Origin: Propionivibrio soli
GTDB lineage: Bacteria; Pseudomonadota; Gammaproteobacteria; Burkholderiales; Rhodocyclaceae
Assembly (NCBI RefSeq): GCF_025770765.1
Contig: NZ_JANZKY010000009.1
Location: 1 to 64,000 of the forward strand
Direction of reading: 5' to 3'
DNA length: 64,000 nt
Shown: piece by piece, positions 1 through 64,000 of the stretch
How positions within the stretch are numbered: position 1 is the first letter of the stretch
Layout of the letters: every line of letters starts with the position of its first letter
Position numbers and translations under genes: made by a program
The notes under the pieces: model-generated
Databases searched by the model: none
Told to the model about the DNA's origin: nothing
Seen by the model: the letters and a program-made list of their open reading frames with translations, nothing else

Positions 1-932
1 AACACGGCAAGACGCAGCTCAACCAGGGGTACCTCATTCACCCGCGCACCGACGGCCAAGGCGCACCGCGCGGCGAAGGCTTTGAACTGCGGACCGACCA
101 CCACGGGGCGATCCGGGCCAAGGACGGACTCTTCCTGACCACCGAGGCGCAGACCGGCGCCACCGGTAAGCAGCTCGCGCGCGCGCACGCGCAGAGCCAG
201 CTCGACGCGGCGTACGAACTCACGAAGAGTTTGGCCGACGTTGCCACGAAACAACTCGCGGATACGCTCGAACACGGTCCCGAGACCGTCAGCCCGGACA
301 ATGCCCGGGAAGGGAAAACCACCGCCGGGCACTTGAAACACCACGTCGAGGCCCTCAAGGCCTGGGAGGCGGGGAGCAATACCGATAAGGAAGGCAAGAC
401 GGCGCACGACGAAGCCGGACGGCAACCGCTGCTGGTGCTCTCGGCGCCGGCGGGGATCGCGGCGCTCACGGGGCAGAACCTCTCGCTCGCCACGGGCACG
501 AACCTTGACTTCACCGCCCAGCGCGATACGAACCAGACGAGCGGCCGGCGTTGGCTCTCCAACGTCGGCCAGCACATGAGTCTCTTTGTGAATGGGGTGA
601 AGGACACCATCGCGATGAAACTCATCGCGGCGCAGGGCAAGGTCCAGGTGCAGGCGCAGCACGGGGAGGTCGAGGTCACGGCGGACAAGGATGTGACGGT
701 CACGTCGTGCAAGGGAAAGATCACGATCGCCGGCAAACAGGAAATCCTGCTCACCTCAGGCGGCGGCTACATCCGGATCAAGGATGGGAACATCGAGATT
801 CATTGCCCCGATACGGTGAGTATGCGAGCGGCCAAGCATCCGTGGACGGGGCCGGCACGGATGGATGTGCCTTATCCGCAGTTTCCGCAATCCGAATTTT
901 CCCGCAAGAAACGCTTCAATTTCTCCGCCTGA
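1..932 (+). CDS. vgrG: Type VI secretion VgrG spike protein, C-terminal part (5' end outside window)
   Basis: The reading frame is open from the left edge (codons begin at base 3) to TGA at 930-932, giving about 310 residues. The visible part matches the C-terminal half of VgrG: a stretch with GKTQLNQGYLIHPRTDGQG and RGEGFELRTDHHGAIRAKDG, followed by a DUF2345-type beta-rich region rich in DVTVTSCKGKITIAGKQEI-like repeats. VgrG trimers form the puncturing tip of the T6SS needle and carry cargo effectors at this end. The effector gene follows after 5 bases, so the last residues probably dock that cargo. The N-terminal gp27/gp5 part must lie upstream of the window. Family assignment is firm; the cargo link is inferred from adjacency. 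Confidence 0.9.
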   Translation, partial: HGKTQLNQGYLIHPRTDGQGAPRGEGFELRTDHHGAIRAKDGLFLTTEAQTGATGKQLARAHAQSQLDAAYELTKSLADVATKQLADTLEHGPETVSPDNAREGKTTAGHLKHHVEALKAWEAGSNTDKEGKTAHDEAGRQPLLVLSAPAGIAALTGQNLSLATGTNLDFTAQRDTNQTSGRRWLSNVGQHMSLFVNGVKDTIAMKLIAAQGKVQVQAQHGEVEVTADKDVTVTSCKGKITIAGKQEILLTSGGGYIRIKDGNIEIHCPDTVSMRAAKHPWTGPARMDVPYPQFPQSEFSRKKRFNFSA

Positions 933-937
933 AGAAC

Positions 938-3274
938 ATGCTGATCAGCCCTCCTTTTTTGCCCCCACGCAATGCAGATCAAACGGATGAGGCATGGCTT
1001 GAGACGGCCATGACCAGCGTGGCGACGGGCCATATCCCGGGTTGGGGTGACGAGACCATCGCAGGCAGCTACCCGGTCAGCCTCGAGCTTGGTTGGCATG
1101 GCGGTAGTCATCTTGTTGCTCCATCTATCGGCAATAACCTCGCCCTTCCTGTACGTGCCATTGCAGATGGTCGAATAGCCTATGTACGCCGCCCGACGGC
1201 TCGCACCACAGACGCTTCACCGCTCAACTATGGCGCAACAGCTCAGGGCAATTGCTGGACGAGTGACGGAGTGATACTAATCCGCCACGAAACCGATATT
1301 GGCGCCAACGCGCAAGGGCAAGCAACTACGGTCGTCTTCTATTCCCTATACATGCATCTCGAAAGCATTGCCGAAGGAGTGCGTAACAACCGGCCAATCT
1401 ATCGCAAAGACGAAATCGGCGCGGCTGGGTTTATCTACGGGCAACCCCATCGCATCCATTTTGAAATCTTTTGCGACCACGAGAATCTTCGTCTGCTCAC
1501 GGGACGTACCGAAGGAGATTTGGCGGTAGACCGGGATGGACGCTGTGATGCGGTATTCGGCGAGTTGTATTTCCGTCTTCCGGCGGGAACGTCGATCTAT
1601 CCATCCCAGCCGCTTGATAACGATCCAGTTGCACACCACCGTCCGCCCAATCAACCGGTTACCCAGCCTGCCGTACCGCTAGTCGCCACAAGCAGGACGA
1701 CGGAAGCGCTGATCGTCGGTCTACGCTATGCCTCTGGCGATGGTGTAGCCAACCAGCGGGGCAGCGCTTATCTGACGACCTACCGTGAAGATGGAACGCC
1801 TATAGGCGAACCACTCTGCGAGCAAGACGCCGAGTACAACCTCTATACCCGAGCCACGGCAATCAGCACGTCCTATCCGGTGGGCGCCCGTCCGGCGCCG
1901 AGCGCGGTGTATGAACTTTTGCGCTTCGGACGTATCCTCGACACGGCGCACGAAACGCTCACTCCGGCTAATGTGCCCCACTGGCGTCGGGTCCGCCACT
2001 CGGGGGGCGAGGGCTGGGCGAACCTAAACGCTCCCGATGTCCGCAAATTCAGTGATGCGGATTTCCCGCACTGGAAAGGCTGGCGCTTCGTCGACGATAG
2101 TGCCGATCAAGACAGCCGCTGTGATTCACCGACGATCCGGTCGTGGTTTGACAAGAACAAGGATGGCATCGTCGACGCCGCTGAGCCCAGGGAAAGCCTG
2201 TGCGACCAAACGATACTGCGCAAACTCGACCACTCCATCTGCCGTTTCCCGACCGAATGGCGCTCCTCAACACTGGACCAGCGCTGGGGTTGGCTCAAGA
2301 GCAAATCTCTGGAATGCTCTAACCCATTGAGCGAAGACGATTTCACCGCTTTTAAGGCGCACGCCGAAGCATTGTGCTTCTGGGAACGGGTTCCTGCCCA
2401 AAGCCCCCCGTTACCCGACAATCCGTGGCGCTTTCATCCACGCAGATTCATTCAGTTGTTCAGGAGATGCGGATGGCTAAGCCAAAGCGAGTTCGCCCAG
2501 TGCTTTCCAAGAAGAACGTTACATCTGGCAAACACGTCATTCCACCCTCAGTCTGTTGGATGGCAAACAGCGAACACTAGGGCAGATAGATGGAAATTGG
2601 CCTTTAATAGGACAACAAGAAAATACGGAATCGGAGCAGCGAGAAATCGGCTGACCCATTTTTTTGCTCACGTCATACCAGAGACGGGCTATTTAAGCCA
2701 GGTTAAGGAAGGCGCGGGTGAAAACCAACCTTATAGCCCATATTACGGTAGAGGGCTAATACAGCTTACGCGCCTAGACAATTACAGAAAGTACGGGAAG
2801 TTCCGCAAGTTTTCAATGGAACCCCCTCCCCCTCAATATCCCAACCTAGGGTGGGATCCAGATGAGCTAATAGCCAGGAGCAATACAGACTATAACGTTG
2901 AAAACTGTGCTGACAGTGCAGGGTTTTATGTTGCACAACGAGAAAATATGCTAAGCCACCTAGATGCTGGAGTTGAACAGGAAAATGCAATCATTGCAAG
3001 CAAAGACGTCAATGGCTATGTGGCAATAGAAAATCTGAATAGTTTGGATTCAAGGCTTCAATCGGTGATGTATCTAAAAAGTATCTTACTCGACCAACCT
3101 TTTCCGGCAACTCCCGAATTATTGAACTTTACATGGAGACGGAATAGCCAAAAAGAGGTAGTAATCGGTTCTAATGGACAACCAGAAATGACGGGAAATC
3201 CGCCACACGTCAAAAAGAAGTTTTATCCCACAGAGCATCATTTGAGCATTAACTTTGAACACCAAAAGCCATGA
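938..3274 (+). CDS. Putative T6SS cargo effector: M23-like peptidase plus GH19/lysozyme-like domain
   Basis: A protein of 778 residues. I place the start at ATG 938, five bases after vgrG; the frame is open further upstream but overlaps vgrG there. Residues about 45-190 resemble an M23 (LytM) fold, with ALPVRAIADGRIAYVRRP and PHRIHFEIFCD; the usual HxH is written HRIH (H171, H174), so activity is uncertain. An EF-hand-like loop, DKNKDGIVDAAE, starts at D405. The C-terminal third resembles GH19 chitinase or phage endolysin: HFFAHVIPETGYL with candidate catalytic Glu582, then YYGRGLIQLT. This suggests a peptidoglycan-degrading toxin that cuts both peptide and glycan. The last 750 bases are clearly AT-richer than vgrG. 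It overlaps the next gene by ATGA. Confidence 0.8.
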   Translation: MLISPPFLPPRNADQTDEAWLETAMTSVATGHIPGWGDETIAGSYPVSLELGWHGGSHLVAPSIGNNLALPVRAIADGRIAYVRRPTARTTDASPLNYGATAQGNCWTSDGVILIRHETDIGANAQGQATTVVFYSLYMHLESIAEGVRNNRPIYRKDEIGAAGFIYGQPHRIHFEIFCDHENLRLLTGRTEGDLAVDRDGRCDAVFGELYFRLPAGTSIYPSQPLDNDPVAHHRPPNQPVTQPAVPLVATSRTTEALIVGLRYASGDGVANQRGSAYLTTYREDGTPIGEPLCEQDAEYNLYTRATAISTSYPVGARPAPSAVYELLRFGRILDTAHETLTPANVPHWRRVRHSGGEGWANLNAPDVRKFSDADFPHWKGWRFVDDSADQDSRCDSPTIRSWFDKNKDGIVDAAEPRESLCDQTILRKLDHSICRFPTEWRSSTLDQRWGWLKSKSLECSNPLSEDDFTAFKAHAEALCFWERVPAQSPPLPDNPWRFHPRRFIQLFRRCGWLSQSEFAQCFPRRTLHLANTSFHPQSVGWQTANTRADRWKLAFNRTTRKYGIGAARNRLTHFFAHVIPETGYLSQVKEGAGENQPYSPYYGRGLIQLTRLDNYRKYGKFRKFSMEPPPPQYPNLGWDPDELIARSNTDYNVENCADSAGFYVAQRENMLSHLDAGVEQENAIIASKDVNGYVAIENLNSLDSRLQSVMYLKSILLDQPFPATPELLNFTWRRNSQKEVVIGSNGQPEMTGNPPHVKKKFYPTEHHLSINFEHQKP

Positions 3275-3705
3275 TTATAAAAAACAAATATTTTCTTTTT
3301 TGTTTGTTGGTTCTCTTCTATGGAAGCACCCGTGCTGACGTTGGCATCGACGTATTGTGTCTTTCGTCAACCGACCCAAAACCTGTCAATATGGAGATGC
3401 GCTTCTATTTTGACAAAGATGCTAAATGGATGACGGGATTTGTCAGATATAATTCAAAGAAAGCCATTCCCATTGTTCTTAAAAGCAGTGTGCGCGACGT
3501 GACGTCTCCGGATGCACCCATTGAGCACACAGATCTATGGTTAGAGATCGTAGATGGGAAGATCACAGGCGCTTACGAGATCACTATGCAGGGCACACAA
3601 ATTCCTTCGGCCACCTATGAAAACTACACGAGCAGAAGGAAGTTTTTCTTTCTTCTAAATAACGACATCGAAAGAGCTCCGGCAACCGGGTGCCAGTGGA
3701 AATAG
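3271..3705 (+). CDS. Small exported protein, candidate immunity to the upstream effector
   Basis: A protein of 144 residues whose ATG overlaps the effector stop codon (ATGA at 3271-3274), implying coupled translation. The N-terminus, MIIKNKYFLFCLLVLFYGSTRA, is a clear Sec signal peptide with a cut expected after TRA, so the mature protein is periplasmic. I recognise no family. Periplasmic location fits protection against a cell-wall hydrolase, and T6SS effector genes are typically followed by cognate immunity genes, but this role is inferred from position only. Composition is AT-rich like the effector tail, suggesting acquisition as a unit. Confidence 0.7.
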   Translation: MIIKNKYFLFCLLVLFYGSTRADVGIDVLCLSSTDPKPVNMEMRFYFDKDAKWMTGFVRYNSKKAIPIVLKSSVRDVTSPDAPIEHTDLWLEIVDGKITGAYEITMQGTQIPSATYENYTSRRKFFFLLNNDIERAPATGCQWK

Positions 3706-3785
3706 TGGACTAAGGGCCACGCCCCAAAGCATAGCTTCACAAAAAAATTGCCAAAGCCAAAAGGGAAAATCGCCCCACCAACATA

Positions 3786-4247
3786 GTGAACAGTGACTAT
3801 GAAGGCAATCTGCATATTTTTTTCTTCTTGTCCATCACGGCATATGCCTGTGGTGGCCATGATGTAAAGGAGAAAATGGCTCGCCAACTAATGAAAGATG
3901 ACGAATTCACAACCTTTGTTTGTGGTGATGAAAAACAGTGTCGTGATAACGTCGAAATCTTTACATCGGCACTAAATTTTAGAGAAAGACCAGCGAACAA
4001 AACCAACTCGCTTAAGATATGCCTGGTGGAATCTATCGTGAAGGCCAGAAATGGATATACCGGCATATTCATTAAAGGAGAATCTGGCGCGATCACTTAT
4101 GAGTTCTCTTTTTTCGGTTCTGGTATCGGCCCGACAAAGAGGTTAATTAATGGATATTTCACATTGGAAGGTCGCGAAATTATTGAAAGTGGCGTTGTGG
4201 AAAAAACGACGTTCGAATGGAACGGAAAGCACTACACAAGTAAGTAG
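3786..4247 (+). CDS. Second small exported protein, possible immunity paralogue; signal peptide may be frameshifted
   Basis: The open frame from GTG 3786 gives 153 residues, beginning with a non-standard polar stretch before a hydrophobic run FFFLSITAYA. An ATG at 3799 in the +1 frame starts MKAICIFF, which looks like the proper start of a signal peptide. One extra T in the seven-T run at 3817-3823 would join it in frame to FFLSITAYACGG. So either the GTG start is used, or the tract carries a real or sequencing frameshift. The mature part has four Cys and no family I know. It lies in the AT-rich tail of the vgrG island, 80 bases after the first candidate immunity gene. Confidence 0.6.
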   Translation: MNSDYEGNLHIFFFLSITAYACGGHDVKEKMARQLMKDDEFTTFVCGDEKQCRDNVEIFTSALNFRERPANKTNSLKICLVESIVKARNGYTGIFIKGESGAITYEFSFFGSGIGPTKRLINGYFTLEGREIIESGVVEKTTFEWNGKHYTSK

Positions 4248-4571
4248 CTAATCCGATCGAGGATACTTCGGACCACGAGTCCGAGATGCATAAGCTGAAG
4301 ACTGCCGCTCAAAGCGAGAGCACGAGGGTCAAAAGAGCGCTCCTTTTATACATGTAGTAGCCCCCGACACGGGGTGTGGTAAGCCTGCCTTCCCCGGCGC
4401 TTACTAATGAGTAGATTGCGTTCATTCACGCTTCCCCCACGCCACGCACTCGATAGCTCCGCAAGTAGCTTCACGGAGCCCACTCACAGTCAGTTAACCG
4501 ACCAAGAAGGCGATCTCCTCAACGCTCCAGGGGTTGACAAGCCGCGCTCAAAGAGCATCTAATTCGATACC
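4248..4571. other. Intergenic stretch at the end of the T6SS island
   Basis: No convincing gene, tRNA or terminator was found. Sequence composition returns toward the chromosomal average here. It separates the T6SS cargo module from the TRAP transporter operon and may be decayed DNA at an island edge. Confidence 0.4.
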
Positions 4572-4586
4572 ACATGTCCGATATGT
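4572..4586. promoter_or_regulatory. Candidate GntR/FadR-family operator upstream of the TRAP operon
   Basis: The 15-mer ACATGTCCGATATGT is an imperfect palindrome (ACATRTC.GAYATGT symmetry), 71 bases before the dctP start. A close relative, CATGTCTTATATGT, lies upstream of the GntR-type regulator gene at 10488-10501. Matching sites before a catabolic operon and its neighbouring regulator are what local GntR control would look like. Inference; no binding data. Confidence 0.55.
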
Positions 4587-4657
4587 GACTAATAACAACC
4601 GGTCTTATCGGGTGTGCCGCGTGTACGAGAGAATATTCGCAACTTAAAGGGGGGAAC

Positions 4658-5677
4658 ATGGCTAGTCTGGCTAGACGGGGCGTGCTGCGCGCGCTCGTTT
4701 CAGTTTCGTTGTTGACCGGGATCGGCGCCGCGCCGGTCGCTTCTTACGCCGCACCGGAGTTCGTGTTCAAGTACGGCAACAATCTGCCGGTTACGCATCC
4801 GCTCAACGTCCGCGCGAAAGAGGCGGCGGACCGCGTGTTCAAGGAGTCGAACGGACGGCTCCAGATCCAGATTTTCCCGAACAATCAGTTGGGCGGCGAT
4901 ACCGACATGCTGGCGCAAGTGCGCAATGGCGGCATCGACATGTTCACGCCGTCTGCCCTGGTTATTGCGACACTCGTGCCCTCGGCGGCGATCAATGCGG
5001 TCGGCTTCGCTTTTGCCGACTACAAGCAGGTCTGGGCAGCGATGGACGGCAAGGTCGGCGAGCACGTTCGTGAGAAGTTCGAGAAGGCGGGGCTGCACGG
5101 CTTGGAGCGCATGTGGGACAACGGTTTCCGCCAGGTCACCACGAGCAACAAGCCGATCAATTCGGCACAGGATATGGCGGGCCTCAAGATCCGCGTTCCG
5201 GTGAGCCCGCTCAGCGTGTCGATGTTCAAGGCACTCGGGTCGGCGCCGGCCAGCCTGCAGTTCTCCGAAGTCTATCTCGCCCTGCAAACCAAGGTCGTCG
5301 ACGCTCAGGAGAATCCGTTGGCAATCATCCAAACGGCGAAGATGAACGAGGTTCAGAAGTACTGCTCGCTGACCAACCACATCTGGGACGGCTACTGGTT
5401 TGTGATCAACGGCCGCTCGTGGAAGTCGCTGCCGCCGGATCTGCAGAAGATTTTGACCACCTCGTTCAATGAGGCCGGCCTGAAGCAACGTGAAGACATC
5501 CGCGCCCTTAACGACTCGCTGCAAAACGAGTTGAAGGCGAAGGGCATGGTGTTCAACACGACGACGCCGGAGACCTTCCGTGAAGCCTTGCGCAAAGCCG
5601 GTTTTTACGCCGAATGGCGCCAGAAGTTCGGCGAAGAAGCGTGGACCTTGCTTGAGCAGTACGTCGGCAAGCTGTAA
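4658..5677 (+). CDS. dctP: TRAP transporter periplasmic solute-binding protein (DctP family)
   Basis: A protein of 339 residues, the usual family length, behind a strong ribosome site (AAAGGGGGG, 4647-4655 region). An N-terminal signal with paired Arg (LARRGVLRAL) and a cut near SYA could use Sec or Tat. The DctP fold is shown by FKYGNNLPVTHP, QIQIFPNNQLGGDTDMLAQV and MAGLKIRVP, the Arg of which normally salt-bridges a substrate carboxylate. It should capture an organic acid in the periplasm and deliver it to the fused membrane subunit encoded 15 bases downstream. The adjoining BKACE and racemase-like enzymes suggest the ligand is an unusual keto or amino acid, but the sequence does not identify it. 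The symbol denotes the family, not a C4-dicarboxylate specificity. Confidence 0.9.
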   Translation: MASLARRGVLRALVSVSLLTGIGAAPVASYAAPEFVFKYGNNLPVTHPLNVRAKEAADRVFKESNGRLQIQIFPNNQLGGDTDMLAQVRNGGIDMFTPSALVIATLVPSAAINAVGFAFADYKQVWAAMDGKVGEHVREKFEKAGLHGLERMWDNGFRQVTTSNKPINSAQDMAGLKIRVPVSPLSVSMFKALGSAPASLQFSEVYLALQTKVVDAQENPLAIIQTAKMNEVQKYCSLTNHIWDGYWFVINGRSWKSLPPDLQKILTTSFNEAGLKQREDIRALNDSLQNELKAKGMVFNTTTPETFREALRKAGFYAEWRQKFGEEAWTLLEQYVGKL

Positions 5678-5692
5678 CCAAGGGAGCGGGCC

Positions 5693-7576
5693 ATGCAATC
5701 GCCTTCCGCAAGTCTGGCACTCGAAACGCCCGAACAGGAAGAGGTCACGGCGCTCAAGCGGGTCGTGACCCCGATCGACAAGTTCTTGGGCTGTAGCGTG
5801 GAGCTTGTCGCCGGCACCCTGGTTTTTGCCGAAATTGTCGTTCTGCTTTCGGGCGTCACGTCGCGCTACCTGCTGCACAGCCCGCTCGTCTGGGCCGACG
5901 AACTTGCTTCGATTCTGTTCCTCTGGCTCTCGATGCTCGGTGCCGTAGTCGCTTTGCGGCGCAGCGAGCACATGCGGATGACGGCCATCGTCTCCAAGAT
6001 GTCGGCGAGCAATCGTGCGTTCATGGATACCTTGGCGATCGTGGCTTCGCTGGCTTTCCTGCTGCTGATCTTCGGCCCGGCATGGGAGTACGCCAGCGAG
6101 GAAGCAATGATCACGACCCCTGCGCTTGAAATCAGCAACATCTGGCGCGCAATCGCGATCCCGCTCGGTTGCGGGCTGATGGCCGTTACATCGCTTCTCC
6201 GCCTGTGCCTCGTAGGAAAACGGATCAACGTCATCACCGCCGCCGTGGGCGTCGTCCTCGTCGTCGCCCTCTTCTACATGGCCGGGCCGTCGCTCAAGTC
6301 GCTGGGCAAGACCAACCTGCTCATCTTCTTCGTCGGCGTCGTCGGTGCCAACGTGTTTGCCGGCGTGCCGATCGCGTTCTCGTTTGCGCTCGCGACCTTC
6401 GGCTATCTCGGTTTGACGACGCGTACGCCGATGTTGGTGATGGTCGGGCGTCTTGACGAAGGCATGTCGCATCTGGTGCTGCTCGCCGTGCCGCTTTTCG
6501 TCTTCCTCGGCCAATTGATCGAGATGACGGGCATGGCGCGGGCGATGGTGCGCTTCCTCGCCAGCATGCTGGGACACGTAAAAGGCGGACTGTCGTACGT
6601 ACTGATCGGCGCGATGTACCTCGTGTCGGGCATTTCGGGTTCGAAGACGGCCGACCAGGCGGCCGTCGCTCCCGTGCTCTTCCCCGAGATGAAAGCACGC
6701 GGCGCGAAAGCGGGCGACCTCGTCGCCCTGCTCTCGATCACCGGTGCGCAGACCGAGACGGTGCCGCCAAGCATCGTCCTGATCACCATCGGTTCGGTCA
6801 CCGGCGTGTCGATCGCCGCGTTGTTCACCGGCGGCTTGTTGCCGGCGTTCATCGTCGGTATGGCGTTGTGTTTCGTCGTCTGGCGGCGCAATCGATCGGA
6901 AGACTTGAGCCAGGTGAAACGGGCAACGAAGAAAGAGATCTTTCAGCTCTTCGTCGTCGCCCTGCCGGCACTGGTTCTACCGTTCCTGATCCGCTTCGCC
7001 GTCGTCGGCGGCGTGGCAACGGCGACGGAAGTTTCGACACTCGGCATCGCCTACTCGGTGCTCGCGGGACTACTGCTCTACCGGCAGTTCGACTTCAAGC
7101 GCGCCGCGCGCATGCTCGTCGAGACGGCTTCACTTTCGGGCGCCATCATCTTCATCATCGGCGCGGCCACTTCCATGGCGTGGGGCCTTACGCAGTCCGG
7201 CTTTTCGCAGGATCTGGCGCATCTGATGAAGCAACTCGGCGGGCAGACGACGTTCATGATCGTTTCGATCTTCGCCTTCATCATTCTCGGCAGCGTCCTC
7301 GAAGGCATCCCGGCCATTGTGCTCTTCGGCCCCCTGCTCTTCCCGATCGCCAAGGAGATTGGCGTCAATGAGGTGCACTACGCCATGGTCGTCATTCTCG
7401 CCATGGGCGCCGGCCTCTTCTCGCCGCCGTTCGGTGTCGGCTACTACGGCTGCTGCGCGGTGAGCAAGGTCCATCCTGACGAAGGTATCCGCTACATCTG
7501 GGGTTACCTGGCGGCCCTGGTGTTCGGCCTGTTCATCGTCGCCTTCGTACCCTGGATCTCTACCGGATTCCTCTGA
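5693..7576 (+). CDS. TRAP transporter fused small and large permease subunits (DctQM)
   Basis: A protein of 627 residues. Residues about 25-200 are the four-helix DctQ part (PLVWADELASILFLWLSMLGAVVALRR is typical), and about 205-627 is the DctM part with roughly twelve helices. DctM signatures include GVPIAFSFALATFGY, GISGSKTADQAAVAPVLFPEM and GAGLFSPPFGVGYYG. The fusion is common in TRAP systems. It would couple uptake of the ligand bound by the preceding protein to a sodium gradient across the inner membrane. The ATG lies 15 bases after the dctP stop, with GGGAGCG as ribosome site. Confidence 0.9.
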   Translation: MQSPSASLALETPEQEEVTALKRVVTPIDKFLGCSVELVAGTLVFAEIVVLLSGVTSRYLLHSPLVWADELASILFLWLSMLGAVVALRRSEHMRMTAIVSKMSASNRAFMDTLAIVASLAFLLLIFGPAWEYASEEAMITTPALEISNIWRAIAIPLGCGLMAVTSLLRLCLVGKRINVITAAVGVVLVVALFYMAGPSLKSLGKTNLLIFFVGVVGANVFAGVPIAFSFALATFGYLGLTTRTPMLVMVGRLDEGMSHLVLLAVPLFVFLGQLIEMTGMARAMVRFLASMLGHVKGGLSYVLIGAMYLVSGISGSKTADQAAVAPVLFPEMKARGAKAGDLVALLSITGAQTETVPPSIVLITIGSVTGVSIAALFTGGLLPAFIVGMALCFVVWRRNRSEDLSQVKRATKKEIFQLFVVALPALVLPFLIRFAVVGGVATATEVSTLGIAYSVLAGLLLYRQFDFKRAARMLVETASLSGAIIFIIGAATSMAWGLTQSGFSQDLAHLMKQLGGQTTFMIVSIFAFIILGSVLEGIPAIVLFGPLLFPIAKEIGVNEVHYAMVVILAMGAGLFSPPFGVGYYGCCAVSKVHPDEGIRYIWGYLAALVFGLFIVAFVPWISTGFL

Positions 7577-7652
7577 AAAACCCCGTTTCCTGACCTGAGT
7601 CGGTGTGCGTTTCGGCGCCCACCGGCCAGGCCACCACCAAGGACTATGACAT

Positions 7653-8462
7653 ATGGGTAAATTGATCATCTCCGTCGCGCCGGTATCGGCGGCGGATACA
7701 CGCGTCATTCCCGCCGAAGTCGCCATGGAGGCCGTCGCCTCGGCACGGGCCGGCGCCGCGCTGGTGCATCTGCATGTGCGCGACCAAACCGGCAAGCTGA
7801 CGCCCGACGTCAGCGACTTCGAAGATACGATCAAGCGCATTCGCGCCGGGTCGGACATCATCCTGCAAGCCTCTTCTGGCGGCATTTCCAACATGAACAT
7901 GGAGCAGCGTTGCGCGCCGCTGCTCAAATGTCCGCTCGTCGAAATGACATCGCTCAACGGCGGCTCGGTGAACCTCGGCGACGCCGTCTATCCCAATTCG
8001 CTACCGGACATCCGCTATTGCGCGCAGCTTGCCGTCGAGAAAGCCATCGTTCCCGAATACGAGGTTTTCGAAGTTGGCATGATCAACGCGATCTGCGAGC
8101 TGGAGCCAGAACTGAAGCTGTCGCGACCGTTGCTGATCAATACCGTCTTCGGCCATCGCGGCACGATGCCGGCGACGATCGACGCTCTGGTCCACTTCCG
8201 CCACTTCATTCCGAAGGGCGCGTTATGGGGCGTGACGCACTTTGGCCGGCGCGACTTCTCCTTCATCGCCGCCGCCGTCGGCATGGGTGCGGATCTGGTG
8301 CGCATCGGTTTCGAGGACAGCAAGTTCCTCAACGCCACCGAGCGCGCTGAAAGCAACGTCCAACTCGTCGAAAAACTCGTCGCCATCACGCGCGGCATGG
8401 ACCGCGAAATCGCCACGCCCGACGAAGCCCGCCAGATTCTCAACATCCGGCCCAAGCGCTGA
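7653..8462 (+). CDS. Beta-keto acid cleavage enzyme (BKACE, DUF849 family)
   Basis: A protein of 269 residues in the family of 3-keto-5-aminohexanoate cleavage enzyme (Kce). These zinc enzymes convert a beta-keto acid plus acetyl-CoA into acetoacetate and a new acyl-CoA. Visible marks are the metal-binding VHLHVRD (H39, H41), SSGG, EMTSLNGGSVNLG, and the late Glu in VRIGFEDS, which supplies the third ligand in Kce. BKACE substrates vary widely and cannot be read from sequence. It follows the TRAP genes and precedes two small enzymes, so it probably acts on the imported compound or a product of it. Confidence 0.88.
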   Translation: MGKLIISVAPVSAADTRVIPAEVAMEAVASARAGAALVHLHVRDQTGKLTPDVSDFEDTIKRIRAGSDIILQASSGGISNMNMEQRCAPLLKCPLVEMTSLNGGSVNLGDAVYPNSLPDIRYCAQLAVEKAIVPEYEVFEVGMINAICELEPELKLSRPLLINTVFGHRGTMPATIDALVHFRHFIPKGALWGVTHFGRRDFSFIAAAVGMGADLVRIGFEDSKFLNATERAESNVQLVEKLVAITRGMDREIATPDEARQILNIRPKR

Positions 8463-8474
8463 AAGGAAATCACC

Positions 8475-8912
8475 ATGTTGCACAACCTGAACCAGCGGGC
8501 GGCGCGATCCGTGGTCGAGCACGCCCTCAAACTCTCGAACGAAAAGTATGGCGGGCGCGCACTCAGCGTGGCCGTCTGCGATCGCAACGGCTTCCTGCTC
8601 GCGTTCGCCCGCACCGACGACGCCAAGGTGCTCAGTATCGAACTGACGCAGCGCAAGGCCTATACGGCGGCGCGCATGGGCGTGCCGACACAATCGTTCC
8701 TGCAGCGATTGCAGAAAGAGAACCTGAACATCGCGTACTTCGCCGATGAGAAGTTCTCCGCGATGCCCGGCGGCATGCCGATCTACAACGAAGACAAGCA
8801 ATTGCTCGGTGCGCTCGCCATTGGCGGCATCTCCGCCGCGGAGGACCAGGAGGCGGCCGAAATTCTCGCGGCCGCGCTCGACGACGGCATGAAGAACAAC
8901 CAGTTTTGCTGA
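8475..8912 (+). CDS. GlcG/HbpS family (DUF336) protein
   Basis: A protein of 145 residues with no signal peptide, 12 bases after the BKACE gene. It has the DUF336 pattern: ALKLSNEKYGGRALSVAVCD, KAYTAARMGVPT and MPGGMPIY, with the closing EEDQEAAEILAAAL-like helix. Family members include the haem-binding HbpS, GlcG of the glycolate locus, and proteins found beside diol and aromatic-acid catabolic genes. The molecular role in such operons is unclear; an accessory or haem-related function is the cautious reading. Confidence 0.85.
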   Translation: MLHNLNQRAARSVVEHALKLSNEKYGGRALSVAVCDRNGFLLAFARTDDAKVLSIELTQRKAYTAARMGVPTQSFLQRLQKENLNIAYFADEKFSAMPGGMPIYNEDKQLLGALAIGGISAAEDQEAAEILAAALDDGMKNNQFC

Positions 8913-8921
8913 GGTGAAAAA

Positions 8922-9578
8922 GTGAAAGCAGCCATATTCCATACGAGTTCGGCCACCCTCGGACTTTTTCAGTCGCTCGCGGCGAAGACCATGCCCGATG
9001 TCGAAGTGATGCACATCGTCGAAGACTCGATGATTCGCGAAGTGATGAAGAGCGGCGGACCGACGCCCTCGATCAACGCCCGCATCGCCGGTTACGTGCA
9101 GGCGGCGGAACGCGCCGGTTGTTCGGTTTTCATGACCGCCTGTTCGTCGATCGGTGCCAGTGTCGAGCACTGCCAGGACTTGACCTCGATGCCAGTGACC
9201 CGCGTCGACGAAGCGATGGTTGAAGAAGCGATCCAGAAAGGTCCGCGCGTCGCCGTGCTCGCGACCGTCGAGACGACGTTGAAGCCGACCCTCGAATACA
9301 TCGAGCGCAAGGCCAAGCAGTCCGGGAAGGAAATCGTCATTCAGGCCAAGCTGATGTCCGAAGCCTTCAAGGCGCTACTCGACGGGGACAACAAGACGCA
9401 TGACGCGATCGTCTCTGCCGGCCTCAAGGAAGCAATGGCGTCGGCCGACGTCGTGGTGCTCGCGCAAGCATCGATGGCTCGCGTGATGGTCGGCATGGAT
9501 GCGCCGACGGTGCCCGTCCTCACGTCGCCGGAAAGAGGCGTCACCCGTTTGAAGGAACGCCTCGACGCGCTCGTCTAG
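8922..9578 (+). CDS. Asp/Glu racemase superfamily enzyme
   Basis: A protein of 218 residues starting at GTG 8922 behind GAGGTG. The fold is that of Asp/Glu/hydantoin racemases and arylmalonate decarboxylase: AAIFHTSSATLGLF, a nucleophile-type Cys in TACSSIG (C74), and GPRVAVLATVETTLKPT. The second catalytic Cys expected near VVVLAQASM (about 183-184) is Ala-Ser. True two-base racemisation is therefore doubtful and a decarboxylase, isomerase or lyase activity is possible. It is the last gene of the operon and is followed by a strong terminator. Confidence 0.8.
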   Translation: MKAAIFHTSSATLGLFQSLAAKTMPDVEVMHIVEDSMIREVMKSGGPTPSINARIAGYVQAAERAGCSVFMTACSSIGASVEHCQDLTSMPVTRVDEAMVEEAIQKGPRVAVLATVETTLKPTLEYIERKAKQSGKEIVIQAKLMSEAFKALLDGDNKTHDAIVSAGLKEAMASADVVVLAQASMARVMVGMDAPTVPVLTSPERGVTRLKERLDALV

Positions 9579-9604
9579 TTCAAGAGTTGGCTCTCGCCCT
9601 CTAG

Positions 9605-9639
9605 GGCAGGTACCGGGTAACCGGAACCTGCCTTTTTTT
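9605..9639 (+). terminator. Rho-independent terminator of the TRAP/BKACE operon
   Basis: GGCAGGT pairs with ACCTGCC, with an inner CCGG/CCGG helix and GTAA loop, followed by seven T residues. It lies 27 bases after the racemase-like gene. Confidence 0.9.
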
Positions 9640-9741
9640 GAACGCGAGAAGGTGAGGAGACCGCAGGGCGGAGGTGCCGCGAGGGAAAAGCATGAACAAC
9701 CAGCGAGCGCTTTGCTGCACACGGGCAGCAGCGGCTCGGCG

Positions 9742-10443
9742 CTAAACGGCGGCGCGCGTTTCCTTCCAGGTGGCGATATGCGCCTTCTCCGCTTCGATGG
9801 CGGCCATCTTGTCGCGAGCGGCAATGGCGGCGACAAGCTTGCGATGCGTGGTGAGCGCGCGCGAGCCGTTGATCGTCGGCGCAAAGATATCGACGACGAA
9901 GTTGTACATGTTCTCGATCAGGTGGTTGTGCGTGAGCTGCGCCAACGTACGGTGAAACTTGAGGTCGCACGCGTTGAGCACGGCGAGGTCCGTCTCATTG
10001 CGCTTCGCTAGGCCCTCATATTCCTCATGCACGGCCTTGAGCTGCGCGATGTCCTCGTCCGATGCGCAGTCGATCACCGTGGTCACGACGCCGATCTCCA
10101 CCATCTCGCGCAACTGGATGAGTTCGCCCGAGTCCGTGTTGTTGATGATGAGGCTATAGATCAGCGGATCGAAAATCTTCTTGTTCGCCGACGTGGCGAT
10201 GTAGGTACCGTCACCGTGGATGATCTCGACAATGCCGAATGCATCGAGAATCTTCAACGCCTCGCGTACCGAGCCGCGCCCGATCCCGAGGCTTTCCGCC
10301 AGCGCCTGTTCGCTGGGCAGCGGATCGCCGGGCAGGATCTTCTTCTGGATCAGGATGTTCTTGATGCTCTCGATGACCAGGTCGACCGCAGAGACTTTTT
10401 TTGTTTTTTCGAAGAGATCGACCGCCTTCTTGACGCGCGCCAT
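9742..10443 (-). CDS. GntR family, FadR subfamily transcriptional regulator
   Basis: A protein of 233 residues. Residues about 20-85 form the winged helix (GDPLPSEQALAESLGIGRGSVREALKIL), and about 100-225 the all-helical FCD ligand domain with metal-binding-type residues in CDLKFHRTLA and THRKL. Such proteins usually repress catabolic operons until an organic acid binds. It faces the TRAP/BKACE operon tail to tail, and a palindrome resembling the one before dctP sits about 45 bases upstream of its own ATG. It is the likely local regulator and probably regulates itself. Confidence 0.88.
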   Translation of the reverse strand: MARVKKAVDLFEKTKKVSAVDLVIESIKNILIQKKILPGDPLPSEQALAESLGIGRGSVREALKILDAFGIVEIIHGDGTYIATSANKKIFDPLIYSLIINNTDSGELIQLREMVEIGVVTTVIDCASDEDIAQLKAVHEEYEGLAKRNETDLAVLNACDLKFHRTLAQLTHNHLIENMYNFVVDIFAPTINGSRALTTHRKLVAAIAARDKMAAIEAEKAHIATWKETRAAV

Positions 10444-10480
10444 CTGATTTCAAGCCCCACACAAACTGTTTATAAAGTTC

Positions 10481-10501
10481 GACATCGCATGTCTTATATG
10501 T
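10481..10501. promoter_or_regulatory. Candidate operator upstream of the GntR-type regulator
   Basis: The segment holds GACAT-CGC-ATGTC, a perfect five-base inverted repeat, overlapping CATGTCTTATATGT, which resembles the site at 4572-4586. On the minus strand a TATAAA (10470s) suitable as a -10 element lies just downstream, so the site would overlap the -35 region. This suggests autoregulation; it is inferred from sequence only. Confidence 0.5.
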
Positions 10502-10645
10502 CCACCATTGTCGCATCGTTAGCTTTCCGGCGCAAATGCTTCTAAGCGCCAATCCAGCACGGCGTAAGGCTTTGCCATGAGACAGCAAACGGTTCAGAAC
10601 GCTGTCATGCTAACGCGACAGTCTTGGCGTCAGCTTCGTAGACAC

Positions 10646-10675
10646 AAAAAAGCCTGCACGAAGCAGGCTTTTTTT
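10646..10675. terminator. Bidirectional rho-independent terminator
   Basis: AAAAAAGCCTGC, loop ACGAA, GCAGGCTTTTTTT. The run of A on one side and T on the other allows termination in both directions. It lies 18 bases past the end of the metQ-like gene, whose transcript it would end. Confidence 0.9.
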
Positions 10676-10693
10676 GATGGAGCAAAACCGGGT

Positions 10694-11479
10694 TCAGAAC
10701 GCCGGTACAACCGCTCCCTGATACTTCGTCTCGATGAATTTCTTGACGTCGGGGGTATGCAACGCGGCGATCAGCTTCTTCACTGCGTCGGCGTCCTTGT
10801 TGTCCGGGCGCGACACCAGAATATTGGCATACGGCGAATTGGCGTTCTCGATGAACAACGCGTCACGCGTCGGCACCAGCTTCGCTTCCAACGCGTAGTT
10901 GGTGTTGATCAACGCGAGGTCGACCTGGTCGAGAACGCGCGGCAGCGTCGCGGCTTCGAGTTCCTTGATCTTGAAGCCCTTCGGGTTTTCCGAAATGTCC
11001 TTCACCGTGGAGAGGATGTTCTTCGGGTCCTTGAGCTTGATCAGGCCGTTGTCGGCCAGCAGGATCAGCGCACGGCCTCCGTTCGACGGATCGTTCGGGA
11101 TCGCGATGGTCGCGCCCTTCGGCAGCTCGGAGGGATTCTTCACTTTCTTGGAATACGCGCCGTACGGCTCGACGTGCACGTTGGCGATCGAAACGAGGTT
11201 GGTGCGCTTGTTCTTGTTGAACTCGTCGAGATACGGCTTGTGCTGGAAGAAGTTCACATCGATCTTCTTCTCCCAGACCTGGACGTTCGGCTGCACGTAG
11301 TCGGTGAACACCTTCACTTCGAGCGTGACGCCTTCCTTGGCCAGGGCCGGCTTCACGAATTCGAGGATCTCGGCGTGCGGCACGGCGGTCGCGGCAACGG
11401 TCAGTTTGGTCTGCGCTTGCGCGCCGAACGAGACGGCCGCCAAGGCGGCGGCGAAGAGAGCGGTAAGGCGAAGTTTCAT
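10694..11479 (-). CDS. metQ: Methionine-type ABC transporter substrate-binding protein (NlpA/MetQ family)
   Basis: A protein of 261 residues with signal peptide MKLRLTALFAAALAAVSFGAQA. There is no lipobox Cys, so unlike E. coli MetQ it is probably soluble in the periplasm. Family marks are VAATAVPHAEILEFVKP, DVNFFQHKPYLDEF and IAIPNDPSNGGRALILL. It should bind methionine or a related ligand and hand it to the metI/metN products, whose genes lie just upstream on the same strand. Some NlpA proteins bind other small ligands, so substrate is assigned by family and context. Confidence 0.88.
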   Translation of the reverse strand: MKLRLTALFAAALAAVSFGAQAQTKLTVAATAVPHAEILEFVKPALAKEGVTLEVKVFTDYVQPNVQVWEKKIDVNFFQHKPYLDEFNKNKRTNLVSIANVHVEPYGAYSKKVKNPSELPKGATIAIPNDPSNGGRALILLADNGLIKLKDPKNILSTVKDISENPKGFKIKELEAATLPRVLDQVDLALINTNYALEAKLVPTRDALFIENANSPYANILVSRPDNKDADAVKKLIAALHTPDVKKFIETKYQGAVVPAF

Positions 11480-11618
11480 GGTTTTGTATCCTTTATGAGG
11501 TTGGGTCGAGACGTTTCACGCGCGTTCCTTGTGGGCTCGCGGTCAACATCGGAAATCGGTATGCGCGATAGCAAGACAGGCGGTCATTGCGGTTGTCATT
11601 GCATTCGTCATTCGGCAC

Positions 11619-12293
11619 TCAGCTACGCGTAAATCGGTGTACCAGCCGGTCACCGAACATCTGCAGCAGTTGCACGAGGATCAGCAGGATGGCGACAGTA
11701 ACGAACATGACTTCGGTCTGGAACCGCTGATAGCCGAAGCGGATCGCCAGGTCGCCGAGGCCGCCACCACCGATGACGCCCGACATCGCGGCGTATGAGA
11801 CAAGCGCAATCGCCGTCACCGTCGTCGCGGCGAGCAGGCCGGGAAAGGCTTCCGGCAGCACGGCGCCGAAGACGATCTGGCGCAGCGTCGCGCCCATCGC
11901 CTGGCTCGCTTCGATAATGCCGCGGTCAACTTCGCGCAGCACGTTCTCGACAAGCCGCGCGAAGAACGGCGTCGCCCCGACCACCAGCGGCGGAATCGCG
12001 CCGACGACGCCGATCGACGTGCCGACGAGCGCCACCGTCACCGGAATCATCAGGATCAGCAGGATCACGAAGGGCATCGAGCGCAACAGGTTCACGAGCA
12101 GCGACAGGAAGCTGTACACCTGCTTGTGCGCAAGCAATTGCCGTGGCCCGGTGAGGAACAGCACGATGCCGAGGGGGAGACCGAAGATGATGGTGAACAC
12201 GAGCGAGCCGCCGACCATCGTCAGCGTCTCTACCGTTGCCGTGCCGATGTCGGCCCAGTCGATGGCCGCAAAGAGTTCGAGGAAAAGGCTCAT
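11619..12293 (-). CDS. metI: ABC transporter permease (MetI family)
   Basis: A protein of 224 residues starting at ATG 12293, which overlaps the metN stop (ATGA), giving translational coupling; a longer open frame exists upstream but lies within metN. It shows about five to six membrane helices and the permease EAA-type segment EASQAMGATLRQIVFGAVLPEA that contacts the ATPase. It is the inner-membrane channel of the methionine-type importer. The gap of about 140 bases to metQ holds no gene. Confidence 0.9.
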   Translation of the reverse strand: MSLFLELFAAIDWADIGTATVETLTMVGGSLVFTIIFGLPLGIVLFLTGPRQLLAHKQVYSFLSLLVNLLRSMPFVILLILMIPVTVALVGTSIGVVGAIPPLVVGATPFFARLVENVLREVDRGIIEASQAMGATLRQIVFGAVLPEAFPGLLAATTVTAIALVSYAAMSGVIGGGGLGDLAIRFGYQRFQTEVMFVTVAILLILVQLLQMFGDRLVHRFTRS

Positions 12294-13306
12294 GATCCGA
12301 GCACCTCGCAGTGAATGGATTGTTCGGCGAAGGCCGCTTCGACGCGCTCGACGTCTTCCGCCGAGCCCATCACCTGCACAGTAAGCTGCCCGTACGGCGT
12401 GTCCTTGATGCGGCCGATAACGCCTTCGAGAATGCTGAAGCTGACGCCGAGCTTGACCGCGATGCGCTCCAGCACCGGCTGGTAGGTGATCTCGCCGAGG
12501 AAGGTCACGCGCAGCAGCAGGCCGGAAAGCCCGAGGGTCGAAGCAAGGTCGGCGCTCTCCTCGTGATGGCTGCTCTCGCGCACCATGGCACGCGTGACCG
12601 GGTGCTTCGGATGCAAAAGCACGTCGGTCACCAGCCCGTGTTCGGCGACACGGCCCTTGTCCAGCACGGCCACCCGGTCGCACACGGCGCGGATCACGTC
12701 CATCTCGTGCGTGATGAGCACGATCGTCAGCCCGAAGCGCTGATTGATATCGCGCAGCAACCGCAGGATCGCCTGCGTCGTCTGCGGATCAAGCGCCGAG
12801 GTCGCCTCGTCGCAGAGCAGAAGTTTCGGATGGTTGGCCAGCGCACGCGCAATGCCAACGCGTTGTTTCTGCCCGCCCGAGAGCTGCGCCGGGTACTTGT
12901 CACGATGGTCCTTGAGCTCAACGAGATCGAGCAACTCGTCGACCCGCGCATCCATCTCCGCCTCGGTGTATTTGCCCGTCAGCTTGAGCGGAAAGCGCAC
13001 GTTGTCCCCGACGGTCTTGGCGCCGAGCAGATTGAAGTGCTGGAAGATCATGCCGGTCGTGCGTCGGTAGGCCAGCAACTCTTCTTTCGAGAACGCGGTA
13101 ATGTCGCTGCCATCGACCAGAATGCGGCCGGCATCCGGCCGTTCGAGCAGGTTCAGGGTACGGATCAGCGTGCTCTTGCCGGCGCCCGACGCGCCGATGA
13201 TGCCGAAGACTTCACCTGGTTCGATGCGCAGGTTGATGTCCGAAATGGCGGGGATGGGGTTGCCGTCTACGACGTAGTGCTTGGAGACGCCTTCAATATC
13301 AATCAC
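12290..13306 (-). CDS. metN: Methionine ABC transporter ATP-binding protein
   Basis: A protein of 338 residues. Walker A is GASGAGKST, signature LSGGQKQRVGIARAL and Walker B LLCDEATSALD. A C-terminal NIL/ACT-like domain (about 265-338), which in MetN binds methionine and inhibits transport, is present. It is the first gene of metN-metI-metQ. The roughly 100 bases upstream showed no recognisable SAM riboswitch or MetJ box, so how the operon responds to methionine is not apparent. Confidence 0.92.
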   Translation of the reverse strand: MIDIEGVSKHYVVDGNPIPAISDINLRIEPGEVFGIIGASGAGKSTLIRTLNLLERPDAGRILVDGSDITAFSKEELLAYRRTTGMIFQHFNLLGAKTVGDNVRFPLKLTGKYTEAEMDARVDELLDLVELKDHRDKYPAQLSGGQKQRVGIARALANHPKLLLCDEATSALDPQTTQAILRLLRDINQRFGLTIVLITHEMDVIRAVCDRVAVLDKGRVAEHGLVTDVLLHPKHPVTRAMVRESSHHEESADLASTLGLSGLLLRVTFLGEITYQPVLERIAVKLGVSFSILEGVIGRIKDTPYGQLTVQVMGSAEDVERVEAAFAEQSIHCEVLGS

Positions 13307-13918
13307 TGGAAGTCCACATTGTTATTCTCGCGGCTCGCTCGTGGCTCTAAAGGAATCTCGCCCACCTGACGAGACGTCCAACCACGACCGTATGCGTTAC
13401 CATGCACTTTATCACCGCGATTTATAACGAAAAACTAATATTTGACCATATAGATATTTCTCACTGCAATAAGATTGGAATTTGCGGTCGAAGTTATGCC
13501 GCGTGTCGCGAGAAATACCAACAGCCGAACGATCAGCCACCCTCCTGTGAGCCACGCCGCATCGTCCACGGGAAACACCCCGCCGCTCGGCCACCGCCGC
13601 CAGCGGCGACGAAGCGAGGACAGGGCAAACACCGCCTACCGAAGTCCGATGGAAACCGCGCCTGACGGCATTCGGTTCCTGTGGATACCTCGGGAAGCGA
13701 TGAGACGAGGAAAACGACCGGGAAAACCTGCCGGGTCGGCGTAGATCGTGAAAGCGATCACGCCGAGGAATGCGTCGGGAGAGACGCCATCCAGCGCTGA
13801 GCACCGGATGCGGCGGGGCCAGAAAACGGACCCGCGAAGGTTACAGCCTCAACGGCCCACCAAAGGGCGGCACCGCTTTATTGCCTGAAACAACTGCGCG
13901 AAACCGAAACCAGCGAGC
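13307..13918. other. Long intergenic stretch without a convincing gene
   Basis: Open frames here lack ribosome sites and read as Arg/Ser-rich shadow peptides. On the minus strand around 13435-13632 one frame contains a hydrophobic stretch (LTGGWLIVRLLVFLATRG) that could be the relic of a membrane protein, but the flanking frames are broken. The promoter of metN must lie near 13310-13400. Confidence 0.4.
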
Positions 13919-14044
13919 TTAGCGGTAATCGTGTTCCGGCTGTTCCTTACCCATCGGCAGATCGAAGTGGATCGCCAGGATGCGCGGGGCCAGGACAAGC
14001 GCGACGAGGAACGCAACCAAACCAAATTGAGCCAACATGTTCAT
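13919..14044 (-). CDS. Candidate small single-helix membrane protein (41 residues)
   Basis: ATG at 14044, TAA at 13919-13921. The peptide starts MNMLAQFGLVAFLVALVL, one hydrophobic helix, and ends in a polar tail LPMGKEQPEHDYR. AAAGGTAG lies about 8 bases before the ATG, a good ribosome site. It stands alone between the methionine transporter and the nuclease-like gene, in a region otherwise without coding potential. No family recognised. Small membrane proteins of this shape often modulate larger membrane complexes, but nothing here says which. Confidence 0.5.
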   Translation of the reverse strand: MNMLAQFGLVAFLVALVLAPRILAIHFDLPMGKEQPEHDYR

Positions 14045-14263
14045 GACATCTACCTTTCTTTCACTATACAAAACGAACTTTCACTACACGAAACGAAGTG
14101 TAGCGAAGCACGAGGGAAAGGTCTGTTGAAGGTTTGAGTGGGTTACGTATCAGAGTGTGACGAGGTGCCGTGAACGGCTCTTATGACCTCTATGGCGCGC
14201 CAAACAAGATGAATCGGGGCACTGGGTCGTAGCAATTGCTCTCGCGTGAGTGCTATGCAGAGG

Positions 14264-15688
14264 CTATCGGACGCTAGCACTGGCCCGGTCCTGAGCATCT
14301 ATCAGCCAAATGCACGGCTCTGTCTGTTTTCGGTTTGACCTTTCTGCCTGAAGGGTTAGCCACTTTTTACCGAGCTTCCCAACATCAATGACCACATAGT
14401 GAGAACCGTCTGCATCTTCCGCAGAAACATATGTCGGTAACTGAATATCATGACCATGCTGTATGTTGTTTTTGGACAGCTTCAATTCGACGAGTATCTT
14501 CGGATGCGCCCCTTTTGAGAACTTGAAATCGACCGGGCCATTTCCGGTATCTGCTTCGGGTACCACGTCAAGATTATTTGCAATGCAATATGCATAAGAA
14601 ACTGCGAAAAAGAGTCTTTGTGCTGTCTTTTCTGTTTTTCGGGAATCGGAGTCATGTAGTACCCGCCAAAGGTCTCGTTTCTCCATTAGGAATTGGAATT
14701 GTTCAATTATTGCAATAACGATACGGTTCAACTCTGCGTAAGATAACTCGCTGGCAGCGCTGATTAGCTTAGGATAGTTTCCGGCGATTTCATAAGCTAG
14801 GTCGGACCATATGAGATACCCACGTTCATCGGCTATCTGGTCATACGAGTCCGAATGAATTTCAGTCAAACGGGCGATTAAATCGTTAGCATATTTTGGG
14901 TCTTTTAGTAGCGCATTCAGTACTTCGTGTTTTTGTTCTTTGTTAACTTTCTCCCAAAGGATGCCAATCTGCCCGTTAATACCGTTGCGCAGCGCGTCAT
15001 TGTGGGCCGCAGCCTCCCATATTTCCTCGATGCTCGATGCTATTGGGAGGTCTCGAAGAATATCCCGCGGGAGCAGCAATATCGAAGTGCGGCGCTTCTG
15101 ACAAGGATTGACTGGCAAAAAGTAGTCGTTCTCCTGAAGAGAAAACTCTTCAACAGGAACACCCAAAGAATCGCAGATACGCTCCGTATAGGCAGCGATA
15201 TCTGGGAGTGAAATATTGGTGATCATGTCGCTGATGCGATCAGGACCAATGCCTTCTGAAAATAGCCCAATCAATAGAAACAGCCTTGGGTCATTAACGC
15301 CAACCTTGATTATGTCGCTCGCGCGACTAAGCAAATCGGCGGTCAGTTGGTTTCCCCATCCACTTCCGTGGATTGATCCGCCTCCATACCCCAAACAGGT
15401 TCCAGGCACTTCATGGAATTGGAGAAGTCTGCTAGCCGCATCCCATGCAATATCGCCGGGCCTTTGCGAGGCCTTCAATAGTTTGTATAGGTCAGAGAAA
15501 TACTGGCTGGAACGACTCGCTGCACCTTGAGATATTTCAGGAGAATTCGAATGCCCGAGTAATATTGGGTCAATGAAAAGTGGCGTGTCCGCTTCAAGTA
15601 TCGGATCAAAGGCTCCGAGAGTCTGCAAATCCTTCGGATTGACCCTGAAGTAGCGGGAGAATCTTAGGGGGGACTTTATCTTTGCCAT
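14264..15688 (-). CDS. Orphan protein with C-terminal PD-(D/E)XK nuclease-like motif
   Basis: A protein of 474 residues, soluble and without a signal peptide. The first part (FDPILEADTPLFIDPILLGHSNSPEI region) is conserved-looking but unassigned. Residues 380-405 read GNGPVDFKFS and ILVELKLSKN: D387 followed by E401-x-K403, the core of PD-(D/E)XK endonucleases. Composition is visibly poorer in G+C than the neighbours, and no partner gene shares its strand closely. Such features are common in phage-defence or mobile-element nucleases, so defence is a reasonable hypothesis, not a finding. A non-catalytic or DNA-repair role is also possible. Confidence 0.7.
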   Translation of the reverse strand: MAKIKSPLRFSRYFRVNPKDLQTLGAFDPILEADTPLFIDPILLGHSNSPEISQGAASRSSQYFSDLYKLLKASQRPGDIAWDAASRLLQFHEVPGTCLGYGGGSIHGSGWGNQLTADLLSRASDIIKVGVNDPRLFLLIGLFSEGIGPDRISDMITNISLPDIAAYTERICDSLGVPVEEFSLQENDYFLPVNPCQKRRTSILLLPRDILRDLPIASSIEEIWEAAAHNDALRNGINGQIGILWEKVNKEQKHEVLNALLKDPKYANDLIARLTEIHSDSYDQIADERGYLIWSDLAYEIAGNYPKLISAASELSYAELNRIVIAIIEQFQFLMEKRDLWRVLHDSDSRKTEKTAQRLFFAVSYAYCIANNLDVVPEADTGNGPVDFKFSKGAHPKILVELKLSKNNIQHGHDIQLPTYVSAEDADGSHYVVIDVGKLGKKWLTLQAERSNRKQTEPCIWLIDAQDRASASVR

Positions 15689-15780
15689 TTGAATCCTCTA
15701 GTCGCATCTACTGCGAAGCGGAACAACGGACTTACGAAGTGGACTGACATTCCCGTTCAGGTAACACGGGGGTGCAAATT

Positions 15781-16482
15781 CTAGAAAACCGCCTGAACCT
15801 CCCTACAGTTCGGAAAATTCGGACACCCCCAAAACTCTTTCCCGACATTCTCCCCGCCCTTGGCCACGCGCTTGACCATCTCGGTCGAGCAGCGAGGACA
15901 AATCGGTGCCTTGGCACCTTCGCCCACCTCAGCGGCGTAGGGAGAAACTTGCACCATGCCCTTGATCGGCGGGTTGTCCGTTTCACCTTTTCTGGTGATC
16001 GCGGTGGCGATCCTGGCCGCTACGTCAGAGGCGGAGTAGGCGTGCTGCGCGTCGAACATGACGAGCGGCAGGCCCGCGCCGCGGCAGGCTTCGGCCAGGA
16101 ATTCGTCGCGCTCTCTCCGCTGCTTGCGCTGGTGGGATTTGTCGTTGAGCTCGATGGCGCACACCATGGTTAGGTCGTCGGGGCGGCAAAGGACGAAATC
16201 GACGTGCTTGGCGATGATGCGGTTCTTGGCGGCGCGGTAGGCTTCGCCGCGCAGGCCGCGCTGCATGGTCAGCACGTCGGCGAGGCGAACTTTGCCGAAG
16301 ATGCGGAAGTCCTTGCCGACGGCGAGGTCGAGCACGCCGAGGAAGGAACGTTCGGCCGGGGAGAATAGTGCGGGTTGCTTGGCGTACGGCGGCGGGGTTC
16401 CGGCGCCCGTGCCTCGCCGTTGCTTGGCAACGACGAGCGCAAAGAGAACGATCAGCGCCAGCAGCGCTCCCACCCACGCCAT
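15781..16482 (-). CDS. DUF2726 protein with topoisomerase-type zinc ribbon
   Basis: A protein of 233 residues. An N-terminal membrane helix (AWVGALLALIVLFALVVA) is followed by a DUF2726 domain (about 40-165) with FGKVRLADVL, IIAKHVDFVLCRPDDLTMVCAIELNDKSH, where D and E-x-N/D resemble a PD-(D/E)XK core. A C-terminal C4 zinc ribbon reads CPRCSTEMVKR and FWGCPNFPNC, as in topoisomerase I tails. Together these suggest a membrane-tethered nucleic-acid-binding protein. Function of the family is unknown. Confidence 0.8.
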   Translation of the reverse strand: MAWVGALLALIVLFALVVAKQRRGTGAGTPPPYAKQPALFSPAERSFLGVLDLAVGKDFRIFGKVRLADVLTMQRGLRGEAYRAAKNRIIAKHVDFVLCRPDDLTMVCAIELNDKSHQRKQRRERDEFLAEACRGAGLPLVMFDAQHAYSASDVAARIATAITRKGETDNPPIKGMVQVSPYAAEVGEGAKAPICPRCSTEMVKRVAKGGENVGKEFWGCPNFPNCREVQAVF

Positions 16483-16693
16483 TTCCCGTTTTCCTTATTC
16501 TTGCCAGGGGAATATGTGACGGAGGCTACGCCGTTTGTGTGGGCGGCTCAAGAAACGGCAGCCAGACGCGGCGTTTGACGATGCCGAAGTGTTGCAAATT
16601 GGATGCGTCCCCGGGCAACGAGCGGCGTGAGCCCGTGCCGGGTACGTTGCCATCGGCCTGGGAAGCCGCGGGAGACTCCCTGCGGAACGGGCG

Positions 16694-17581
16694 TTACAGC
16701 GCGTTAAGCGGGATTTTCAGGTAGCGCGTGCCGTTGGCTTCCGGTTCCGGGAGGTGGCCGGCGCGCATGTTGACCTGCACCGAGGGCAGGATCAGCACGG
16801 GCATATCGAGCGTGGCGTCGCGCTTTTGCCGCATGGCGACGAAGTCGTCTTCGCTCACGCCGTCGTGCACATGAACGTTGGCGGCGCGCTGCTCGGCGAC
16901 GGTGGTGACGAAGCGCGGTTCGCGCCCGCCAGGCGAGTAGTCGTGGCACATGTAGAGCCGGGTGTCGGGCGGCAGGTCGAGCAAGCGCTTGATCGAGCGG
17001 TACATCGTGCGCGCGTCGCCGCCGGGGAAGTCGCAACGCGCCGTGCCGTAGTCAGGCATGAAGAGGGTGTCGCCGACGAAGGCCGCGGTCTCGCCGCTGG
17101 CCTCGCTCACCACGTAGGTCATGCACGCGGGAGTGTGCCCGGGCGTATGCAGCGCGCGAGCCTGGAGCGAGCCGATCGTGAAGGTCTCGCCGTCTTCAAA
17201 CAGGTGGTCGAAGGGGCGGCCGTCGGTCGCGAAGTCGGCCCCGGCGTTGAACAGCTTGCCGAAGAACTTCTGCACGGCCGTGATGTGCGACCCGACGGCG
17301 ATCTTCCCGCCGAGCTCGGCCTTGAGGTGGGGCGCGGCCGAGAGGTGGTCGGCATGCACGTGCGTTTCGAGCAGCCACTCGACGCTGGCGCCGAGTTCGC
17401 GCACGCGGGCGATCAGGCGGTCGGCGGATTTGGTGCTGGTGCGGCCCGCCTTCGGGTCGTAGTCGAGCACGCTGTCGACGATCGCGGCTTTCTTCGTCTG
17501 CCGGTCGAGGACGATGTAACTGAACGTGCTGGTGGCGGAATCGAAGAACTCTTCAATCTGCAGGGCGGACGGCTGGGTCAT
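16694..17581 (-). CDS. Metallo-beta-lactamase-fold persulfide dioxygenase (ETHE1/Blh-like)
   Basis: A protein of 295 residues starting at ATG 17581, which overlaps the preceding permease stop by ATGA. The metal motif is THVHADHLSAA, with later HTPGHTPACMTYVV, FVGDTLFMPDYGTARCDFPGG and MCHDYSPGGREP, the pattern of ETHE1-type enzymes. These use one iron to oxidise glutathione persulfide to sulfite. It is the terminal gene of the ArsR/YeeE operon, which matches bigR-blh loci of plant-associated bacteria, where the enzyme is called Blh. Confidence 0.88.
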   Translation of the reverse strand: MTQPSALQIEEFFDSATSTFSYIVLDRQTKKAAIVDSVLDYDPKAGRTSTKSADRLIARVRELGASVEWLLETHVHADHLSAAPHLKAELGGKIAVGSHITAVQKFFGKLFNAGADFATDGRPFDHLFEDGETFTIGSLQARALHTPGHTPACMTYVVSEASGETAAFVGDTLFMPDYGTARCDFPGGDARTMYRSIKRLLDLPPDTRLYMCHDYSPGGREPRFVTTVAEQRAANVHVHDGVSEDDFVAMRQKRDATLDMPVLILPSVQVNMRAGHLPEPEANGTRYLKIPLNAL

Positions 17582-18036
17582 GACGGGCTCCTCCCTGGCT
17601 GATGAAAGACGATCGGTGTCTTGCTCTTGCGACGCTCGAGGATTTCGAACAGCGCCATCCCCGCCAGCATGGCGACGACGAAGATAACGCCTTGCGGCAA
17701 CCCGCGGCCGAGGAGGACGAGCGCCGGTCCGGGGCAGATGCCAGCTAATCCCCAACCGACGCCGAAGGTGAGGCCGCCAAGCACGAGCCGGCGGTCGATC
17801 TGCCGCGCGGCTGGCATCTGCATTGGCAGTCCGAGGAATGACACGGTACGCCGCTTGGCGATGCCGAAGGCGACGAGGCCGACGGCAATGGCACCGCCCA
17901 TGACGAGCGCCAGCGACGGGTCCCAGGCGCCCCCGAGGTCAAGGAAACCGAGCACCTTCGCCGGGTCGGTCATTCCCGAAACGATGAGGCCGAAGCCGAA
18001 GACGAGGCCAGAAAGCAATGCGAAGAGGATGTTCAT
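17578..18036 (-). CDS. YeeE/YedE sulfur-transport protein, C-terminal half (DUF6691)
   Basis: A protein of 152 residues with about four membrane helices, starting at ATG 18036 (an upstream in-frame ATG exists but lies in the previous gene). It carries the family Cys motif GICPGPALVLLGRG and FGFGLIVSGMTDPAKVLGFLDL. Together with the preceding gene it makes up a split YeeE/YedE channel. Full-length YeeE takes up thiosulfate through relayed Cys contacts; the split pair in bigR operons is thought to export or import reduced sulfur species. Confidence 0.87.
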   Translation of the reverse strand: MNILFALLSGLVFGFGLIVSGMTDPAKVLGFLDLGGAWDPSLALVMGGAIAVGLVAFGIAKRRTVSFLGLPMQMPAARQIDRRLVLGGLTFGVGWGLAGICPGPALVLLGRGLPQGVIFVVAMLAGMALFEILERRKSKTPIVFHQPGRSPS

Positions 18037-18043
18037 GATGGAC

Positions 18044-18475
18044 TCAGGCGAACAGGTGACGAACGACAAAGACAGTGGCGAAGCCGGCGGCCATGAAGGC
18101 TCCGGTCGCGACCAGCGAGCGCGGTGACAGACGCGACAGGCCGCACACGCCGTGGCCGCTGGTGCAGCCGGCGCCGTAACGGGTGCCGATGCCGACTAGC
18201 AGGCCGGCCACAATGAGCGTTCCTGTTCCCGCGTCGATGCGAGACACCGGAAGCGGCGCGACGGTTGCAAACACCCACGGCGCGGCGAGCAGGCCGAGCA
18301 CGAAGGCGACGCGCCACGCGATATCGCCGCCCTTCGGGCGTAGCAAGCCACCGACGATGCCGCTGATGCCGGCGATGCGGCCGGAAAATAGCGCGAAAAT
18401 CGCCGCCGCCAGGCCGATCAGCAAGCCGCCGGCCAGCGCGCTATAGGGGGTGAAACCCGCCCAGTCGATGGTCAT
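18044..18475 (-). CDS. YeeE/YedE sulfur-transport protein, N-terminal half
   Basis: A protein of 143 residues with about four membrane helices, starting at ATG 18475 and overlapping the regulator stop. The motif [17 protein letters not shown] is diagnostic and contains the Cys that in YeeE contacts thiosulfate. It pairs with the next gene, which holds the complementary Cys motif, and acts in the inner membrane. The gap to that gene is only seven bases. Confidence 0.87.
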
Positions 18476-18792
18476 TTGCGGCCTCCGCAGTAAAGCGTAT
18501 AGAGTTTTTCGAGGATCACGAGCACGTTCGGGTCGGCGATGGAATAGAAGATCTGCTTGCCGGCGCGCCGGGTGCTCACCAGTTCTTCCTGCCGCAACAC
18601 GCCGAGCTGCTGCGACAGCGTCGGCTGCAGGATGCCGAGCAATTCTTCGAGTTCGCCGACCGAGCGCTCGCCCTGGCTCAACTGACACAGCAGCAACAGC
18701 CGATCGGGGTTGGCGAGCGCGCGCAACAGGCCCGTCGCCTCCGCCGCCGCCTTGCGCATACGTTCAATGTCGAGTTTCGGGGTTTCGCTCAT
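18472..18792 (-). CDS. bigR: ArsR-family persulfide-responsive repressor (BigR/SqrR type)
   Basis: A protein of 106 residues with an ArsR winged helix (LRALANPDRLLLLCQLSQGE, ILQPTLSQQLGVLRQEEL). Cys36 and Cys102 are 66 residues apart, the same spacing as the redox pair of BigR (Cys42/Cys108), which forms a tetrasulfide link on exposure to persulfide and releases DNA. It heads the operon with a split YeeE transporter and an ETHE1-like dioxygenase, as in known bigR loci. An AT-rich inverted repeat lies directly upstream. Confidence 0.88.
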   Translation of the reverse strand: MSETPKLDIERMRKAAAEATGLLRALANPDRLLLLCQLSQGERSVGELEELLGILQPTLSQQLGVLRQEELVSTRRAGKQIFYSIADPNVLVILEKLYTLYCGGRK

Positions 18793-18815
18793 GTGCGCAC
18801 CTTAAAATTAAACAT

Positions 18816-18848
18816 CACTAATATATATAATTGTATATTGTTTTAGTG
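18816..18848. promoter_or_regulatory. AT-rich inverted repeat, probable BigR operator and promoter
   Basis: CACTAA and TTAGTG form an outer inverted repeat, and AATATA/TATATT an inner one, in an AT-only patch of otherwise GC-rich sequence 24 bases upstream of the repressor ATG. BigR boxes in other bacteria are AT-rich palindromes overlapping the -10. Inferred from sequence. Confidence 0.6.
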
Positions 18849-18988
18849 GGTGGGGTGCTCACAAAGTTCCCGTTACTGAAGCGATTTGTTCTGCTGCGCG
18901 CGGGCTTTAAGAGCGCAGTTCGTTTACGCCGAAAACGGGGGACGCGGGAGTTCCGTGTCAGACGGTGCGAGTCCAGTCCGTCGCTCAG

Positions 18989-19240
18989 TTACAGCCCGAG
19001 TTCTTCACCTTCTTGGCGGAAGACGGCATCGGCCCCGCTTTCCTCCGACAGCGGAGGCCAATCGACTTCGGTAGCGAGGGCGAGTTCCTCGGCGGGGCGT
19101 GCGTCCGTTTTCAGGGACAGGACGACGGGCAGGTCGCATTCAGGGCAGACGCGATACTCGGCGGCGGCGTTCGCCGCGGTTTCGAAACGGTGTGCTTCCA
19201 CGGGGCTGTGGCAATTGGGGCAAAGAATCCGCGCAGGCAT
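18989..19240 (-). CDS. Small zinc-ribbon-like protein
   Basis: A protein of 83 residues with two CxxC pairs, CPNC near residue 7 and CPEC near 32, framing a compact zinc ribbon, then an acidic tail. AGGAGA sits properly before ATG 19240. A LexA-type palindrome ends 15 bases upstream of the start, suggesting induction by DNA damage. No family name is known to me. The gene stands alone on its strand between the bigR operon and priA. Confidence 0.65.
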   Translation of the reverse strand: MPARILCPNCHSPVEAHRFETAANAAAEYRVCPECDLPVVLSLKTDARPAEELALATEVDWPPLSEESGADAVFRQEGEELGL

Positions 19241-19255
19241 GGCCGGTTCTCCTGA

Positions 19256-19275
19256 TACTGTATGGATGTACAGTA
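19256..19275. promoter_or_regulatory. LexA (SOS) box
   Basis: The 20-mer has TACTGT and ACAGTA arms around eight bases, matching the CTGT-N8-ACAG consensus used by beta- and gammaproteobacterial LexA. On the minus strand TATACT within it can serve as a -10 for the 83-residue gene, leaving a leader of about 20 bases. No other gene start is near. Confidence 0.75.
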
Positions 19276-19600
19276 TAGCAGGTGACGCTCCTGAGGCTTC
19301 CCATCCATCCTTCTGACAGAGCTCAAACGGTGGCTGATCTAGCGGCGGCAGCGGCCCCCTGCCGGCCTCCTCTTTTCAGCGGAGATGCAACAACTCGGGG
19401 CCTGGGCCGGCTCTGCAAAAGCAGTGACGGATACGTGGGTGCGAGGCGCCGTATCGCGACTCTTTGTCCCCGTGTCGGACGAGGTTTTGGACCTCGCATT
19501 CCCTCGGCTGCTTCGCAAAGGCCGACCTCCTCATCCCTAACCACGGTAAAAAACGTCATCTGGACGCACGCGAAAAGACCGGTCCACGACTGGCCGCACT
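19276..19600. other. Intergenic stretch downstream of priA
   Basis: About 325 bases between the LexA box and the priA stop codon. No gene, hairpin with T-run or RNA motif was recognised. Confidence 0.4.
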
Positions 19601-21649
19601 TCAGAATTCCAGCGGATCGACTTCGAGGTGCCAGCGCAGGCGCGAGGGTGATTTGATCGTATCCAGCACTTCCCGCCATTCGCCGAGAAAGAGCTGGAGC
19701 GCGCGCCGCGACGGCGATTCGACGAGCAGTTGGGCACGCTCCAGGTTGGCGAGGCGGGCAAGGCGCATCGGTACCGGGTCGTAGAGCATCGTATCCGGGT
19801 GGTTGGCGATTCCCGGCCAAGCCCGTGCGGTTTTTAGGTAGGCGAGGGCGTCGGCCATTTGCGGCGCCTCGGCCCGCAGCATCGCCTGATACGCGTACGG
19901 CGGAAAGCCGGCCTGTCGGCGTTCGTCGAGCTGCTGCGCAGCAAACGCCGGGTAATCGTGGCGCACCAGCGCGGCATATAGCGGATGTTCGGGAAACTGC
20001 GTCTGGATCAGCACTTCCCCGGGGAGCTCTGCGCGGCCGGCCCGCCCCGACACCTGCATCAACTGCGCGAAGAGCCGCTCGGGTGCCCGCCAGTCGGCGG
20101 CAAAAAGCGCCGAGTCGGCCCCGAGCACGCCGACGAGCGTGAGTTTCGGGAAATCGTGCCCCTTGGCGAGCATCTGCGTACCGACGAGGATATCCGCTCC
20201 GCCGCCGTGGATCTGTTCGAGCAGGGCTTCCCATTGCTTGCGGCTGCGTGCCGAATCCCGATCGACGCGCAGGACGCGGGCGGCCGGGAAGCGCTCGGCA
20301 AGGACTTCTTCGATCCGCTGCGTGCCGCGCCCAAAGGGCTGGATATCCTGATTGCCGCAGGTCGGGCAGGTTTTGGGCACCGGCCGCTCGTATCCGCAGT
20401 GATGGCAACGCAGGCGCCGATCGGCGAGATGCAGCACGAGGTTGGCCGCACAACGCGGGCAATGCGAGATCCAGCCGCAGGCGGTGCACGTCAGCACGGG
20501 AGCGTAGCCGCGCCGATTGAGAAAAACGAGGCTCTGTTCGCCGCGCGCGAGACGCTTTTCGATGCCGGCGAAGATGGCGCCGGAGATGCCGTTCTGCAGT
20601 TTTTCCAGGCGGGTATCGATGCGCTGGATCGTCGGCAGGCGAGCGTTGGATACCGCACGTTCGCGCAGCGTCAGCAAAGCGTAGCGGGCCGGGGTACGCG
20701 CATCGGTCGCGTTGGCCCAGCTTTCCAGCGACGGGGTGGCAGAGCCGAGGACGATCGGGATGCCGCGCTCGCGCGCCCGGAAAACTGCCACGTCGCGCGC
20801 CGAGTAGCGCATGCCGTCCTGCTGTTTGAACGAGGGATCGTGTTCTTCGTCGACGATGATCAGGGCGAGGTCCGGCATCGGCGTGAATACCGCCAGGCGG
20901 GTGCCGAGCACGATGTGCGCCGTGCCGTCGAGTGCGGAGCGCCAGTTGCGCGCGCGCTTCGCTTCGGTCAGTTCGCTGTGCAGACTCACCAGGCCGGCGG
21001 CCGGAAAACGCGCGGCGACGCGTTCCTCGAGTTGTGGCGTGAGATTGATTTCGGGGACCAGCAGCAAGGCTTGGCCCCCCGCCTGCAGCGTACGTTCGAT
21101 CAGGCGCAAATAGACTTCCGTCTTGCCGCTGCCCGTGACGCCGTGCAGCAGGTGCGCCGAAAACCCCTCGCCGGCCTCCGCGATTCTGGCAAGCGCCGCT
21201 TCCTGCTCCGCCGTAAGGGTAGGTGGTATTTGCGCCGGACTCGGCTTGGCAGAGCGCTTGGGCTCGCGCGGCTTCGGCGGATCGACGCGGCGTAGCGCCG
21301 CCGGGAGCGTCGATAACATGACCTCGCCGAGCGGGGCGTGGTAATACCCCGAGCAGAACTCGCACAGGCGGAACCAGTCAGCCGGCAACGGCGGCAGATC
21401 CCGGCGTACCGCGGTCAGGGGTTTGAGCTGCGCGTCCGGCAGATCGCTGCCGGCCGGGAGATCGACGAGGATGCCCAGCCGCGCGCGCGTTCCGAAGGGG
21501 ACGTCAACGCGGCGGCCGATATCGCCCGCGTCGACCTCCTCACTGTCGGGAATTTCGTAATCGAACAAGCGATAGAGCGGCACATCGAGAGCGACGCGCG
21601 CGATCCGGCGACGAGGAAGGCCGGCGTTAGGCGCGCTCATCGGAGCCAT
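19601..21649 (-). CDS. priA: Primosomal replication restart helicase PriA
   Basis: A protein of 682 residues (673 or so if the second ATG at 21640 is used). It shows an N-terminal DNA-binding domain, helicase Walker A HGVTGSGKTEVYLR, DEEH box IIVDEEHDPSFKQ, and eight zinc-ligand Cys in CTACGWISHCPRC and CHHCGYERPVPKTCPTC. PriA recognises stalled forks and loads DnaB through PriB/DnaT. It is slightly shorter than E. coli PriA. It follows hemE on the same strand, separated by a 324-base gap that carries a palindrome and a DnaA box. Confidence 0.93.
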   Translation of the reverse strand: MAPMSAPNAGLPRRRIARVALDVPLYRLFDYEIPDSEEVDAGDIGRRVDVPFGTRARLGILVDLPAGSDLPDAQLKPLTAVRRDLPPLPADWFRLCEFCSGYYHAPLGEVMLSTLPAALRRVDPPKPREPKRSAKPSPAQIPPTLTAEQEAALARIAEAGEGFSAHLLHGVTGSGKTEVYLRLIERTLQAGGQALLLVPEINLTPQLEERVAARFPAAGLVSLHSELTEAKRARNWRSALDGTAHIVLGTRLAVFTPMPDLALIIVDEEHDPSFKQQDGMRYSARDVAVFRARERGIPIVLGSATPSLESWANATDARTPARYALLTLRERAVSNARLPTIQRIDTRLEKLQNGISGAIFAGIEKRLARGEQSLVFLNRRGYAPVLTCTACGWISHCPRCAANLVLHLADRRLRCHHCGYERPVPKTCPTCGNQDIQPFGRGTQRIEEVLAERFPAARVLRVDRDSARSRKQWEALLEQIHGGGADILVGTQMLAKGHDFPKLTLVGVLGADSALFAADWRAPERLFAQLMQVSGRAGRAELPGEVLIQTQFPEHPLYAALVRHDYPAFAAQQLDERRQAGFPPYAYQAMLRAEAPQMADALAYLKTARAWPGIANHPDTMLYDPVPMRLARLANLERAQLLVESPSRRALQLFLGEWREVLDTIKSPSRLRWHLEVDPLEF

Positions 21650-21973
21650 CCCGCCAATTGGTCAGGCCGCTTAGCTTCGATACTTCGCGCGAGTTCTCCA
21701 AAAACCGCGTAAGTGATTGCGCGGCCAGGGCTTTCCATTGTTGTGCACAATTTCTGTGGATAAATCTGTGGGTGAAACGCTTGCAAAACTCGGAAACCCT
21801 CGCTCCACCGAGCTTCCAGACGCTTTGCCAAAAATTTGAGCGGGTGTTTTCCCTATACAAATCAGTCACTTAATAATAAGTGACTGATTATGAAAGGACT
21901 TGTAACTTTTTGTGACAGGAGGCCTATTTCTGTGCATAAGTCAAGTTGAATGTGGACCAGCAGTCATCTTTTT
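21650..21973. other. hemE-priA intergenic region with DnaA-box-like sequence
   Basis: Contains TGTGGATAA at 21755-21763, a perfect DnaA box on the minus strand, inside a stretch with related TGTGCACAA and TGTGGGT words, plus the palindrome listed separately. No gene is seen. The priA promoter must lie here. A single DnaA box far from the origin could be chance or a DnaA-titration or regulatory site. Confidence 0.45.
21860..21889. repeat. Perfect 13-bp inverted repeat upstream of priA
   Basis: AATCAGTCACTTA and its exact complement are separated by ATAA. There is no T-run on either side in the usual terminator position, so it may be an operator or an mRNA structure rather than a standard terminator of hemE. 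Confidence 0.7.
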
Positions 21974-23035
21974 TTACGATTTTTTGCTGTACTCATGGAC
22001 AGTACGAACCAGCACATCCACGCTCTCCGGGGGCGTGTGCTGCGAAATGCCGTGTCCGAGGTTGAAGACGTGGCCTGTACTCCCCGGACCGAAGCTGTCG
22101 AGCACCCGCTTCGTTTCCGCGGCAATCGACTCCGGCGGCGCGAAGAGCACGGCCGGGTCGAGATTCCCCTGCAACGCCACTCGCTCGCCGACGCGGCGGC
22201 GCGCTTCGCCGATATCGATCGTCCAATCAAGGCCAATACCGTCGCAGCCAATGTCCGCGATCGACTCCAGCCACAAGCCGCCGCCTTTCGTGAAAACGAT
22301 CGAGGGCACGCGTTCGCCGTCGTGCTCACGGATCAAGTTAGCGACGATCCGCTGCATGTAGGGCAGCGAAAACTCCCGATAGGCGGCGGCCGACAGGGCG
22401 CCGCCCCAGGAATCGAAGATCATCACAGCCTGCGCGCCCGACTCGATCTGCGCGTTCAGGTAGGCCGTGACGGCCTCGGCGGTGACGGCGAGGATGCGAT
22501 GCAGCAAGTCCGGACGGGTGTAGAGCATCGTCTTGACGTGCCGGAATTCGCTGCTCGACGCCCCTTCGATCATGTAGCAGGTCAGGGTGAACGGGCTGCC
22601 GGCAAAACCGATCAGCGGCACCGAATTGGCCAGCGCGCGCCGGATCTCGGCAACGCCGTCGGTCACGTACCGGAGGTGGTCGTAAGGCTCCGGCACGGCC
22701 AGATCGCGAATCACCCACTCCTCGCGCAACGGGCGTTCGAAGCGAGGTCCTTCGCCCTCCTCGAAGTACAGGCCGAGACCCATCGCGTCCGGAACCGTGA
22801 GGATATCCGAAAACAGGATCGCCGCATCGAGATCGTAGCGGGCCAGCGGCTGCAACGTCACTTCGCAAGCCAGCGAAGGGTTCTTACATAGCTGGAGGAA
22901 GCTCCCCGCGCGACGGCGCGTTTCGCAGTACTCCGGCAGGTAGCGCCCGGCCTGACGCATCAGCCAGACCGGCGTACGGTCCGTCGGCTCTTTGAGCAGG
23001 GCACGCAGGAAAGTGTCGTTGGTCGGTCGCGTCAC
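21974..23035 (-). CDS. hemE: Uroporphyrinogen decarboxylase
   Basis: A protein of 353 residues, normal length. It removes four carboxyls from uroporphyrinogen III to give coproporphyrinogen III in haem synthesis, in the cytosol. Marks include [13 protein letters not shown] near the N-terminus, the Asp-containing [24 protein letters not shown] and the C-terminal [16 protein letters not shown]. It lies 56 bases downstream of the ntrX-like gene on the same strand. Confidence 0.95.
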
Positions 23036-23091
23036 GAGGACTCCGCAGCAAAGATTGAAGGAGAGTTTTTCGCCGTCAGGGGCATCGCGGG

Positions 23092-24369
23092 CTACTGGCC
23101 CTTGTCGACCGATTCGGCTTCTTCCATGCGTCGCCCGGGATTAAGGCCAAGCTGTTTGAGCTTGCGATAGAGGTGGGTGCGCTCAAGGCCCGTACGATCC
23201 GCGACTCGCGTCATATTGCCACCTTCGCATTTCAGGTGGTGTTCGAAATACAAGCGCTCAAACGCTTCCCGCGCATCGCGCAGCGGCTGGTTGAACAAGG
23301 GCAGGGCAGGCGCGGCGGCGGGCGGCGGGCCGCCATCGCGCAGCAGCAGGCTTTCGACGTCCTCGACGGTGATTTCTTCTTCCAGTGCCGAGAGTGCAAG
23401 GTTCTTCACCGCCGCCAGCAACTCGCTCCACTCCCCCTGCCAATGGTGCAGGCGCAGTGCGTTCAAGGCCGCAGTTGAGAAATAGCGCGAAGGAACGCCG
23501 TTGCGCTCGACGAGGTGGGTCAGGACCAGCGACGCGATTTCCGGTACGTCGTCAGTGTGGCTGGAGAGCTGCGGCAACGAAACCCAAACTTCGCCGAGGC
23601 GAGCAACCAGTGTTGGCTCCCATCCCGACTCCACGAGGTCGGACAAGGGGCGCGGGGTGGCGGCGATCAATTGCAGGTTGTACTTTTCGAGCCGTTCGAG
23701 GGCGTAGGCAAGGTTTTTCTGCTGCAGCTTGGTGATCAGCATCAAGTCGCCGATGAACAAGATGCCGCCGGCCGCGTTCTCCAACATCTCCTGCGTCAAC
23801 GGAGCACTCGAAATCGAGAGGTCGAGCCATGGCGTCTTCGGCGTATGCAAGGTACGCGCGCAGATTTCAGCGATGCTCCCCGCCGCACTCTTGAGCAGCA
23901 GAACCGACGTCTTGGCGGCGGTCTGCTCGAGCCGCTTCTTCAGGTCGCGCAGCAGCGGCGACCGTGAGAAGGCGTCGAGCGTCAATGGCGGCTTCTGCGG
24001 TGCGACTTCATGCTTGAGTGCCTTCTTGACCGTGGTCAGAAGTTTTTGCAGGGCGATGGGTTTTTCGAGGAAGTCGATCGCACCGACCCTAGTGGCTTCC
24101 ACCGCGGAGTCGATCGTGCCATGACCCGACATCATCACCACCGGCATCGTGAGCAGGCCGGCGGCCGACCATTCCTTGAGCAGCGAGATACCGTCGATGT
24201 CCGGCATCCAGATGTCGAGGAGCACGAGATCCGGTCGCTTTTCATTGCGCGCCACGCGGGCCGCGGCCGCATCTTCGGCAAGCGTTACCGAGTGCCCTTC
24301 GTCGGTGAGGATCTCGGAAAGCAGCTCCCGGATGCCCATTTCGTCGTCGACGACCAATATTTGCGCCAT
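23092..24369 (-). CDS. ntrX: NtrX-like response regulator with degenerate AAA+ domain
   Basis: A protein of 425 residues. An intact receiver (1-120, phospho-Asp in [13 protein letters not shown]), a central region in the place of the sigma-54 ATPase, and a C-terminal Fis-type HTH ([24 protein letters not shown]). The central region has no recognisable Walker A ([12 protein letters not shown] replaces it) and no GAFTGA loop, so it cannot activate sigma-54 in the classic way. It probably acts as a repressor or sigma-70 activator partnered with the kinase encoded two bases upstream. Confidence 0.88.
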
Positions 24370-24371
24370 GA

Positions 24372-26519
24372 TCAGTTCTCTTCGGATATTTCGGTGGTGC
24401 TCGGGCTCAACACGGGCGCCAGGGGCAGCCGGATGCTGACCTCGGCACCGCGTTGTCCACGGTTTCGGATACGGATACTGCCTTGATGCTCGTCCACGAT
24501 CTTCTTGACGATCGCAAGTCCCAGCCCGGTTCCCCTCACCTTCGTGGTGACGTAGGGTTCGAAGACGCGGGCAATGATCTCGGGCGGGAAGCCGGGGCCT
24601 CCGTCGATCACGGCTAGCTCAGCCTGTCCGTCAACCAGGCGCGTCGCAATGCCGATCTCCGGGTCTGCAGTTTCTTCCTGCGCATCTTCGGCATTGCGCA
24701 GCAGATTATGGATGATCTGCCGCATTTGCGTCGCATCGCCGAGGACCGGCGGCAGATCCGCCGCGAGACCGACGTCGATGCGGGCCAGCGAGGTTTCGTA
24801 CAGGCCGAGCACCTCGCGAATCAGCGCATTGAGGTCGAGGACGGCAAGTTCCGGCGCCGGCATGCGCGCGTAGTCGGAGAACTCGTTGACCATGCGCTTC
24901 ATCGCCTGCACCTGATTGATGATCGTTTGCGTCGCGCGGTTCAACATTTCAGCGTCATTGCCGGCCAGCTTGTCGGCGAACTTCACCTGCAGCCGTTCCG
25001 CGGACAACTGGATCGGCGTCAACGGATTCTTGATCTCGTGCGCCAGTCGCCGCGCCACTTCGCCCCAAGCGGCGCTGCGTTGGGCGGCGACAAGCCGCGT
25101 GACGTCGTCGAAAACCGCCACATAGCCGCCATTGACGCCCGGCGGCAGTTCGGTGCCGCGCAGCAACAAGATCTGAGGTGCTCCGCCTGGACGGTCGAGC
25201 TGGATCTGCCGCTGCCACTCCTTGCCCGGGTTCTCTTCGAATGCCTGACGTATCTCGTGGCCGAGCGCCTGTTCGGTTGGCCAGGCTTCGGGTGGCTGGC
25301 CGAGCAGGCACGACAGGTCGTCGTCGAGGATGGTCTGCGCGCCTTGGTTGGCCGTGCGAAGAGCGAAGCTCCGATCGAACACGAGAACGCCGGCGGAGAG
25401 ATTGGCAAGGATCGACTCGAGATAGGCGCGTGCCGACTCGAGTTCCGCCCGGTGACGTTCGGTGTCGCGACGCGCTTCGTCGAGCTGGCGCGTCATGCGA
25501 TTGAACGATTGCGTCAGCACGCCGAGTTCATCTCGGCTATAGATCGCCTGACGCGGCGTGAAGTCGCCCGCCGCGACGGCCTGTGTGCCTTCGGCAAGAA
25601 TCGACAGCGGCGCCGACAGCCGACGCGCCAACACAAAAGCCACGGCGATGGCGGTGAAGAGAGCCAGCAAGACGGTCAGGGTCAAAGTCATCGCGTAGAT
25701 GCGGGTCAGGCCCTCGCGGCCGAGCGAGAGTTCCTGGTAATCGCGATAGACGTTCTGAACGCGGTCGGCGTTCATCGCCAAATTGGAGGGCACCGGCTGC
25801 GTGAGTTGCAGGATGCGCGTATCCATGCCGAGGCCGACCGGTGCGACGGGAACGAGCACGCGCAGGATGAGCCCGGTTTCGCCGGCGCTCTCGATTTCGC
25901 GATATCCGCGTCCCAGTCTGGCTTGACGCAGTTGGTCGAGCGAGGGCGGCACCGGCAGGAAGTTCGACAAGTCGCTCGTTGCCGTGGCCAGAAGTTCGCC
26001 GCTCGTCGTAAACAACGCCAGATACTGAACGCCCGACTGTTCGCGCAAGCGGCTGAGGGCAAGACGGCGCTGCGCCTCGGATTGTTCGGCCAGGTCGAAC
26101 GCCATGCTGCGTCCCTTTTCGCCCAGGTCGTCAAGCAGCGAATCGAGAGCGCTACGCCCGAGATTGAGTCCGGATTCGAGTGCTTTTTCTACACGCACGT
26201 CGAACCATGTCTCGATGCTCTTGGTCACGAACTGCACCGAAACGGCGTAGATCAGCACGCCGGGTAGAACCGCCATGACGCCGAACATCAGCATCAGGCG
26301 CAACTTCAGCCGCGAGCCGAAGACCTGCAGGCGATACTCCTGCCACAGCGCGCGCACCTGCCACACGATGAGCGCGAAAAGCGAAAGCGCCACGAAGGCA
26401 TTGAGACCGAGGAGCCACCGGTAATGGCTTGCGAACAATGCGGTATTGGCACTCGCCGAGGCGAGCAAAAAGAGCAGGATGCCGCCAAAGGAGGCCGCGA
26501 CGATGATCAGCGTCCTCAT
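24372..26519 (-). CDS. ntrY: NtrY-like membrane sensor histidine kinase
   Basis: A protein of 715 residues. Several N-terminal helices (about 5-100, plus one near 285-305) frame a periplasmic sensor, then HAMP ([23 protein letters not shown]), PAS ([18 protein letters not shown]), H-box [15 protein letters not shown] and HATPase_c with GGPGFPPEI and [12 protein letters not shown]. It overlaps the DUF4390 gene by ATGA and passes phosphate to the NtrX-like regulator encoded next. NtrYX pairs have been linked to nitrogen, redox and envelope control. Confidence 0.92.
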
Positions 26520-27190
26520 TTGCGCTCCGTGGCCGCGGGTGCGGGAATCGGGTTGGGTGCGGCAGACGGCGCCGCGGAAGTCCCCGAAGCCGACGAGGAA
26601 GAGGAGGAAGGGGGAGAAGAGGGTGAGGCCGGCACGTGCGACGTTTCCTCCGGGGCGAAATCCCAGCGTCGCCAGTCGGATGCCAGATTCCAGTCCTTAT
26701 TGGCGAGCGCGGTGACCTGGAATGTCTTTGGCATTTGGCTTAGATCGAGGCGCATCCGCACGCCCGCTTGGTAGTCGTGATCGGCGTTCACTTCGCCTTT
26801 TTCGAGAACCTGCCAGTGGCGTAGACGGGAGATGAGGCCGAGCGCCTCATCGAGCGATGGGAAGCTCTGGTGCAACGCGCCGGTGGAGACGCGGTACTGG
26901 CGCGTCAGCGCGTGATACGAGATCTGATAAGTCCGCGAGCGCCGGATCACGTGCTCGTCGAGCCAATACCAACGCGAACGGTTGAGTTCGAACTCCACCG
27001 TGAAGTACAACGGCACCCCCTTGGCAACCGTCTCTTCGAGGCGTCGATTGAAGTTGATGTTGAAATCCACCGCCAAACTGTAGCCGTCATCATTCGCTGT
27101 AAGTTGCGGGTTGCGCACACTGATGTCCGCGGCGCAAACCACCTGGGCCGCAAGCAACAGGAATAGGCCAGCCAGCAAACGCCCTGACAT
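26516..27190 (-). CDS. DUF4390 family exported protein
   Basis: A protein of 224 residues from ATG 27190; the signal peptide [20 protein letters not shown] supports this start over an upstream ATG that overlaps rsmB. The body has the DUF4390 pattern ([37 protein letters not shown]). The tail is a low-complexity Ser/Pro/Ala stretch of about 45 residues. In many betaproteobacteria this gene sits between rsmB and ntrY as here. Its function is unknown; an envelope role related to the kinase is possible. Confidence 0.85.
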
Positions 27191-27203
27191 GCGAATCAAC
27201 GAA

Positions 27204-28490
27204 TCAGGCAGATTTGCGCAGCAATGCATAGTAGAAACCGTCGTTGTCTTCCTGCGGAATCAATTGCTCTGCAAAGATGCACTCGGCCCCCGGCTGCCGC
27301 ACGAGAAAGGCGTCTACCTGGGCCGAGTTTTCTTCCGGGAATACCGAACAGGTCGCATAGAGCAAGCGGCCCCCCGGCTTGAGGAGTGGCCATAGCGTGT
27401 CGAGAATCTCCGCCTGCACCTGCGCGAAACGCCGGATATCGCTTTCGCGCCGCAACCACTTGATGTCAGGATGGCGCCGCACGACACCGCTCGCCGAACA
27501 CGGTACGTCGGCCAGAATGGCGTCGAAAGGAACACCATCCCACCACACGCCGGTTTTGCGACAATCGGCGGCGCGGATTTCGGCCTTCAGCCCCAAGCGA
27601 TCAAGGGTCGCGGCAATGCGCCGTGTGCGGCCGGCATCGACGTCCAGCGCGAGGACGTCGAGGTCCGCCAATTCGAGAAGATGCGCGGTCTTCCCTCCCG
27701 GCGCGGCGCAGGCGTCAAGCACGCGCGCGCCGGGTATAGGGGAGAGCAGTTCGGCGGCCCGTTGCGCCCCGGCATCCTGCACGGAGACCAGGCCGTCGGG
27801 GAACCCGGGCAATGCATCGACGGGCACGGCTCGTTCGAGGATGATCCCGTGTCGGCCAACGACCTTCCCGGCAAGGTCGACCGCTTTGAGCTTGGCGACG
27901 TATTCCTCCACCGACGTGCGCCGCGCATTGACGCGTAAGGTCATCGGAGGCTGCGAATTGCCGGCGGCGACGATCGACGACCAAGTGTCGCGATAAGCTC
28001 GCCGCAGCTTGGCGAGCCACCAGCGCGGGTGCTGGTGGGTGGCCTCGTCGTCCTTCGCCACGGCAGCGAGGAGTGCATCCCTTTGGCGCAAATAGTTGCG
28101 CAGGACGCCATTGACGACGCCCTTGAAGACGCCGCCCGACAGTTCGCCGGTAGCAATGACGGCTTGATCCACCACTGTGGCGCTCGCGTCAGGGCGTGTT
28201 TCAAGCCGATACAACGCCGCCAGCAGCAAGGCATGCGTCTCGGCATGTGTCAGGGGTTTGGCCATCAATCGACCGAGTATGAATTCACCCCAACCGTAGC
28301 GGCGCAAGACGCCATAGGCGACATCCTGAGCCGCCGCGCGCGCGCCGGACGGCTCGTCAGCAAGCATCGACAGCGCCTCACTCAGGCTTCTGCCTGCATG
28401 CACCGCGGCAATGATCCGAGCCGCTAGCAGCAAGCTCCAGCCGAGGGAATCGCGAGCGAGTGTCTTGGAAGGCGGAGCGGCCTCAGCCAT
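27204..28490 (-). CDS. rsmB: 16S rRNA (cytosine-967-C5) methyltransferase
   Basis: A protein of 428 residues from ATG 28490, the length of E. coli RsmB. The frame is open for another 63 codons upstream, but that part is Ser-Pro low complexity and unlike the family. An N-terminal NusB-like domain (about 20-150) precedes the SAM-dependent domain: VLDACAAPGGKTAHLLELA, DVPCSASGVVRRHPDIKWLR (both catalytic Cys regions) and YATCSVFPEENSAQVD. It methylates C967 of 16S rRNA. DUF4390 starts 13 bases later. Confidence 0.92.
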   Translation of the reverse strand: MAEAAPPSKTLARDSLGWSLLLAARIIAAVHAGRSLSEALSMLADEPSGARAAAQDVAYGVLRRYGWGEFILGRLMAKPLTHAETHALLLAALYRLETRPDASATVVDQAVIATGELSGGVFKGVVNGVLRNYLRQRDALLAAVAKDDEATHQHPRWWLAKLRRAYRDTWSSIVAAGNSQPPMTLRVNARRTSVEEYVAKLKAVDLAGKVVGRHGIILERAVPVDALPGFPDGLVSVQDAGAQRAAELLSPIPGARVLDACAAPGGKTAHLLELADLDVLALDVDAGRTRRIAATLDRLGLKAEIRAADCRKTGVWWDGVPFDAILADVPCSASGVVRRHPDIKWLRRESDIRRFAQVQAEILDTLWPLLKPGGRLLYATCSVFPEENSAQVDAFLVRQPGAECIFAEQLIPQEDNDGFYYALLRKSA

Positions 28491-28649
28491 AGGCTTTGCC
28501 TTACGCCCGTCTTTAACCGCACCCGGGATACGCCGCACACGGGCTCGCCCGAGCGGGGAGGGTGACGATGGAGACGGCGGCGAAGAGGGTGAGGAAGGTG
28601 ACGAGGCCAAGTCGTTTCTCGCGTTCAGCATTCGGAGCACCAGTTTAGC

Positions 28650-29588
28650 ATGATGACAACTGAGGTCTCCGCTGCCCATAATAGGACGATGAGCACTCCA
28701 TCTCTCAAGCGTTATGCCTGGCTCTCGATCAGCGCCGCCCTGGCCACCATCTTTCTGAAAGGTGCGGCCTGGTGGATGACGGGCTCGGTCGGGCTGCTTT
28801 CCGACGCGCTCGAGTCGCTCGTCAACCTCGCCGGCGCGATGATGGCGTTGGCGATGTTGACCGTCGCCGAACTACCGGCCGACGAGCGGCACGCTTACGG
28901 GCACGGCAAGGCCGAGTATTTTTCCAGCGGCTTCGAAGGCCTGCTGATTCTCCTTGCCGCTGTGGGCATCGGAGCGGCGGCGATCGAGCGCCTGCTGCAC
29001 CCGCAACCGCTGCAGCAGATCGGCGTCGGCCTGCTCGTTTCGGGAGTGGCGTCGACCGTCAATTTGCTGACGGCGCGCGTACTCCTCCGCGCGGGGCGGG
29101 AACACCGGTCGTTGACCTTGGAAGCGGACGCACACCATCTCCTCACCGATGTGTGGACCTCGGTTGGCGTCATCGCGGGCGTAGGAGCGGTTAAGGCAAC
29201 AGGCTGGCTTTGGCTCGACCCGGTCCTCGCACTCCTGGTGGCGATCAACATTGTGTGGACGGGCTGGAAGCTCATCTACCGCTCGACGGGCGGTCTGATG
29301 GACATTGCCTTGCCGGCCGAAGAGAACGCGCTCGTGCAAGCCGTTCTTGATCGTTACCGCGCGCAAGGAATTGATTTTCACGCCCTGCGCACTCGGGAAT
29401 CGGGTGCGCGCCGGTTTGTCGAAGTGCACGTTCTCGTTCCCGGAGAGTGGACCATCCAGCAAGGGCACGATCTGGTGGAACGGGTCGAAGGAGAGATCCG
29501 GCACGCTTTGCCTCAATCGACCGTTTCCACGCATCTTGAACCGCTCAATGACCCCGCTTCGCACGAAGACATCACGCTCGATCGTTAA
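28650..29588 (+). CDS. Cation diffusion facilitator family metal efflux protein
   Basis: A protein of 312 residues (299 from the second ATG at 28689). The six-helix CDF core shows the metal site in [16 protein letters not shown] and [14 protein letters not shown], and [13 protein letters not shown] between helices 2 and 3. A cytoplasmic ferredoxin-like C-terminal domain ends with [23 protein letters not shown]. It resembles FieF-type proton-coupled Zn/Fe exporters, but the exact metal is not readable. It is divergent from rsmB, sharing a short promoter region. Confidence 0.9.
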
Positions 29589-30570
29589 GAATTCTGCAAA
29601 TTGCTCCCGTTTCGTGGGATGGGCGACGGCACTGCTTGCGCTCGTCGGAACCGCCGCCCCGAATAGTGCGTCCGCCTGGAATGCGGCCGGACATCGGCTG
29701 GTGGCTTGTATCGCCTGGGATCAGATGCGACCCGAGACTCGCGTCGCGGCGGCCGATCTGCTACGGGGTCATCCCGATTTCGCGCGTTGGCAAAAGCGGG
29801 CGGGCGAGGACAGCGGCGATCGCGGGGTGTTTATTGAGGTCTCCACGTGGGCCGACGAGATCCGCAAGGACCGACGGTTCTTTTCCCGGGGAAGCGAAGA
29901 GCCGACACCTACCCTTGAAGGCTTTCCAGACATGGAACGGCACGGGGACTGGCATTACGTCAACCGTCCACTGGACGTGTCCAGTCCGGCCATTGGAAAC
30001 GTCGGGACCATCGATCGGCAACTGGTCGCTTTGCGAAAGACGTTAGGTTCGCCAGGCACCTCCATGCTCGAACGACGCTATTCCTTGCCGTGGCTCATCC
30101 ATCTCGTCGGTGATGCCCACCAGCCCCTGCACGCCAGTGCTCGCGTCGGAGCCGACGGTCGGGTGGACAAACTGGGCAACGGTTTTATGGTCAACAACCC
30201 TTTCAATTCACGCAAGCCACTGACCACTTTGCACGCGTTCTGGGACGACCTGCCGGGACCACCGTGGCTGCGAGGAGAACGGCTCGATACACTCTGCCGC
30301 GAACTGGCAGCGGAGTACGCGCCTCCTTCAAAGTCGACGAGCAGCGAGTGGATCGACGAGAGCTGGCGGCTCGCACGGGACCATGCGTATCCGCAAAGCA
30401 ATGACGCCGTACCGGTCATCGACGAGGCGTTCTACGCCGCAAGCCGGAAGATTGCTGACCGACGTGTGGCAGAGGCCGGGTATCGTCTCGCCGACGTATT
30501 GAACCAGACGCTGGTTCCCGGCGGTACGTCCACCGAGCGGTCCGACCGGATACGAGGTAGAGCGCCTTAA
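29548..30570 (+). CDS. S1/P1-type secreted zinc nuclease
   Basis: A protein of 340 residues from ATG 29548, which overlaps the end of the CDF gene by 41 bases. Signal peptide ends SASA, leaving mature Trp1 in WNAAGH; in S1/P1 nucleases the amino group and carbonyl of Trp1 bind zinc. Other ligands are in [22 protein letters not shown] and LHAFWDD. Such trinuclear-zinc enzymes cut single-stranded nucleic acid and remove 3' phosphates, here likely in the periplasm for phosphate or nucleotide scavenging. Confidence 0.88.
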
Positions 30571-31421
30571 CGGACGCCGACAGCCATCGCGCGCAGGCGC
30601 TCCACGCGTTCCTCAGTCGCCGGGTGCGTGCTGAAGAGTCCCGCGATGCCGCCACCTGACAGCGGGTTGAGGATCATCATCTGTGCGGTCGCCGGATGCG
30701 CCTCCGCGGTCGGCATCGGGATGCCTTTTGCATAAGCGTCGATCTTCGTCAGCGCATCGGCCAGGGCGTTTGGATCGCCGCTGATTTCGGCGCCGCCTCG
30801 GTCCGCCTCAAACTCGCGCGCACGCGAAATCGCCATCTGGATCAAGGCCGCCGCCAAAGGTGCGAGGAGGGCAACAGCCAGCCCGGCGATCGGATTCGCC
30901 GGCCGGCCTTCCGAATCGCGGCCGCCGAAGAACATCGCGAAGTTCGCGAGTGCGGAGATCGCGCCCGCCATCGTCGCCGAGATCGTCGAAATCAGGATGT
31001 CGCGGTGTTTCACGTGCGCCAATTCGTGCGCCATCACACCGCGAATCTCCCGCTCGGACAGCAAACGCAGAATCCCCGTGGTCGCGGCAACCGCCGCATG
31101 TTCGGGATTACGGCCGGTGGCGAAGGCATTCGGCTGCGCCTCGTCGATGAGGTAGACGCGCGGCATCGGCAACCCGGCGCGGTGCGCGAGATCACGGATC
31201 GTCGCGTAGAACTGCGGCGCCGAGCTCTCGTCCACTTCGCGTGCGTTGTACATCTTGAGCACCATTGTGTCCGAGAACCAATAAGCGAAAACGTTCATCA
31301 CGCCGCCCAAAACCAGCGCCATGATCATGCCCGACGCACCGCCGATATATGAACCAATGACGCCGAAGAGCGCCATGATCGCGGCCATGAGCAGGGTAGT
31401 TTTCAGCCAGTTGCCAAACAT
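30567..31421 (-). CDS. htpX: Membrane zinc metalloprotease HtpX
   Basis: A protein of 284 residues, typical length. Two N-terminal helices, then the cytosolic-facing zinc motif [10 protein letters not shown], two further hydrophobic segments and [15 protein letters not shown] with the third ligand Glu. It takes part in quality control of membrane proteins along with FtsH. Its stop codon overlaps that of the convergent nuclease gene. Confidence 0.93.
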
Positions 31422-31481
31422 CGTCTCATTCTCCGAGTCACGATAAGTAATGGCCCATAAATGGGTGGTATTCGCCAGATT

Positions 31482-32405
31482 TCAAGCGGCTAGATCGAAG
31501 GATGTTCCGACCGAAAGTGGCGTTCCGGCGAGCAATTGGTCGGCGCTCAAGCGGCGACCGCCCGCCTTCTGGAGTTCGAGCAGGCGCAACGCATTTTGCC
31601 CGCAGCCAACCACGATGCCATGCTTGTCGGCGGCAAGAATGCGTCCTGGTTCACCCTCCGTTGGGACGCATTCTGCACGCCACACCTTGACTGAATGGCC
31701 ATCGAACGATGCCAGCGCACCCGGGAAAGGATTGAAAGCCCGCACACGGCGCTCCACCTCAGCAGCCGGCAGGCGCCAGTCGAGCCGCGCTTCCGCTTTT
31801 TCGATCTTCGCCGCATAGGTCACCCCGGACTCTGGCTGAGGACGAGCGGTGATCGGCAGCTCGGCCAGCGTGCCAACGACGAGGCGCGCCCCCAACTCGG
31901 CTAGCTTGTCGTGCACGGTGCCCGCGGTGTCGTCCCCGGCGATCGGGATGGCGTGCGAACGCAAGACCGGGCCGGTATCGAGGCCGGCCTCCATCTGCAT
32001 GATGCACACGCCGGTCTCGGCGTCGCCAGCCAGGATCGCGCGTTGAATCGGCGCCGCCCCGCGCCAGCGCGGTAACAAGGAAGCGTGGATATTCAGGCAG
32101 CCAAGCCGCGGAATGTCGAGAACCGCCTGCGGCAAAATCAGTCCGTACGCGGCAACAACCATAACCTCCGGTACCACATCGCGGATTCTGTTCTGCGCTT
32201 CCAGGTCGCGTAAACTGTTCGGTTGAAACACTTCGATTCCCGCCGCGAGCGCCTGACGTTTCACCGGCGAAGGCTGTAACGACATTCCGCGCCCGGCGGG
32301 ACGATCAGGCTGGGTGAGGACCAGCGAGATTTCGTGTCCGGCGTCGAGAAGGGCTCTTAACGCGCTAGCGGCAAACTCCGGGGTTCCTGCGAAAACGAGC
32401 CTCAT
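31482..32405 (-). CDS. fmt: Methionyl-tRNA formyltransferase
   Basis: A protein of 307 residues from ATG 32405, overlapping def by ATGA. Catalytic motif [20 protein letters not shown], and the folate-binding [12 protein letters not shown]. It formylates initiator Met-tRNA. The C-terminal tRNA-binding domain follows residue 205. The def-fmt pair makes and then removes the formyl group, and is conserved. Confidence 0.95.
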
Positions 32406-32905
32406 GCGGTTATTCGCGCCTGTTTCGCCATCTTGGCCTTGATGCGCAACTGTTTCAAAGGCGAGAGATGCTCGACGAAGACGCGCCCCATCAAGTGGTC
32501 CATTTCGTGTTGTAGACAAACCGCCAATAGTCCTTCGGCTGCAATCGTCTGCTGCTGCCCTTCCAGATCAAGATAGCGGACAACAACCCGTTCGGCACGT
32601 TCGACCTTGTCGTATATACCGGGCACAGACAGGCAGCCTTCTTCGCCGACCTGAAGTCCTTCGCTTTCGATCAGCTCTGGATTAATCACCACGAGCAGTT
32701 CGTCGCGGGTTTCCGATGCGTCGATGACAATCAACCGCTTATGGACATTCACCTGAGTAGCCGCAAGTCCGATTCCCGGCGCCTCATACATCGTTTCCGC
32801 CATGTCACGCGCCAGCTGGCGAATGCCGTCGTCAATTTTCTCCACCGGTGCGGCAATTGTTTTGAGGCGCGGATCAGGATAACGGAGTATTGGTAATAAC
32901 GGCAT
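32402..32905 (-). CDS. def: Peptide deformylase
   Basis: A protein of 167 residues with all three deformylase motifs: [17 protein letters not shown] (metal-binding Cys) and QHEMDHLMG (two His and catalytic Glu). It removes the N-formyl group from new proteins. First gene of def-fmt, diverging from the LysM gene. Confidence 0.96.
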
Positions 32906-33109
32906 AAAAAGCTTGATCCAAGAAGTAATTACGTGCAGAATCTAATGCAACATCTTGAAGAACGGTGCAATAATTGCACCATATAAACGATGTTCACGGC
33001 GGGGGCGTGGTGTGAGATTGCGGCGGAGTACAAGGACTCGTAACGATTCCGGCCCTGAGTCTTGCAGACATTCTCTAACGTTACCGACCGCTCGCATGAG
33101 GATAACACG

Positions 33110-34129
33110 ATGATCCGCACAATGTCCGCGCTCATTCTCGCCGCAGTCACGACTCTCTGCAGCGCCGCCGAGCAACCCATTCAACTGGCCGATAGTGCGC
33201 CGACGCGTTATACGGTCGTCCCCGGCGATACGCTGTGGGGAATTGCCGCCAAGTTCCTCAAGGAGCCTTGGCGCTGGCCAGAAATCTGGCGCATGAACCA
33301 GACGCAGATCAAGAATCCTCACAAGATATACCCGGGCGAAACCGTACTCCTTGATCGCGACGCGAATGGCAACCCATTGCTGCGCGTTTCCAACATCCGC
33401 TTGCACCCACAGATTTACTCAGAGCAAAACACTACGGCGATTCCGCCGATTCCGCCGAACGTCATCGAGCCTTTCATCTCTGCACCGCTGATCGTCGAAG
33501 TTAACGAACTCGATACGGCGCCACGAATCGTAGCTACCGCTCAGGACCGCGTCTTCCTTGGTAGCGGCGACACCGCCTATGTCGACGACGCCGACCCGGC
33601 GCAAAAGCAGTGGCAAATTTACCGTAACGGAAAGCCTCTGTTGGACCCGGAAGACCCGAAACAGGTTCTCGGCTACGAGGCGTTTTACCTGGGCACGGCA
33701 ACTCAGGTTCGGCCTGGACAGCCCGCTACTTTCGAGATCGTTACGGCTAAGCAAGAGATAGGGCGGGGAGACCGTTTGGTCCCTGCGGCTCGCCCCGCAC
33801 TGGTGGAGTACGTTCCCCACAAGCCGGACTTTCGCGTAGACGGGCGTGTTATTTCCGTGTACGGCGGAGTAGGCACTGGCGGCAGTGGTTCCATTGTGTC
33901 CCTCAACCGCGGTTCGAAGGACGGCCTCGAAATAGGACATGTGCTGGCGTTGGAGCGTAACCGGGCAGTTGTGCAGCGAGACGAGCAGGACAAGAAAGTG
34001 ACCGTTCAAATTCCGTCCGAACGTTTCGGATTAGCGTTTGTGTTCCGCACCTTCGAACGGATTTCGTACGCGCTCGTGGTCCAGTCGCAGGGTACGCTGG
34101 AAGTTAACGATTTCGTTCGCACGCCTTAA
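33110..34129 (+). CDS. LysM peptidoglycan-binding domain protein
   Basis: A protein of 339 residues from ATG 33110, preceded by GAGGAT. A Sec signal (MIRTMSALILAAVTTLCSAA) is followed by one LysM domain (about 32-85: RYTVVPGDTLWGIAAKFL, INPHKIYPGE-like end). The remaining 250 residues are beta-rich and include a module with GDRLVPA as in flagellar/pilus assembly-type SAF domains. Likely periplasmic and cell-wall-bound. It precedes dprA by three bases, an arrangement common in betaproteobacteria. No enzymatic domain seen. Confidence 0.88.
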   Translation: MIRTMSALILAAVTTLCSAAEQPIQLADSAPTRYTVVPGDTLWGIAAKFLKEPWRWPEIWRMNQTQIKNPHKIYPGETVLLDRDANGNPLLRVSNIRLHPQIYSEQNTTAIPPIPPNVIEPFISAPLIVEVNELDTAPRIVATAQDRVFLGSGDTAYVDDADPAQKQWQIYRNGKPLLDPEDPKQVLGYEAFYLGTATQVRPGQPATFEIVTAKQEIGRGDRLVPAARPALVEYVPHKPDFRVDGRVISVYGGVGTGGSGSIVSLNRGSKDGLEIGHVLALERNRAVVQRDEQDKKVTVQIPSERFGLAFVFRTFERISYALVVQSQGTLEVNDFVRTP

Positions 34130-34132
34130 GCC

Positions 34133-35221
34133 GTGAGCGTCGGCGACTCGCTTTCGAGTTGGCTGCGACTTACGCTCACTCCGGGCATCGGGGGCGAAAC
34201 ACAACGTAAGCTCCTGGCAGCTTTCGGTCTGCCGGAAGCGGTATTCAGCGCGGGAAGAAGCGCACTGCGTGGTGTCGTCGGAGACAAAGCAGCTGATGCG
34301 CTTCTCGATGCGGAAAACCGGGCGAGCGTAGAGAATGCCTTGGCATGGGCCGAGGGCGGCGAGCAGTACATCCTTACCTTAGCGGATGCCGAGTACCCGC
34401 AGACGCTGCTTGAGATTCCTGATCCGCCAAGCCTGCTCTATGTTCGCGGCCGCAAGGAACTATTGAACCGGCCGACCTTGGCCATCGTCGGCAGTCGAAA
34501 TCCAACCGCACAGGGTGTGCATAACGCGGAACGGTTCGCGCAGAGTTTTGCGGAATCCGGCTTCGTCATTGCCAGTGGCCTGGCGCTCGGCATCGACGCG
34601 GCTGCTCACCGCGGAGCCCTGGCGGCGGGCGGCGACACGATAGCGTTCATAGGCACTGGAATCGACCGTGTTTACCCGGCTAGAAATAAAGAGCTGGCGG
34701 TCGAGATCGGAAGCCGTGGTGCCATTGTTTCCGAGTTTCCATTGGGAACACCCGTCATGGCGGCAAATTTTCCACGGCGCAACAGGCTGATTTCAGGCGT
34801 TGCGCGTGGGGTTCTGGTCGTCGAAGCCGCGGTGGACAGCGGCTCCCTGATTACTGCCCGCCTTGCGGGAGAGCAAGGCAGGGAAGTCTTTGCCATTCCG
34901 GGATCGATTCATTCGCCGCAGGCACGCGGTTGTCACAAGCTGATCAAACAAGGCGCGAAGCTCGTCGAATCCGCGGCTGATGTTCTAGAAGAACTGAATT
35001 GGTCGCAGGCAGCAAACGAAGCGTCCCACCGCCCTAGTGATAGCTTGGCGGAAGAGGACGGAGATCTACTTGCTCTTCTCGGCTTCGACCCTTGTGGAGT
35101 CGACGAACTCGCCCTACGAGCCGGCTTGGCTGCCGATGCCGTTTCAGTGGCCCTTCTTCACCTCGAACTCGATGGACGAGTCGCGGCATTGCCTGGGGGT
35201 TACTACCAACGGGTTCGGTAG
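34133..35221 (+). CDS. dprA: DNA-processing protein DprA (Smf)
   Basis: A protein of 362 residues starting at GTG 34133, three bases after the LysM gene. An N-terminal helix-hairpin-helix part, Rossmann core (LAIVGSRNPTAQGVHNAERF, SGLALGIDAAAHRGAL, GTGIDRVYP, NFPRRNRLISG), and C-terminal winged helix. It binds incoming single strands in transformation and loads RecA. Confidence 0.94.
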   Translation: MSVGDSLSSWLRLTLTPGIGGETQRKLLAAFGLPEAVFSAGRSALRGVVGDKAADALLDAENRASVENALAWAEGGEQYILTLADAEYPQTLLEIPDPPSLLYVRGRKELLNRPTLAIVGSRNPTAQGVHNAERFAQSFAESGFVIASGLALGIDAAAHRGALAAGGDTIAFIGTGIDRVYPARNKELAVEIGSRGAIVSEFPLGTPVMAANFPRRNRLISGVARGVLVVEAAVDSGSLITARLAGEQGREVFAIPGSIHSPQARGCHKLIKQGAKLVESAADVLEELNWSQAANEASHRPSDSLAEEDGDLLALLGFDPCGVDELALRAGLAADAVSVALLHLELDGRVAALPGGYYQRVR

Positions 35222-35502
35222 CCAGGGATCAGCGCTTGGTTCGTGCGCAGCCTAAGTGCTCCGTTCGGTCACGTTACCAACAATTGCAGCTGTCCCTCAG
35301 ATGTGATGTAAGCCGTTGCGGCCTTCCTCATTAATCAGATGCCATTGGATCGAAGGAAAAACGGCTGGTCCTCAGACGGGATCATAATCTACCGTTGCTT
35401 GCCAAGCTCTGTACACTGCTCTTATTATGCCCCGCAACATAACCGGCAACTGAGAGTCCGTTGTCATTTTGAAATGCCGTATTCCGCGAGCGCGCTATTC
35501 CT

Positions 35503-38091
35503 ATGAGCAAGAAGCTGATCATTGCCGAGAAACCTTCCGTCGCGGCGGACGTCGCGCGAGCGCTTGGCGGATTTACGAAGCATGACGACTACTTCGAAAG
35601 CGATGACGCCATCATTTGTTCGGCGGTCGGACACCTGCTCGAACTAGCTTGTCCTGAGGAGTACGAGGTCAAGCGCGGAAAATGGTCTTTTGCACATCTT
35701 CCCGTGATACCGCCGCATTTCGACCTGCGTCCAATCGAAAAGACGGAGTCACGTCTGAAGCTGCTAACCCGCTTAATTAAACGCAAGGATGTAACGAGCT
35801 TAGTTAATGCGTGCGATGCGGGCCGCGAGGGTGAATTAATCTTCAACTATATCGTGCAGCACGCCCGTAGTTCCAAACCCGTAGAGCGCCTATGGCTGCA
35901 GTCCATGACGCAGCAGGCCATCAAGGAAGGATTTGCTCGCCTTCGGGCGGGTGAGGAAATGCGTGGGCTCGCCGACGCAGCGGTGTGTCGCTCGGAATCC
36001 GATTGGCTCGTGGGAATCAACGGTACGCGGGCCATGACGGCTTTCAATTCCAAAACCGGCGGTTTTCATTTGACCACCGTCGGACGAGTACAGACGCCGA
36101 CCCTCGCACTGATGGTAGAGCGTGAGGAGAAAATCCGGCGATTTCGGCCGCGCGCGTATTGGGAGTTGGAGGGCGTGTTCCGCTGCGCGGCGGGCGAGTA
36201 CAGAGGGAAATGGTTCGACGAGAATTTCGCCAAAGGAAAGGGCGAAGAAGACGAACATCTACGGGCCGAGCGACTTTGGAATGAAGAACGGGCCAAGGCT
36301 CTGCAGGCCAAGTGCCAAGGGCAAATCGGAGAGGTCTCGGAAGAGGCCAAGCCGTCTACCCAGATGTCCCCGCTTCTCTACGACCTCACCAGCCTGCAAC
36401 GTGAGGCAAACAGCCGGTTTGGCTTCTCGGCACGCGCTACGCTTGGCCTGGCCCAAGCTTTATACGAGAAGCACAAGGTCTTGACCTATCCTCGTACTGA
36501 CGCTCGAGCACTACCGGAAGACTATATTGGCACAGTTAAGGAAACCCTCCGCATGCTCACAGGGGAGGGCGTGGGCAAGGGCCACGACGAGACGTTACTC
36601 GCCCGGTTTTCTCCTTTCGCGCACCAGATATTGGCTCGCAATTGGGTCATGCCAAACAAACGCGTATTTAACAACGCAAAAATCTCTGACCACTTCGCGA
36701 TCATACCGACCTTGCAAGCCCCAAAACACCTGTCTGAGCCGGAGCAGAAGCTTTACGACATGGTGGTCAAGCGCTTCCTTGGCGTTTTCTATCCTGCGGC
36801 CGAGTACATGGTAACAACGCGGATCACGCGCGTTGAGGGCGAGCCGTTCAAGACCGAAGGACGCGTTCTAGTCAATCCTGGATGGCTTGCCGTGTATGGG
36901 CGAGAAGGCCAGGAAGGGGATGAAGGAAATTTGGTGGCGGTAAAGGCGGGCGAGAAGGTTCCGGTGGAAGAAGTCATTGTCAACGCCCAAGAGACCCGGC
37001 CGCCAGCGCGCTACTCGGAAGCGACGCTCCTTTCCGCGATGGAAGGTGCAGGGAAGATGGTGGACGACGAGGAACTACGCGCGGCCATGGCTGATCGAGG
37101 CCTCGGCACGCCGGCGACCCGCGCTCAGATCATCGAAAACCTGATTGGTGAGCAGTACCTTCACCGCGAAGGTAGAGAGCTTCAGCCGACGGCGAAGGCC
37201 TTCACGCTCATGACGCTGTTGAACGGTCTCGGCATCCCGGAACTTACCTCGCCGGAGCTTACGGGAGAGTGGGAACACAAACTCGCACGAATGGAAAAGG
37301 GCGAACTCTCCAGGCATGAGTTCATGAAGGAAATTGCGGCAATGACGCAACACATCGTTGACCGCGCAAAGACTTACGACAGCGATACGATTCCAGGGGA
37401 CTTTGGCGAGTTGTCTGCACCGTGTCCCGTGTGCGGAGGAAAGCTCAAAGAGACATACAAAAAATTTCAGTGTCAGTCATGCGAGTTTTCCTTATGGAAG
37501 ATCGTCGCCGGTCGGCAATACGAGCCAAAGGAAGTTGAGGAACTGGTAACGAAGCGCTCGGTCGGGCCGTTGACCGGCTTCCGAAATAAGATGGGAAGAC
37601 CGTTCAATGCCGTCGTACGCCTAAACGCCGAGAACGTTCCCGAGTTCGATTTTGGTCAAAGCGGAAGCGGCGAAGACGGTGGTGCAGAGCATGTGGACTT
37701 CGGTGACCAACAGTCGCTGGGACCCTGCCCAAAATGCGGTTCTCGCGTTTTTTCTCATGGGATGGCGTACGTCTGCGAGAAAGCAGTCGGCCCGGAGCGG
37801 ACCTGTGACTTTCGATCGGGGAAGGTAATCCTTCAACAGCCTGTTGAAGAAGCCCAAATGAAAAAGCTGCTCGAAACGGGGCGGACCGACCTTCTTAAGG
37901 GTTTTGTCTCAGCGCGCACTAAGCGTAAGTTTTCCGCGTTTTTGGTGCGTGGAGGGGATGGGAAAGTCGGTTTTGAATTCGAGAAGCGAGAGGCCAAGGC
38001 TTCTTCTGGAAAAAAGTCTCAAACGACCGACAAAGAGAGTAAAACCTCGCCTGCGGAGGTTAAGAAGAACAATCGCCGCAAGGTGGTTTGA
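35503..38091 (+). CDS. topB: DNA topoisomerase III
   Basis: A protein of 862 residues. TOPRIM domain with MSKKLIIAEKPSVAADVA and NACDAGREGELIFNYI; active Tyr329 in LTYPRTDAR. C-terminal extension carries two degenerate zinc-ribbon repeats, CPVCGGKLKETYKKFQC and CPKCGSRVFSHGM, then a basic Lys-rich tail. This type IA enzyme decatenates and resolves recombination intermediates. The family member smg, often found between dprA and topB in betaproteobacteria, is missing from the 281-base gap before this gene. Confidence 0.94.
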   Translation: MSKKLIIAEKPSVAADVARALGGFTKHDDYFESDDAIICSAVGHLLELACPEEYEVKRGKWSFAHLPVIPPHFDLRPIEKTESRLKLLTRLIKRKDVTSLVNACDAGREGELIFNYIVQHARSSKPVERLWLQSMTQQAIKEGFARLRAGEEMRGLADAAVCRSESDWLVGINGTRAMTAFNSKTGGFHLTTVGRVQTPTLALMVEREEKIRRFRPRAYWELEGVFRCAAGEYRGKWFDENFAKGKGEEDEHLRAERLWNEERAKALQAKCQGQIGEVSEEAKPSTQMSPLLYDLTSLQREANSRFGFSARATLGLAQALYEKHKVLTYPRTDARALPEDYIGTVKETLRMLTGEGVGKGHDETLLARFSPFAHQILARNWVMPNKRVFNNAKISDHFAIIPTLQAPKHLSEPEQKLYDMVVKRFLGVFYPAAEYMVTTRITRVEGEPFKTEGRVLVNPGWLAVYGREGQEGDEGNLVAVKAGEKVPVEEVIVNAQETRPPARYSEATLLSAMEGAGKMVDDEELRAAMADRGLGTPATRAQIIENLIGEQYLHREGRELQPTAKAFTLMTLLNGLGIPELTSPELTGEWEHKLARMEKGELSRHEFMKEIAAMTQHIVDRAKTYDSDTIPGDFGELSAPCPVCGGKLKETYKKFQCQSCEFSLWKIVAGRQYEPKEVEELVTKRSVGPLTGFRNKMGRPFNAVVRLNAENVPEFDFGQSGSGEDGGAEHVDFGDQQSLGPCPKCGSRVFSHGMAYVCEKAVGPERTCDFRSGKVILQQPVEEAQMKKLLETGRTDLLKGFVSARTKRKFSAFLVRGGDGKVGFEFEKREAKASSGKKSQTTDKESKTSPAEVKKNNRRKVV

Positions 38092-38132
38092 CATACTTCT
38101 CTATCCGAGACATGGGATTGAGGGCGCCGGAT

Positions 38133-38148
38133 TGTTTCACGTGAAACT
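38133..38148. promoter_or_regulatory. parS: parS centromere site
   Basis: TGTTTCACGTGAAACT matches the ParB-binding consensus in 15 of 16 positions. It lies 41 bases past topB in non-coding DNA and about 5 kb from the probable origin, where parS sites normally cluster. Confidence 0.9.
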
Positions 38149-38519
38149 TCTTTAGGTCTCGGGCGACCTCGGTCTCAAATCAATTTCTTCCGCTTTGCTA
38201 CAAGCTCCCACGGCTTGCGTAGCTTCCGCTTGATCCAATCTCACAATATGAAGACGGATAGTACTGGACGACGATACCTAAGGCCGCGCAGGACGTTTCT
38301 CCACTTGCGCTAACTTGTGATCGTTGAAGCAGAGTCTTGTGCTCCCGCACTCTCCGGCGCGACATCGAGGATAAGCGTTCGGCCGTTAGCTGCAGAACGG
38401 GTAGGGTGGCGTGCCAGCCAAAGAGTTGTGCCCGCAGCCGGCTTTTCTAACGCGTCGCGCTGCACCGGTACTGACCCTCGCCAAAGAATTTCGCAAACCC
38501 CAGCCTACAGCTGACAGGA
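38149..38519. other. Non-coding stretch between parS and a transposase relic
   Basis: No gene, RNA or repeat recognised. Frames are short and broken. Confidence 0.4.
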
Positions 38520-38905
38520 CCAACGGGGTTGATGGCTGTGGATGATACGGCTCACGAAGCGGTTGCCGTCGTTCCATAACGAGTGATCGGCGGCGATCTG
38601 CTGACCCGGATGCGGGATCGGCTGTAGATCGAGCGCGGGCTATCCCGAGTGATTCAGACCGACCATGGCAAGGAATTCGGGGCGCCATGCTGACCTGGCG
38701 CATCAGCGGGGGCATACAACTGCGGCAAATCCAACCCGGGAAACCGACTCAGAATGCCTACCTTGAACGAATCCTTACGCGATGAATGTAGGAACGAACA
38801 CTAGTTTGTCGGTCTGAAACACGTCAAAACGATCATTAAGGCGTGGCGCCACCCAAGAGATTCCGTGGGCCGTTCGTTGTTGTATTCCTGGGCTTTGACC
38901 CGGCC
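38520..38905 (+). pseudogene. Decayed IS3-family transposase (OrfB, integrase core)
   Basis: Reading the plus strand from about 38529 gives LMAVDDTAHEAVAVVP, stop, RVIGGDLLTRMRDRL, stop, IERGLSRVIQTDHGKEF, a frameshift, then QIQPGKPTQNAYLER, another shift and RDECRNEH-stop-FVGLKHVKTIIKAW. These are the landmarks of the IS3-family DDE core (VVDD, TDHGxEF, NAYxE, RDECLNEHWF). At least three stops and two frameshifts make it non-functional. Neither end of the element was identified. Confidence 0.8.
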
Positions 38906-39277
38906 GCTTATGCCCGGTAGCCCCTCGAGGCAAACACGGTGTGATCAGCTGCCAGACTCCAATCCAAACCACTACGCAAAGATAGGAGACATCGCAAGGG
39001 CCGGAGGTGCAGGAAAGGCGTCGGACCAATGAGCTTCCTCTTATGGCATCGAACTCAAGAAATCCACTCGAGCAAACCGAGCCACAATGCGTGACGACCG
39101 CCACAATGGCAACGCTTCTAGTCCACAGTGCTCGACAAGTCGTCGGCGAAGGAATTGTAATGCGCCACCGCAGCGCTAACCGTCGACTAGAAAGCCGGCA
39201 ACGGTCGCACGATGAGAGCTTCAGCGTACTGCTCTACCAAACGCACGTCCGTTTCAGTCACCCGAAGACATGACCGG
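38906..39277. other. Non-coding stretch downstream of gyrB
   Basis: Intergenic DNA between the transposase relic and the gyrB stop. No gene or clear terminator seen; possibly further decayed mobile DNA. Confidence 0.4.
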
Positions 39278-41752
<2,475 letters not shown>

Positions 41753-41764
41753 TTACCTACAAAG

Positions 41765-41780
41765 TGTTTCACGTGAAACG
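41765..41780. promoter_or_regulatory. parS: parS centromere site
   Basis: TGTTTCACGTGAAACG, 15 of 16 consensus positions, in the 57-base gap between dnaN and gyrB. With the copy at 38133 it flanks gyrB, about 1.2 kb from the putative origin. Confidence 0.9.
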
Positions 41781-41806
41781 TCGTTAGTTCGCCAGAACTT
41801 ATCTAT

Positions 41807-42919
41807 CTAGATACGCATCGGCATAACGACATATTTGAAGCTGTCATTTCCTGGCAGTCTGAACAGCGCGCTCGAATTGGCATCGTTGAACCCCCATTCG
41901 ACTGTTTCTCCCGCCGTATTATTGAGGACATCGAGCAAATACCCCACGTTAAACCCGACGTCGATCGGATCGCCGTTGTACTCGACCTCCAGTTCCTCCT
42001 GCGCTTCTTCCTGTTCTGCGTTTGCCGCCGTAATCTTCAAGCTACCCGGGCTGAGTACCAACCGGACTCCCCGAAACTTCTCGTTCGTCAAAATCGCAGC
42101 GCGCAGCATCGACTGAAGCAAGGCCGTTCTCTCAAGAACCACAGAACTCTTCAATGTGGCTGGAATAACACGCTCATAGTCGGGAAACTTGCCATCAATA
42201 AGTTTCGATACTAGATCTATGCTTCCAAACCGGAACCGAATCTGGTTCGCTCCAAACTCGACGGTTAGTGGTTCCTCACTGTCATTCAGTAGCCTATTCA
42301 ACTCTACGATTGTTTTGCGCGGCACGATGAACTCGCGTCTTCCTCCCTCAATCTCAGAGCCCAACGCCATGCTTGCATAAGCCAAACGGTGCCCATCCGT
42401 AGCAACTGCTCGCAATTCACTTCCGTCCACAAGTAACAACAATCCATTGAGGTAATAACGGACATCTTGAGCCGCCATAGCGAATTGCGTCTGCGCTAGC
42501 AACCGTTTGAAACTGCGCTGTGTGACGTCGAGCCGCTCGACGTCACCATCCGCCATGGCCATTCGAGGAAAATCGTCCGCCGGCAAAGTTTGAAGACTGA
42601 ACCGGCTCTTGCCAGCTCTTACCTGAAGCCGTTTCTCATCCAGTGCCAGAGAAATCTCAGATCCTTCGGGAAGGCTGCGCAGAATGTCCTGTAACTTTTT
42701 TGCAGCTACAGTCACAGCGCCATCTGCATCCCCGCTGGCCCCAAGCGTCGACGTCGTAATCTGGATCTCGATGTCGGTTGCCAACAACGTAAGTTGCTCG
42801 CCCCGCTTCTCGAGCAGTACGTTCGAGAGAATCGGCAGAGTGTGTCTTTTTTCCACGATCCCCGAAACAGACTGCAACGGTGCAAGAAGCACATCGCGCT
42901 GGGTTTTAATAAGAATCAT
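41807..42919 (-). CDS. dnaN: DNA polymerase III beta sliding clamp
   Basis: A protein of 370 residues with the three clamp repeats. Start MILIKTQRDVLLAPLQSVSGIVEKRHTLPILSNVLL is typical, and the C-terminus ends YVVMPMRI, where MPMR is the conserved clamp terminus. It tethers polymerase III to DNA. It follows dnaA with the probable origin between. Confidence 0.97.
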   Translation of the reverse strand: MILIKTQRDVLLAPLQSVSGIVEKRHTLPILSNVLLEKRGEQLTLLATDIEIQITTSTLGASGDADGAVTVAAKKLQDILRSLPEGSEISLALDEKRLQVRAGKSRFSLQTLPADDFPRMAMADGDVERLDVTQRSFKRLLAQTQFAMAAQDVRYYLNGLLLLVDGSELRAVATDGHRLAYASMALGSEIEGGRREFIVPRKTIVELNRLLNDSEEPLTVEFGANQIRFRFGSIDLVSKLIDGKFPDYERVIPATLKSSVVLERTALLQSMLRAAILTNEKFRGVRLVLSPGSLKITAANAEQEEAQEELEVEYNGDPIDVGFNVGYLLDVLNNTAGETVEWGFNDANSSALFRLPGNDSFKYVVMPMRI

Positions 42920-43134
42920 ATTTATATAAATCCTATAAAGATAATCTCAAAGACAACTCTGTGGATATCCAAAAATTACCTAATAAACTCAATATGTTAT
43001 GTGGACTTTTTGCTTCTGTAAAACGTCGGTATGGCTGTGTGGATAAAAAAGAACAAAATTTGATTGGCTGCTAACTCGAGTGGTTATCCAAGGTTTACAC
43101 ACACCTTTCAAGCCTCTTTATCCAAACTACGCGG
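42920..43134. other. oriC: Probable replication origin segment (oriC) between dnaN and dnaA
   Basis: AT-rich DNA with DnaA-box words: TGTGGATAT at 42960, TGTGGATAA at 43038 (perfect), TTATCCAAG at 43084 and TTATCCAAA at 43118. The stretch next to dnaN (42920-43010) is the most AT-rich and could be the unwinding element. The gap upstream of dnaA has a further box, so a bipartite origin is possible. Confidence 0.65.
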
Positions 43135-44544
43135 TTACCCTTTAAGGACTTGTAGTAGCACGTGAACGTCGTGATTCAACTCGTTGTCCTTATTTCTCAG
43201 TGTTTCGATAGTTCTGACAGCGTGTAGAACGGTGGTGTGGTCGCGACCACCAAAGGCCTCTCCGATCGCTGGATAACTTTGAGACGTGAGATTCTTCGCC
43301 AACCACATTGCGACTTGACGGGGCCGGGCGATTTGCCGAGTGCGCTTCTTCGAGTACAGGTCTGCGACTTTGATCTTGAAGTAATCGGCGACTGTCTTCT
43401 GGATGTTTTCGACCGTTATCTGCCGGTTAACGGCCCCGATCAAGTCTTTGAGCGAGGCTTTCGCAAGTTCCAGATCGATTTTCTGGCCATGGAATGACGC
43501 GTAAGCAAGGACTTTTTTGAGCGCTCCTTCGAGTTCGCGCACGTTGGATCGAAGGTGTTTCGCGATATAAAAGGCGACTTCATCGTCCAGATCAACGTTC
43601 TCAGCCTCAGCCTTCTTTTTCAGGATTGCCACTCGCATTTCGATCTCGGGCGGTTCGATCTGCACCGTAAGGCCCCAGTCGAAACGAGTGATGAGGCGGT
43701 CTTCCAGACCCGAAATGTCCTTCGGATAGGTATCGCAACTGATCACGATCTGCTTCTTTGCTTCAATCAATGCATTGAAGACAAAGAAGAATTCTTCTTG
43801 CGTCCGGTTCTTACCGTTAAAGAATTGAACGTCGTCGAGGAGTAGAACGTCGAGCGATCGATAGTAGCGCTTGAACGCGTCAAACGACTTCGTCTGGTAG
43901 GCTCTGACAACATCGGAGTAGTAATCCTCCGCATGCACGTAGCGGACGATCTTCGTAGCGTTCTGCTCGAGAATGCGATTCCCTATGGCGTGGATGAGGT
44001 GGGTTTTTCCTAACCCCGCTCCACCATAAATGAACATCGGATTGTATGCCGCACCTCCCGGATTCTCCGAGACCTGGACCGAAGCAGCGCGCGCAAGATC
44101 GTTAGCCTTACCAACAATAAGGTTCTCGAACGTGAAACTTGGGATCAGACGCGTCTTTTCGTAGTTCGAACGGGTGCTGTCGAGCGGCCGTTCCAGCAGA
44201 ATGGGCGCTATATCGGGAGCCGCCTTGCTGACGAAGCCGTTTGGCCTCTTTTCGGGAACAGCCACCGGTCTTGTTGCGTCACTGATGGGTCGGGCTTTCC
44301 CGTCACCAAGCGTCAATGAAACGCGGATCGGAGAGGAAAAGAAGGCACTGCCCAATTCTTCAATGCGGCTCAGATAGCGTTCCTTGACCCATTTCAGAAT
44401 GAAACCGTTCGGGGCAACAAGGCGCAAACCGTTGGCGAAGTCTTCTTCACCCTCGAGCCGTAGTGGCCTAATCCACGTATTGAATTGCTGAGGCGGGAGT
44501 TCCTGTTCGAACTGGCTCAGACAAGATATCCAAAAGCTACTCAT
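43135..44544 (-). CDS. dnaA: Chromosomal replication initiator DnaA
   Basis: A protein of 469 residues from ATG 44544 (MSSFWISCLSQFEQELPPQQFNTWIRPL); a longer frame upstream is not typical DnaA. Walker A GGAGLGKTHL, Walker B LLLDDVQF, and the C-terminal DNA-binding signature AFGGRDHTTVLHA. It opens the origin at DnaA boxes, several of which lie on both sides of this gene. Confidence 0.97.
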   Translation of the reverse strand: MSSFWISCLSQFEQELPPQQFNTWIRPLRLEGEEDFANGLRLVAPNGFILKWVKERYLSRIEELGSAFFSSPIRVSLTLGDGKARPISDATRPVAVPEKRPNGFVSKAAPDIAPILLERPLDSTRSNYEKTRLIPSFTFENLIVGKANDLARAASVQVSENPGGAAYNPMFIYGGAGLGKTHLIHAIGNRILEQNATKIVRYVHAEDYYSDVVRAYQTKSFDAFKRYYRSLDVLLLDDVQFFNGKNRTQEEFFFVFNALIEAKKQIVISCDTYPKDISGLEDRLITRFDWGLTVQIEPPEIEMRVAILKKKAEAENVDLDDEVAFYIAKHLRSNVRELEGALKKVLAYASFHGQKIDLELAKASLKDLIGAVNRQITVENIQKTVADYFKIKVADLYSKKRTRQIARPRQVAMWLAKNLTSQSYPAIGEAFGGRDHTTVLHAVRTIETLRNKDNELNHDVHVLLQVLKG

Positions 44545-44731
44545 TGCTCGATCAATACGTCTTCCGAAATGCGCGGCTGGAAAGCATTGACGAGCATTTC
44601 CAGAATCCGCCTCTGTTGTTGGCCATGCACGGGAGTTCTGCCAGGAACAGCGCTTGCGTCTGCTCGTTTCTAGTGCTCTTTCACATGCGGCGAACACTGA
44701 AGATTGTCGATTTTAACCCGACCAGAGAAAG

Positions 44732-44790
44732 TTATCCACAGGTTGGAAGAAAATATGGACTTGACAATGCTTTGTAAACCAATGTCTAAT
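44732..44790 (+). promoter_or_regulatory. DnaA box and probable rpmH promoter in the dnaA-rpmH gap
   Basis: TTATCCACA at 44732-44740 is a perfect DnaA box. TTGACA at 44761-44766 and TCTAAT at 44785-44790, 18 bases apart, make a good sigma-70 promoter for rpmH. The box is about 190 bases upstream of dnaA and may serve dnaA autoregulation or the origin. Confidence 0.6.
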
Positions 44791-44828
44791 TGCGCGTTTA
44801 CTTCGCAACGACTCGGGGAATCAACAAA

Positions 44829-44963
44829 ATGAAACGCACCTATCAGCCGTCTGTTGTCCGTCGCAAGCGTACGCACGGTTTCCTTGTACGTATGGCTACA
44901 CGTGGCGGTCGTGCCGTTATCCGGGCCCGTCGCGCCAAAGGTCGGCACCGTTTGGCGGTTTGA
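44829..44963 (+). CDS. rpmH: Ribosomal protein bL34
   Basis: A protein of 44 residues, [20 protein letters not shown] at the start and GRHRLAV at the end, exactly the family length. A strongly basic component of the 50S subunit. It heads the rpmH-rnpA-yidD-yidC cluster, and its stop overlaps the rnpA start (TTGA). The gene is divergent from dnaA, the standard origin arrangement. Confidence 0.97.
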
Positions 44964-45358
44964 ACGCTTCCAAGCCTTCAGAGGGAGGGCAAACCCATCG
45001 TTCGGCCGCCTTCCAAAAATGCTATCGACTCACAAAAACGGATGATTTTTCATCCGTTTTTGGTTTCAGGAGGGCGATCAAGGGTCGCTATTTCCTGTTA
45101 CATTACCGCATCCAGGAAACCAGCGAAGCAGTTGGTGCGCGGTTAGGTCTGGTTGTCGGTAAACGGCTCCTTCGTCGCTCCGTCGACCGGAACCTCATCA
45201 AACGTTTGGCGCGTGAGCAATTTCGCGCGATACGCTGTATATTGCCGCCCCGGGATATCGTTCTCCGCTTGGCGGCAAAACCGGAGTCCTTAGACAAACG
45301 GGCTTTGGCTGACGAGATCCGCAGGCTCCTGAGCAAAATGGTCCAGCCCGGACGATAA
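44960..45358 (+). CDS. rnpA: Ribonuclease P protein component
   Basis: A protein of 132 residues if started at TTG 44960, overlapping the rpmH stop; a start some codons later is possible. RnpA marks: [16 protein letters not shown] near the N-terminus and the RNR-type motif [20 protein letters not shown]. It binds the M1 RNA to mature tRNA 5' ends. Codons for KTDDFSSVF form a perfect hairpin with a T-run (separate entry). Confidence 0.92.
45034..45061 (+). terminator. Terminator-like hairpin inside the rnpA coding sequence
   Basis: AAAAACGGATGA, loop TTTT, TCATCCGTTTTT: a perfect 12-bp stem ending in five T. It lies 70 bases after the rpmH stop and would cut most transcripts after rpmH, matching the far greater need for L34 than RnpA. 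Formation in vivo is inferred. Confidence 0.65.
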
Positions 45359-45362
45359 TCAG

Positions 45363-45572
45363 ATGAAATACCTGATCCTAGCCTCGGTACGAATATACAA
45401 ATATGTGGTCAGTCCCCTGCTGGGTCCCCGTTGCCGATTCTTTCCCAGTTGCTCCGACTACGCCATCGAGGCCGTACGGAAGTATGGAGCACTGAAAGGC
45501 GCCGGGTTGGCGGCAAAGCGTATTGGCCGTTGCCACCCTTGGAATGCCGGCGGCTTCGATCCCGTTCCCTAA
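45363..45572 (+). CDS. yidD: Membrane protein insertion efficiency factor YidD
   Basis: A protein of 69 residues. Characteristic [26 protein letters not shown] and [18 protein letters not shown] small amphipathic inner-membrane-associated protein that assists YidC. It lies between rnpA and yidC with tight spacing (4 and 26 bases). Confidence 0.95.
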
Positions 45573-45598
45573 AAAACCACTCTTAATGTAGGCCGTTA

Positions 45599-47293
45599 AT
45601 GGATAACAGACGCCTGATTCTTCTCGCTGTCTTCTTCTTCTCACTGGTGATGCTGTGGGATGCATGGCAGCGATATCACAATCCTCCGCCCCCGGTGACC
45701 GCAACCACTACGACTACGGCCCCGTCGACCGCCAACGGGGTTCCTACTCCAGCTCCTTCGGCGCAGGCCCCTACTGCTCCTGCCGTACCCCCTGCGCTGA
45801 CCGCGCCAACCGCGGTGAAAGGGGAGGTTGTCGAAGTCAAGACGGACCTATTTACCGCTTCGGTGTCGGCTGTCGGCGGCGATGTTGTAGCGCTTGAACT
45901 CAACAACTACAAGGGAGTCGTCGATCAGAGCAAGAACTTCTTCCTGTTTGAGCCGAAGCATCAATATGCGGCGCAGAGTGGGTTGATCGGGGAAGGCCTG
46001 CCTAACCACAAGACGGTCTTTTCGGTTGCTCCTGGTACACACGAGCTTGGTCCTGACGCCAAGACGGTGCAACTGCGGCTCGAAGCACCTTCGCCCGATG
46101 GCGTAAAGGTCGCCAAGGTCTTTACATTTGCCCGCGGCAGCTACCTGATCAACGTTACTTACGAGATCCAGAACGGCAGCCAGAAAGAAATAGCTGCGCA
46201 TGCCTATTACCAAATACAGCGCGATACGCAAGCGCCTGAAGGCGAAAGCCGGATGGTGAGCACCTTCACGGGTCCTGCGCTGTACACGGAAGAGAACAAG
46301 TATCAGAAGATCACCTTCTCGGACATTGAAAAGGGGAAAGCCAAATTCACCAATAAGGCCAACGATGGCTGGATGGGCATGGTCCAGCATTACTTCGTGT
46401 CCGCATGGGTTCCCGAGGAAAAACTGCCCCGCGAGTATTACGTGCGCAAACTCGACGGTGCCAATACGACAATCGCCGCCGGTTTGATCGTGCCCACCCC
46501 GACCGTGGCACCGGGAGCGAAGGCCACGCAGTCGGTGTCGCTTTACGCCGGACCCCAAATCCAGTCGAACCTCAAGCAATTGGCCAAGCCGGCTGCCGAA
46601 GGCGGCATCGGAGCGGAGGGTCTCCCCCTTGTTGTCGACTACGGTTGGTTAACGATCGTGGCGGCACCGATATTCTGGTGCCTCGATCTCATTCACAAAG
46701 TGGTTGGTAACTGGGGTTGGGCGATCGTCGTCCTGACCATCGGCATCAAGGCATTGTTCTTCCCGCTTTCGGCTGCCAGCTACAAGTCGATGGCCAAGAT
46801 GAAAGCGATCACGCCCCGCCTCACGGCATTGCGCGAGCGTTGTGGGGATGACAAACAGAAGCTGAACATGGAGATGATGAATCTCTATCGGACGGAAAAG
46901 ATCAATCCGCTCGGCGGTTGTTTACCGATCGTCGTGCAGATACCGGTCTTTATCGCGCTTTATTGGGCGTTGCTTGGTGCCGTCGAAATGCGCGGTGCGC
47001 CGTGGATCCTGTGGATTCACGACCTCTCGTCGCAAGACCCGTACTACGTCTTGCCGATCATCATGATGGCGACGATGCTCCTGCAAACCAGGCTGAATCC
47101 TACTCCGCCGGATCCGATCCAGGCCAAGATCACGATGATCATGCCCTTCGTTTTCGGTTTCATGTTCTTCTTCTTCCCGGCGGGGCTGGTGCTCTACTGG
47201 GTCGTCAATAACGTGCTGTCGATTGCCCAACAGTGGCAGATCACGCGCATGATAGAACGCGGTGGAAAAGCAGCCAACGACGCCAAAGCCTGA
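45599..47293 (+). CDS. yidC: Membrane protein insertase YidC
   Basis: A protein of 564 residues. N-terminal helix ([20 protein letters not shown]), a linker rich in Thr/Ala/Pro, the large periplasmic beta-sandwich domain (about 70-345), and the five-helix insertase core with [24 protein letters not shown] and [21 protein letters not shown]. It inserts and folds inner-membrane proteins alone or with Sec. Confidence 0.96.
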
Positions 47294-47309
47294 TTTGAAG
47301 AGACCCGTC

Positions 47310-48647
47310 GTGGCGGTGGCAGAGACAATTGCTGCCGTCGCCACGGCACCCGGACGAGCGGGTATCGGTATCGTCCGGGTTTCGGGCCAACACCTGATCG
47401 ATTTGGCCGTCGCGCTCGGTGGCAAGACGCCCAAGCCTCGGCAAGCAACGCTGGCCGATTTCCGCGATGCTGCCGGGGAGATCATCGACAGCGGGCTGCT
47501 CCTGCATTTTCCCGCTCCGCATTCGTTTACCGGCGATGATGTTCTCGAGATTCAGGCACACGGCGGCCCGGTCGTCCTGCAAATGCTACTCGCACGCTGC
47601 CTTGACCTCGGTGCCCGCCTGGCCGAACCGGGAGAATTCACGCGTCGGGCCTTTCTCAATGGCAAGCTGGATCTTGCACAGGCGGAAGCTGTTATTGACC
47701 TGATCGACGCGTCCACCGTCGCGGCCGCTCGTAGCGCCGTACGTTCGCTGAAAGGTGCGTTTTCAAGCGAGATCCATCCCTTGGTCGCCGAGCTCATCGA
47801 GCTGCGGGCTTTGGTCGAGGCGACGCTGGATTTTCCGGACGAAGAAGTCGACTTTCTTGAGGCGGCCGATGCGTTCGGACGTCTCGATCGATTGCAGGGA
47901 AGACTCGAAGCCCTCCTCGACCGTGCGCAGCAAGGGAAACTGCTGCAAGCGGGGTTACACGTCGTTCTCGCCGGCCAACCGAACGTCGGAAAATCGAGCT
48001 TGCTCAACGCACTCGCGGGTGACGACGTCGCTATCGTCACTCCGGTCGCTGGAACGACCCGCGATGTGGTGCGCAGCAGCCTCCAAATAGGAGGCGTCCC
48101 CCTCCACATCATCGATACGGCTGGCCTGCGCGCCACCGACGATGAGATCGAGAGGATCGGCATCGAGCGCACTTGGCGCGAAATTGACAACGCTGACGTT
48201 GTTGTCCTGATCGTTGATGCGCGCACAGGGGTAAGTGACGCCGAACGCGAGATACTGGCCCGTCTGCCGGCGCACCTCGCCCGTATTACCGTATTCAACA
48301 AGGTCGACCTGACGGGCCGTAAGTCGGAACGCCACGATGAAAGTGGCGGTGTAGCGATCTCGCTTTCGGCAAAAAACCGCGAGGGAATTGGTCTGTTGCG
48401 CGACGAACTTCTGAGGGTTGCCGGCTGGCACCCTGCAGAGGACGTTTTCATCGCGCGCGAACGCCATTTGCGTGCGCTGCTCGCTGCTCGTACCCACCTT
48501 AACGAAGCGCGGGCACGGCTACCACAACTCGAACTCTTTGCCGAAGAATTGCGATTGGCGCAGACGGCGCTTTCAGCTATAACTGGCGAATTTTCGGCTG
48601 ATGACTTGCTCGGAGAGATCTTCGGGCGCTTCTGTATTGGCAAATGA
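47310..48647 (+). CDS. mnmE: tRNA uridine-5-carboxymethylaminomethyl GTPase MnmE
   Basis: A protein of 445 residues from GTG 47310 (an earlier in-frame GTG at 47262 overlaps yidC and adds residues unlike the family). N-terminal folate-binding domain [22 protein letters not shown]-domain with [18 protein letters not shown] and NKVD, and C-terminal FCIGK with the catalytic Cys. With MnmG it modifies wobble uridines. mnmG does not follow it here. Confidence 0.94.
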
Positions 48648-48676
48648 ACGCCATCTTTCTCCCGCGCTAGTATTTC

Positions 48677-49444
48677 GTGTCCATCGACCTGACTCATCTG
48701 ACCATCCTCGCTCTTGGCGCATTGTTCGCCGGCTTCATCGATTCTGTCGTCGGCGGCGGTGGGCTGATCCAAGTCCCCGCGCTTTTCGGTACGCTCCCGC
48801 GGGAAGTGCCGGCAACCCTGTTCGGAACCAACAAGATTGCCAGCGTCTTCGGTACCACCAATGCGGCGATCCGATACGCTCGGCGCGTCAAGATGCCGTG
48901 GGGGACGACGTTGCCGGCTGCCATCGCGGCATTCGTCAGTGCCTATCTGGGAGCCATGTCGGTCGCCTGGCTGCCGCGCGACATGCTGCGCCCGATGATT
49001 CTTATCCTGCTTATCGGCGCGGCCGTCTACACGTTCTGGCGCAAGGATTTTGGCAGCATCCACCGTCCGCACCATGCCGGGCGGTGCGAGTTCATTTACG
49101 CGCTCGCCGTCGGTGGAGCAATGGGCTTTTACGACGGCTTCTTCGGGCCAGGAACCGGTAGCTTCTTGATCTTCCTGTTCGTGCGCTACTTCGGATTTGA
49201 CTTCCTGCACGCGTCGGCAGCGTCAAAGGTGGTGAATGTGGCGACGAATTTGGCGGCGATCGCTTACTTCGTACCCAACGGCTACTATCTGCCGCTCGCG
49301 GCAGTGATCATGGCCATCGCCAATATCGGTGGCTCGATGATCGGCACGCACCTCGCGCTCCGGCACGGCAGCGGATTCGTGCGCCAGGTATTTCTCATCG
49401 TCGTCGGCGCACTGATCCTCAAATTTGCCTGGGACACCTTTTAG
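48677..49444 (+). CDS. TauE/SafE (TSUP) family anion exporter
   Basis: A protein of 255 residues starting at GTG 48677, with about eight membrane helices. TSUP repeats are GFIDSVVGGGGLIQVPALF with NKIASVFGTTNAAIRY, and GFYDGFFGPGTGSFLIFLFV with SAASKVVNVATNLAAI in the second half. Family members move sulfite, sulfoacetate or organosulfur anions; the substrate is not known. Nothing near it suggests a sulfur pathway. Confidence 0.9.
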   Translation: MSIDLTHLTILALGALFAGFIDSVVGGGGLIQVPALFGTLPREVPATLFGTNKIASVFGTTNAAIRYARRVKMPWGTTLPAAIAAFVSAYLGAMSVAWLPRDMLRPMILILLIGAAVYTFWRKDFGSIHRPHHAGRCEFIYALAVGGAMGFYDGFFGPGTGSFLIFLFVRYFGFDFLHASAASKVVNVATNLAAIAYFVPNGYYLPLAAVIMAIANIGGSMIGTHLALRHGSGFVRQVFLIVVGALILKFAWDTF

Positions 49445-49463
49445 GAACGGCGCTGACCGCCAG

Positions 49464-51074
49464 TCAGGCCGGAAGTCGGAAGACCTCGACGCTTTTCTCC
49501 AGGCTTTTCGCCAGGTCATTAACCTCGCGTGTCGACGTGACGGCTTCCTGCATTGCGCGCATGTTGTCCTGGGACGATATCGAGATCGACTCCACGCGCT
49601 GGGCGATTTGGGTGCTCACCGTGCTCTGCTCCTTGATCGAGTGCGACATGTCGTGCACTGTGCGTAGGACGTTTTCGGAAGACTCGAGGATTTCCTGCAT
49701 CACGGACCCGGCGTCGTTCGCGAGTTCCTTGCCATGAACAACGTTGTTCACGCTGGTCATCATATGGGACGACGCTGCGCCGATTCCTCGCCTTACCTTG
49801 TCGATCGTCTCTGAGATTTCCTTCGTGGACAACGTCGTTCGTTCAGCGAGCTTTCTCACTTCGTCGGCGACGACGGCAAAACCTCGCCCCGTCTCTCCGG
49901 CTCGGGCGGCTTCGATCGCCGCGTTCAAGGCGAGGAGGTTGGTCTGGTCGGCGATGTCGCGGATCGTATCGACGACCACAGTGATGCGATCCGATTCGTG
50001 CCCGAGTTGCTCGACGACGCCAGCCGCTTCGTGGACCGTATCGTGGATCGCGTTCATCTCCTGCACGACGTTGCCGATCGCCTGTGCCCCTTGTTTCGCC
50101 TTTTCGCCAGAGGCAGCGGTCATTGATGTCGTTTCGACACTCAGGTCAGCGACTAAGCTGATCGAGGTGGTGAGTTCTTCGACTCCGGCCGAGATTTCTG
50201 ACAGATTGTCGGACTGATGTTGAATACGGCCGGCGACTGCGTTACCGTTCTCCGTCATTTTCTCGGATGCCTGGGCAAGACGCATGGAATTCTCTCGGAT
50301 TAGGCCCACCGCCGAGATGAGATGCTGCTGCATTTCGCGCATTGAAGCGAGTACGCTCCCCGCAAACCGTGTCTCGATCCGCCCGGCAAGATTGCCGCTG
50401 GCCACGGTCTGCGCAATTCCGGCGACTTCCGCTGGATCGGCGCCCAGGCTACGATCGATCCGGCGCAAAAAGAGCGACAAGCTGACAGCCGCGATGCAGG
50501 CGCCGATGACGGTCAACACCAGCGCGAGACTGATGGTGCGGCTGATGTACGTGCTGCTGGCCGCGCGCTCGGCTTCCATGTCTCCGTGCGCTGCTTTGAC
50601 CTGCTCCAGAATAACTCCCCGAATTTCCCGCCATAGCGGAATCTCTTCCTTATTCAGCAGTTCGATGGTCGCTGGTACGTCGGATTGCGCCATCTCGCCG
50701 GCTTTCTGGATGAGAGCCTTGCGACGCTCGTGCATGGAGACGATCTTGCCCACCGCGTCGGCTGACTGGCTGCGGGTTGGAGGCAAGGCCTTTGCTTGCG
50801 TGAGCGCCGCGTCGAAGTCTTCGAGGCCTTTGTTGAGATTGGTGTAACCCGTCTTGTTCTTCGGGTCGAGAACGACGCCTCGTAATGACGAAGATGTTTG
50901 TAGCCCGCTCGCATAAAGGTTCACGTACGCCAACTCGACGGCGATCTCATGATTGATCAACTGGTCGGTATGGCGTGCAGACGAGGAGAGGCCGTAGAGT
51001 GAGAATCCGAGCGCGGCAAACAGAACTACGAAAGCGCTGCCGACGATCAAGAGCAGATGTTGTTTTAATGTCAT
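49464..51074 (-). CDS. Methyl-accepting chemotaxis protein
   Basis: A protein of 536 residues. TM1 about 7-29, a four-helix-bundle periplasmic sensor, TM2 about 182-203, HAMP ([20 protein letters not shown]), and the cytoplasmic signalling hairpin whose tip reads [18 protein letters not shown]. No C-terminal CheR-tethering pentapeptide is present. It reports an unknown periplasmic ligand to CheA/CheW. The convergent neighbour ends 20 bases away. Confidence 0.93.
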
Positions 51075-51268
51075 GGTTGTCCCCTTGTCGAATTATTGGC
51101 GAGGCCAGCGAGACAACAAGCGATTCATTGCCTCTTTCTTCTTGGCGATGGCGTGTGGCCTGATATTACCGTAAGGATAGGCCGCTTTCGCCGTACGAGC
51201 CATAGGCTTTCCGGCCAGCAGGTCAGGCCGGTGTATACGCCGGTTCATTCTTGGGGACAGCTAACGCG

Positions 51269-51910
51269 TTACTGCACGAGGTGGTGCTGCGCGAGGTAAG
51301 TGTGGATGATCTCGAGGCGAGATATGGGGTCGTCGAGTTCAAGCAGCTTTTGCTTGGCGAGCGGCTGGACGGGCAGAATCTCGATAAGGCGGTAGCCCAC
51401 CCAGGAGGCGTCGCCGAAATGGTGTGGCAGTGCAACCTTTTCCGGCCCGAGTTCGGCGATCACCCTGCGTAATAGGGGCAGCACTCCTTGGTGTTCGGCC
51501 GGCAGCGGGGTCGATTCGGCTTGCGCAAACAATTCCACTTGCGCCGTCAGCAACCCGCTTGCTTGTGCCGAATGGGAAACGATGCGAAAGCGGCGGCCGC
51601 CACGGAGCTTGAGCATCAGAATGCCGAGTTGCGGCATGTCGCCGCTCTCGATATGCGCCAACGTCCCGACGCGGTGCGGAATAGCGACTTCGCCGACCTC
51701 TTTGCCACTTTCGATCAGGCAAACTCCGAAAGGTGAATTCGACCGCATGCACGCCGCTGCCATATCGAGATAGCGTTGCTCAAATACCTTCAGCGAAAGC
51801 AGCCCGTCCGGCATCAAGACCGTACCGAGCGGGAATAGTGGGACATCAAGGCGTTCCGGCTCCGGAGACGCCTCGGCGTCGGTCTTGCGCAGGAAGCTTA
51901 ACCAACTCAC
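51269..51910 (-). CDS. LON substrate-binding domain protein without protease domain
   Basis: A protein of 213 residues starting at GTG 51910, which overlaps the ubiX stop by GTGA. It contains only the N-terminal LON fold (DVPLFPLGTVLMPDGLLSLKVFEQRYLDM) and lacks the AAA and serine-lysine protease domains. Such stand-alone proteins are common but their role is unknown; substrate delivery is one proposal. Confidence 0.88.
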   Translation of the reverse strand: MSWLSFLRKTDAEASPEPERLDVPLFPLGTVLMPDGLLSLKVFEQRYLDMAAACMRSNSPFGVCLIESGKEVGEVAIPHRVGTLAHIESGDMPQLGILMLKLRGGRRFRIVSHSAQASGLLTAQVELFAQAESTPLPAEHQGVLPLLRRVIAELGPEKVALPHHFGDASWVGYRLIEILPVQPLAKQKLLELDDPISRLEIIHTYLAQHHLVQ

Positions 51911-52524
51911 GCACCATCTCCCGGCTCGCCCCAACGTTGCATCAGCGTGTGCGGCACGCCGATCTGGTCCAGTATGCGCGCGACGACGAAATCGACCAGA
52001 TCGCTGACATCTTGTGGATGATGATAGAAACCCGGATTGGGCGGCAAGATCACAGCGCCAGCGCGCGACAGGCGCAGCATGTTTTCCAAGTGGATCGCTG
52101 ACAAAGGCGTTTCTCGCGGGACAAGGATGAGCTTGCGGCTCTCCTTGAGTACGACGTCCGCCGCGCGTTCGATCAGGTTGCTTGCAAGTCCCTGCGCGAT
52201 GGCGGCCAAGGTTCCCATGGTACAAGGACACACCACCATGGCGTCCGGGGGGTTCGAGCCGCTGGCGACGGGGGCGAACCATTCTTCCCGCCCATAAACT
52301 TCGAGGATTCCAGGCAAGGCCTTGAAGCGGGCGCGGAAAAACGCCTCGGTTTCCTTCGCCCGTCCGGGCAAATCCAGGGCCATTTCCTGCTTCGCCACCA
52401 CCTGCGCGACTTGCGAGTACAGCAACTGCACATGGCAGCCCGCCGCCAGCAGGCTTTCCAGGAGCCGTACGCCGTACGGCATCCCGGAGGCGCCGGTAAA
52501 GGCGAGACAGATAGTTTGGGGCAT
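51907..52524 (-). CDS. ubiX: Flavin prenyltransferase UbiX
   Basis: A protein of 205 residues. FMN site GASGMPYGVRLLESLL, with PCTMGTLAAIAQGLASNLIERAADV and PRETPLSAIHLENM. It makes prenylated FMN for UbiD-type decarboxylases in ubiquinone synthesis; ubiD is not in the window. It overlaps its neighbours on both sides. Confidence 0.94.
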   Translation of the reverse strand: MPQTICLAFTGASGMPYGVRLLESLLAAGCHVQLLYSQVAQVVAKQEMALDLPGRAKETEAFFRARFKALPGILEVYGREEWFAPVASGSNPPDAMVVCPCTMGTLAAIAQGLASNLIERAADVVLKESRKLILVPRETPLSAIHLENMLRLSRAGAVILPPNPGFYHHPQDVSDLVDFVVARILDQIGVPHTLMQRWGEPGDGA

Positions 52525-53072
52525 CAGCGAACTCGATTATCGGGTGGAAGGCTTTGGGCGGCTCGTTCATCGAGCAGTCGGGTGGCGATCAGACCATTGA
52601 TGATACCGAAAGCCAACGCGGCGGCGGCGAAAAAAGGCACCAGATAGAACAGCCCATTGTGCGGAATCAACCAGAGGCGGGCGAGCAGCACCTGTCCCCC
52701 GATGTGGGCAAATGCCGCCAGGATGCTCCAACTCACGGGCCCGAACCAACGTTTGGGAAGACGTACGGCACCGCCCAGCACGATCAGGCTGAACGCCGCT
52801 CCGGTCAGGCTCATGAAAAATCCTGGCGAAAGGAACTGGCCAAGCAGCAGACCGCCCGCAATCACCCGCAGCCCGCTGACCCATGCCGCCGTGCCCCACC
52901 CATAACGTGCGAGCACGATCAAGGTCACGATATTGGCGAGGCCGGGTTTGACGCCGGGGAGGGGAAGTGGAATCGCCGCATCGATCAGCGCCAGGCCAAT
53001 GGCCGCGGCAGTGAGCTGCGCGATGCGATGGTCCTCGGCCGTCGTTCGCAGTTCAATAACTGAGCGAATCAT
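52524..53072 (-). CDS. Gx transporter family / heptaprenyl diphosphate synthase component I-like membrane protein
   Basis: A protein of 182 residues from ATG 53072; about five membrane helices (ALIDAAIPLPLPGVKPGLANIVTLIVLARYGW is the family opening). Despite the historical name it lacks prenyl-synthase motifs and looks like an ECF-type S-component transporter. It always tends to pair with a NusG domain II protein, as here, often near flavin or Rnf genes. It overlaps that gene by 20 bases and ubiX by one. Confidence 0.82.
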   Translation of the reverse strand: MIRSVIELRTTAEDHRIAQLTAAAIGLALIDAAIPLPLPGVKPGLANIVTLIVLARYGWGTAAWVSGLRVIAGGLLLGQFLSPGFFMSLTGAAFSLIVLGGAVRLPKRWFGPVSWSILAAFAHIGGQVLLARLWLIPHNGLFYLVPFFAAAALAFGIINGLIATRLLDERAAQSLPPDNRVR

Positions 53073-53427
53073 AGGGCTCCTTGCCCCCCGCGATCTGGAC
53101 GCTGACTTGGTTTGGCGCGCAGATGGCGATTTCGCCGGCACGTTCTAGCCAACCCTGGCGCACGCAATACTGGTGCTCACCCGGGTCGGACACCACGCGT
53201 ACCCGCCGTTTGTCTACGGCGATCGTCGTTACTCCGAGCGGTCCCCGGACCTCGATGCGCCGGTTACGGGACAAATCGAGTTCGGCAAAAATTTCGCCAT
53301 GCAGGCGGACTACAGCCTTGTCAGCCGCGCCGCTCTGCCAAGCGAGTGGCACCGAAGCCACGCACGCTACCGTCCCGAGCGCGGCCACCAGCCAGTCGCC
53401 CGGGCGGATCAGTGCCAGCCAGCGCAT
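53053..53427 (-). CDS. NusG domain II-containing membrane-anchored protein
   Basis: A protein of 124 residues. One N-terminal helix (DWLVAALGTVACVASVPLAW), then a beta-barrel NusG-II domain with a Cys near QYCVRQGW. Its ATG shares one base with the rapZ stop (TAATG). Paired with the Gx transporter gene; role unknown, perhaps an accessory for flavin or quinone related uptake. Confidence 0.82.
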   Translation of the reverse strand: MRWLALIRPGDWLVAALGTVACVASVPLAWQSGAADKAVVRLHGEIFAELDLSRNRRIEVRGPLGVTTIAVDKRRVRVVSDPGEHQYCVRQGWLERAGEIAICAPNQVSVQIAGGKEPYDSLSY

Positions 53428-54290
53428 TACGGTGTGCCGGGGAGAACCGGTGCCAGTTCCCGGTGCCGCACGAGTACGCGCGCGCGATCTCGAAACTCGC
53501 GACCCAGCCATTCCGCAAAATAGACCGAGCGGTGTTGGCCGCCCGTACACCCGATGCCGACCGTGAGATAGCTGCGGTTGTCGCGCAGATAGCAGGGCAG
53601 CCAGTTGGCGATGAAGCGGGCGATGTCGTCGCGCATGCGGATGACCTCGGCTTCCGCCTCGAGGAAAGCGATGACCGGTGCGTCACGGCCCGTGAGATCG
53701 CGCAGCGCCGGCTCGTAATGCGGATTGGGAAGGCAGCGCACGTCGAAAACGAGTTCCGCGTCGAGCGGAAGTCCGTGCTTGAAACCGAACGATTCGAAGA
53801 AGAGTGTCAGCGTCTGATTGCCATCGGGGGCTGTGATGAACTGACGCACCCATTCACGCAGCGCGTTCGGTTTCAGGTCGCTGGTGTCGATGTGGTGCCC
53901 GAGCTCAGCGACGCGCGCCAGGCGCAGCCGTTCTTCGGCGATCGCTTCGGTGAGGGTCTTTTGGTCGTCCGCGAGCGGATGCCGACGACGCGTTTCCGAG
54001 AAGCGCTTGCGTAGCGTTTCCGTCTTCGAATCGAGAAATAGAAACTGCAATTCGAGGTCCGTGGCGCGCAAAGCCGCAAGCTGTTGCGGCAGCATGGCGA
54101 TGCTGTCGCCGCCGCGGATATCGATGGCCACCGCCACCTTGTCGTAGCCACGCAGGCCCAAATGATCGACGAGCGGTTGCAACAACGGCGAAGGCAGGTT
54201 GTCCACACAGTAGTACGCCGCGTCTTCAAGTACGTTGAGTGCGATCGACTTGCCGGAGCCGGAAAGGCCGCTGATGATCACGATATGCAT
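53427..54290 (-). CDS. rapZ: RNase adapter protein RapZ
   Basis: A protein of 287 residues from ATG 54290. N-terminal Walker A MHIVIISGLSGSGKS and DIRGGD; C-terminal GIGCTGGQHRSVYFAEWL, the region that binds the sRNA GlmZ and UDP-GlcN-type ligand in E. coli. HPr kinase, its usual betaproteobacterial neighbour, is absent. It opens a run of five genes with overlapping starts and stops. Confidence 0.94.
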   Translation of the reverse strand: MHIVIISGLSGSGKSIALNVLEDAAYYCVDNLPSPLLQPLVDHLGLRGYDKVAVAIDIRGGDSIAMLPQQLAALRATDLELQFLFLDSKTETLRKRFSETRRRHPLADDQKTLTEAIAEERLRLARVAELGHHIDTSDLKPNALREWVRQFITAPDGNQTLTLFFESFGFKHGLPLDAELVFDVRCLPNPHYEPALRDLTGRDAPVIAFLEAEAEVIRMRDDIARFIANWLPCYLRDNRSYLTVGIGCTGGQHRSVYFAEWLGREFRDRARVLVRHRELAPVLPGTP

Positions 54291-54370
54291 GCGTTGCAGC
54301 ATAGCGGATCGATTCCTCCGGCGGCAAGCGGCGCTGGCATAATCGAATCTTCAGCTATCCGACCGATCTT

Positions 54371-55543
54371 ATGAACCTCCTCGACCTACCGTTCTTGGCG
54401 GATCTGACCGCGCTGCGGCGCGACATCCACGCGCACCCGGAACTTGCCTTCGGCGAAGTGCGCACGTCCGATCTCGTGGCGCGTGAACTTGCTGCGTACG
54501 GCCTCGAAGTGCACCGCGGATTGGCGAAAACCGGGGTCGTCGGCATCCTTCGTTGGGGAAGCGGCAAACGCGCCGTCGGCTTGCGTGCCGACATGGATGC
54601 CCTGCCGCTGCTGGAAAAGAACAGCTTTCCCCATCACTCGCAGCACGAGGGCAAGATGCATGGCTGTGGCCACGACGGGCACACGGCCATGCTGCTGGGA
54701 GCTGCACGATACCTTGGCCAGCATCACGACGAGTTCGACCTCGACGGTACGCTTTACTTCATCTTCCAGCCGGCAGAAGAATCCGAGGGTGGCGCGGCAG
54801 TGATGATCGAGGACGGTCTTTTCTCCCTCTTTCCGATGGACAGCGTATTCGGCCTGCACAACTGGCCGGGCATTCCGGCCGGTGAGATTGCGGTCATGCC
54901 CGGGCCGGTCATGGCGGGGACCTGCGCACTGCAAATCTCGGTGTCCGGACACGGTTGCCACGCTGCGATGCCTAACCTCGGTGTCGACACGATGCTCACC
55001 GCCAGTCACCTCGTGCTCGCGTTGCAGTCCGTCGTCGCGCGCAACGTCCATCCCTGCGAATCGGCCGTGGTGAGCGTGACGCAGATTCACGGCGGCGAAG
55101 CGCTCAATGTCATTCCGGACGACGCGGTGCTGCGCGGGACGATTCGCACTTTCAAGCCAGACGTACAGGAGACTGTCGAGCGATCCATTGAGCGGATTTG
55201 TGCCGGCGTGGCGAGCGCGTTCGGCGCGCAAATCAATGTTGTGTTCGACCAGCGTTATCCGCCGACCGTGAACAGTACGGTAGAAACCGAGCTCTGCCGT
55301 CAGGTTGCGACGAACGTATTCGGTGAGAGCCGCGTGCGCACGAACGACCTGCCGTCGATGGGTGCCGAAGATTTCGCCTACATGCTGCAAGAGAAACCAG
55401 GCTGCTACGTCTGGCTCGGCAATGGAGCCGGAAGCGGCGGCTGCTCACTGCACAATCCGCATTACGACTTCAACGACGACATTCTTCCACTCGGTGTCAG
55501 TTACTGGGTGACCCTCGCGCAAAGCGCACTCGCGTCCCAATGA
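54371..55543 (+). CDS. M20 family amidohydrolase (hippurate/N-acyl amino acid hydrolase type)
   Basis: A protein of 390 residues. Metal ligands in GCGHDGHTAMLLGAARYL, QPAEESEGGAAVMIEDGLF and MGAEDFAYM. Typical M20D family that cleaves N-acyl amino acids, hippurate or indole-3-acetyl conjugates. It is divergent from rapZ and followed by an inverted repeat. No operon partner helps to identify its substrate. Confidence 0.92.
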   Translation: MNLLDLPFLADLTALRRDIHAHPELAFGEVRTSDLVARELAAYGLEVHRGLAKTGVVGILRWGSGKRAVGLRADMDALPLLEKNSFPHHSQHEGKMHGCGHDGHTAMLLGAARYLGQHHDEFDLDGTLYFIFQPAEESEGGAAVMIEDGLFSLFPMDSVFGLHNWPGIPAGEIAVMPGPVMAGTCALQISVSGHGCHAAMPNLGVDTMLTASHLVLALQSVVARNVHPCESAVVSVTQIHGGEALNVIPDDAVLRGTIRTFKPDVQETVERSIERICAGVASAFGAQINVVFDQRYPPTVNSTVETELCRQVATNVFGESRVRTNDLPSMGAEDFAYMLQEKPGCYVWLGNGAGSGGCSLHNPHYDFNDDILPLGVSYWVTLAQSALASQ

Positions 55544-55551
55544 ATACTCAT

Positions 55552-55577
55552 TGACGAAAGATTCCAATCTTTCGTCA
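55552..55577. repeat. Perfect 12-bp inverted repeat after the M20 gene
   Basis: TGACGAAAGATT and its exact complement separated by CC, 8 bases past the stop codon. There is no T-run, so a factor-dependent terminator or mRNA 3' stabiliser is as likely as an operator. Confidence 0.65.
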
Positions 55578-55725
55578 TGAAGTCGCCCGCACGCGGATGC
55601 CATTCGAACGCGATCGACTACACAAAGCGATTCATCTGAATTAAAGTGGTGAGTGCTTGTAATAGCCCACCGGCAAGGGGAGGCTCGGGGCCGTTCCCGG
55701 TACGGTGTCATTAAGGAATAGGGAG

Positions 55726-56925
55726 ATGGCTCGCCGAATTCTTGTGATCGACGGTTCGCGCGTCGTGCGCGCGACGTTGACCAAGCATCTGAAGGATGAC
55801 TTCGAGATTCTTCAGGAAGCGGACGGAGAATCCGCGTGGCAGACCTTGATGCTCGACGCCAATATCGCCGCCGTCATATCCGGTCTGCATACGCCGCGCC
55901 TTGAAGCCGCGGATCTTCTGCAGCGGCTGCGGACGAGTGCCGTGCGGCGTTTGCGTTCGATTCCGTTCATTCTCATCGTCTCCGATGTCGATAACCTGAC
56001 GCCGCAGGAAGCGGAAGGCTCTAAAGGCGTCGCGGCCTTTATCACCAAGTCGATGCAGAAGTCGGCGATGATCGACTGCCTGAACTCGGTGCTTGGGCCA
56101 GAGGATGCCAAACGCGAACCGAAGGAAGCGCGCGAGCGGTCCGGGAAGGCGGGGGAGACTCCTGTTTCTCCCGAAACCCAGATCGTTCTTGAGACGGCCC
56201 GATTCCGCTCGGTGCTTTCCGCGCTCAGATTCGCCGAGAAACAGCATGAAGATACCTGTGCGCTCGTTTTCGGTATCGACAACCGAGAAGCCTTGATAGA
56301 ACGTTTCGGCGAAGACATCGCCGGCATGATTGCCTCCCGTTTCGCGAGCCTTCTGCTATCCAAGGTCAGCCCGCGCGATCTGATTGGGCGCTGCCGCGGA
56401 GAACGGCTGGCGATCATTTCCTACGGCGTTGACCTGAAGCAGGGCGTCGCTTTCGGACGGCGCGTATGCAAGAGCCTCGCCGCAGGCCAGATCGCGATTC
56501 GCGGCGAAAAGGTTACGTTGACGGCAAGCGTCGGCGTTGCGAGCACTTCTGACGATGGGGTTGGCAACGGCCAGGAATTATTCACCCTTGCCGATCGCCG
56601 GCTCGACCAAGCGCTGGCCTGCGGAGGCAACAACGTCTCCGCCGAGTACAAGCCGAACTGTCCGCTGCATGCGCACAACCGGAATGCGCGCCAATTGATC
56701 GAAGTACTCGAAGCCTTGGGCGGCGAGGGCCTGCGCGAGTTGCCCGACATACCGCAACATATCGGTGACGTGGGTTTGGCCATCCTGCCGCTGCTGGAAG
56801 TCATGGACCGTGAACTTCGTCTCGGGCTGCCTTTGGCAAACATCAGGGTCCGGCTTGAGCAGCGAGCGACGAGTGAATCGTCGACCGCTACAACGACGCT
56901 CGCGCCAGGCTACCTGCGGGAATAA
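55726..56925 (+). CDS. Receiver-GGDEF protein with both active sites degenerate
   Basis: A protein of 399 residues from ATG 55726, preceded by AGGAATAGGGA; a GTG 21 bases upstream is less likely. The receiver domain (1-120) has Ser52-Gly53 (VISGLHTP) where the phospho-Asp belongs. The GGDEF domain (about 160-320) reads RCRGERLAII at 222-231 instead of GGDEF, so no cyclic-di-GMP synthesis is expected. A C-terminal extension of about 80 residues is unassigned. It probably acts as a scaffold or a sensor of c-di-GMP or partner proteins. Confidence 0.8.
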   Translation: MARRILVIDGSRVVRATLTKHLKDDFEILQEADGESAWQTLMLDANIAAVISGLHTPRLEAADLLQRLRTSAVRRLRSIPFILIVSDVDNLTPQEAEGSKGVAAFITKSMQKSAMIDCLNSVLGPEDAKREPKEARERSGKAGETPVSPETQIVLETARFRSVLSALRFAEKQHEDTCALVFGIDNREALIERFGEDIAGMIASRFASLLLSKVSPRDLIGRCRGERLAIISYGVDLKQGVAFGRRVCKSLAAGQIAIRGEKVTLTASVGVASTSDDGVGNGQELFTLADRRLDQALACGGNNVSAEYKPNCPLHAHNRNARQLIEVLEALGGEGLRELPDIPQHIGDVGLAILPLLEVMDRELRLGLPLANIRVRLEQRATSESSTATTTLAPGYLRE

Positions 56926-56976
56926 CCGAGCGCCCGATTCCCCTGCGTGGTCGTTGCCTGACGGACATGTCGATTT

Positions 56977-57192
56977 TCAATCGGGATTCGGCAGAGGCTC
57001 CCTCAGCAAGAAGGGCTCAATCGAATCACTACGCCAATCAATGACGACGGGCGTGGGCGAGGTTGCCACAGCCGGCCCCGGCGCCGCAGGCAAAGGTGCA
57101 GGATAGGTTGGGCGGCCGCAGCCGATGCAACAGCCGGAATCGTCATCGATCCGGCAAATGCCCGCACAGACGTAAAGGTCATCGTCGTTCAT
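56977..57192 (-). CDS. Short Cys-rich DUF1289-like protein
   Basis: A protein of 71 residues. CAGICRIDDDSGCCIGCGRP carries the C-x3-C-x7-C-x2-C spacing of DUF1289, expected to bind iron-sulfur or zinc, followed by a Pro/Ala-rich tail. Its ATG overlaps the stop of the next DUF1289 gene by ATGA, so the two are translated together. Confidence 0.72.
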   Translation of the reverse strand: MNDDDLYVCAGICRIDDDSGCCIGCGRPTYPAPLPAAPGPAVATSPTPVVIDWRSDSIEPFLLREPLPNPD

Positions 57193-57401
57193 GGCTTCGG
57201 GTCCGGGACGTCGATCTTACGGCGAGCAACGGCGGCTAGGATTTCCAGCCGTTCTTCGTTGGTCGCCTGCCCCCAGATCGTGATTTCGTCTAGCGTCCGC
57301 AGGCAGCCGCGGCACATGCCGCTCGCTGCGTCGATAGCACACAAGTTGGTACATGGCGAAGCCACCTGCTCACCCGCCTCGCGCGCTCTGAATCCCATCA
57401 C
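57189..57401 (-). CDS. DUF1289 family protein
   Basis: A protein of 70 residues. SPCTNLCAIDAASGMCRGCLRTLDEI is the full DUF1289 motif with four Cys. Function unknown; binding of metal or an iron-sulfur centre is proposed from the Cys. It lies 46 bases after an enoyl-CoA hydratase gene on the same strand. Confidence 0.85.
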   Translation of the reverse strand: MMGFRAREAGEQVASPCTNLCAIDAASGMCRGCLRTLDEITIWGQATNEERLEILAAVARRKIDVPDPKP

Positions 57402-57447
57402 CCGGCTTTTTCTCCATTAATCAAGCGTATTGCGTGAGACAAGTGCG

Positions 57448-58242
57448 CTACGCGCCGGTTCGAACCCAGCTCGGTTTGCGTTTTTCAAGGAACGCGGCCA
57501 CGCCTTCCTTACCTTCGGCGGTCGACCGCACATGCACGATGCTGCGCACGGTTTCATCGATGGTCGACTCGTCGATCGGTTGCCCGGCCACGGCTCGCAG
57601 CAAGGCCTTGCATTCCGACTGCGCACCGGGGGAGTTCTTCAGCAGGTTCTCGACGACTTCGCCGACAGCGTCGTCGAGTTGTTCGTCGCCAGGGACGATC
57701 TCGTGTACCAGGCCGAGCCGGTAGGCCTCCGCGGCCGAAAAGCGTTCGGCCGAAAGCATGTAGCGCCGGCAATGCCGTTCACCGATGGCAGCTACAACGT
57801 AAGGACTGACTACCGCAGGAACCAGGCCGTGTTTCGCCTCCGTCATCGCGAACTGGGCATCGTAACTGGCAATCGCGATGTCGCACGCGGCGACGAGGCC
57901 TAGGCCGTTGCCGTATGCCGGCCCTTGCACTCGGGCGACCGTCGGTTTCGGAAGCTCGTTCAGGGTTTTCATGAGGGTAGCGAGTCGTACCGCGTCGTCG
58001 CGACACTCCTCAGCCGTGAAACCGGCGGATTCGCGCGTCCAGTTGGTATCCATCCCCGTGCAGAAGCTCTTGCCCGCTGCGGAAAGAACGACCACACGCA
58101 CCCGGTCGTCGTTCTGGAGAACAAGCAACGCATCGGTGAGTTCAGCCACCAGGTGGTCATCGAAAGCGTTGTGGCGGTCGGGTTTGTTCAGCGTGACAAT
58201 GGCGACCGTGTTGTCGATTTCGGTGACTATCGATTGATACAT
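57448..58242 (-). CDS. Enoyl-CoA hydratase/isomerase family protein, methylglutaconyl-CoA hydratase-like
   Basis: A protein of 264 residues from ATG 58242, behind GGAGAT. Crotonase fold: SAAGKSFCTGMDTNW oxyanion-hole region and GPAYGNGLGLVAACDIAIA. The segment EAKHGLVPAVVSPYVVAAIGERHCRRYML resembles methylglutaconyl-CoA hydratases of leucine degradation. Substrate is not settled because no liu genes are beside it. Confidence 0.87.
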   Translation of the reverse strand: MYQSIVTEIDNTVAIVTLNKPDRHNAFDDHLVAELTDALLVLQNDDRVRVVVLSAAGKSFCTGMDTNWTRESAGFTAEECRDDAVRLATLMKTLNELPKPTVARVQGPAYGNGLGLVAACDIAIASYDAQFAMTEAKHGLVPAVVSPYVVAAIGERHCRRYMLSAERFSAAEAYRLGLVHEIVPGDEQLDDAVGEVVENLLKNSPGAQSECKALLRAVAGQPIDESTIDETVRSIVHVRSTAEGKEGVAAFLEKRKPSWVRTGA

Positions 58243-58461
58243 AAGATCTCCGCCAAGCGGCCAAGCAGGGGTGCGAAACACCTCAAATGAGTGGGACAGA
58301 TACCCCGCGCCGCTGTCAGACTCTTGGACGGTTCACGTTTCCCCGAGAAAGAGGCGTTCTGGCGCCCTTCGGCGGGTCGGCATCTGGATGGGCTAGTGTA
58401 TAGCGGACGCCCTTCGTGTTTCAACGTGCGGCAAAGCTAGCGGCAAGGAGATCACTAATCA

Positions 58462-59655
58462 ATGATCGACGCTTCGAATGGAATGCCTTTGCCTCCGGAC
58501 TATACGTGGGGCAATCTCCTTAATCTGGTCCAGAGCATCGCCGCGGCGTGCGGAGATGCCAACCCCCCCCATCCTGAATTAAGCAGCCTGACACCGGACG
58601 AACTCCGGGAAACGCGCCACATCGTACTGCTGGTAGTCGACGGCCTGGGGCAGAAAACGCTCGACGACTCGGGCGCTGCTCCCCGCTTGGCAACCCATTG
58701 GCGGACGACGCTGACGTCCGTATTCCCATCCACCACGGCATCGGCAATCACCACGTTCATGTCGGGGCTGGCGCCCTCACAGCACGGGCTGACCGGGTGG
58801 CATATGTATCTTGAGGAAATCGGCCGTACATTGGCGATACTACCCATGACGCCGCGCGAGCCGCCTCCGGTTCAGCCGGCGGCACCCGATGTCACGTCGC
58901 CATTGCTGCCGGAGCTTTTCGACTACCCCACCTTGTTTCAACGGCTCGGGCGCGAATCCTGGGTTCTATCGCCGCAAAGCATTGCCGCCAGCCCCTTCAA
59001 TGCCTGGCATACGCGCGGCGCGAAGGTGGTGCCGTACGTGACCTTGCCCCAACTATTCGAACAATTACAGCTCTTGATGGCCGCCGAGACGCCACGCTTC
59101 ATCTACGCGTACTATCCCGAACTCGACACCGTCTCCCACCGCTTCGGCACCGGCAGCGATCAGGCGCGGGAGACGCTCGCCGCCTTCGACGCGGCTTTCG
59201 GCGACCTCATGACGCGCCGGCAAGGGCCCCCGACCTGGATACTGGTGACGGCCGACCATGGTTTCATCGACTCACCGCCCGAGCGCGTGATTACCCTCGA
59301 CGACCATCCGAGGCTTGCCGCTTGCCTGGCTCGACCGCTGTGCGGCGAACGCCGGGCAGCGTACGCCTACGTTCTCCCGGAGCGGTGTGTCGAGTTCAAA
59401 AGATACATCGAGGAGCATCTGAGCGAGAGCGCGATTCTTGTGCCAAGTGCCGAACTGATCGGTCGCGGCTGGTTCGGCCCACCACCGGTACATCGCCGTC
59501 TGGCTTCCCGGGCCGGCGACTACACGTTGCTCATGAAGGACAACTGGACGATCAAGGACTGGCTGCCATGGGAAAAGCGTTGCGCGATGATCGGAGTGCA
59601 CGGCGGTACCAGCACGGACGAAATGCGCATCCCGCTGATTACGGCGAAGATTTGA
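58462..59655 (+). CDS. Alkaline phosphatase superfamily phosphodiesterase/nucleotide pyrophosphatase
   Basis: A protein of 397 residues without a signal peptide. Metal ligands and nucleophile appear in LLVVDGLGQKTLDDSG, TSVFPSTTASAITTFMSGL (Thr nucleophile), YYPELDTVSHRFG and VTADHGFID. Likely a cytosolic type I phosphodiesterase of unknown substrate. Convergent with the EamA transporter gene. Confidence 0.85.
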   Translation: MIDASNGMPLPPDYTWGNLLNLVQSIAAACGDANPPHPELSSLTPDELRETRHIVLLVVDGLGQKTLDDSGAAPRLATHWRTTLTSVFPSTTASAITTFMSGLAPSQHGLTGWHMYLEEIGRTLAILPMTPREPPPVQPAAPDVTSPLLPELFDYPTLFQRLGRESWVLSPQSIAASPFNAWHTRGAKVVPYVTLPQLFEQLQLLMAAETPRFIYAYYPELDTVSHRFGTGSDQARETLAAFDAAFGDLMTRRQGPPTWILVTADHGFIDSPPERVITLDDHPRLAACLARPLCGERRAAYAYVLPERCVEFKRYIEEHLSESAILVPSAELIGRGWFGPPPVHRRLASRAGDYTLLMKDNWTIKDWLPWEKRCAMIGVHGGTSTDEMRIPLITAKI

Positions 59656-59668
59656 TCGCGTCGGGAAA

Positions 59669-60556
59669 CTAGGCCTTGCTCGGTCGGTTGGTGAGGAAGA
59701 CGCCGACGATGACGAGCGCGCCGCCCGAAAGCACCGCCGCTGGCAGCCGTTCGCCGAGGATCAACGCGCCGAGCAGGACGGCGAAGACCGGAACGAGGTT
59801 GATGAAGGCGGCGGACTTGGTGCTTCCGACCTGCTTGATAGCTTCCGAGTACCAGGTAAAAGCCGCCGCTGTGCCGATCAGCCCCAGAAAGACGATACTT
59901 GACCAGCCTTGCCAGGTTAGCCGGTCGAATGCGAATAGTGTCCCTTCGGCGAGGGCGCCGCAGGTGAGCATGATCCAACCGGTCAGACAGCCACCGAACG
60001 TCATCGCCAGCGGGGTGAAGCGTTTTGATGCGAGACGGCTGAACAGCGTATAGGCCACCCAGGCAAGCGCGCTACCAAGGAGGATGAGTTCGCCGAAACC
60101 CACCTCGCCAGCCAGCAAGCGGGTCGGATGACCGCCCGAGACGACGAGCAGACTGCCCGACAGTGCGATAGCGACGCCGAGCGTACGCAGGCGCGACATC
60201 GGCTGGCGAAAGAACAGTCGGTCGGCGATGGCAATCAGTACCGGAATGAGCGCCGTCACCAGTGCGCCGCGTCCCGCTTCTACCTGTTTCAAACCGTAGA
60301 GGAAGAACATGTTGTAGAGAAAGACACCCGTGAGCCCGAGCGCGCCAAGCAGCAACCAGTCGCGCGGCGACCAACGCGGCAACTTCTCGTTTGTGAGCAG
60401 AAGCGCGCCGAGTGCCAGCGACGCGATGAAGAAGCGCCAACTCGCGATGGTCAGCGGCGCGGCTTCTTGCACGGCGACGCGGCCGGCGATCCACGTAGCG
60501 CCCCAGAAAAGAGCGGTGAGAACGAGTTTGACGTAAATCGTGGCGCGGGCGGGCAT
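59669..60556 (-). CDS. EamA/DMT family transporter
   Basis: A protein of 295 residues, ten predicted membrane helices in two EamA repeats. Marks include FWGATWIAGRVAVQEAAPLTIASWRF and AFTWYSEAIKQVGSTKSAAFINLVPVFAVLLGALIL. Family exports amino acids or metabolites; the substrate is not known. Confidence 0.9.
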   Translation of the reverse strand: MPARATIYVKLVLTALFWGATWIAGRVAVQEAAPLTIASWRFFIASLALGALLLTNEKLPRWSPRDWLLLGALGLTGVFLYNMFFLYGLKQVEAGRGALVTALIPVLIAIADRLFFRQPMSRLRTLGVAIALSGSLLVVSGGHPTRLLAGEVGFGELILLGSALAWVAYTLFSRLASKRFTPLAMTFGGCLTGWIMLTCGALAEGTLFAFDRLTWQGWSSIVFLGLIGTAAAFTWYSEAIKQVGSTKSAAFINLVPVFAVLLGALILGERLPAAVLSGGALVIVGVFLTNRPSKA

Positions 60557-60697
60557 CAGTATGCGGCTGGATCAAAGGTAGGAAGGCTTGCAGCCGCGCC
60601 TCTACGGCGGCCAGCCGTGGATTATCCCACGGGCGGAGCGCTCACGTACAATCGGCGGACTCAATCTATTCGACAATCGGAGAATAAGGGAACAACG

Positions 60698-61087
60698 ATG
60701 CAAGGCAACGATGCGAAACGCGCCCACGCCGACCGGATGGTGGCCGAAGCCATTCGCGCCCGGCAGACGCGCGAACAGGGATATCGTGAACAGGCGCTCA
60801 AAATCTATCCGTGGATTTGCGGCCGCTGCGCGCGCGAATTCACGCGCGAGAACCTGCAGCAGCTGACAGTGCACCATCGCGACCACAATCATGACAACAA
60901 CCCCTCCGACGGCAGCAACTGGGAGTTGCTGTGCCTGTATTGCCATGACAATGAACACGCTCGCGAACTCGACGCAGCCGCGGCGAATGAGGCGGGTGCG
61001 AGTGGCAACGGGGCAGCGAAGCGTGCGCATGCGACGGCGCAACCCTTCGCCAACCTCAAGGACCTGCTGAAGAGTCGAGGCAACTAG
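60698..61087 (+). CDS. YajD-like HNH nuclease
   Basis: A protein of 129 residues from ATG 60698. Zinc Cys pairs CGRC and CLYC frame the HNH core LTVHHRDHNHDNN and NWELLCLYCHDNEH. E. coli YajD is similar in size and context-free. The C-terminal tail holds a conserved FANLKDLL segment. DNA target unknown. Confidence 0.87.
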   Translation: MQGNDAKRAHADRMVAEAIRARQTREQGYREQALKIYPWICGRCAREFTRENLQQLTVHHRDHNHDNNPSDGSNWELLCLYCHDNEHARELDAAAANEAGASGNGAAKRAHATAQPFANLKDLLKSRGN

Positions 61088-61217
61088 GCCGCCTCGCCAC
61101 GACGGCGGCTGCGGCCGCCCGGCATCTGCGTCGTCTCCCGAACGATTTCCGGCGCTCGATGCGCATCGCTCAATGCGGTAGCATGTGAAAAAAAACAATC
61201 CGTCATAGGGGGATGTC

Positions 61218-61967
61218 ATGCCGATATTGATGGGGCTTGAAGTCCTTATCCAGTTTTGTTTTGCTTTCCATGTCTTGAAAACCGGGCGGCCGTACTGGTG
61301 GATTTTCATCATCATGTCGTTTCCGGTAATGGGGTGCGTCATCTACTACTTCGTCGAAGTCTTTCCCGGTTCCCGAGAACACCGGCGCGCCGACAAAACC
61401 GTACGCAAGATCGTCAAGGCCATGCAGCCGGACGCCGACCTGAAAAAACGCGCCGAAGAACTGGAAATCTGCGGCAGCGTCGACAATCGCATAGCGCTCG
61501 CCGAAGAATGCATCAACCACCAAATGTATGCCGAGGCCGTGCAGCTCTATGAAAGCTGCTTGACCGGCGCCTTCGCGTCCGACGCAACGCTTCTTTATGG
61601 ATTGGCGCGGGCCTCGGTCGAGCACCGGGCATGGGACAAAGCCAAGGAAGCGATAGCGCAGCTCAAGGCCGCGGCACCCAAGTCGCGCACCCAGGAAGTC
61701 CGTTTGCTCGAGGCACGGGTCAGCGAGGGGCTTGGCGAGAATGACAGGGCGTTGGCTGTCTATCAGGAGCTGATTCCTGTGTTCGTCGGTCTCGAAGCAC
61801 GTTACCGGTATGCGTCGTTTCTGGCTCAGCTAGGGAAGAACGAATCCGCGCTGGAGGTCTTCAACGAGATCGTGAAAAACTCCAAGCGCTTCGCGTCATC
61901 GCTCGAAGACGAGCAGCATTGGGCGGAAGCGGCGCGTAAAGCTGTCCTTGCCGCCGGCGGGCGTTGA
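61218..61967 (+). CDS. PLDc_N membrane anchor plus tetratricopeptide-repeat protein
   Basis: A protein of 249 residues. Two N-terminal hydrophobic segments (FCFAFHVLKTGRPYWWIFIIMSFPVMGCVIYYFVEV) match PLDc_N, a short domain also found before phospholipase D. The rest (about 85-235) is TPR-like helical pairs such as AEAVQLYESCLTG and NDRALAVYQELIP. Likely a membrane-bound scaffold in the cytosol. Function unknown. Confidence 0.8.
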   Translation: MPILMGLEVLIQFCFAFHVLKTGRPYWWIFIIMSFPVMGCVIYYFVEVFPGSREHRRADKTVRKIVKAMQPDADLKKRAEELEICGSVDNRIALAEECINHQMYAEAVQLYESCLTGAFASDATLLYGLARASVEHRAWDKAKEAIAQLKAAAPKSRTQEVRLLEARVSEGLGENDRALAVYQELIPVFVGLEARYRYASFLAQLGKNESALEVFNEIVKNSKRFASSLEDEQHWAEAARKAVLAAGGR

Positions 61968-62049
61968 TCCGGTCCCGGCCGCGGAAATTCGGGGGCACCG
62001 CGGGCGCCCGGTCGCGTCAGATTCGGAGAGCGGTACGCGCTTGCGTTGC

Positions 62050-62871
62050 TTACGTTCCGTTCCCCGCCCGCTTTCGCAACATCTCGATGATCAGCGATGC
62101 CGTCTGCTCGATCGAACGTTGCGTGGCGTCAATTACCGGCCAGCCGCGCTGGATAAAAAGCCGGCGGGCTTCGAGCACTTCCTTGCGCAGGCATTCGAGG
62201 TCGGCGTACTCGCTATTGCCGTCGTCATTGAGATCGCGCAGCCTGGCAGCGCGCACCATCGCTAGGCGTCCGGGGGTTACCGTCAAGCCGACGATCAAGG
62301 GTTCTTTAGCTTGCAGCAGCGCGGGTGGCGGTGGAGTTCCCGGAACCAACGGCACGTTAGCGGCCTTGATGCCGCGCGATGCGAGGTACATGCAGGTCGG
62401 CGTCTTGGTCGTACGCGAGACGCCAACAAGGACAACGTCGGCTCCCTCCAAGTGTTCGCTTTCCAGGCCGTCGTCATGTGAAAGCGTGAACTTCATCGCC
62501 TCCACGCGCCGGTAGTAGTCTTCGTCGAACGCATCGCCGCTGCTGTTGTGCGTCTCGACCGGTGCGCCCGAATACTCCGACAGGCGGCTGACAAGCGGTT
62601 CGAGCGCGTAATGGCATGGAACGCCGAGTTGCCGGCAGCCTTCTTCCAGCGCGCCGCGTACGTCGCTATGCGAAATGCTGTGCAGCACGTAGCCCGGTTC
62701 GCTGGCGATCGTGCTCAGAATGTCGCCGAGTTGGTCGAGGCGGCGCACCATTTTCCACAACCGGCGTTTGACCTCGAGGTCCTCAAGCTGGGCGATCGAA
62801 TTGCGGGCCAGCATTTCCACGAGTTCGCCGGAGGCGTGGGAAACCAGGTACATGACGATCGCCTTGCTCAT
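62050..62871 (-). CDS. PpsR/PDRP family kinase-pyrophosphorylase (DUF299), divergent
   Basis: A protein of 273 residues. The P-loop GVSRTTKTPTCMYLA and VGLTVTPGRLAMVR and the end DATQRSIEQTASLI identify the family that switches PEP synthase or pyruvate-phosphate dikinase on and off by threonine phosphorylation. The N-terminus reads VSHASGELVEMLARNSI where VSD(G/S)TGITAE is usual, so this is a divergent subgroup. Neither partner enzyme is in the window. Confidence 0.87.
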   Translation of the reverse strand: MSKAIVMYLVSHASGELVEMLARNSIAQLEDLEVKRRLWKMVRRLDQLGDILSTIASEPGYVLHSISHSDVRGALEEGCRQLGVPCHYALEPLVSRLSEYSGAPVETHNSSGDAFDEDYYRRVEAMKFTLSHDDGLESEHLEGADVVLVGVSRTTKTPTCMYLASRGIKAANVPLVPGTPPPPALLQAKEPLIVGLTVTPGRLAMVRAARLRDLNDDGNSEYADLECLRKEVLEARRLFIQRGWPVIDATQRSIEQTASLIIEMLRKRAGNGT

Positions 62872-62895
62872 CGGCGTATCCTCAGCATCGGCTTA

Positions 62896-63651
62896 TTAGC
62901 GGTGGTACCCGCCGTCGAGGCGAAGCACGCTGCCGTTGATCATCACGTTCTTGATCACATGCAGGACAAGCATCGCGAATTCGGCGGGGTCGCCGAAACG
63001 GTGCGGAAACGGAATCTGCCGCGCGAGCCGCGAATCGAGATCCTTCTCGAGCGCGAACAATGTCTGCGTTCCGAACAGCCCGGGCGCGATGGCCACGACG
63101 CGAATCCCAAGCGGCCCGAGCTCACGTGCCGCCGGCAGAATCATGCTCACCACCCCGCCCTTGGAGGCGGCATAAGCGGCTTCGCCGACCTGACCTTCGT
63201 ACGCCGAAACCGATGCGGTGGACAGGATCAAGCCGCGCTCGCCGGTAAGCAGCGGCGGCAGCTTCGCCATGTCGGCCGCGGCGAGCCGCATCATGTTGAA
63301 CGTCGAGATCAGATTGACTTCGACGAGTTGCCGGAAGCTTTCGAGCGACATCGGGCCGTTGTCGCCGAAAATCGGCTCGAAATGGCCGCGCCCGACGCAA
63401 TTGACCAGCACTCTTGCAGGTCCGTGAGCCTCCCGCGCTTTGGCGAACGCCTGCTCGGCGGACGCCGAGTCCGCGACGTCGCATTGAATCGCCAGCGCAC
63501 CGATTTCGTCGGCGAGCTTCTGCATGCCTTCGGCGTCGATGTCGATCATCGCTACCTTCGCCCCGGCCTCAGCGAGATAGCGCGCCGTTTCCGCGCCAAG
63601 ACCCGAAGCCGCCCCGGTCACCACGGCCGGGCACTCCCACAAATCCATCAA
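62896..63651 (-). CDS. SDR family 3-hydroxyacyl-CoA dehydrogenase type (HSD17B10-like)
   Basis: A protein of 251 residues. NAD site TGAASGLGAETARYLAEAG, Asp in MIDID favouring NAD, catalytic Ser and YAASKGG. FGTQTLFALEKDLDSRLARQIPFPHRFGDP is typical of type II 3-hydroxyacyl-CoA dehydrogenases, used in fatty or branched-chain acyl-CoA oxidation. 25 bases upstream of the PpsR gene on the same strand. Confidence 0.88.
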   Translation of the reverse strand: MMDLWECPAVVTGAASGLGAETARYLAEAGAKVAMIDIDAEGMQKLADEIGALAIQCDVADSASAEQAFAKAREAHGPARVLVNCVGRGHFEPIFGDNGPMSLESFRQLVEVNLISTFNMMRLAAADMAKLPPLLTGERGLILSTASVSAYEGQVGEAAYAASKGGVVSMILPAARELGPLGIRVVAIAPGLFGTQTLFALEKDLDSRLARQIPFPHRFGDPAEFAMLVLHVIKNVMINGSVLRLDGGYHR

Positions 63652-63794
63652 ATTCTCCAGTCGTTCGCCGCGGCCTCTCTGGCTCCACGGGCATCTTGAG
63701 GACGATTATGCGGGCTCTTGGCGCGACCCGCAAACCACACCGTCAAGCGATCCGCCGTGCGGTGCCTGGTGGGCAGAACGTCTATCGAATGAGA

Positions 63795-64000
63795 TCAGAG
63801 CGATGGCGCAGTGTTCGGCCCGTGGTCTTTGAGCACGCGCAGGCCGGTCGCCACGTCGGCCACTTTCACGACGATGACGGCCTTGTTTACCTTGTGCTCA
63901 AGCGAGGCGTACAGGTACTCGATGTCGATCCCCTGGTCGCGAAAAAGGCCCATGATGCGGGCGAGGGCACCCGGTTTGTCCGGCACTTCGACGGCGATCA
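63795..64000 (-). CDS. ACT domain protein, C-terminal part (5' end outside window)
   Basis: The frame is open to the right edge; visible residues begin IAVEVPDKPGALARIMGLF and end at TAA 63795. This is one ACT ligand-binding domain with the GALARI turn; full family members have two and are often encoded beside phenylacetate-CoA ligase genes. The visible 68 residues cannot tell its ligand. Confidence 0.8.
   Translation of the reverse strand, partial: IAVEVPDKPGALARIMGLFRDQGIDIEYLYASLEHKVNKAVIVVKVADVATGLRVLKDHGPNTAPSL

Follow-up and report, generated by a model that had tools for sequence, protein, structure and literature searches.

The pathways for D-apionate and 3-oxo-isoapionate were reportedly set out by Carter et al. 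in 2018. They use OiaK and OiaX (according to PMC6302742), while the Otn pathway for L-threonate is described as consisting of LtnD, OtnI, OtnK and OtnC (PMC12540250). A BKACE enzyme has been proposed, from mutant data, to cut a beta-keto acid derived from a sugar acid during deoxyribonate catabolism in Pseudomonas simiae (PMC6365646), and BsfD, a DUF849 enzyme of flavophos biosynthesis, is described as performing other chemistry than BKACE (PMC12871164).

The window analysed here, the whole stretch of 64,000 nucleotides from Propionivibrio soli, contains a tight plus-strand operon of five genes. These encode DctP, a TRAP solute-binding protein of the TRAP1 clade (4658-5677; PF03480, 281 bits), a fused DctQM TRAP permease (5693-7576; PF04290 for DctQ, 87 bits, and PF06808 for DctM, 329 bits), a DUF849/BKACE-family protein with a shortened first loop, here called BKACE-I (7653-8462; PF05853, 226.3 bits against a cut-off of 24.8), a GlcG/HbpS-like protein of PF03928, or DUF336 (8475-8912; HbpS-like profile, 95 bits), and a single-cysteine protein of the Asp/Glu-racemase superfamily carrying C74 and Q182 (8922-9578; PF01177, 70.6 bits against a cut-off of 31). 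The Pfam scores of all five proteins exceed the gathering cut-offs, and the genes are separated by gaps of only 15, 76, 12 and 9 bases. An intrinsic terminator on the plus strand (9603-9640), a hairpin then a T run, ends the operon; the hairpin at 9603-9634 has 13 pairs and -23.8 kcal/mol in a 50-base fold. Opposing the operon on the minus strand is a FadR/GntR (FCD) regulator gene (9742-10443; PF00392 and PF07729), probably that of a local repressor. Coordinates, Pfam assignments and hairpin energy all agree with the first-pass annotation, which had described a five-gene operon-like unit with a strong terminator and an opposing GntR/FadR gene. The evidence supports reading the locus as a catabolic unit of TRAP, BKACE, GlcG and racemase-like genes that has a local regulator of the FadR type. 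A characterised pathway with this exact set, of which that annotation knew none, was likewise not found in the literature searched.

Two operator-like sites were recognized, both on the plus strand: CATGTCCGATATGT upstream of dctP (4573-4586) and CATGTCTTATATGT upstream of the regulator gene (10488-10501). They are the only exact copies of CATGTCNNATATGT in the 4.76 Mb genome, and the ends given to the locus by the first-pass annotation, 4572 and 10501, coincide with them. When up to one mismatch was allowed, CATGTCNNATATGT had six matches in the genome, compared with three for the backwards control. In one congener (L034), an identical 21-base stretch precedes a different TRAP operon with FadR and racemase-like genes. 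The FadR proteins of L033 and L035 are 76-77% identical to the window regulator, but no FadR site was found by the patterns used in L033, L035 or L036, so support for the operator-like site comes only from the window and L034. L036 has no FadR gene, and its contig ends there. Relatives of the regulator with 76-79% identity oppose racemase-like operons in G012, G021 and G026. A sigma-70 promoter scan returned no match, with 1.3 expected by shuffling.

The gene set recurs well outside the genus. Of 392 genomes sampled from the Citrobacter family, 21 have the BKACE-I cassette (in 13 of 154 genera), and E. coli carries the same cassette. Four of the Citrobacter-family genomes have the same five families as the window, divergent from otnK-otnC-otnI, with DctP 56-59% and DctQM 62-70% identical to the window proteins; the 17 further loci combine BKACE, GlcG and racemase-like genes and otnK/otnC/otnI with a BASS transporter. 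OtnK, OtnC, OtnI, GlcG and the racemase-like gene are present in all 21 loci selected by BKACE-I, the GlcG of L161 having been detected by tblastn and the OtnK and OtnC of L168 called in pieces. In the counts of loci and genomes, L003 and L149 were entered once, L004 was left out of the tally, and L002 and G027 were taken as one genome. The genome-neighbourhood comparison suggested by the first-pass annotation revealed that the set is not isolated: four other genomes have these five families, and novelty of the gene set as such was rejected on that ground. OtnK, OtnC and OtnI of one of the four TRAP1 loci (L165) pass their NCBIfam cut-offs; the OtnI proteins of the E. coli and Citrobacter loci fall below theirs (282 and 291 against 325). 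No LtnD/DenD-like, that is L-threonate-dehydrogenase-like, ORF was found in the fetched 12-19 kb stretches of the 21 loci. In L162, a co-directed gene for a Zn-type alcohol dehydrogenase precedes otnK by 296 bases, and this locus might therefore have a linked dehydrogenase from a different family.

The window locus itself has no otn gene. Those of the same genome lie on a different contig (C14, the window being on C36) and pass the NCBIfam equivalog cut-offs (OtnK 649.9 against 350, OtnC 325.7 against 250, OtnI 403.5 against 325), and this unlinked operon has its own TRAP and LtnD-like genes. In G026 and G005, TRAP1, an ABM gene and the racemase-like gene are immediately followed by otnK, and OtnK and OtnC of G026 pass the NCBIfam cut-offs; the loci of G012 and G021 have no linked otn gene. 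Within the genus, OtnK was found in all eight genomes with the orthologue, the window's own genome included, compared with 8 of the 20 without it (one-sided p 0.004, or 0.029 if a split gene in G005 is taken as absent, both uncorrected for phylogeny and genome completeness). Since the unlinked otn operon has a TRAP and an LtnD-like gene of its own, this co-occurrence may reflect that operon.

On balance, we favour a role for the operon in feeding the 3-oxo-tetronate (Otn) pathway, a link based on its relatives and on the unlinked operon of its own genome. We infer the substrate class, the assignment of enzymes to steps and the repression as follows. The TRAP system (DctP-DctQM) would import a small hydroxy-oxo acid, an acid sugar already at the oxo-acid oxidation level, which BKACE-I, the GlcG-like protein and the single-Cys enzyme would turn into 2-oxo- or 3-oxo-tetronate. 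OtnI, OtnK and OtnC, encoded elsewhere here and at the same locus in the Citrobacter family, would then give dihydroxyacetone phosphate and CO2. The FadR-type regulator would bind the two operator-like sites and be released by the substrate or an intermediate. The first-pass annotation had left both the imported acid and its route open; the route most likely ends in the 3-oxo-tetronate pathway. Against the feeder role it can be said that OtnI, OtnK and OtnC alone suffice for 2-oxo-tetronate, leaving the three extra enzymes unexplained.

The match of BKACE-I to PF05853 covers profile positions 23-273, the first 22 being unmatched. Its H39, H41, R217, E221 and D222, which would be Zn-site and catalytic residues as in Kce, are kept in all 12 of the BKACE members aligned. 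The Kce counterparts of the Zn ligands and of the catalytic Arg and Asp are presumably H46, H48, E230, R226 and D231, and Kce (2y7d) is the closest structure to BKACE-I by sequence. PF05853, the Zn-site residues and a sugar-acid context are common to BKACE-I and to the BKACE family including Kce and the P. simiae enzyme, which was proposed to act on a beta-keto acid of this origin (PMC6365646). Such likeness argues for a canonical BKACE reaction, in which a beta-keto acid with an alpha hydrogen, either imported as such or formed from the imported acid, reacts with acetyl-CoA to give acetoacetate and a shortened acyl-CoA; the racemase-like and GlcG proteins would prepare the substrate, and the otn linkage would mark a second branch. 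We regard this as a serious but rather unlikely alternative, since the window operon has no recognised gene for a CoA-transferase, CoA-ligase, thiolase or thioesterase, none is annotated in the region of the E. coli cassette, and none was found among nine co-directed flanking ORFs of five of the 21 loci (L154, L157, L158, L159 and L162). The first loop of BKACE-I is also seven residues shorter than that of the four canonical BKACEs in the alignment, and Phe139 (mapped by hand) replaces the catalytic tyrosine, Tyr145 of CcaKce (PMC12871164), although other BKACEs of the genus share the Phe. Three of these (L091, L092 and L096) have it, and Phe at this position was therefore dropped as a mark of divergent chemistry. 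L003 has a gene for a succinyl-CoA ligase subunit further downstream, encoded on the opposite strand and probably belonging to the resident TCA-cycle operon.

Acetyl-CoA-dependent chemistry is only assumed for BKACE-I, because no CoA-processing gene is annotated in the E. coli region or was found among the nine flanking ORFs and because BsfD differs. BsfD resembles BKACE-I in its DUF849 family and in a Phe at the Tyr145 position, and differs in that it acts on a phosphonate, transfers an acetyl group without cleavage and carries an insertion of about 20 residues in a loop (according to PMC12871164). For the feeder role, our guess would be that BKACE-I stabilises the enolate of a beta-keto acid and in this way cleaves or rearranges the carbon skeleton. 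From the BKACE family represented by Kce and the P. simiae enzyme, BKACE-I further differs in the motifs GHRG and THFGR, present in the five closest members (GHEG and THFHR in L045). In the family of the window organism, the BKACE-I profile matched 11 of 297 genomes at 1e-50 and only three at 1e-97 or better.

The first-pass term 'racemase-like' holds at the level of family and fold but not for the catalytic pair. The structure model (pLDDT 92.4) superimposes on aspartate racemase 1jfl with a Z of 22.1 and an rmsd of 2.4 over 207 residues, in keeping with the PF01177 match. The Asp, Glu, hydantoin and allantoin racemases have two catalytic cysteines; here C74 is kept and the second is absent, an HMM alignment placing Q182 where allantoin racemase 5lfd has its second Cys. 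Cys at 74 and Gln at 182 occur in 22 of 22 relatives in one alignment and 31 of 31 in another. An ordinary racemase was ruled out by this missing second catalytic Cys, and 'racemase' is, as judged from sequence, a fold- or family-level label only. The fold, together with the linkage to otnK/otnC/otnI, would suit a stereochemical salvage in which the protein epimerises an imported tetronate or oxo-tetronate for the Otn pathway, BKACE-I and GlcG being accessory or handling a side-product. That role is quite improbable, given the Gln in place of the second Cys needed for two-base racemisation and the presence of GlcG in 21 of 21 BKACE-I-selected loci, which suits a core rather than an accessory role.

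The fold search listed racemases and decarboxylases of the superfamily, including the arylmalonate decarboxylase AMDase (2vlb, Z 16.4), the absence of other families being uninformative. AMDase also has a single-Cys arrangement and its genes are reported to lie close to TRAP genes (PMC4996985), so the protein might conceivably decarboxylate a malonate-type acid without a cofactor and feed BKACE-I. We consider this highly improbable: AMDase keeps C188 with G74, the reverse of the arrangement here, and no neighbouring gene points to a malonate-type substrate. Identity as an arylmalonate decarboxylase was ruled out by the absence of its motifs, LMGTSLSF and ILLSCGGL (according to PMC4996985), where the window protein has TACSSIG and VLAQASMA. 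For the feeder role, we would guess that the single Cys serves as a one-base proton shuttle in a keto isomerisation or an epimerisation.

A profile of the single-Cys protein gave hits in 1 of 369 genomes at class level (E 1e-30) and in 3 of 379 at order level (E 1e-40), with the window's own genome counted; the other two matches in the order, near 1e-50, are at paralogue level. A DNA match to the gene was present in 21 of 5426 complete E. coli genomes. There were 164 plasmid records with a relative, and amongst the 14 viewed, four had a DUF1537 kinase or otnK within the flanks (L006, L007, L114 and L115) and four, from Rhizobium/Sinorhizobium plasmids, had single-Cys relatives beside FAD oxidoreductases, which indicates that the family is not pathway-specific.

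DctP, DctQ and DctM components and the carboxylate arginine are all present, as expected of the TRAP DctP family. The carboxylate-type Arg noted in the first-pass annotation is R179, which we take to be equivalent to R147 of SiaP, and R158 is kept as well; R158, R179 and N219 of the pocket are common to all the TRAP proteins compared and hence uninformative on specificity. The closest structure, 4OAN, presumably the TRAP binding protein of R. palustris modelled with 2-acetolactate, is 60.5% identical to the window DctP and has the same residue at 18 of the 23 pocket columns compared, the window protein differing at P98, A100, V102, I242 and Y246. Higher identity to 4OAN (68-75%) is seen for DctP in the TRAP1 operons that have SDR genes (L053 and L057). 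A literature search on 4OAN and the ligand name found no paper naming 4OAN; a review lists 2-acetolactate among the ligands of a TRAP screen. The single-sequence structure model of DctP was poor (pLDDT 34.9) and was left out of the analysis. With 4OAN as the closest structure and 2-acetolactate as its presumed ligand, the ligand of DctP is probably acetolactate-shaped, and possibly 3-oxo-isoapionate.

The GlcG-like protein shares 54% identity with its counterparts in Citrobacter and E. coli and belongs to the same PF03928 family as the formaldehyde sensor EfgA and other DUF336 proteins (PMC8153426). Its R46, K61 and D124 match R42, K57 and D121 of EfgA (mapped by hand) and Gly117 replaces S114, so that K and D of the formaldehyde site K57/S114/D121 are kept; such residues are described as largely conserved across DUF336 generally (PMC8153426). 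By tblastn, no GlcG was found in three congener loci that have a gene of the BKACE-I type (L002, L031 and L045). The idea that GlcG, ABM and VOC proteins are interchangeable at one step was dropped because L032 has both GlcG and VOC.

A more specific chemistry, which we put forward as speculative and unlikely as it stands, is that BKACE-I acts as a retro-aldol dehydroxymethylase on an imported branched C5 oxo-apionate. Loss of formaldehyde from 3-oxo-isoapionate would give exactly 3-oxo-tetronate, the OtnK substrate, and its loss from 2-oxo-apionate exactly 2-oxo-tetronate, the OtnI substrate. CH2O would be cleaved, without CoA, via the Zn-bound enolate that BKACEs already use, the single-Cys enzyme would interconvert 2-oxo and 3-oxo compounds, and GlcG, as a relative of EfgA, might bind or sense formaldehyde. 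This chemistry would explain why no linked LtnD-like or CoA gene was found, why a TRAP1 relative has what is presumably an acetolactate-shaped ligand, and why BKACE-I and racemase-like genes stand alongside the LacI and VOC genes of OiaX/OiaK-like operons in congeners. Congener loci with BKACE-I and racemase-like genes do contain the LacI regulator (52-69%) and the VOC protein (75-78%) of such operons. If true, a dehydroxymethylase would constitute a further route for apiose-type acids, replacing the RuBisCO-like protein and kinase.

With the cassette in the Citrobacter family and E. coli, a nutrient of some gut-type bacteria lacks assigned chemistry. Three enzymes in it are without an assigned reaction, one of them representing a single-Cys branch within a superfamily that is known for racemases with two Cys, and since they are placed before enzymes of known product, their joint reaction is directly testable.

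Compared with the D-apionate pathway, TRAP1 also occurs in operons that encode a RuBisCO-like protein and a DUF1537 kinase. OiaX and OiaK are the best NCBIfam matches of these two (below the cut-offs in the TRAP1 operon L052, at 427 and 299 against 700), whereas the window operon has neither a RuBisCO-like gene nor an OiaK-like kinase. The linked loci and the window genome agree with the Otn pathway in having OtnK, OtnC and OtnI, with dihydroxyacetone phosphate as the end product; unlike in that pathway, no LtnD-like gene was found in the 21 linked loci, which instead carry BKACE-I, GlcG and the single-Cys gene, with either TRAP1 or BASS as transporter.

The first-pass annotation had described five plus-strand genes forming an operon that ends in a strong terminator and is opposed by a GntR/FadR regulator, all of which were present according to the gene calls, Pfam and the hairpin. 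The genes (4658-9578) encode DctP, a fused DctQM, a BKACE, a GlcG/HbpS-like protein and a member of the Asp/Glu racemase family, separated by gaps of 15, 76, 12 and 9 bases. A strong terminator hairpin with a T run follows directly (9603-9640, plus strand), and the FadR/GntR gene lies opposed to the operon on the minus strand (10443 to 9742). Two copies of CATGTCNNATATGT were found in the window, one 5' of dctP and the other 5' of the FadR/GntR gene, and the limits proposed for the unit fall on them. The 4.76-Mb genome contains no further exact copy and four one-mismatch matches, and the backwards control gave three matches. A 21-base stretch identical to the window's occurs upstream of a non-orthologous TRAP operon of a congener (G021, locus L034) that also encodes a racemase-like protein and a 79% identical FadR; by the patterns searched, the operator-like site was absent from three other loci (L033, L035 and L036). 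Because the two copies flank the unit and are the only exact ones in the genome, and given the L034 stretch with its related FadR, the regulator is most likely a local one for this operon, as judged from sequence.

The neighbouring stretch at 3-4247 resembles a cargo cassette of a type VI secretion system, beginning with a C-terminal part of VgrG (T6SS_Vgr and DUF2345) and containing a 780-aa reading without a Pfam match at 1e-3 (932-3274) and small ORFs with no Pfam or NCBIfam match (3271-3705 and 3786-4247). On the other side, a methionine-type ABC importer adjoins the operon (10694-13306, minus strand), with a MetQ-like lipoprotein followed by permease-like and ATPase-like ORFs, the latter two labelled from reading the sequence.

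The window DctP is 60.5% identical to PDB 4OAN, and 18 of 23 pocket columns, defined around SiaP pocket positions, are identical (P98, A100, V102, I242 and Y246 differ). We take 4OAN to be modelled with (S)-2-acetolactate and to belong to a TRAP binding-protein screen. A review names 2-acetolactate among the ligands of a screen of TRAP binding proteins (PMC5812351). The carboxylate-type arginine claimed for the binding protein corresponds to R179, which with R158 and N219 was found in all TRAP proteins compared. The compared DctPs of the window-type clade (TRAP1) share D81, W243 and D244, which the other three TRAP proteins lack, and at the N42 position the TRAP1 members linked to transketolase genes have Gly.

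Plasmid-borne TRAP1 orthologues were found in three further gene settings. LacI, TRAP1 and VOC genes are followed by those for a RuBisCO-like protein and a DUF1537 kinase in L052, L054 and L055 (65-68% identity to the window DctP) and occur without these in L059 (69%); TRAP1 accompanies transketolase halves and SDR or reductase genes in L056, L058 and L060 (49-51%), and an SDR, with a DUF296 protein alongside or close by, in L053 and L057 (53-56%). The best NCBIfam matches of the L052 RuBisCO-like protein and kinase are OiaX and OiaK of the D-apionate and 3-oxo-isoapionate pathway, both below cut-off. The operons of L052, L054 and L055 probably encode an as yet unassigned apionate-pathway variant. 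Their LacI (52-69%) and VOC (75-78%) recur in congener loci with the window-type BKACE (BKACE-I) and a racemase-like gene. DUF296 (PCC) proteins are encoded near the TRAP1 genes at L053 11644-12501 and L057 3126-3980; their fold is, we assume, related to that of acetolactate decarboxylase, which if true would suit an acetolactate-shaped ligand. 3-Oxo-isoapionate minus two hydroxyls is acetolactate. An alpha-hydroxy-beta-oxo acid, or a precursor of one, would suit the TRAP1 settings as substrate; it may be the branched acid 3-oxo-isoapionate.

The genus search for the racemase-like protein covered 59 genomes, 28 of them of the genus (own genome included in both), and eight of the 28, again with the own genome, carry an orthologue (E 6.1e-113 or better); G014 has a distant match only (E 1.6e-28). 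The nearest named relative, from a Propionivibrio MAG, is 78% identical, and a BKACE search of the window's genome gave a single gene. The loci of genus genomes carrying the orthologue are mosaics. G026 and G005 combine BKACE-II (33% identical to the E. coli BKACE), TRAP1 (DctP 70-71% and DctQM 74-75% identical to the window's), a small ABM-fold protein, the racemase-like gene and otnK; in G026 otnC comes next, with FadR opposite, and the G005 contig ends inside otnK. G012 has this set but no otn genes within the stretch viewed, and G021 has a different TRAP with ABM, racemase-like and FadR genes. BKACE-I and the racemase-like gene occur together with LacI and an unrelated TRAP2 in L002 (G027), L031 (G017) and L032 (G023); in L032 a GlcG gene missed by gene calling lies between BKACE-I and the racemase-like gene, tblastn found no GlcG in L002 or L031, and L031 and L032 encode a VOC protein. 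The distant G014 gene (L045) accompanies TRAP and FadR-like genes as well as a BKACE that shares 51% identity with that of E. coli.

Outside the genus the racemase-like profile matched one of 369 genomes in the class sample (the own genome) and three of 379 in the order sample, own genome included, the other two at paralogue level only. BKACE-I was found in two of 398 genomes of the phylum sample, the own genome and G1370, and in 21 of 392 genomes (13 of 154 genera) of the Citrobacter family, to which G1370 belongs. All 21 loci were fetched, and all contain OtnK, OtnC, OtnI, GlcG and racemase-like genes, counting GlcG of L161 from tblastn only and OtnK and OtnC of L168 as called in pieces. A BASS transporter is encoded in 17 loci (L161 has a distant TRAP upstream as well) and TRAP1 in four from two genera, L165-L168 (DctP 56-59%, DctQM 62-70% identical to the window's). 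These four hold the window's gene set arranged differently, as DctP-DctQM-GlcG-racemase-like-BKACE; otnK-otnC-otnI run divergently from it, and a DeoR gene lies past them. The earlier statement that no pathway with this exact set is known thus stands in part: among the papers listed in searches of a mainly open-access literature, none dealt with a BKACE-GlcG-racemase-otn cassette, and the set itself recurs.

The genes flanking the Citrobacter-family cassettes are not conserved; among nine scanned co-directed ORFs, one is a malic enzyme (L157) and one a Zn-type alcohol dehydrogenase adjoining a PTS IID gene (L162). The L162 pair (1933-4925) is co-directed directly upstream of the otnK cassette, and L163 has ORFs of equal length. 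The BASS form also occurs in E. coli, on an island near tRNA-Sec in the one genome read; 21 of 5426 E. coli genomes have a match at the racemase-like gene. In that locus (L005, NZ_CP041996.1 96361-113318) the order is otnK-otnC-DeoR-otnI-BKACE-BASS-GlcG-racemase, and the island, between tnaCAB and tRNA-Sec, bears an integrase gene, pieces of IS elements and the remnant of an IncFII repA.

A model of the racemase-like protein built from four sequences (pLDDT 92.4) shows the Asp/Glu racemase fold (Z 22.1 and rmsd 2.4 over 207 residues against 1jfl). All 22 sequences chosen from the loci examined, and all 31 in another set made up of the window, nine plasmid relatives and 21 Citrobacter-family members, keep C74 and have Gln at the second catalytic position (the two sets share the window, and L149 duplicates L003), so a two-base racemase appears unlikely. 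Our guess is that the single base might shuttle a proton from one carbon to the next, in the manner of a keto isomerase. The single-Cys subfamily extends beyond the cassette pathway: a DUF1537 kinase or otnK was present in four of 14 plasmid neighbourhoods viewed, and FAD oxidoreductases instead in four Rhizobium/Sinorhizobium ones. The own genome has a second such gene (G000:C34:229298-229936; L037 9293-9955) adjoining TRAP genes and ORFs read from sequence as transketolase halves. Two congeners (L042 9700-14025, and L043) have a single-Cys gene with transketolase-like halves, a TPP enzyme (three TPP_enzyme domains in a scan of L042 alone) and TRAP genes.

In the alignment BKACE-I keeps H39, H41, R217, E221 and D222, the Pfam profile matches from position 23 onward only, and GHRG and THFGR motifs are present in its five closest members. 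Canonical acetyl-CoA-dependent cleavage seems to us doubtful; none of the nine flanking ORFs scanned encodes a CoA enzyme, and L003 has a succinyl-CoA ligase subunit gene downstream of the cassette on the opposite strand. Phe139, mapped by hand to Kce Tyr145, is also seen in BsfD, a DUF849 enzyme of different chemistry (PMC12871164), and is uninformative since other BKACEs of the genus share it. GlcG is a DUF336 protein, a family in which heme, cobalamin and formaldehyde are the ligands of the characterised members (PMC8153426); by hand mapping R46, K61 and D124 correspond to EfgA residues, whereas EfgA S114 is Gly117. That BKACE-I is a dehydroxymethylase, splitting formaldehyde from a branched C5 oxo-apionate without CoA, we consider improbable.

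In G026, L165 and L003 both OtnK and OtnC score above the NCBIfam equivalog cut-offs, as do E. coli OtnK and L165 OtnI; the OtnI proteins from E. coli and L003 score below (282 and 291 vs 325), yet OtnI is their best family. The window's genome encodes OtnK (649.9 vs 350), OtnC (325.7 vs 250) and OtnI (403.5 vs 325) on a separate contig, where their operon includes a different TRAP together with LtnD-like and DenD-like genes, the last two so labelled from reading the sequence; Pfam places the DenD-like one in the NAD-dependent epimerase family. Within the genus, OtnK is present in all eight genomes with the racemase-like orthologue vs eight of 20 without it (one-sided p 0.004, or 0.029 with the G005 otnK, split by the contig end and below cut-off, scored absent; both ignore kinship and completeness). 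We lean towards a window operon that supplies the Otn pathway. The L-threonate route through LtnD, OtnI, OtnK and OtnC ends in dihydroxyacetone phosphate (PMC12540250). The Citrobacter-family cassette resembles it in encoding OtnI, OtnK and OtnC but differs in that the 21 stretches yielded no LtnD- or DenD-like ORF and BKACE-I, GlcG and the racemase-like enzyme are there instead, for which reason, on the simplest interpretation, this trio would make an oxo-tetronate from an imported, already oxidised acid.
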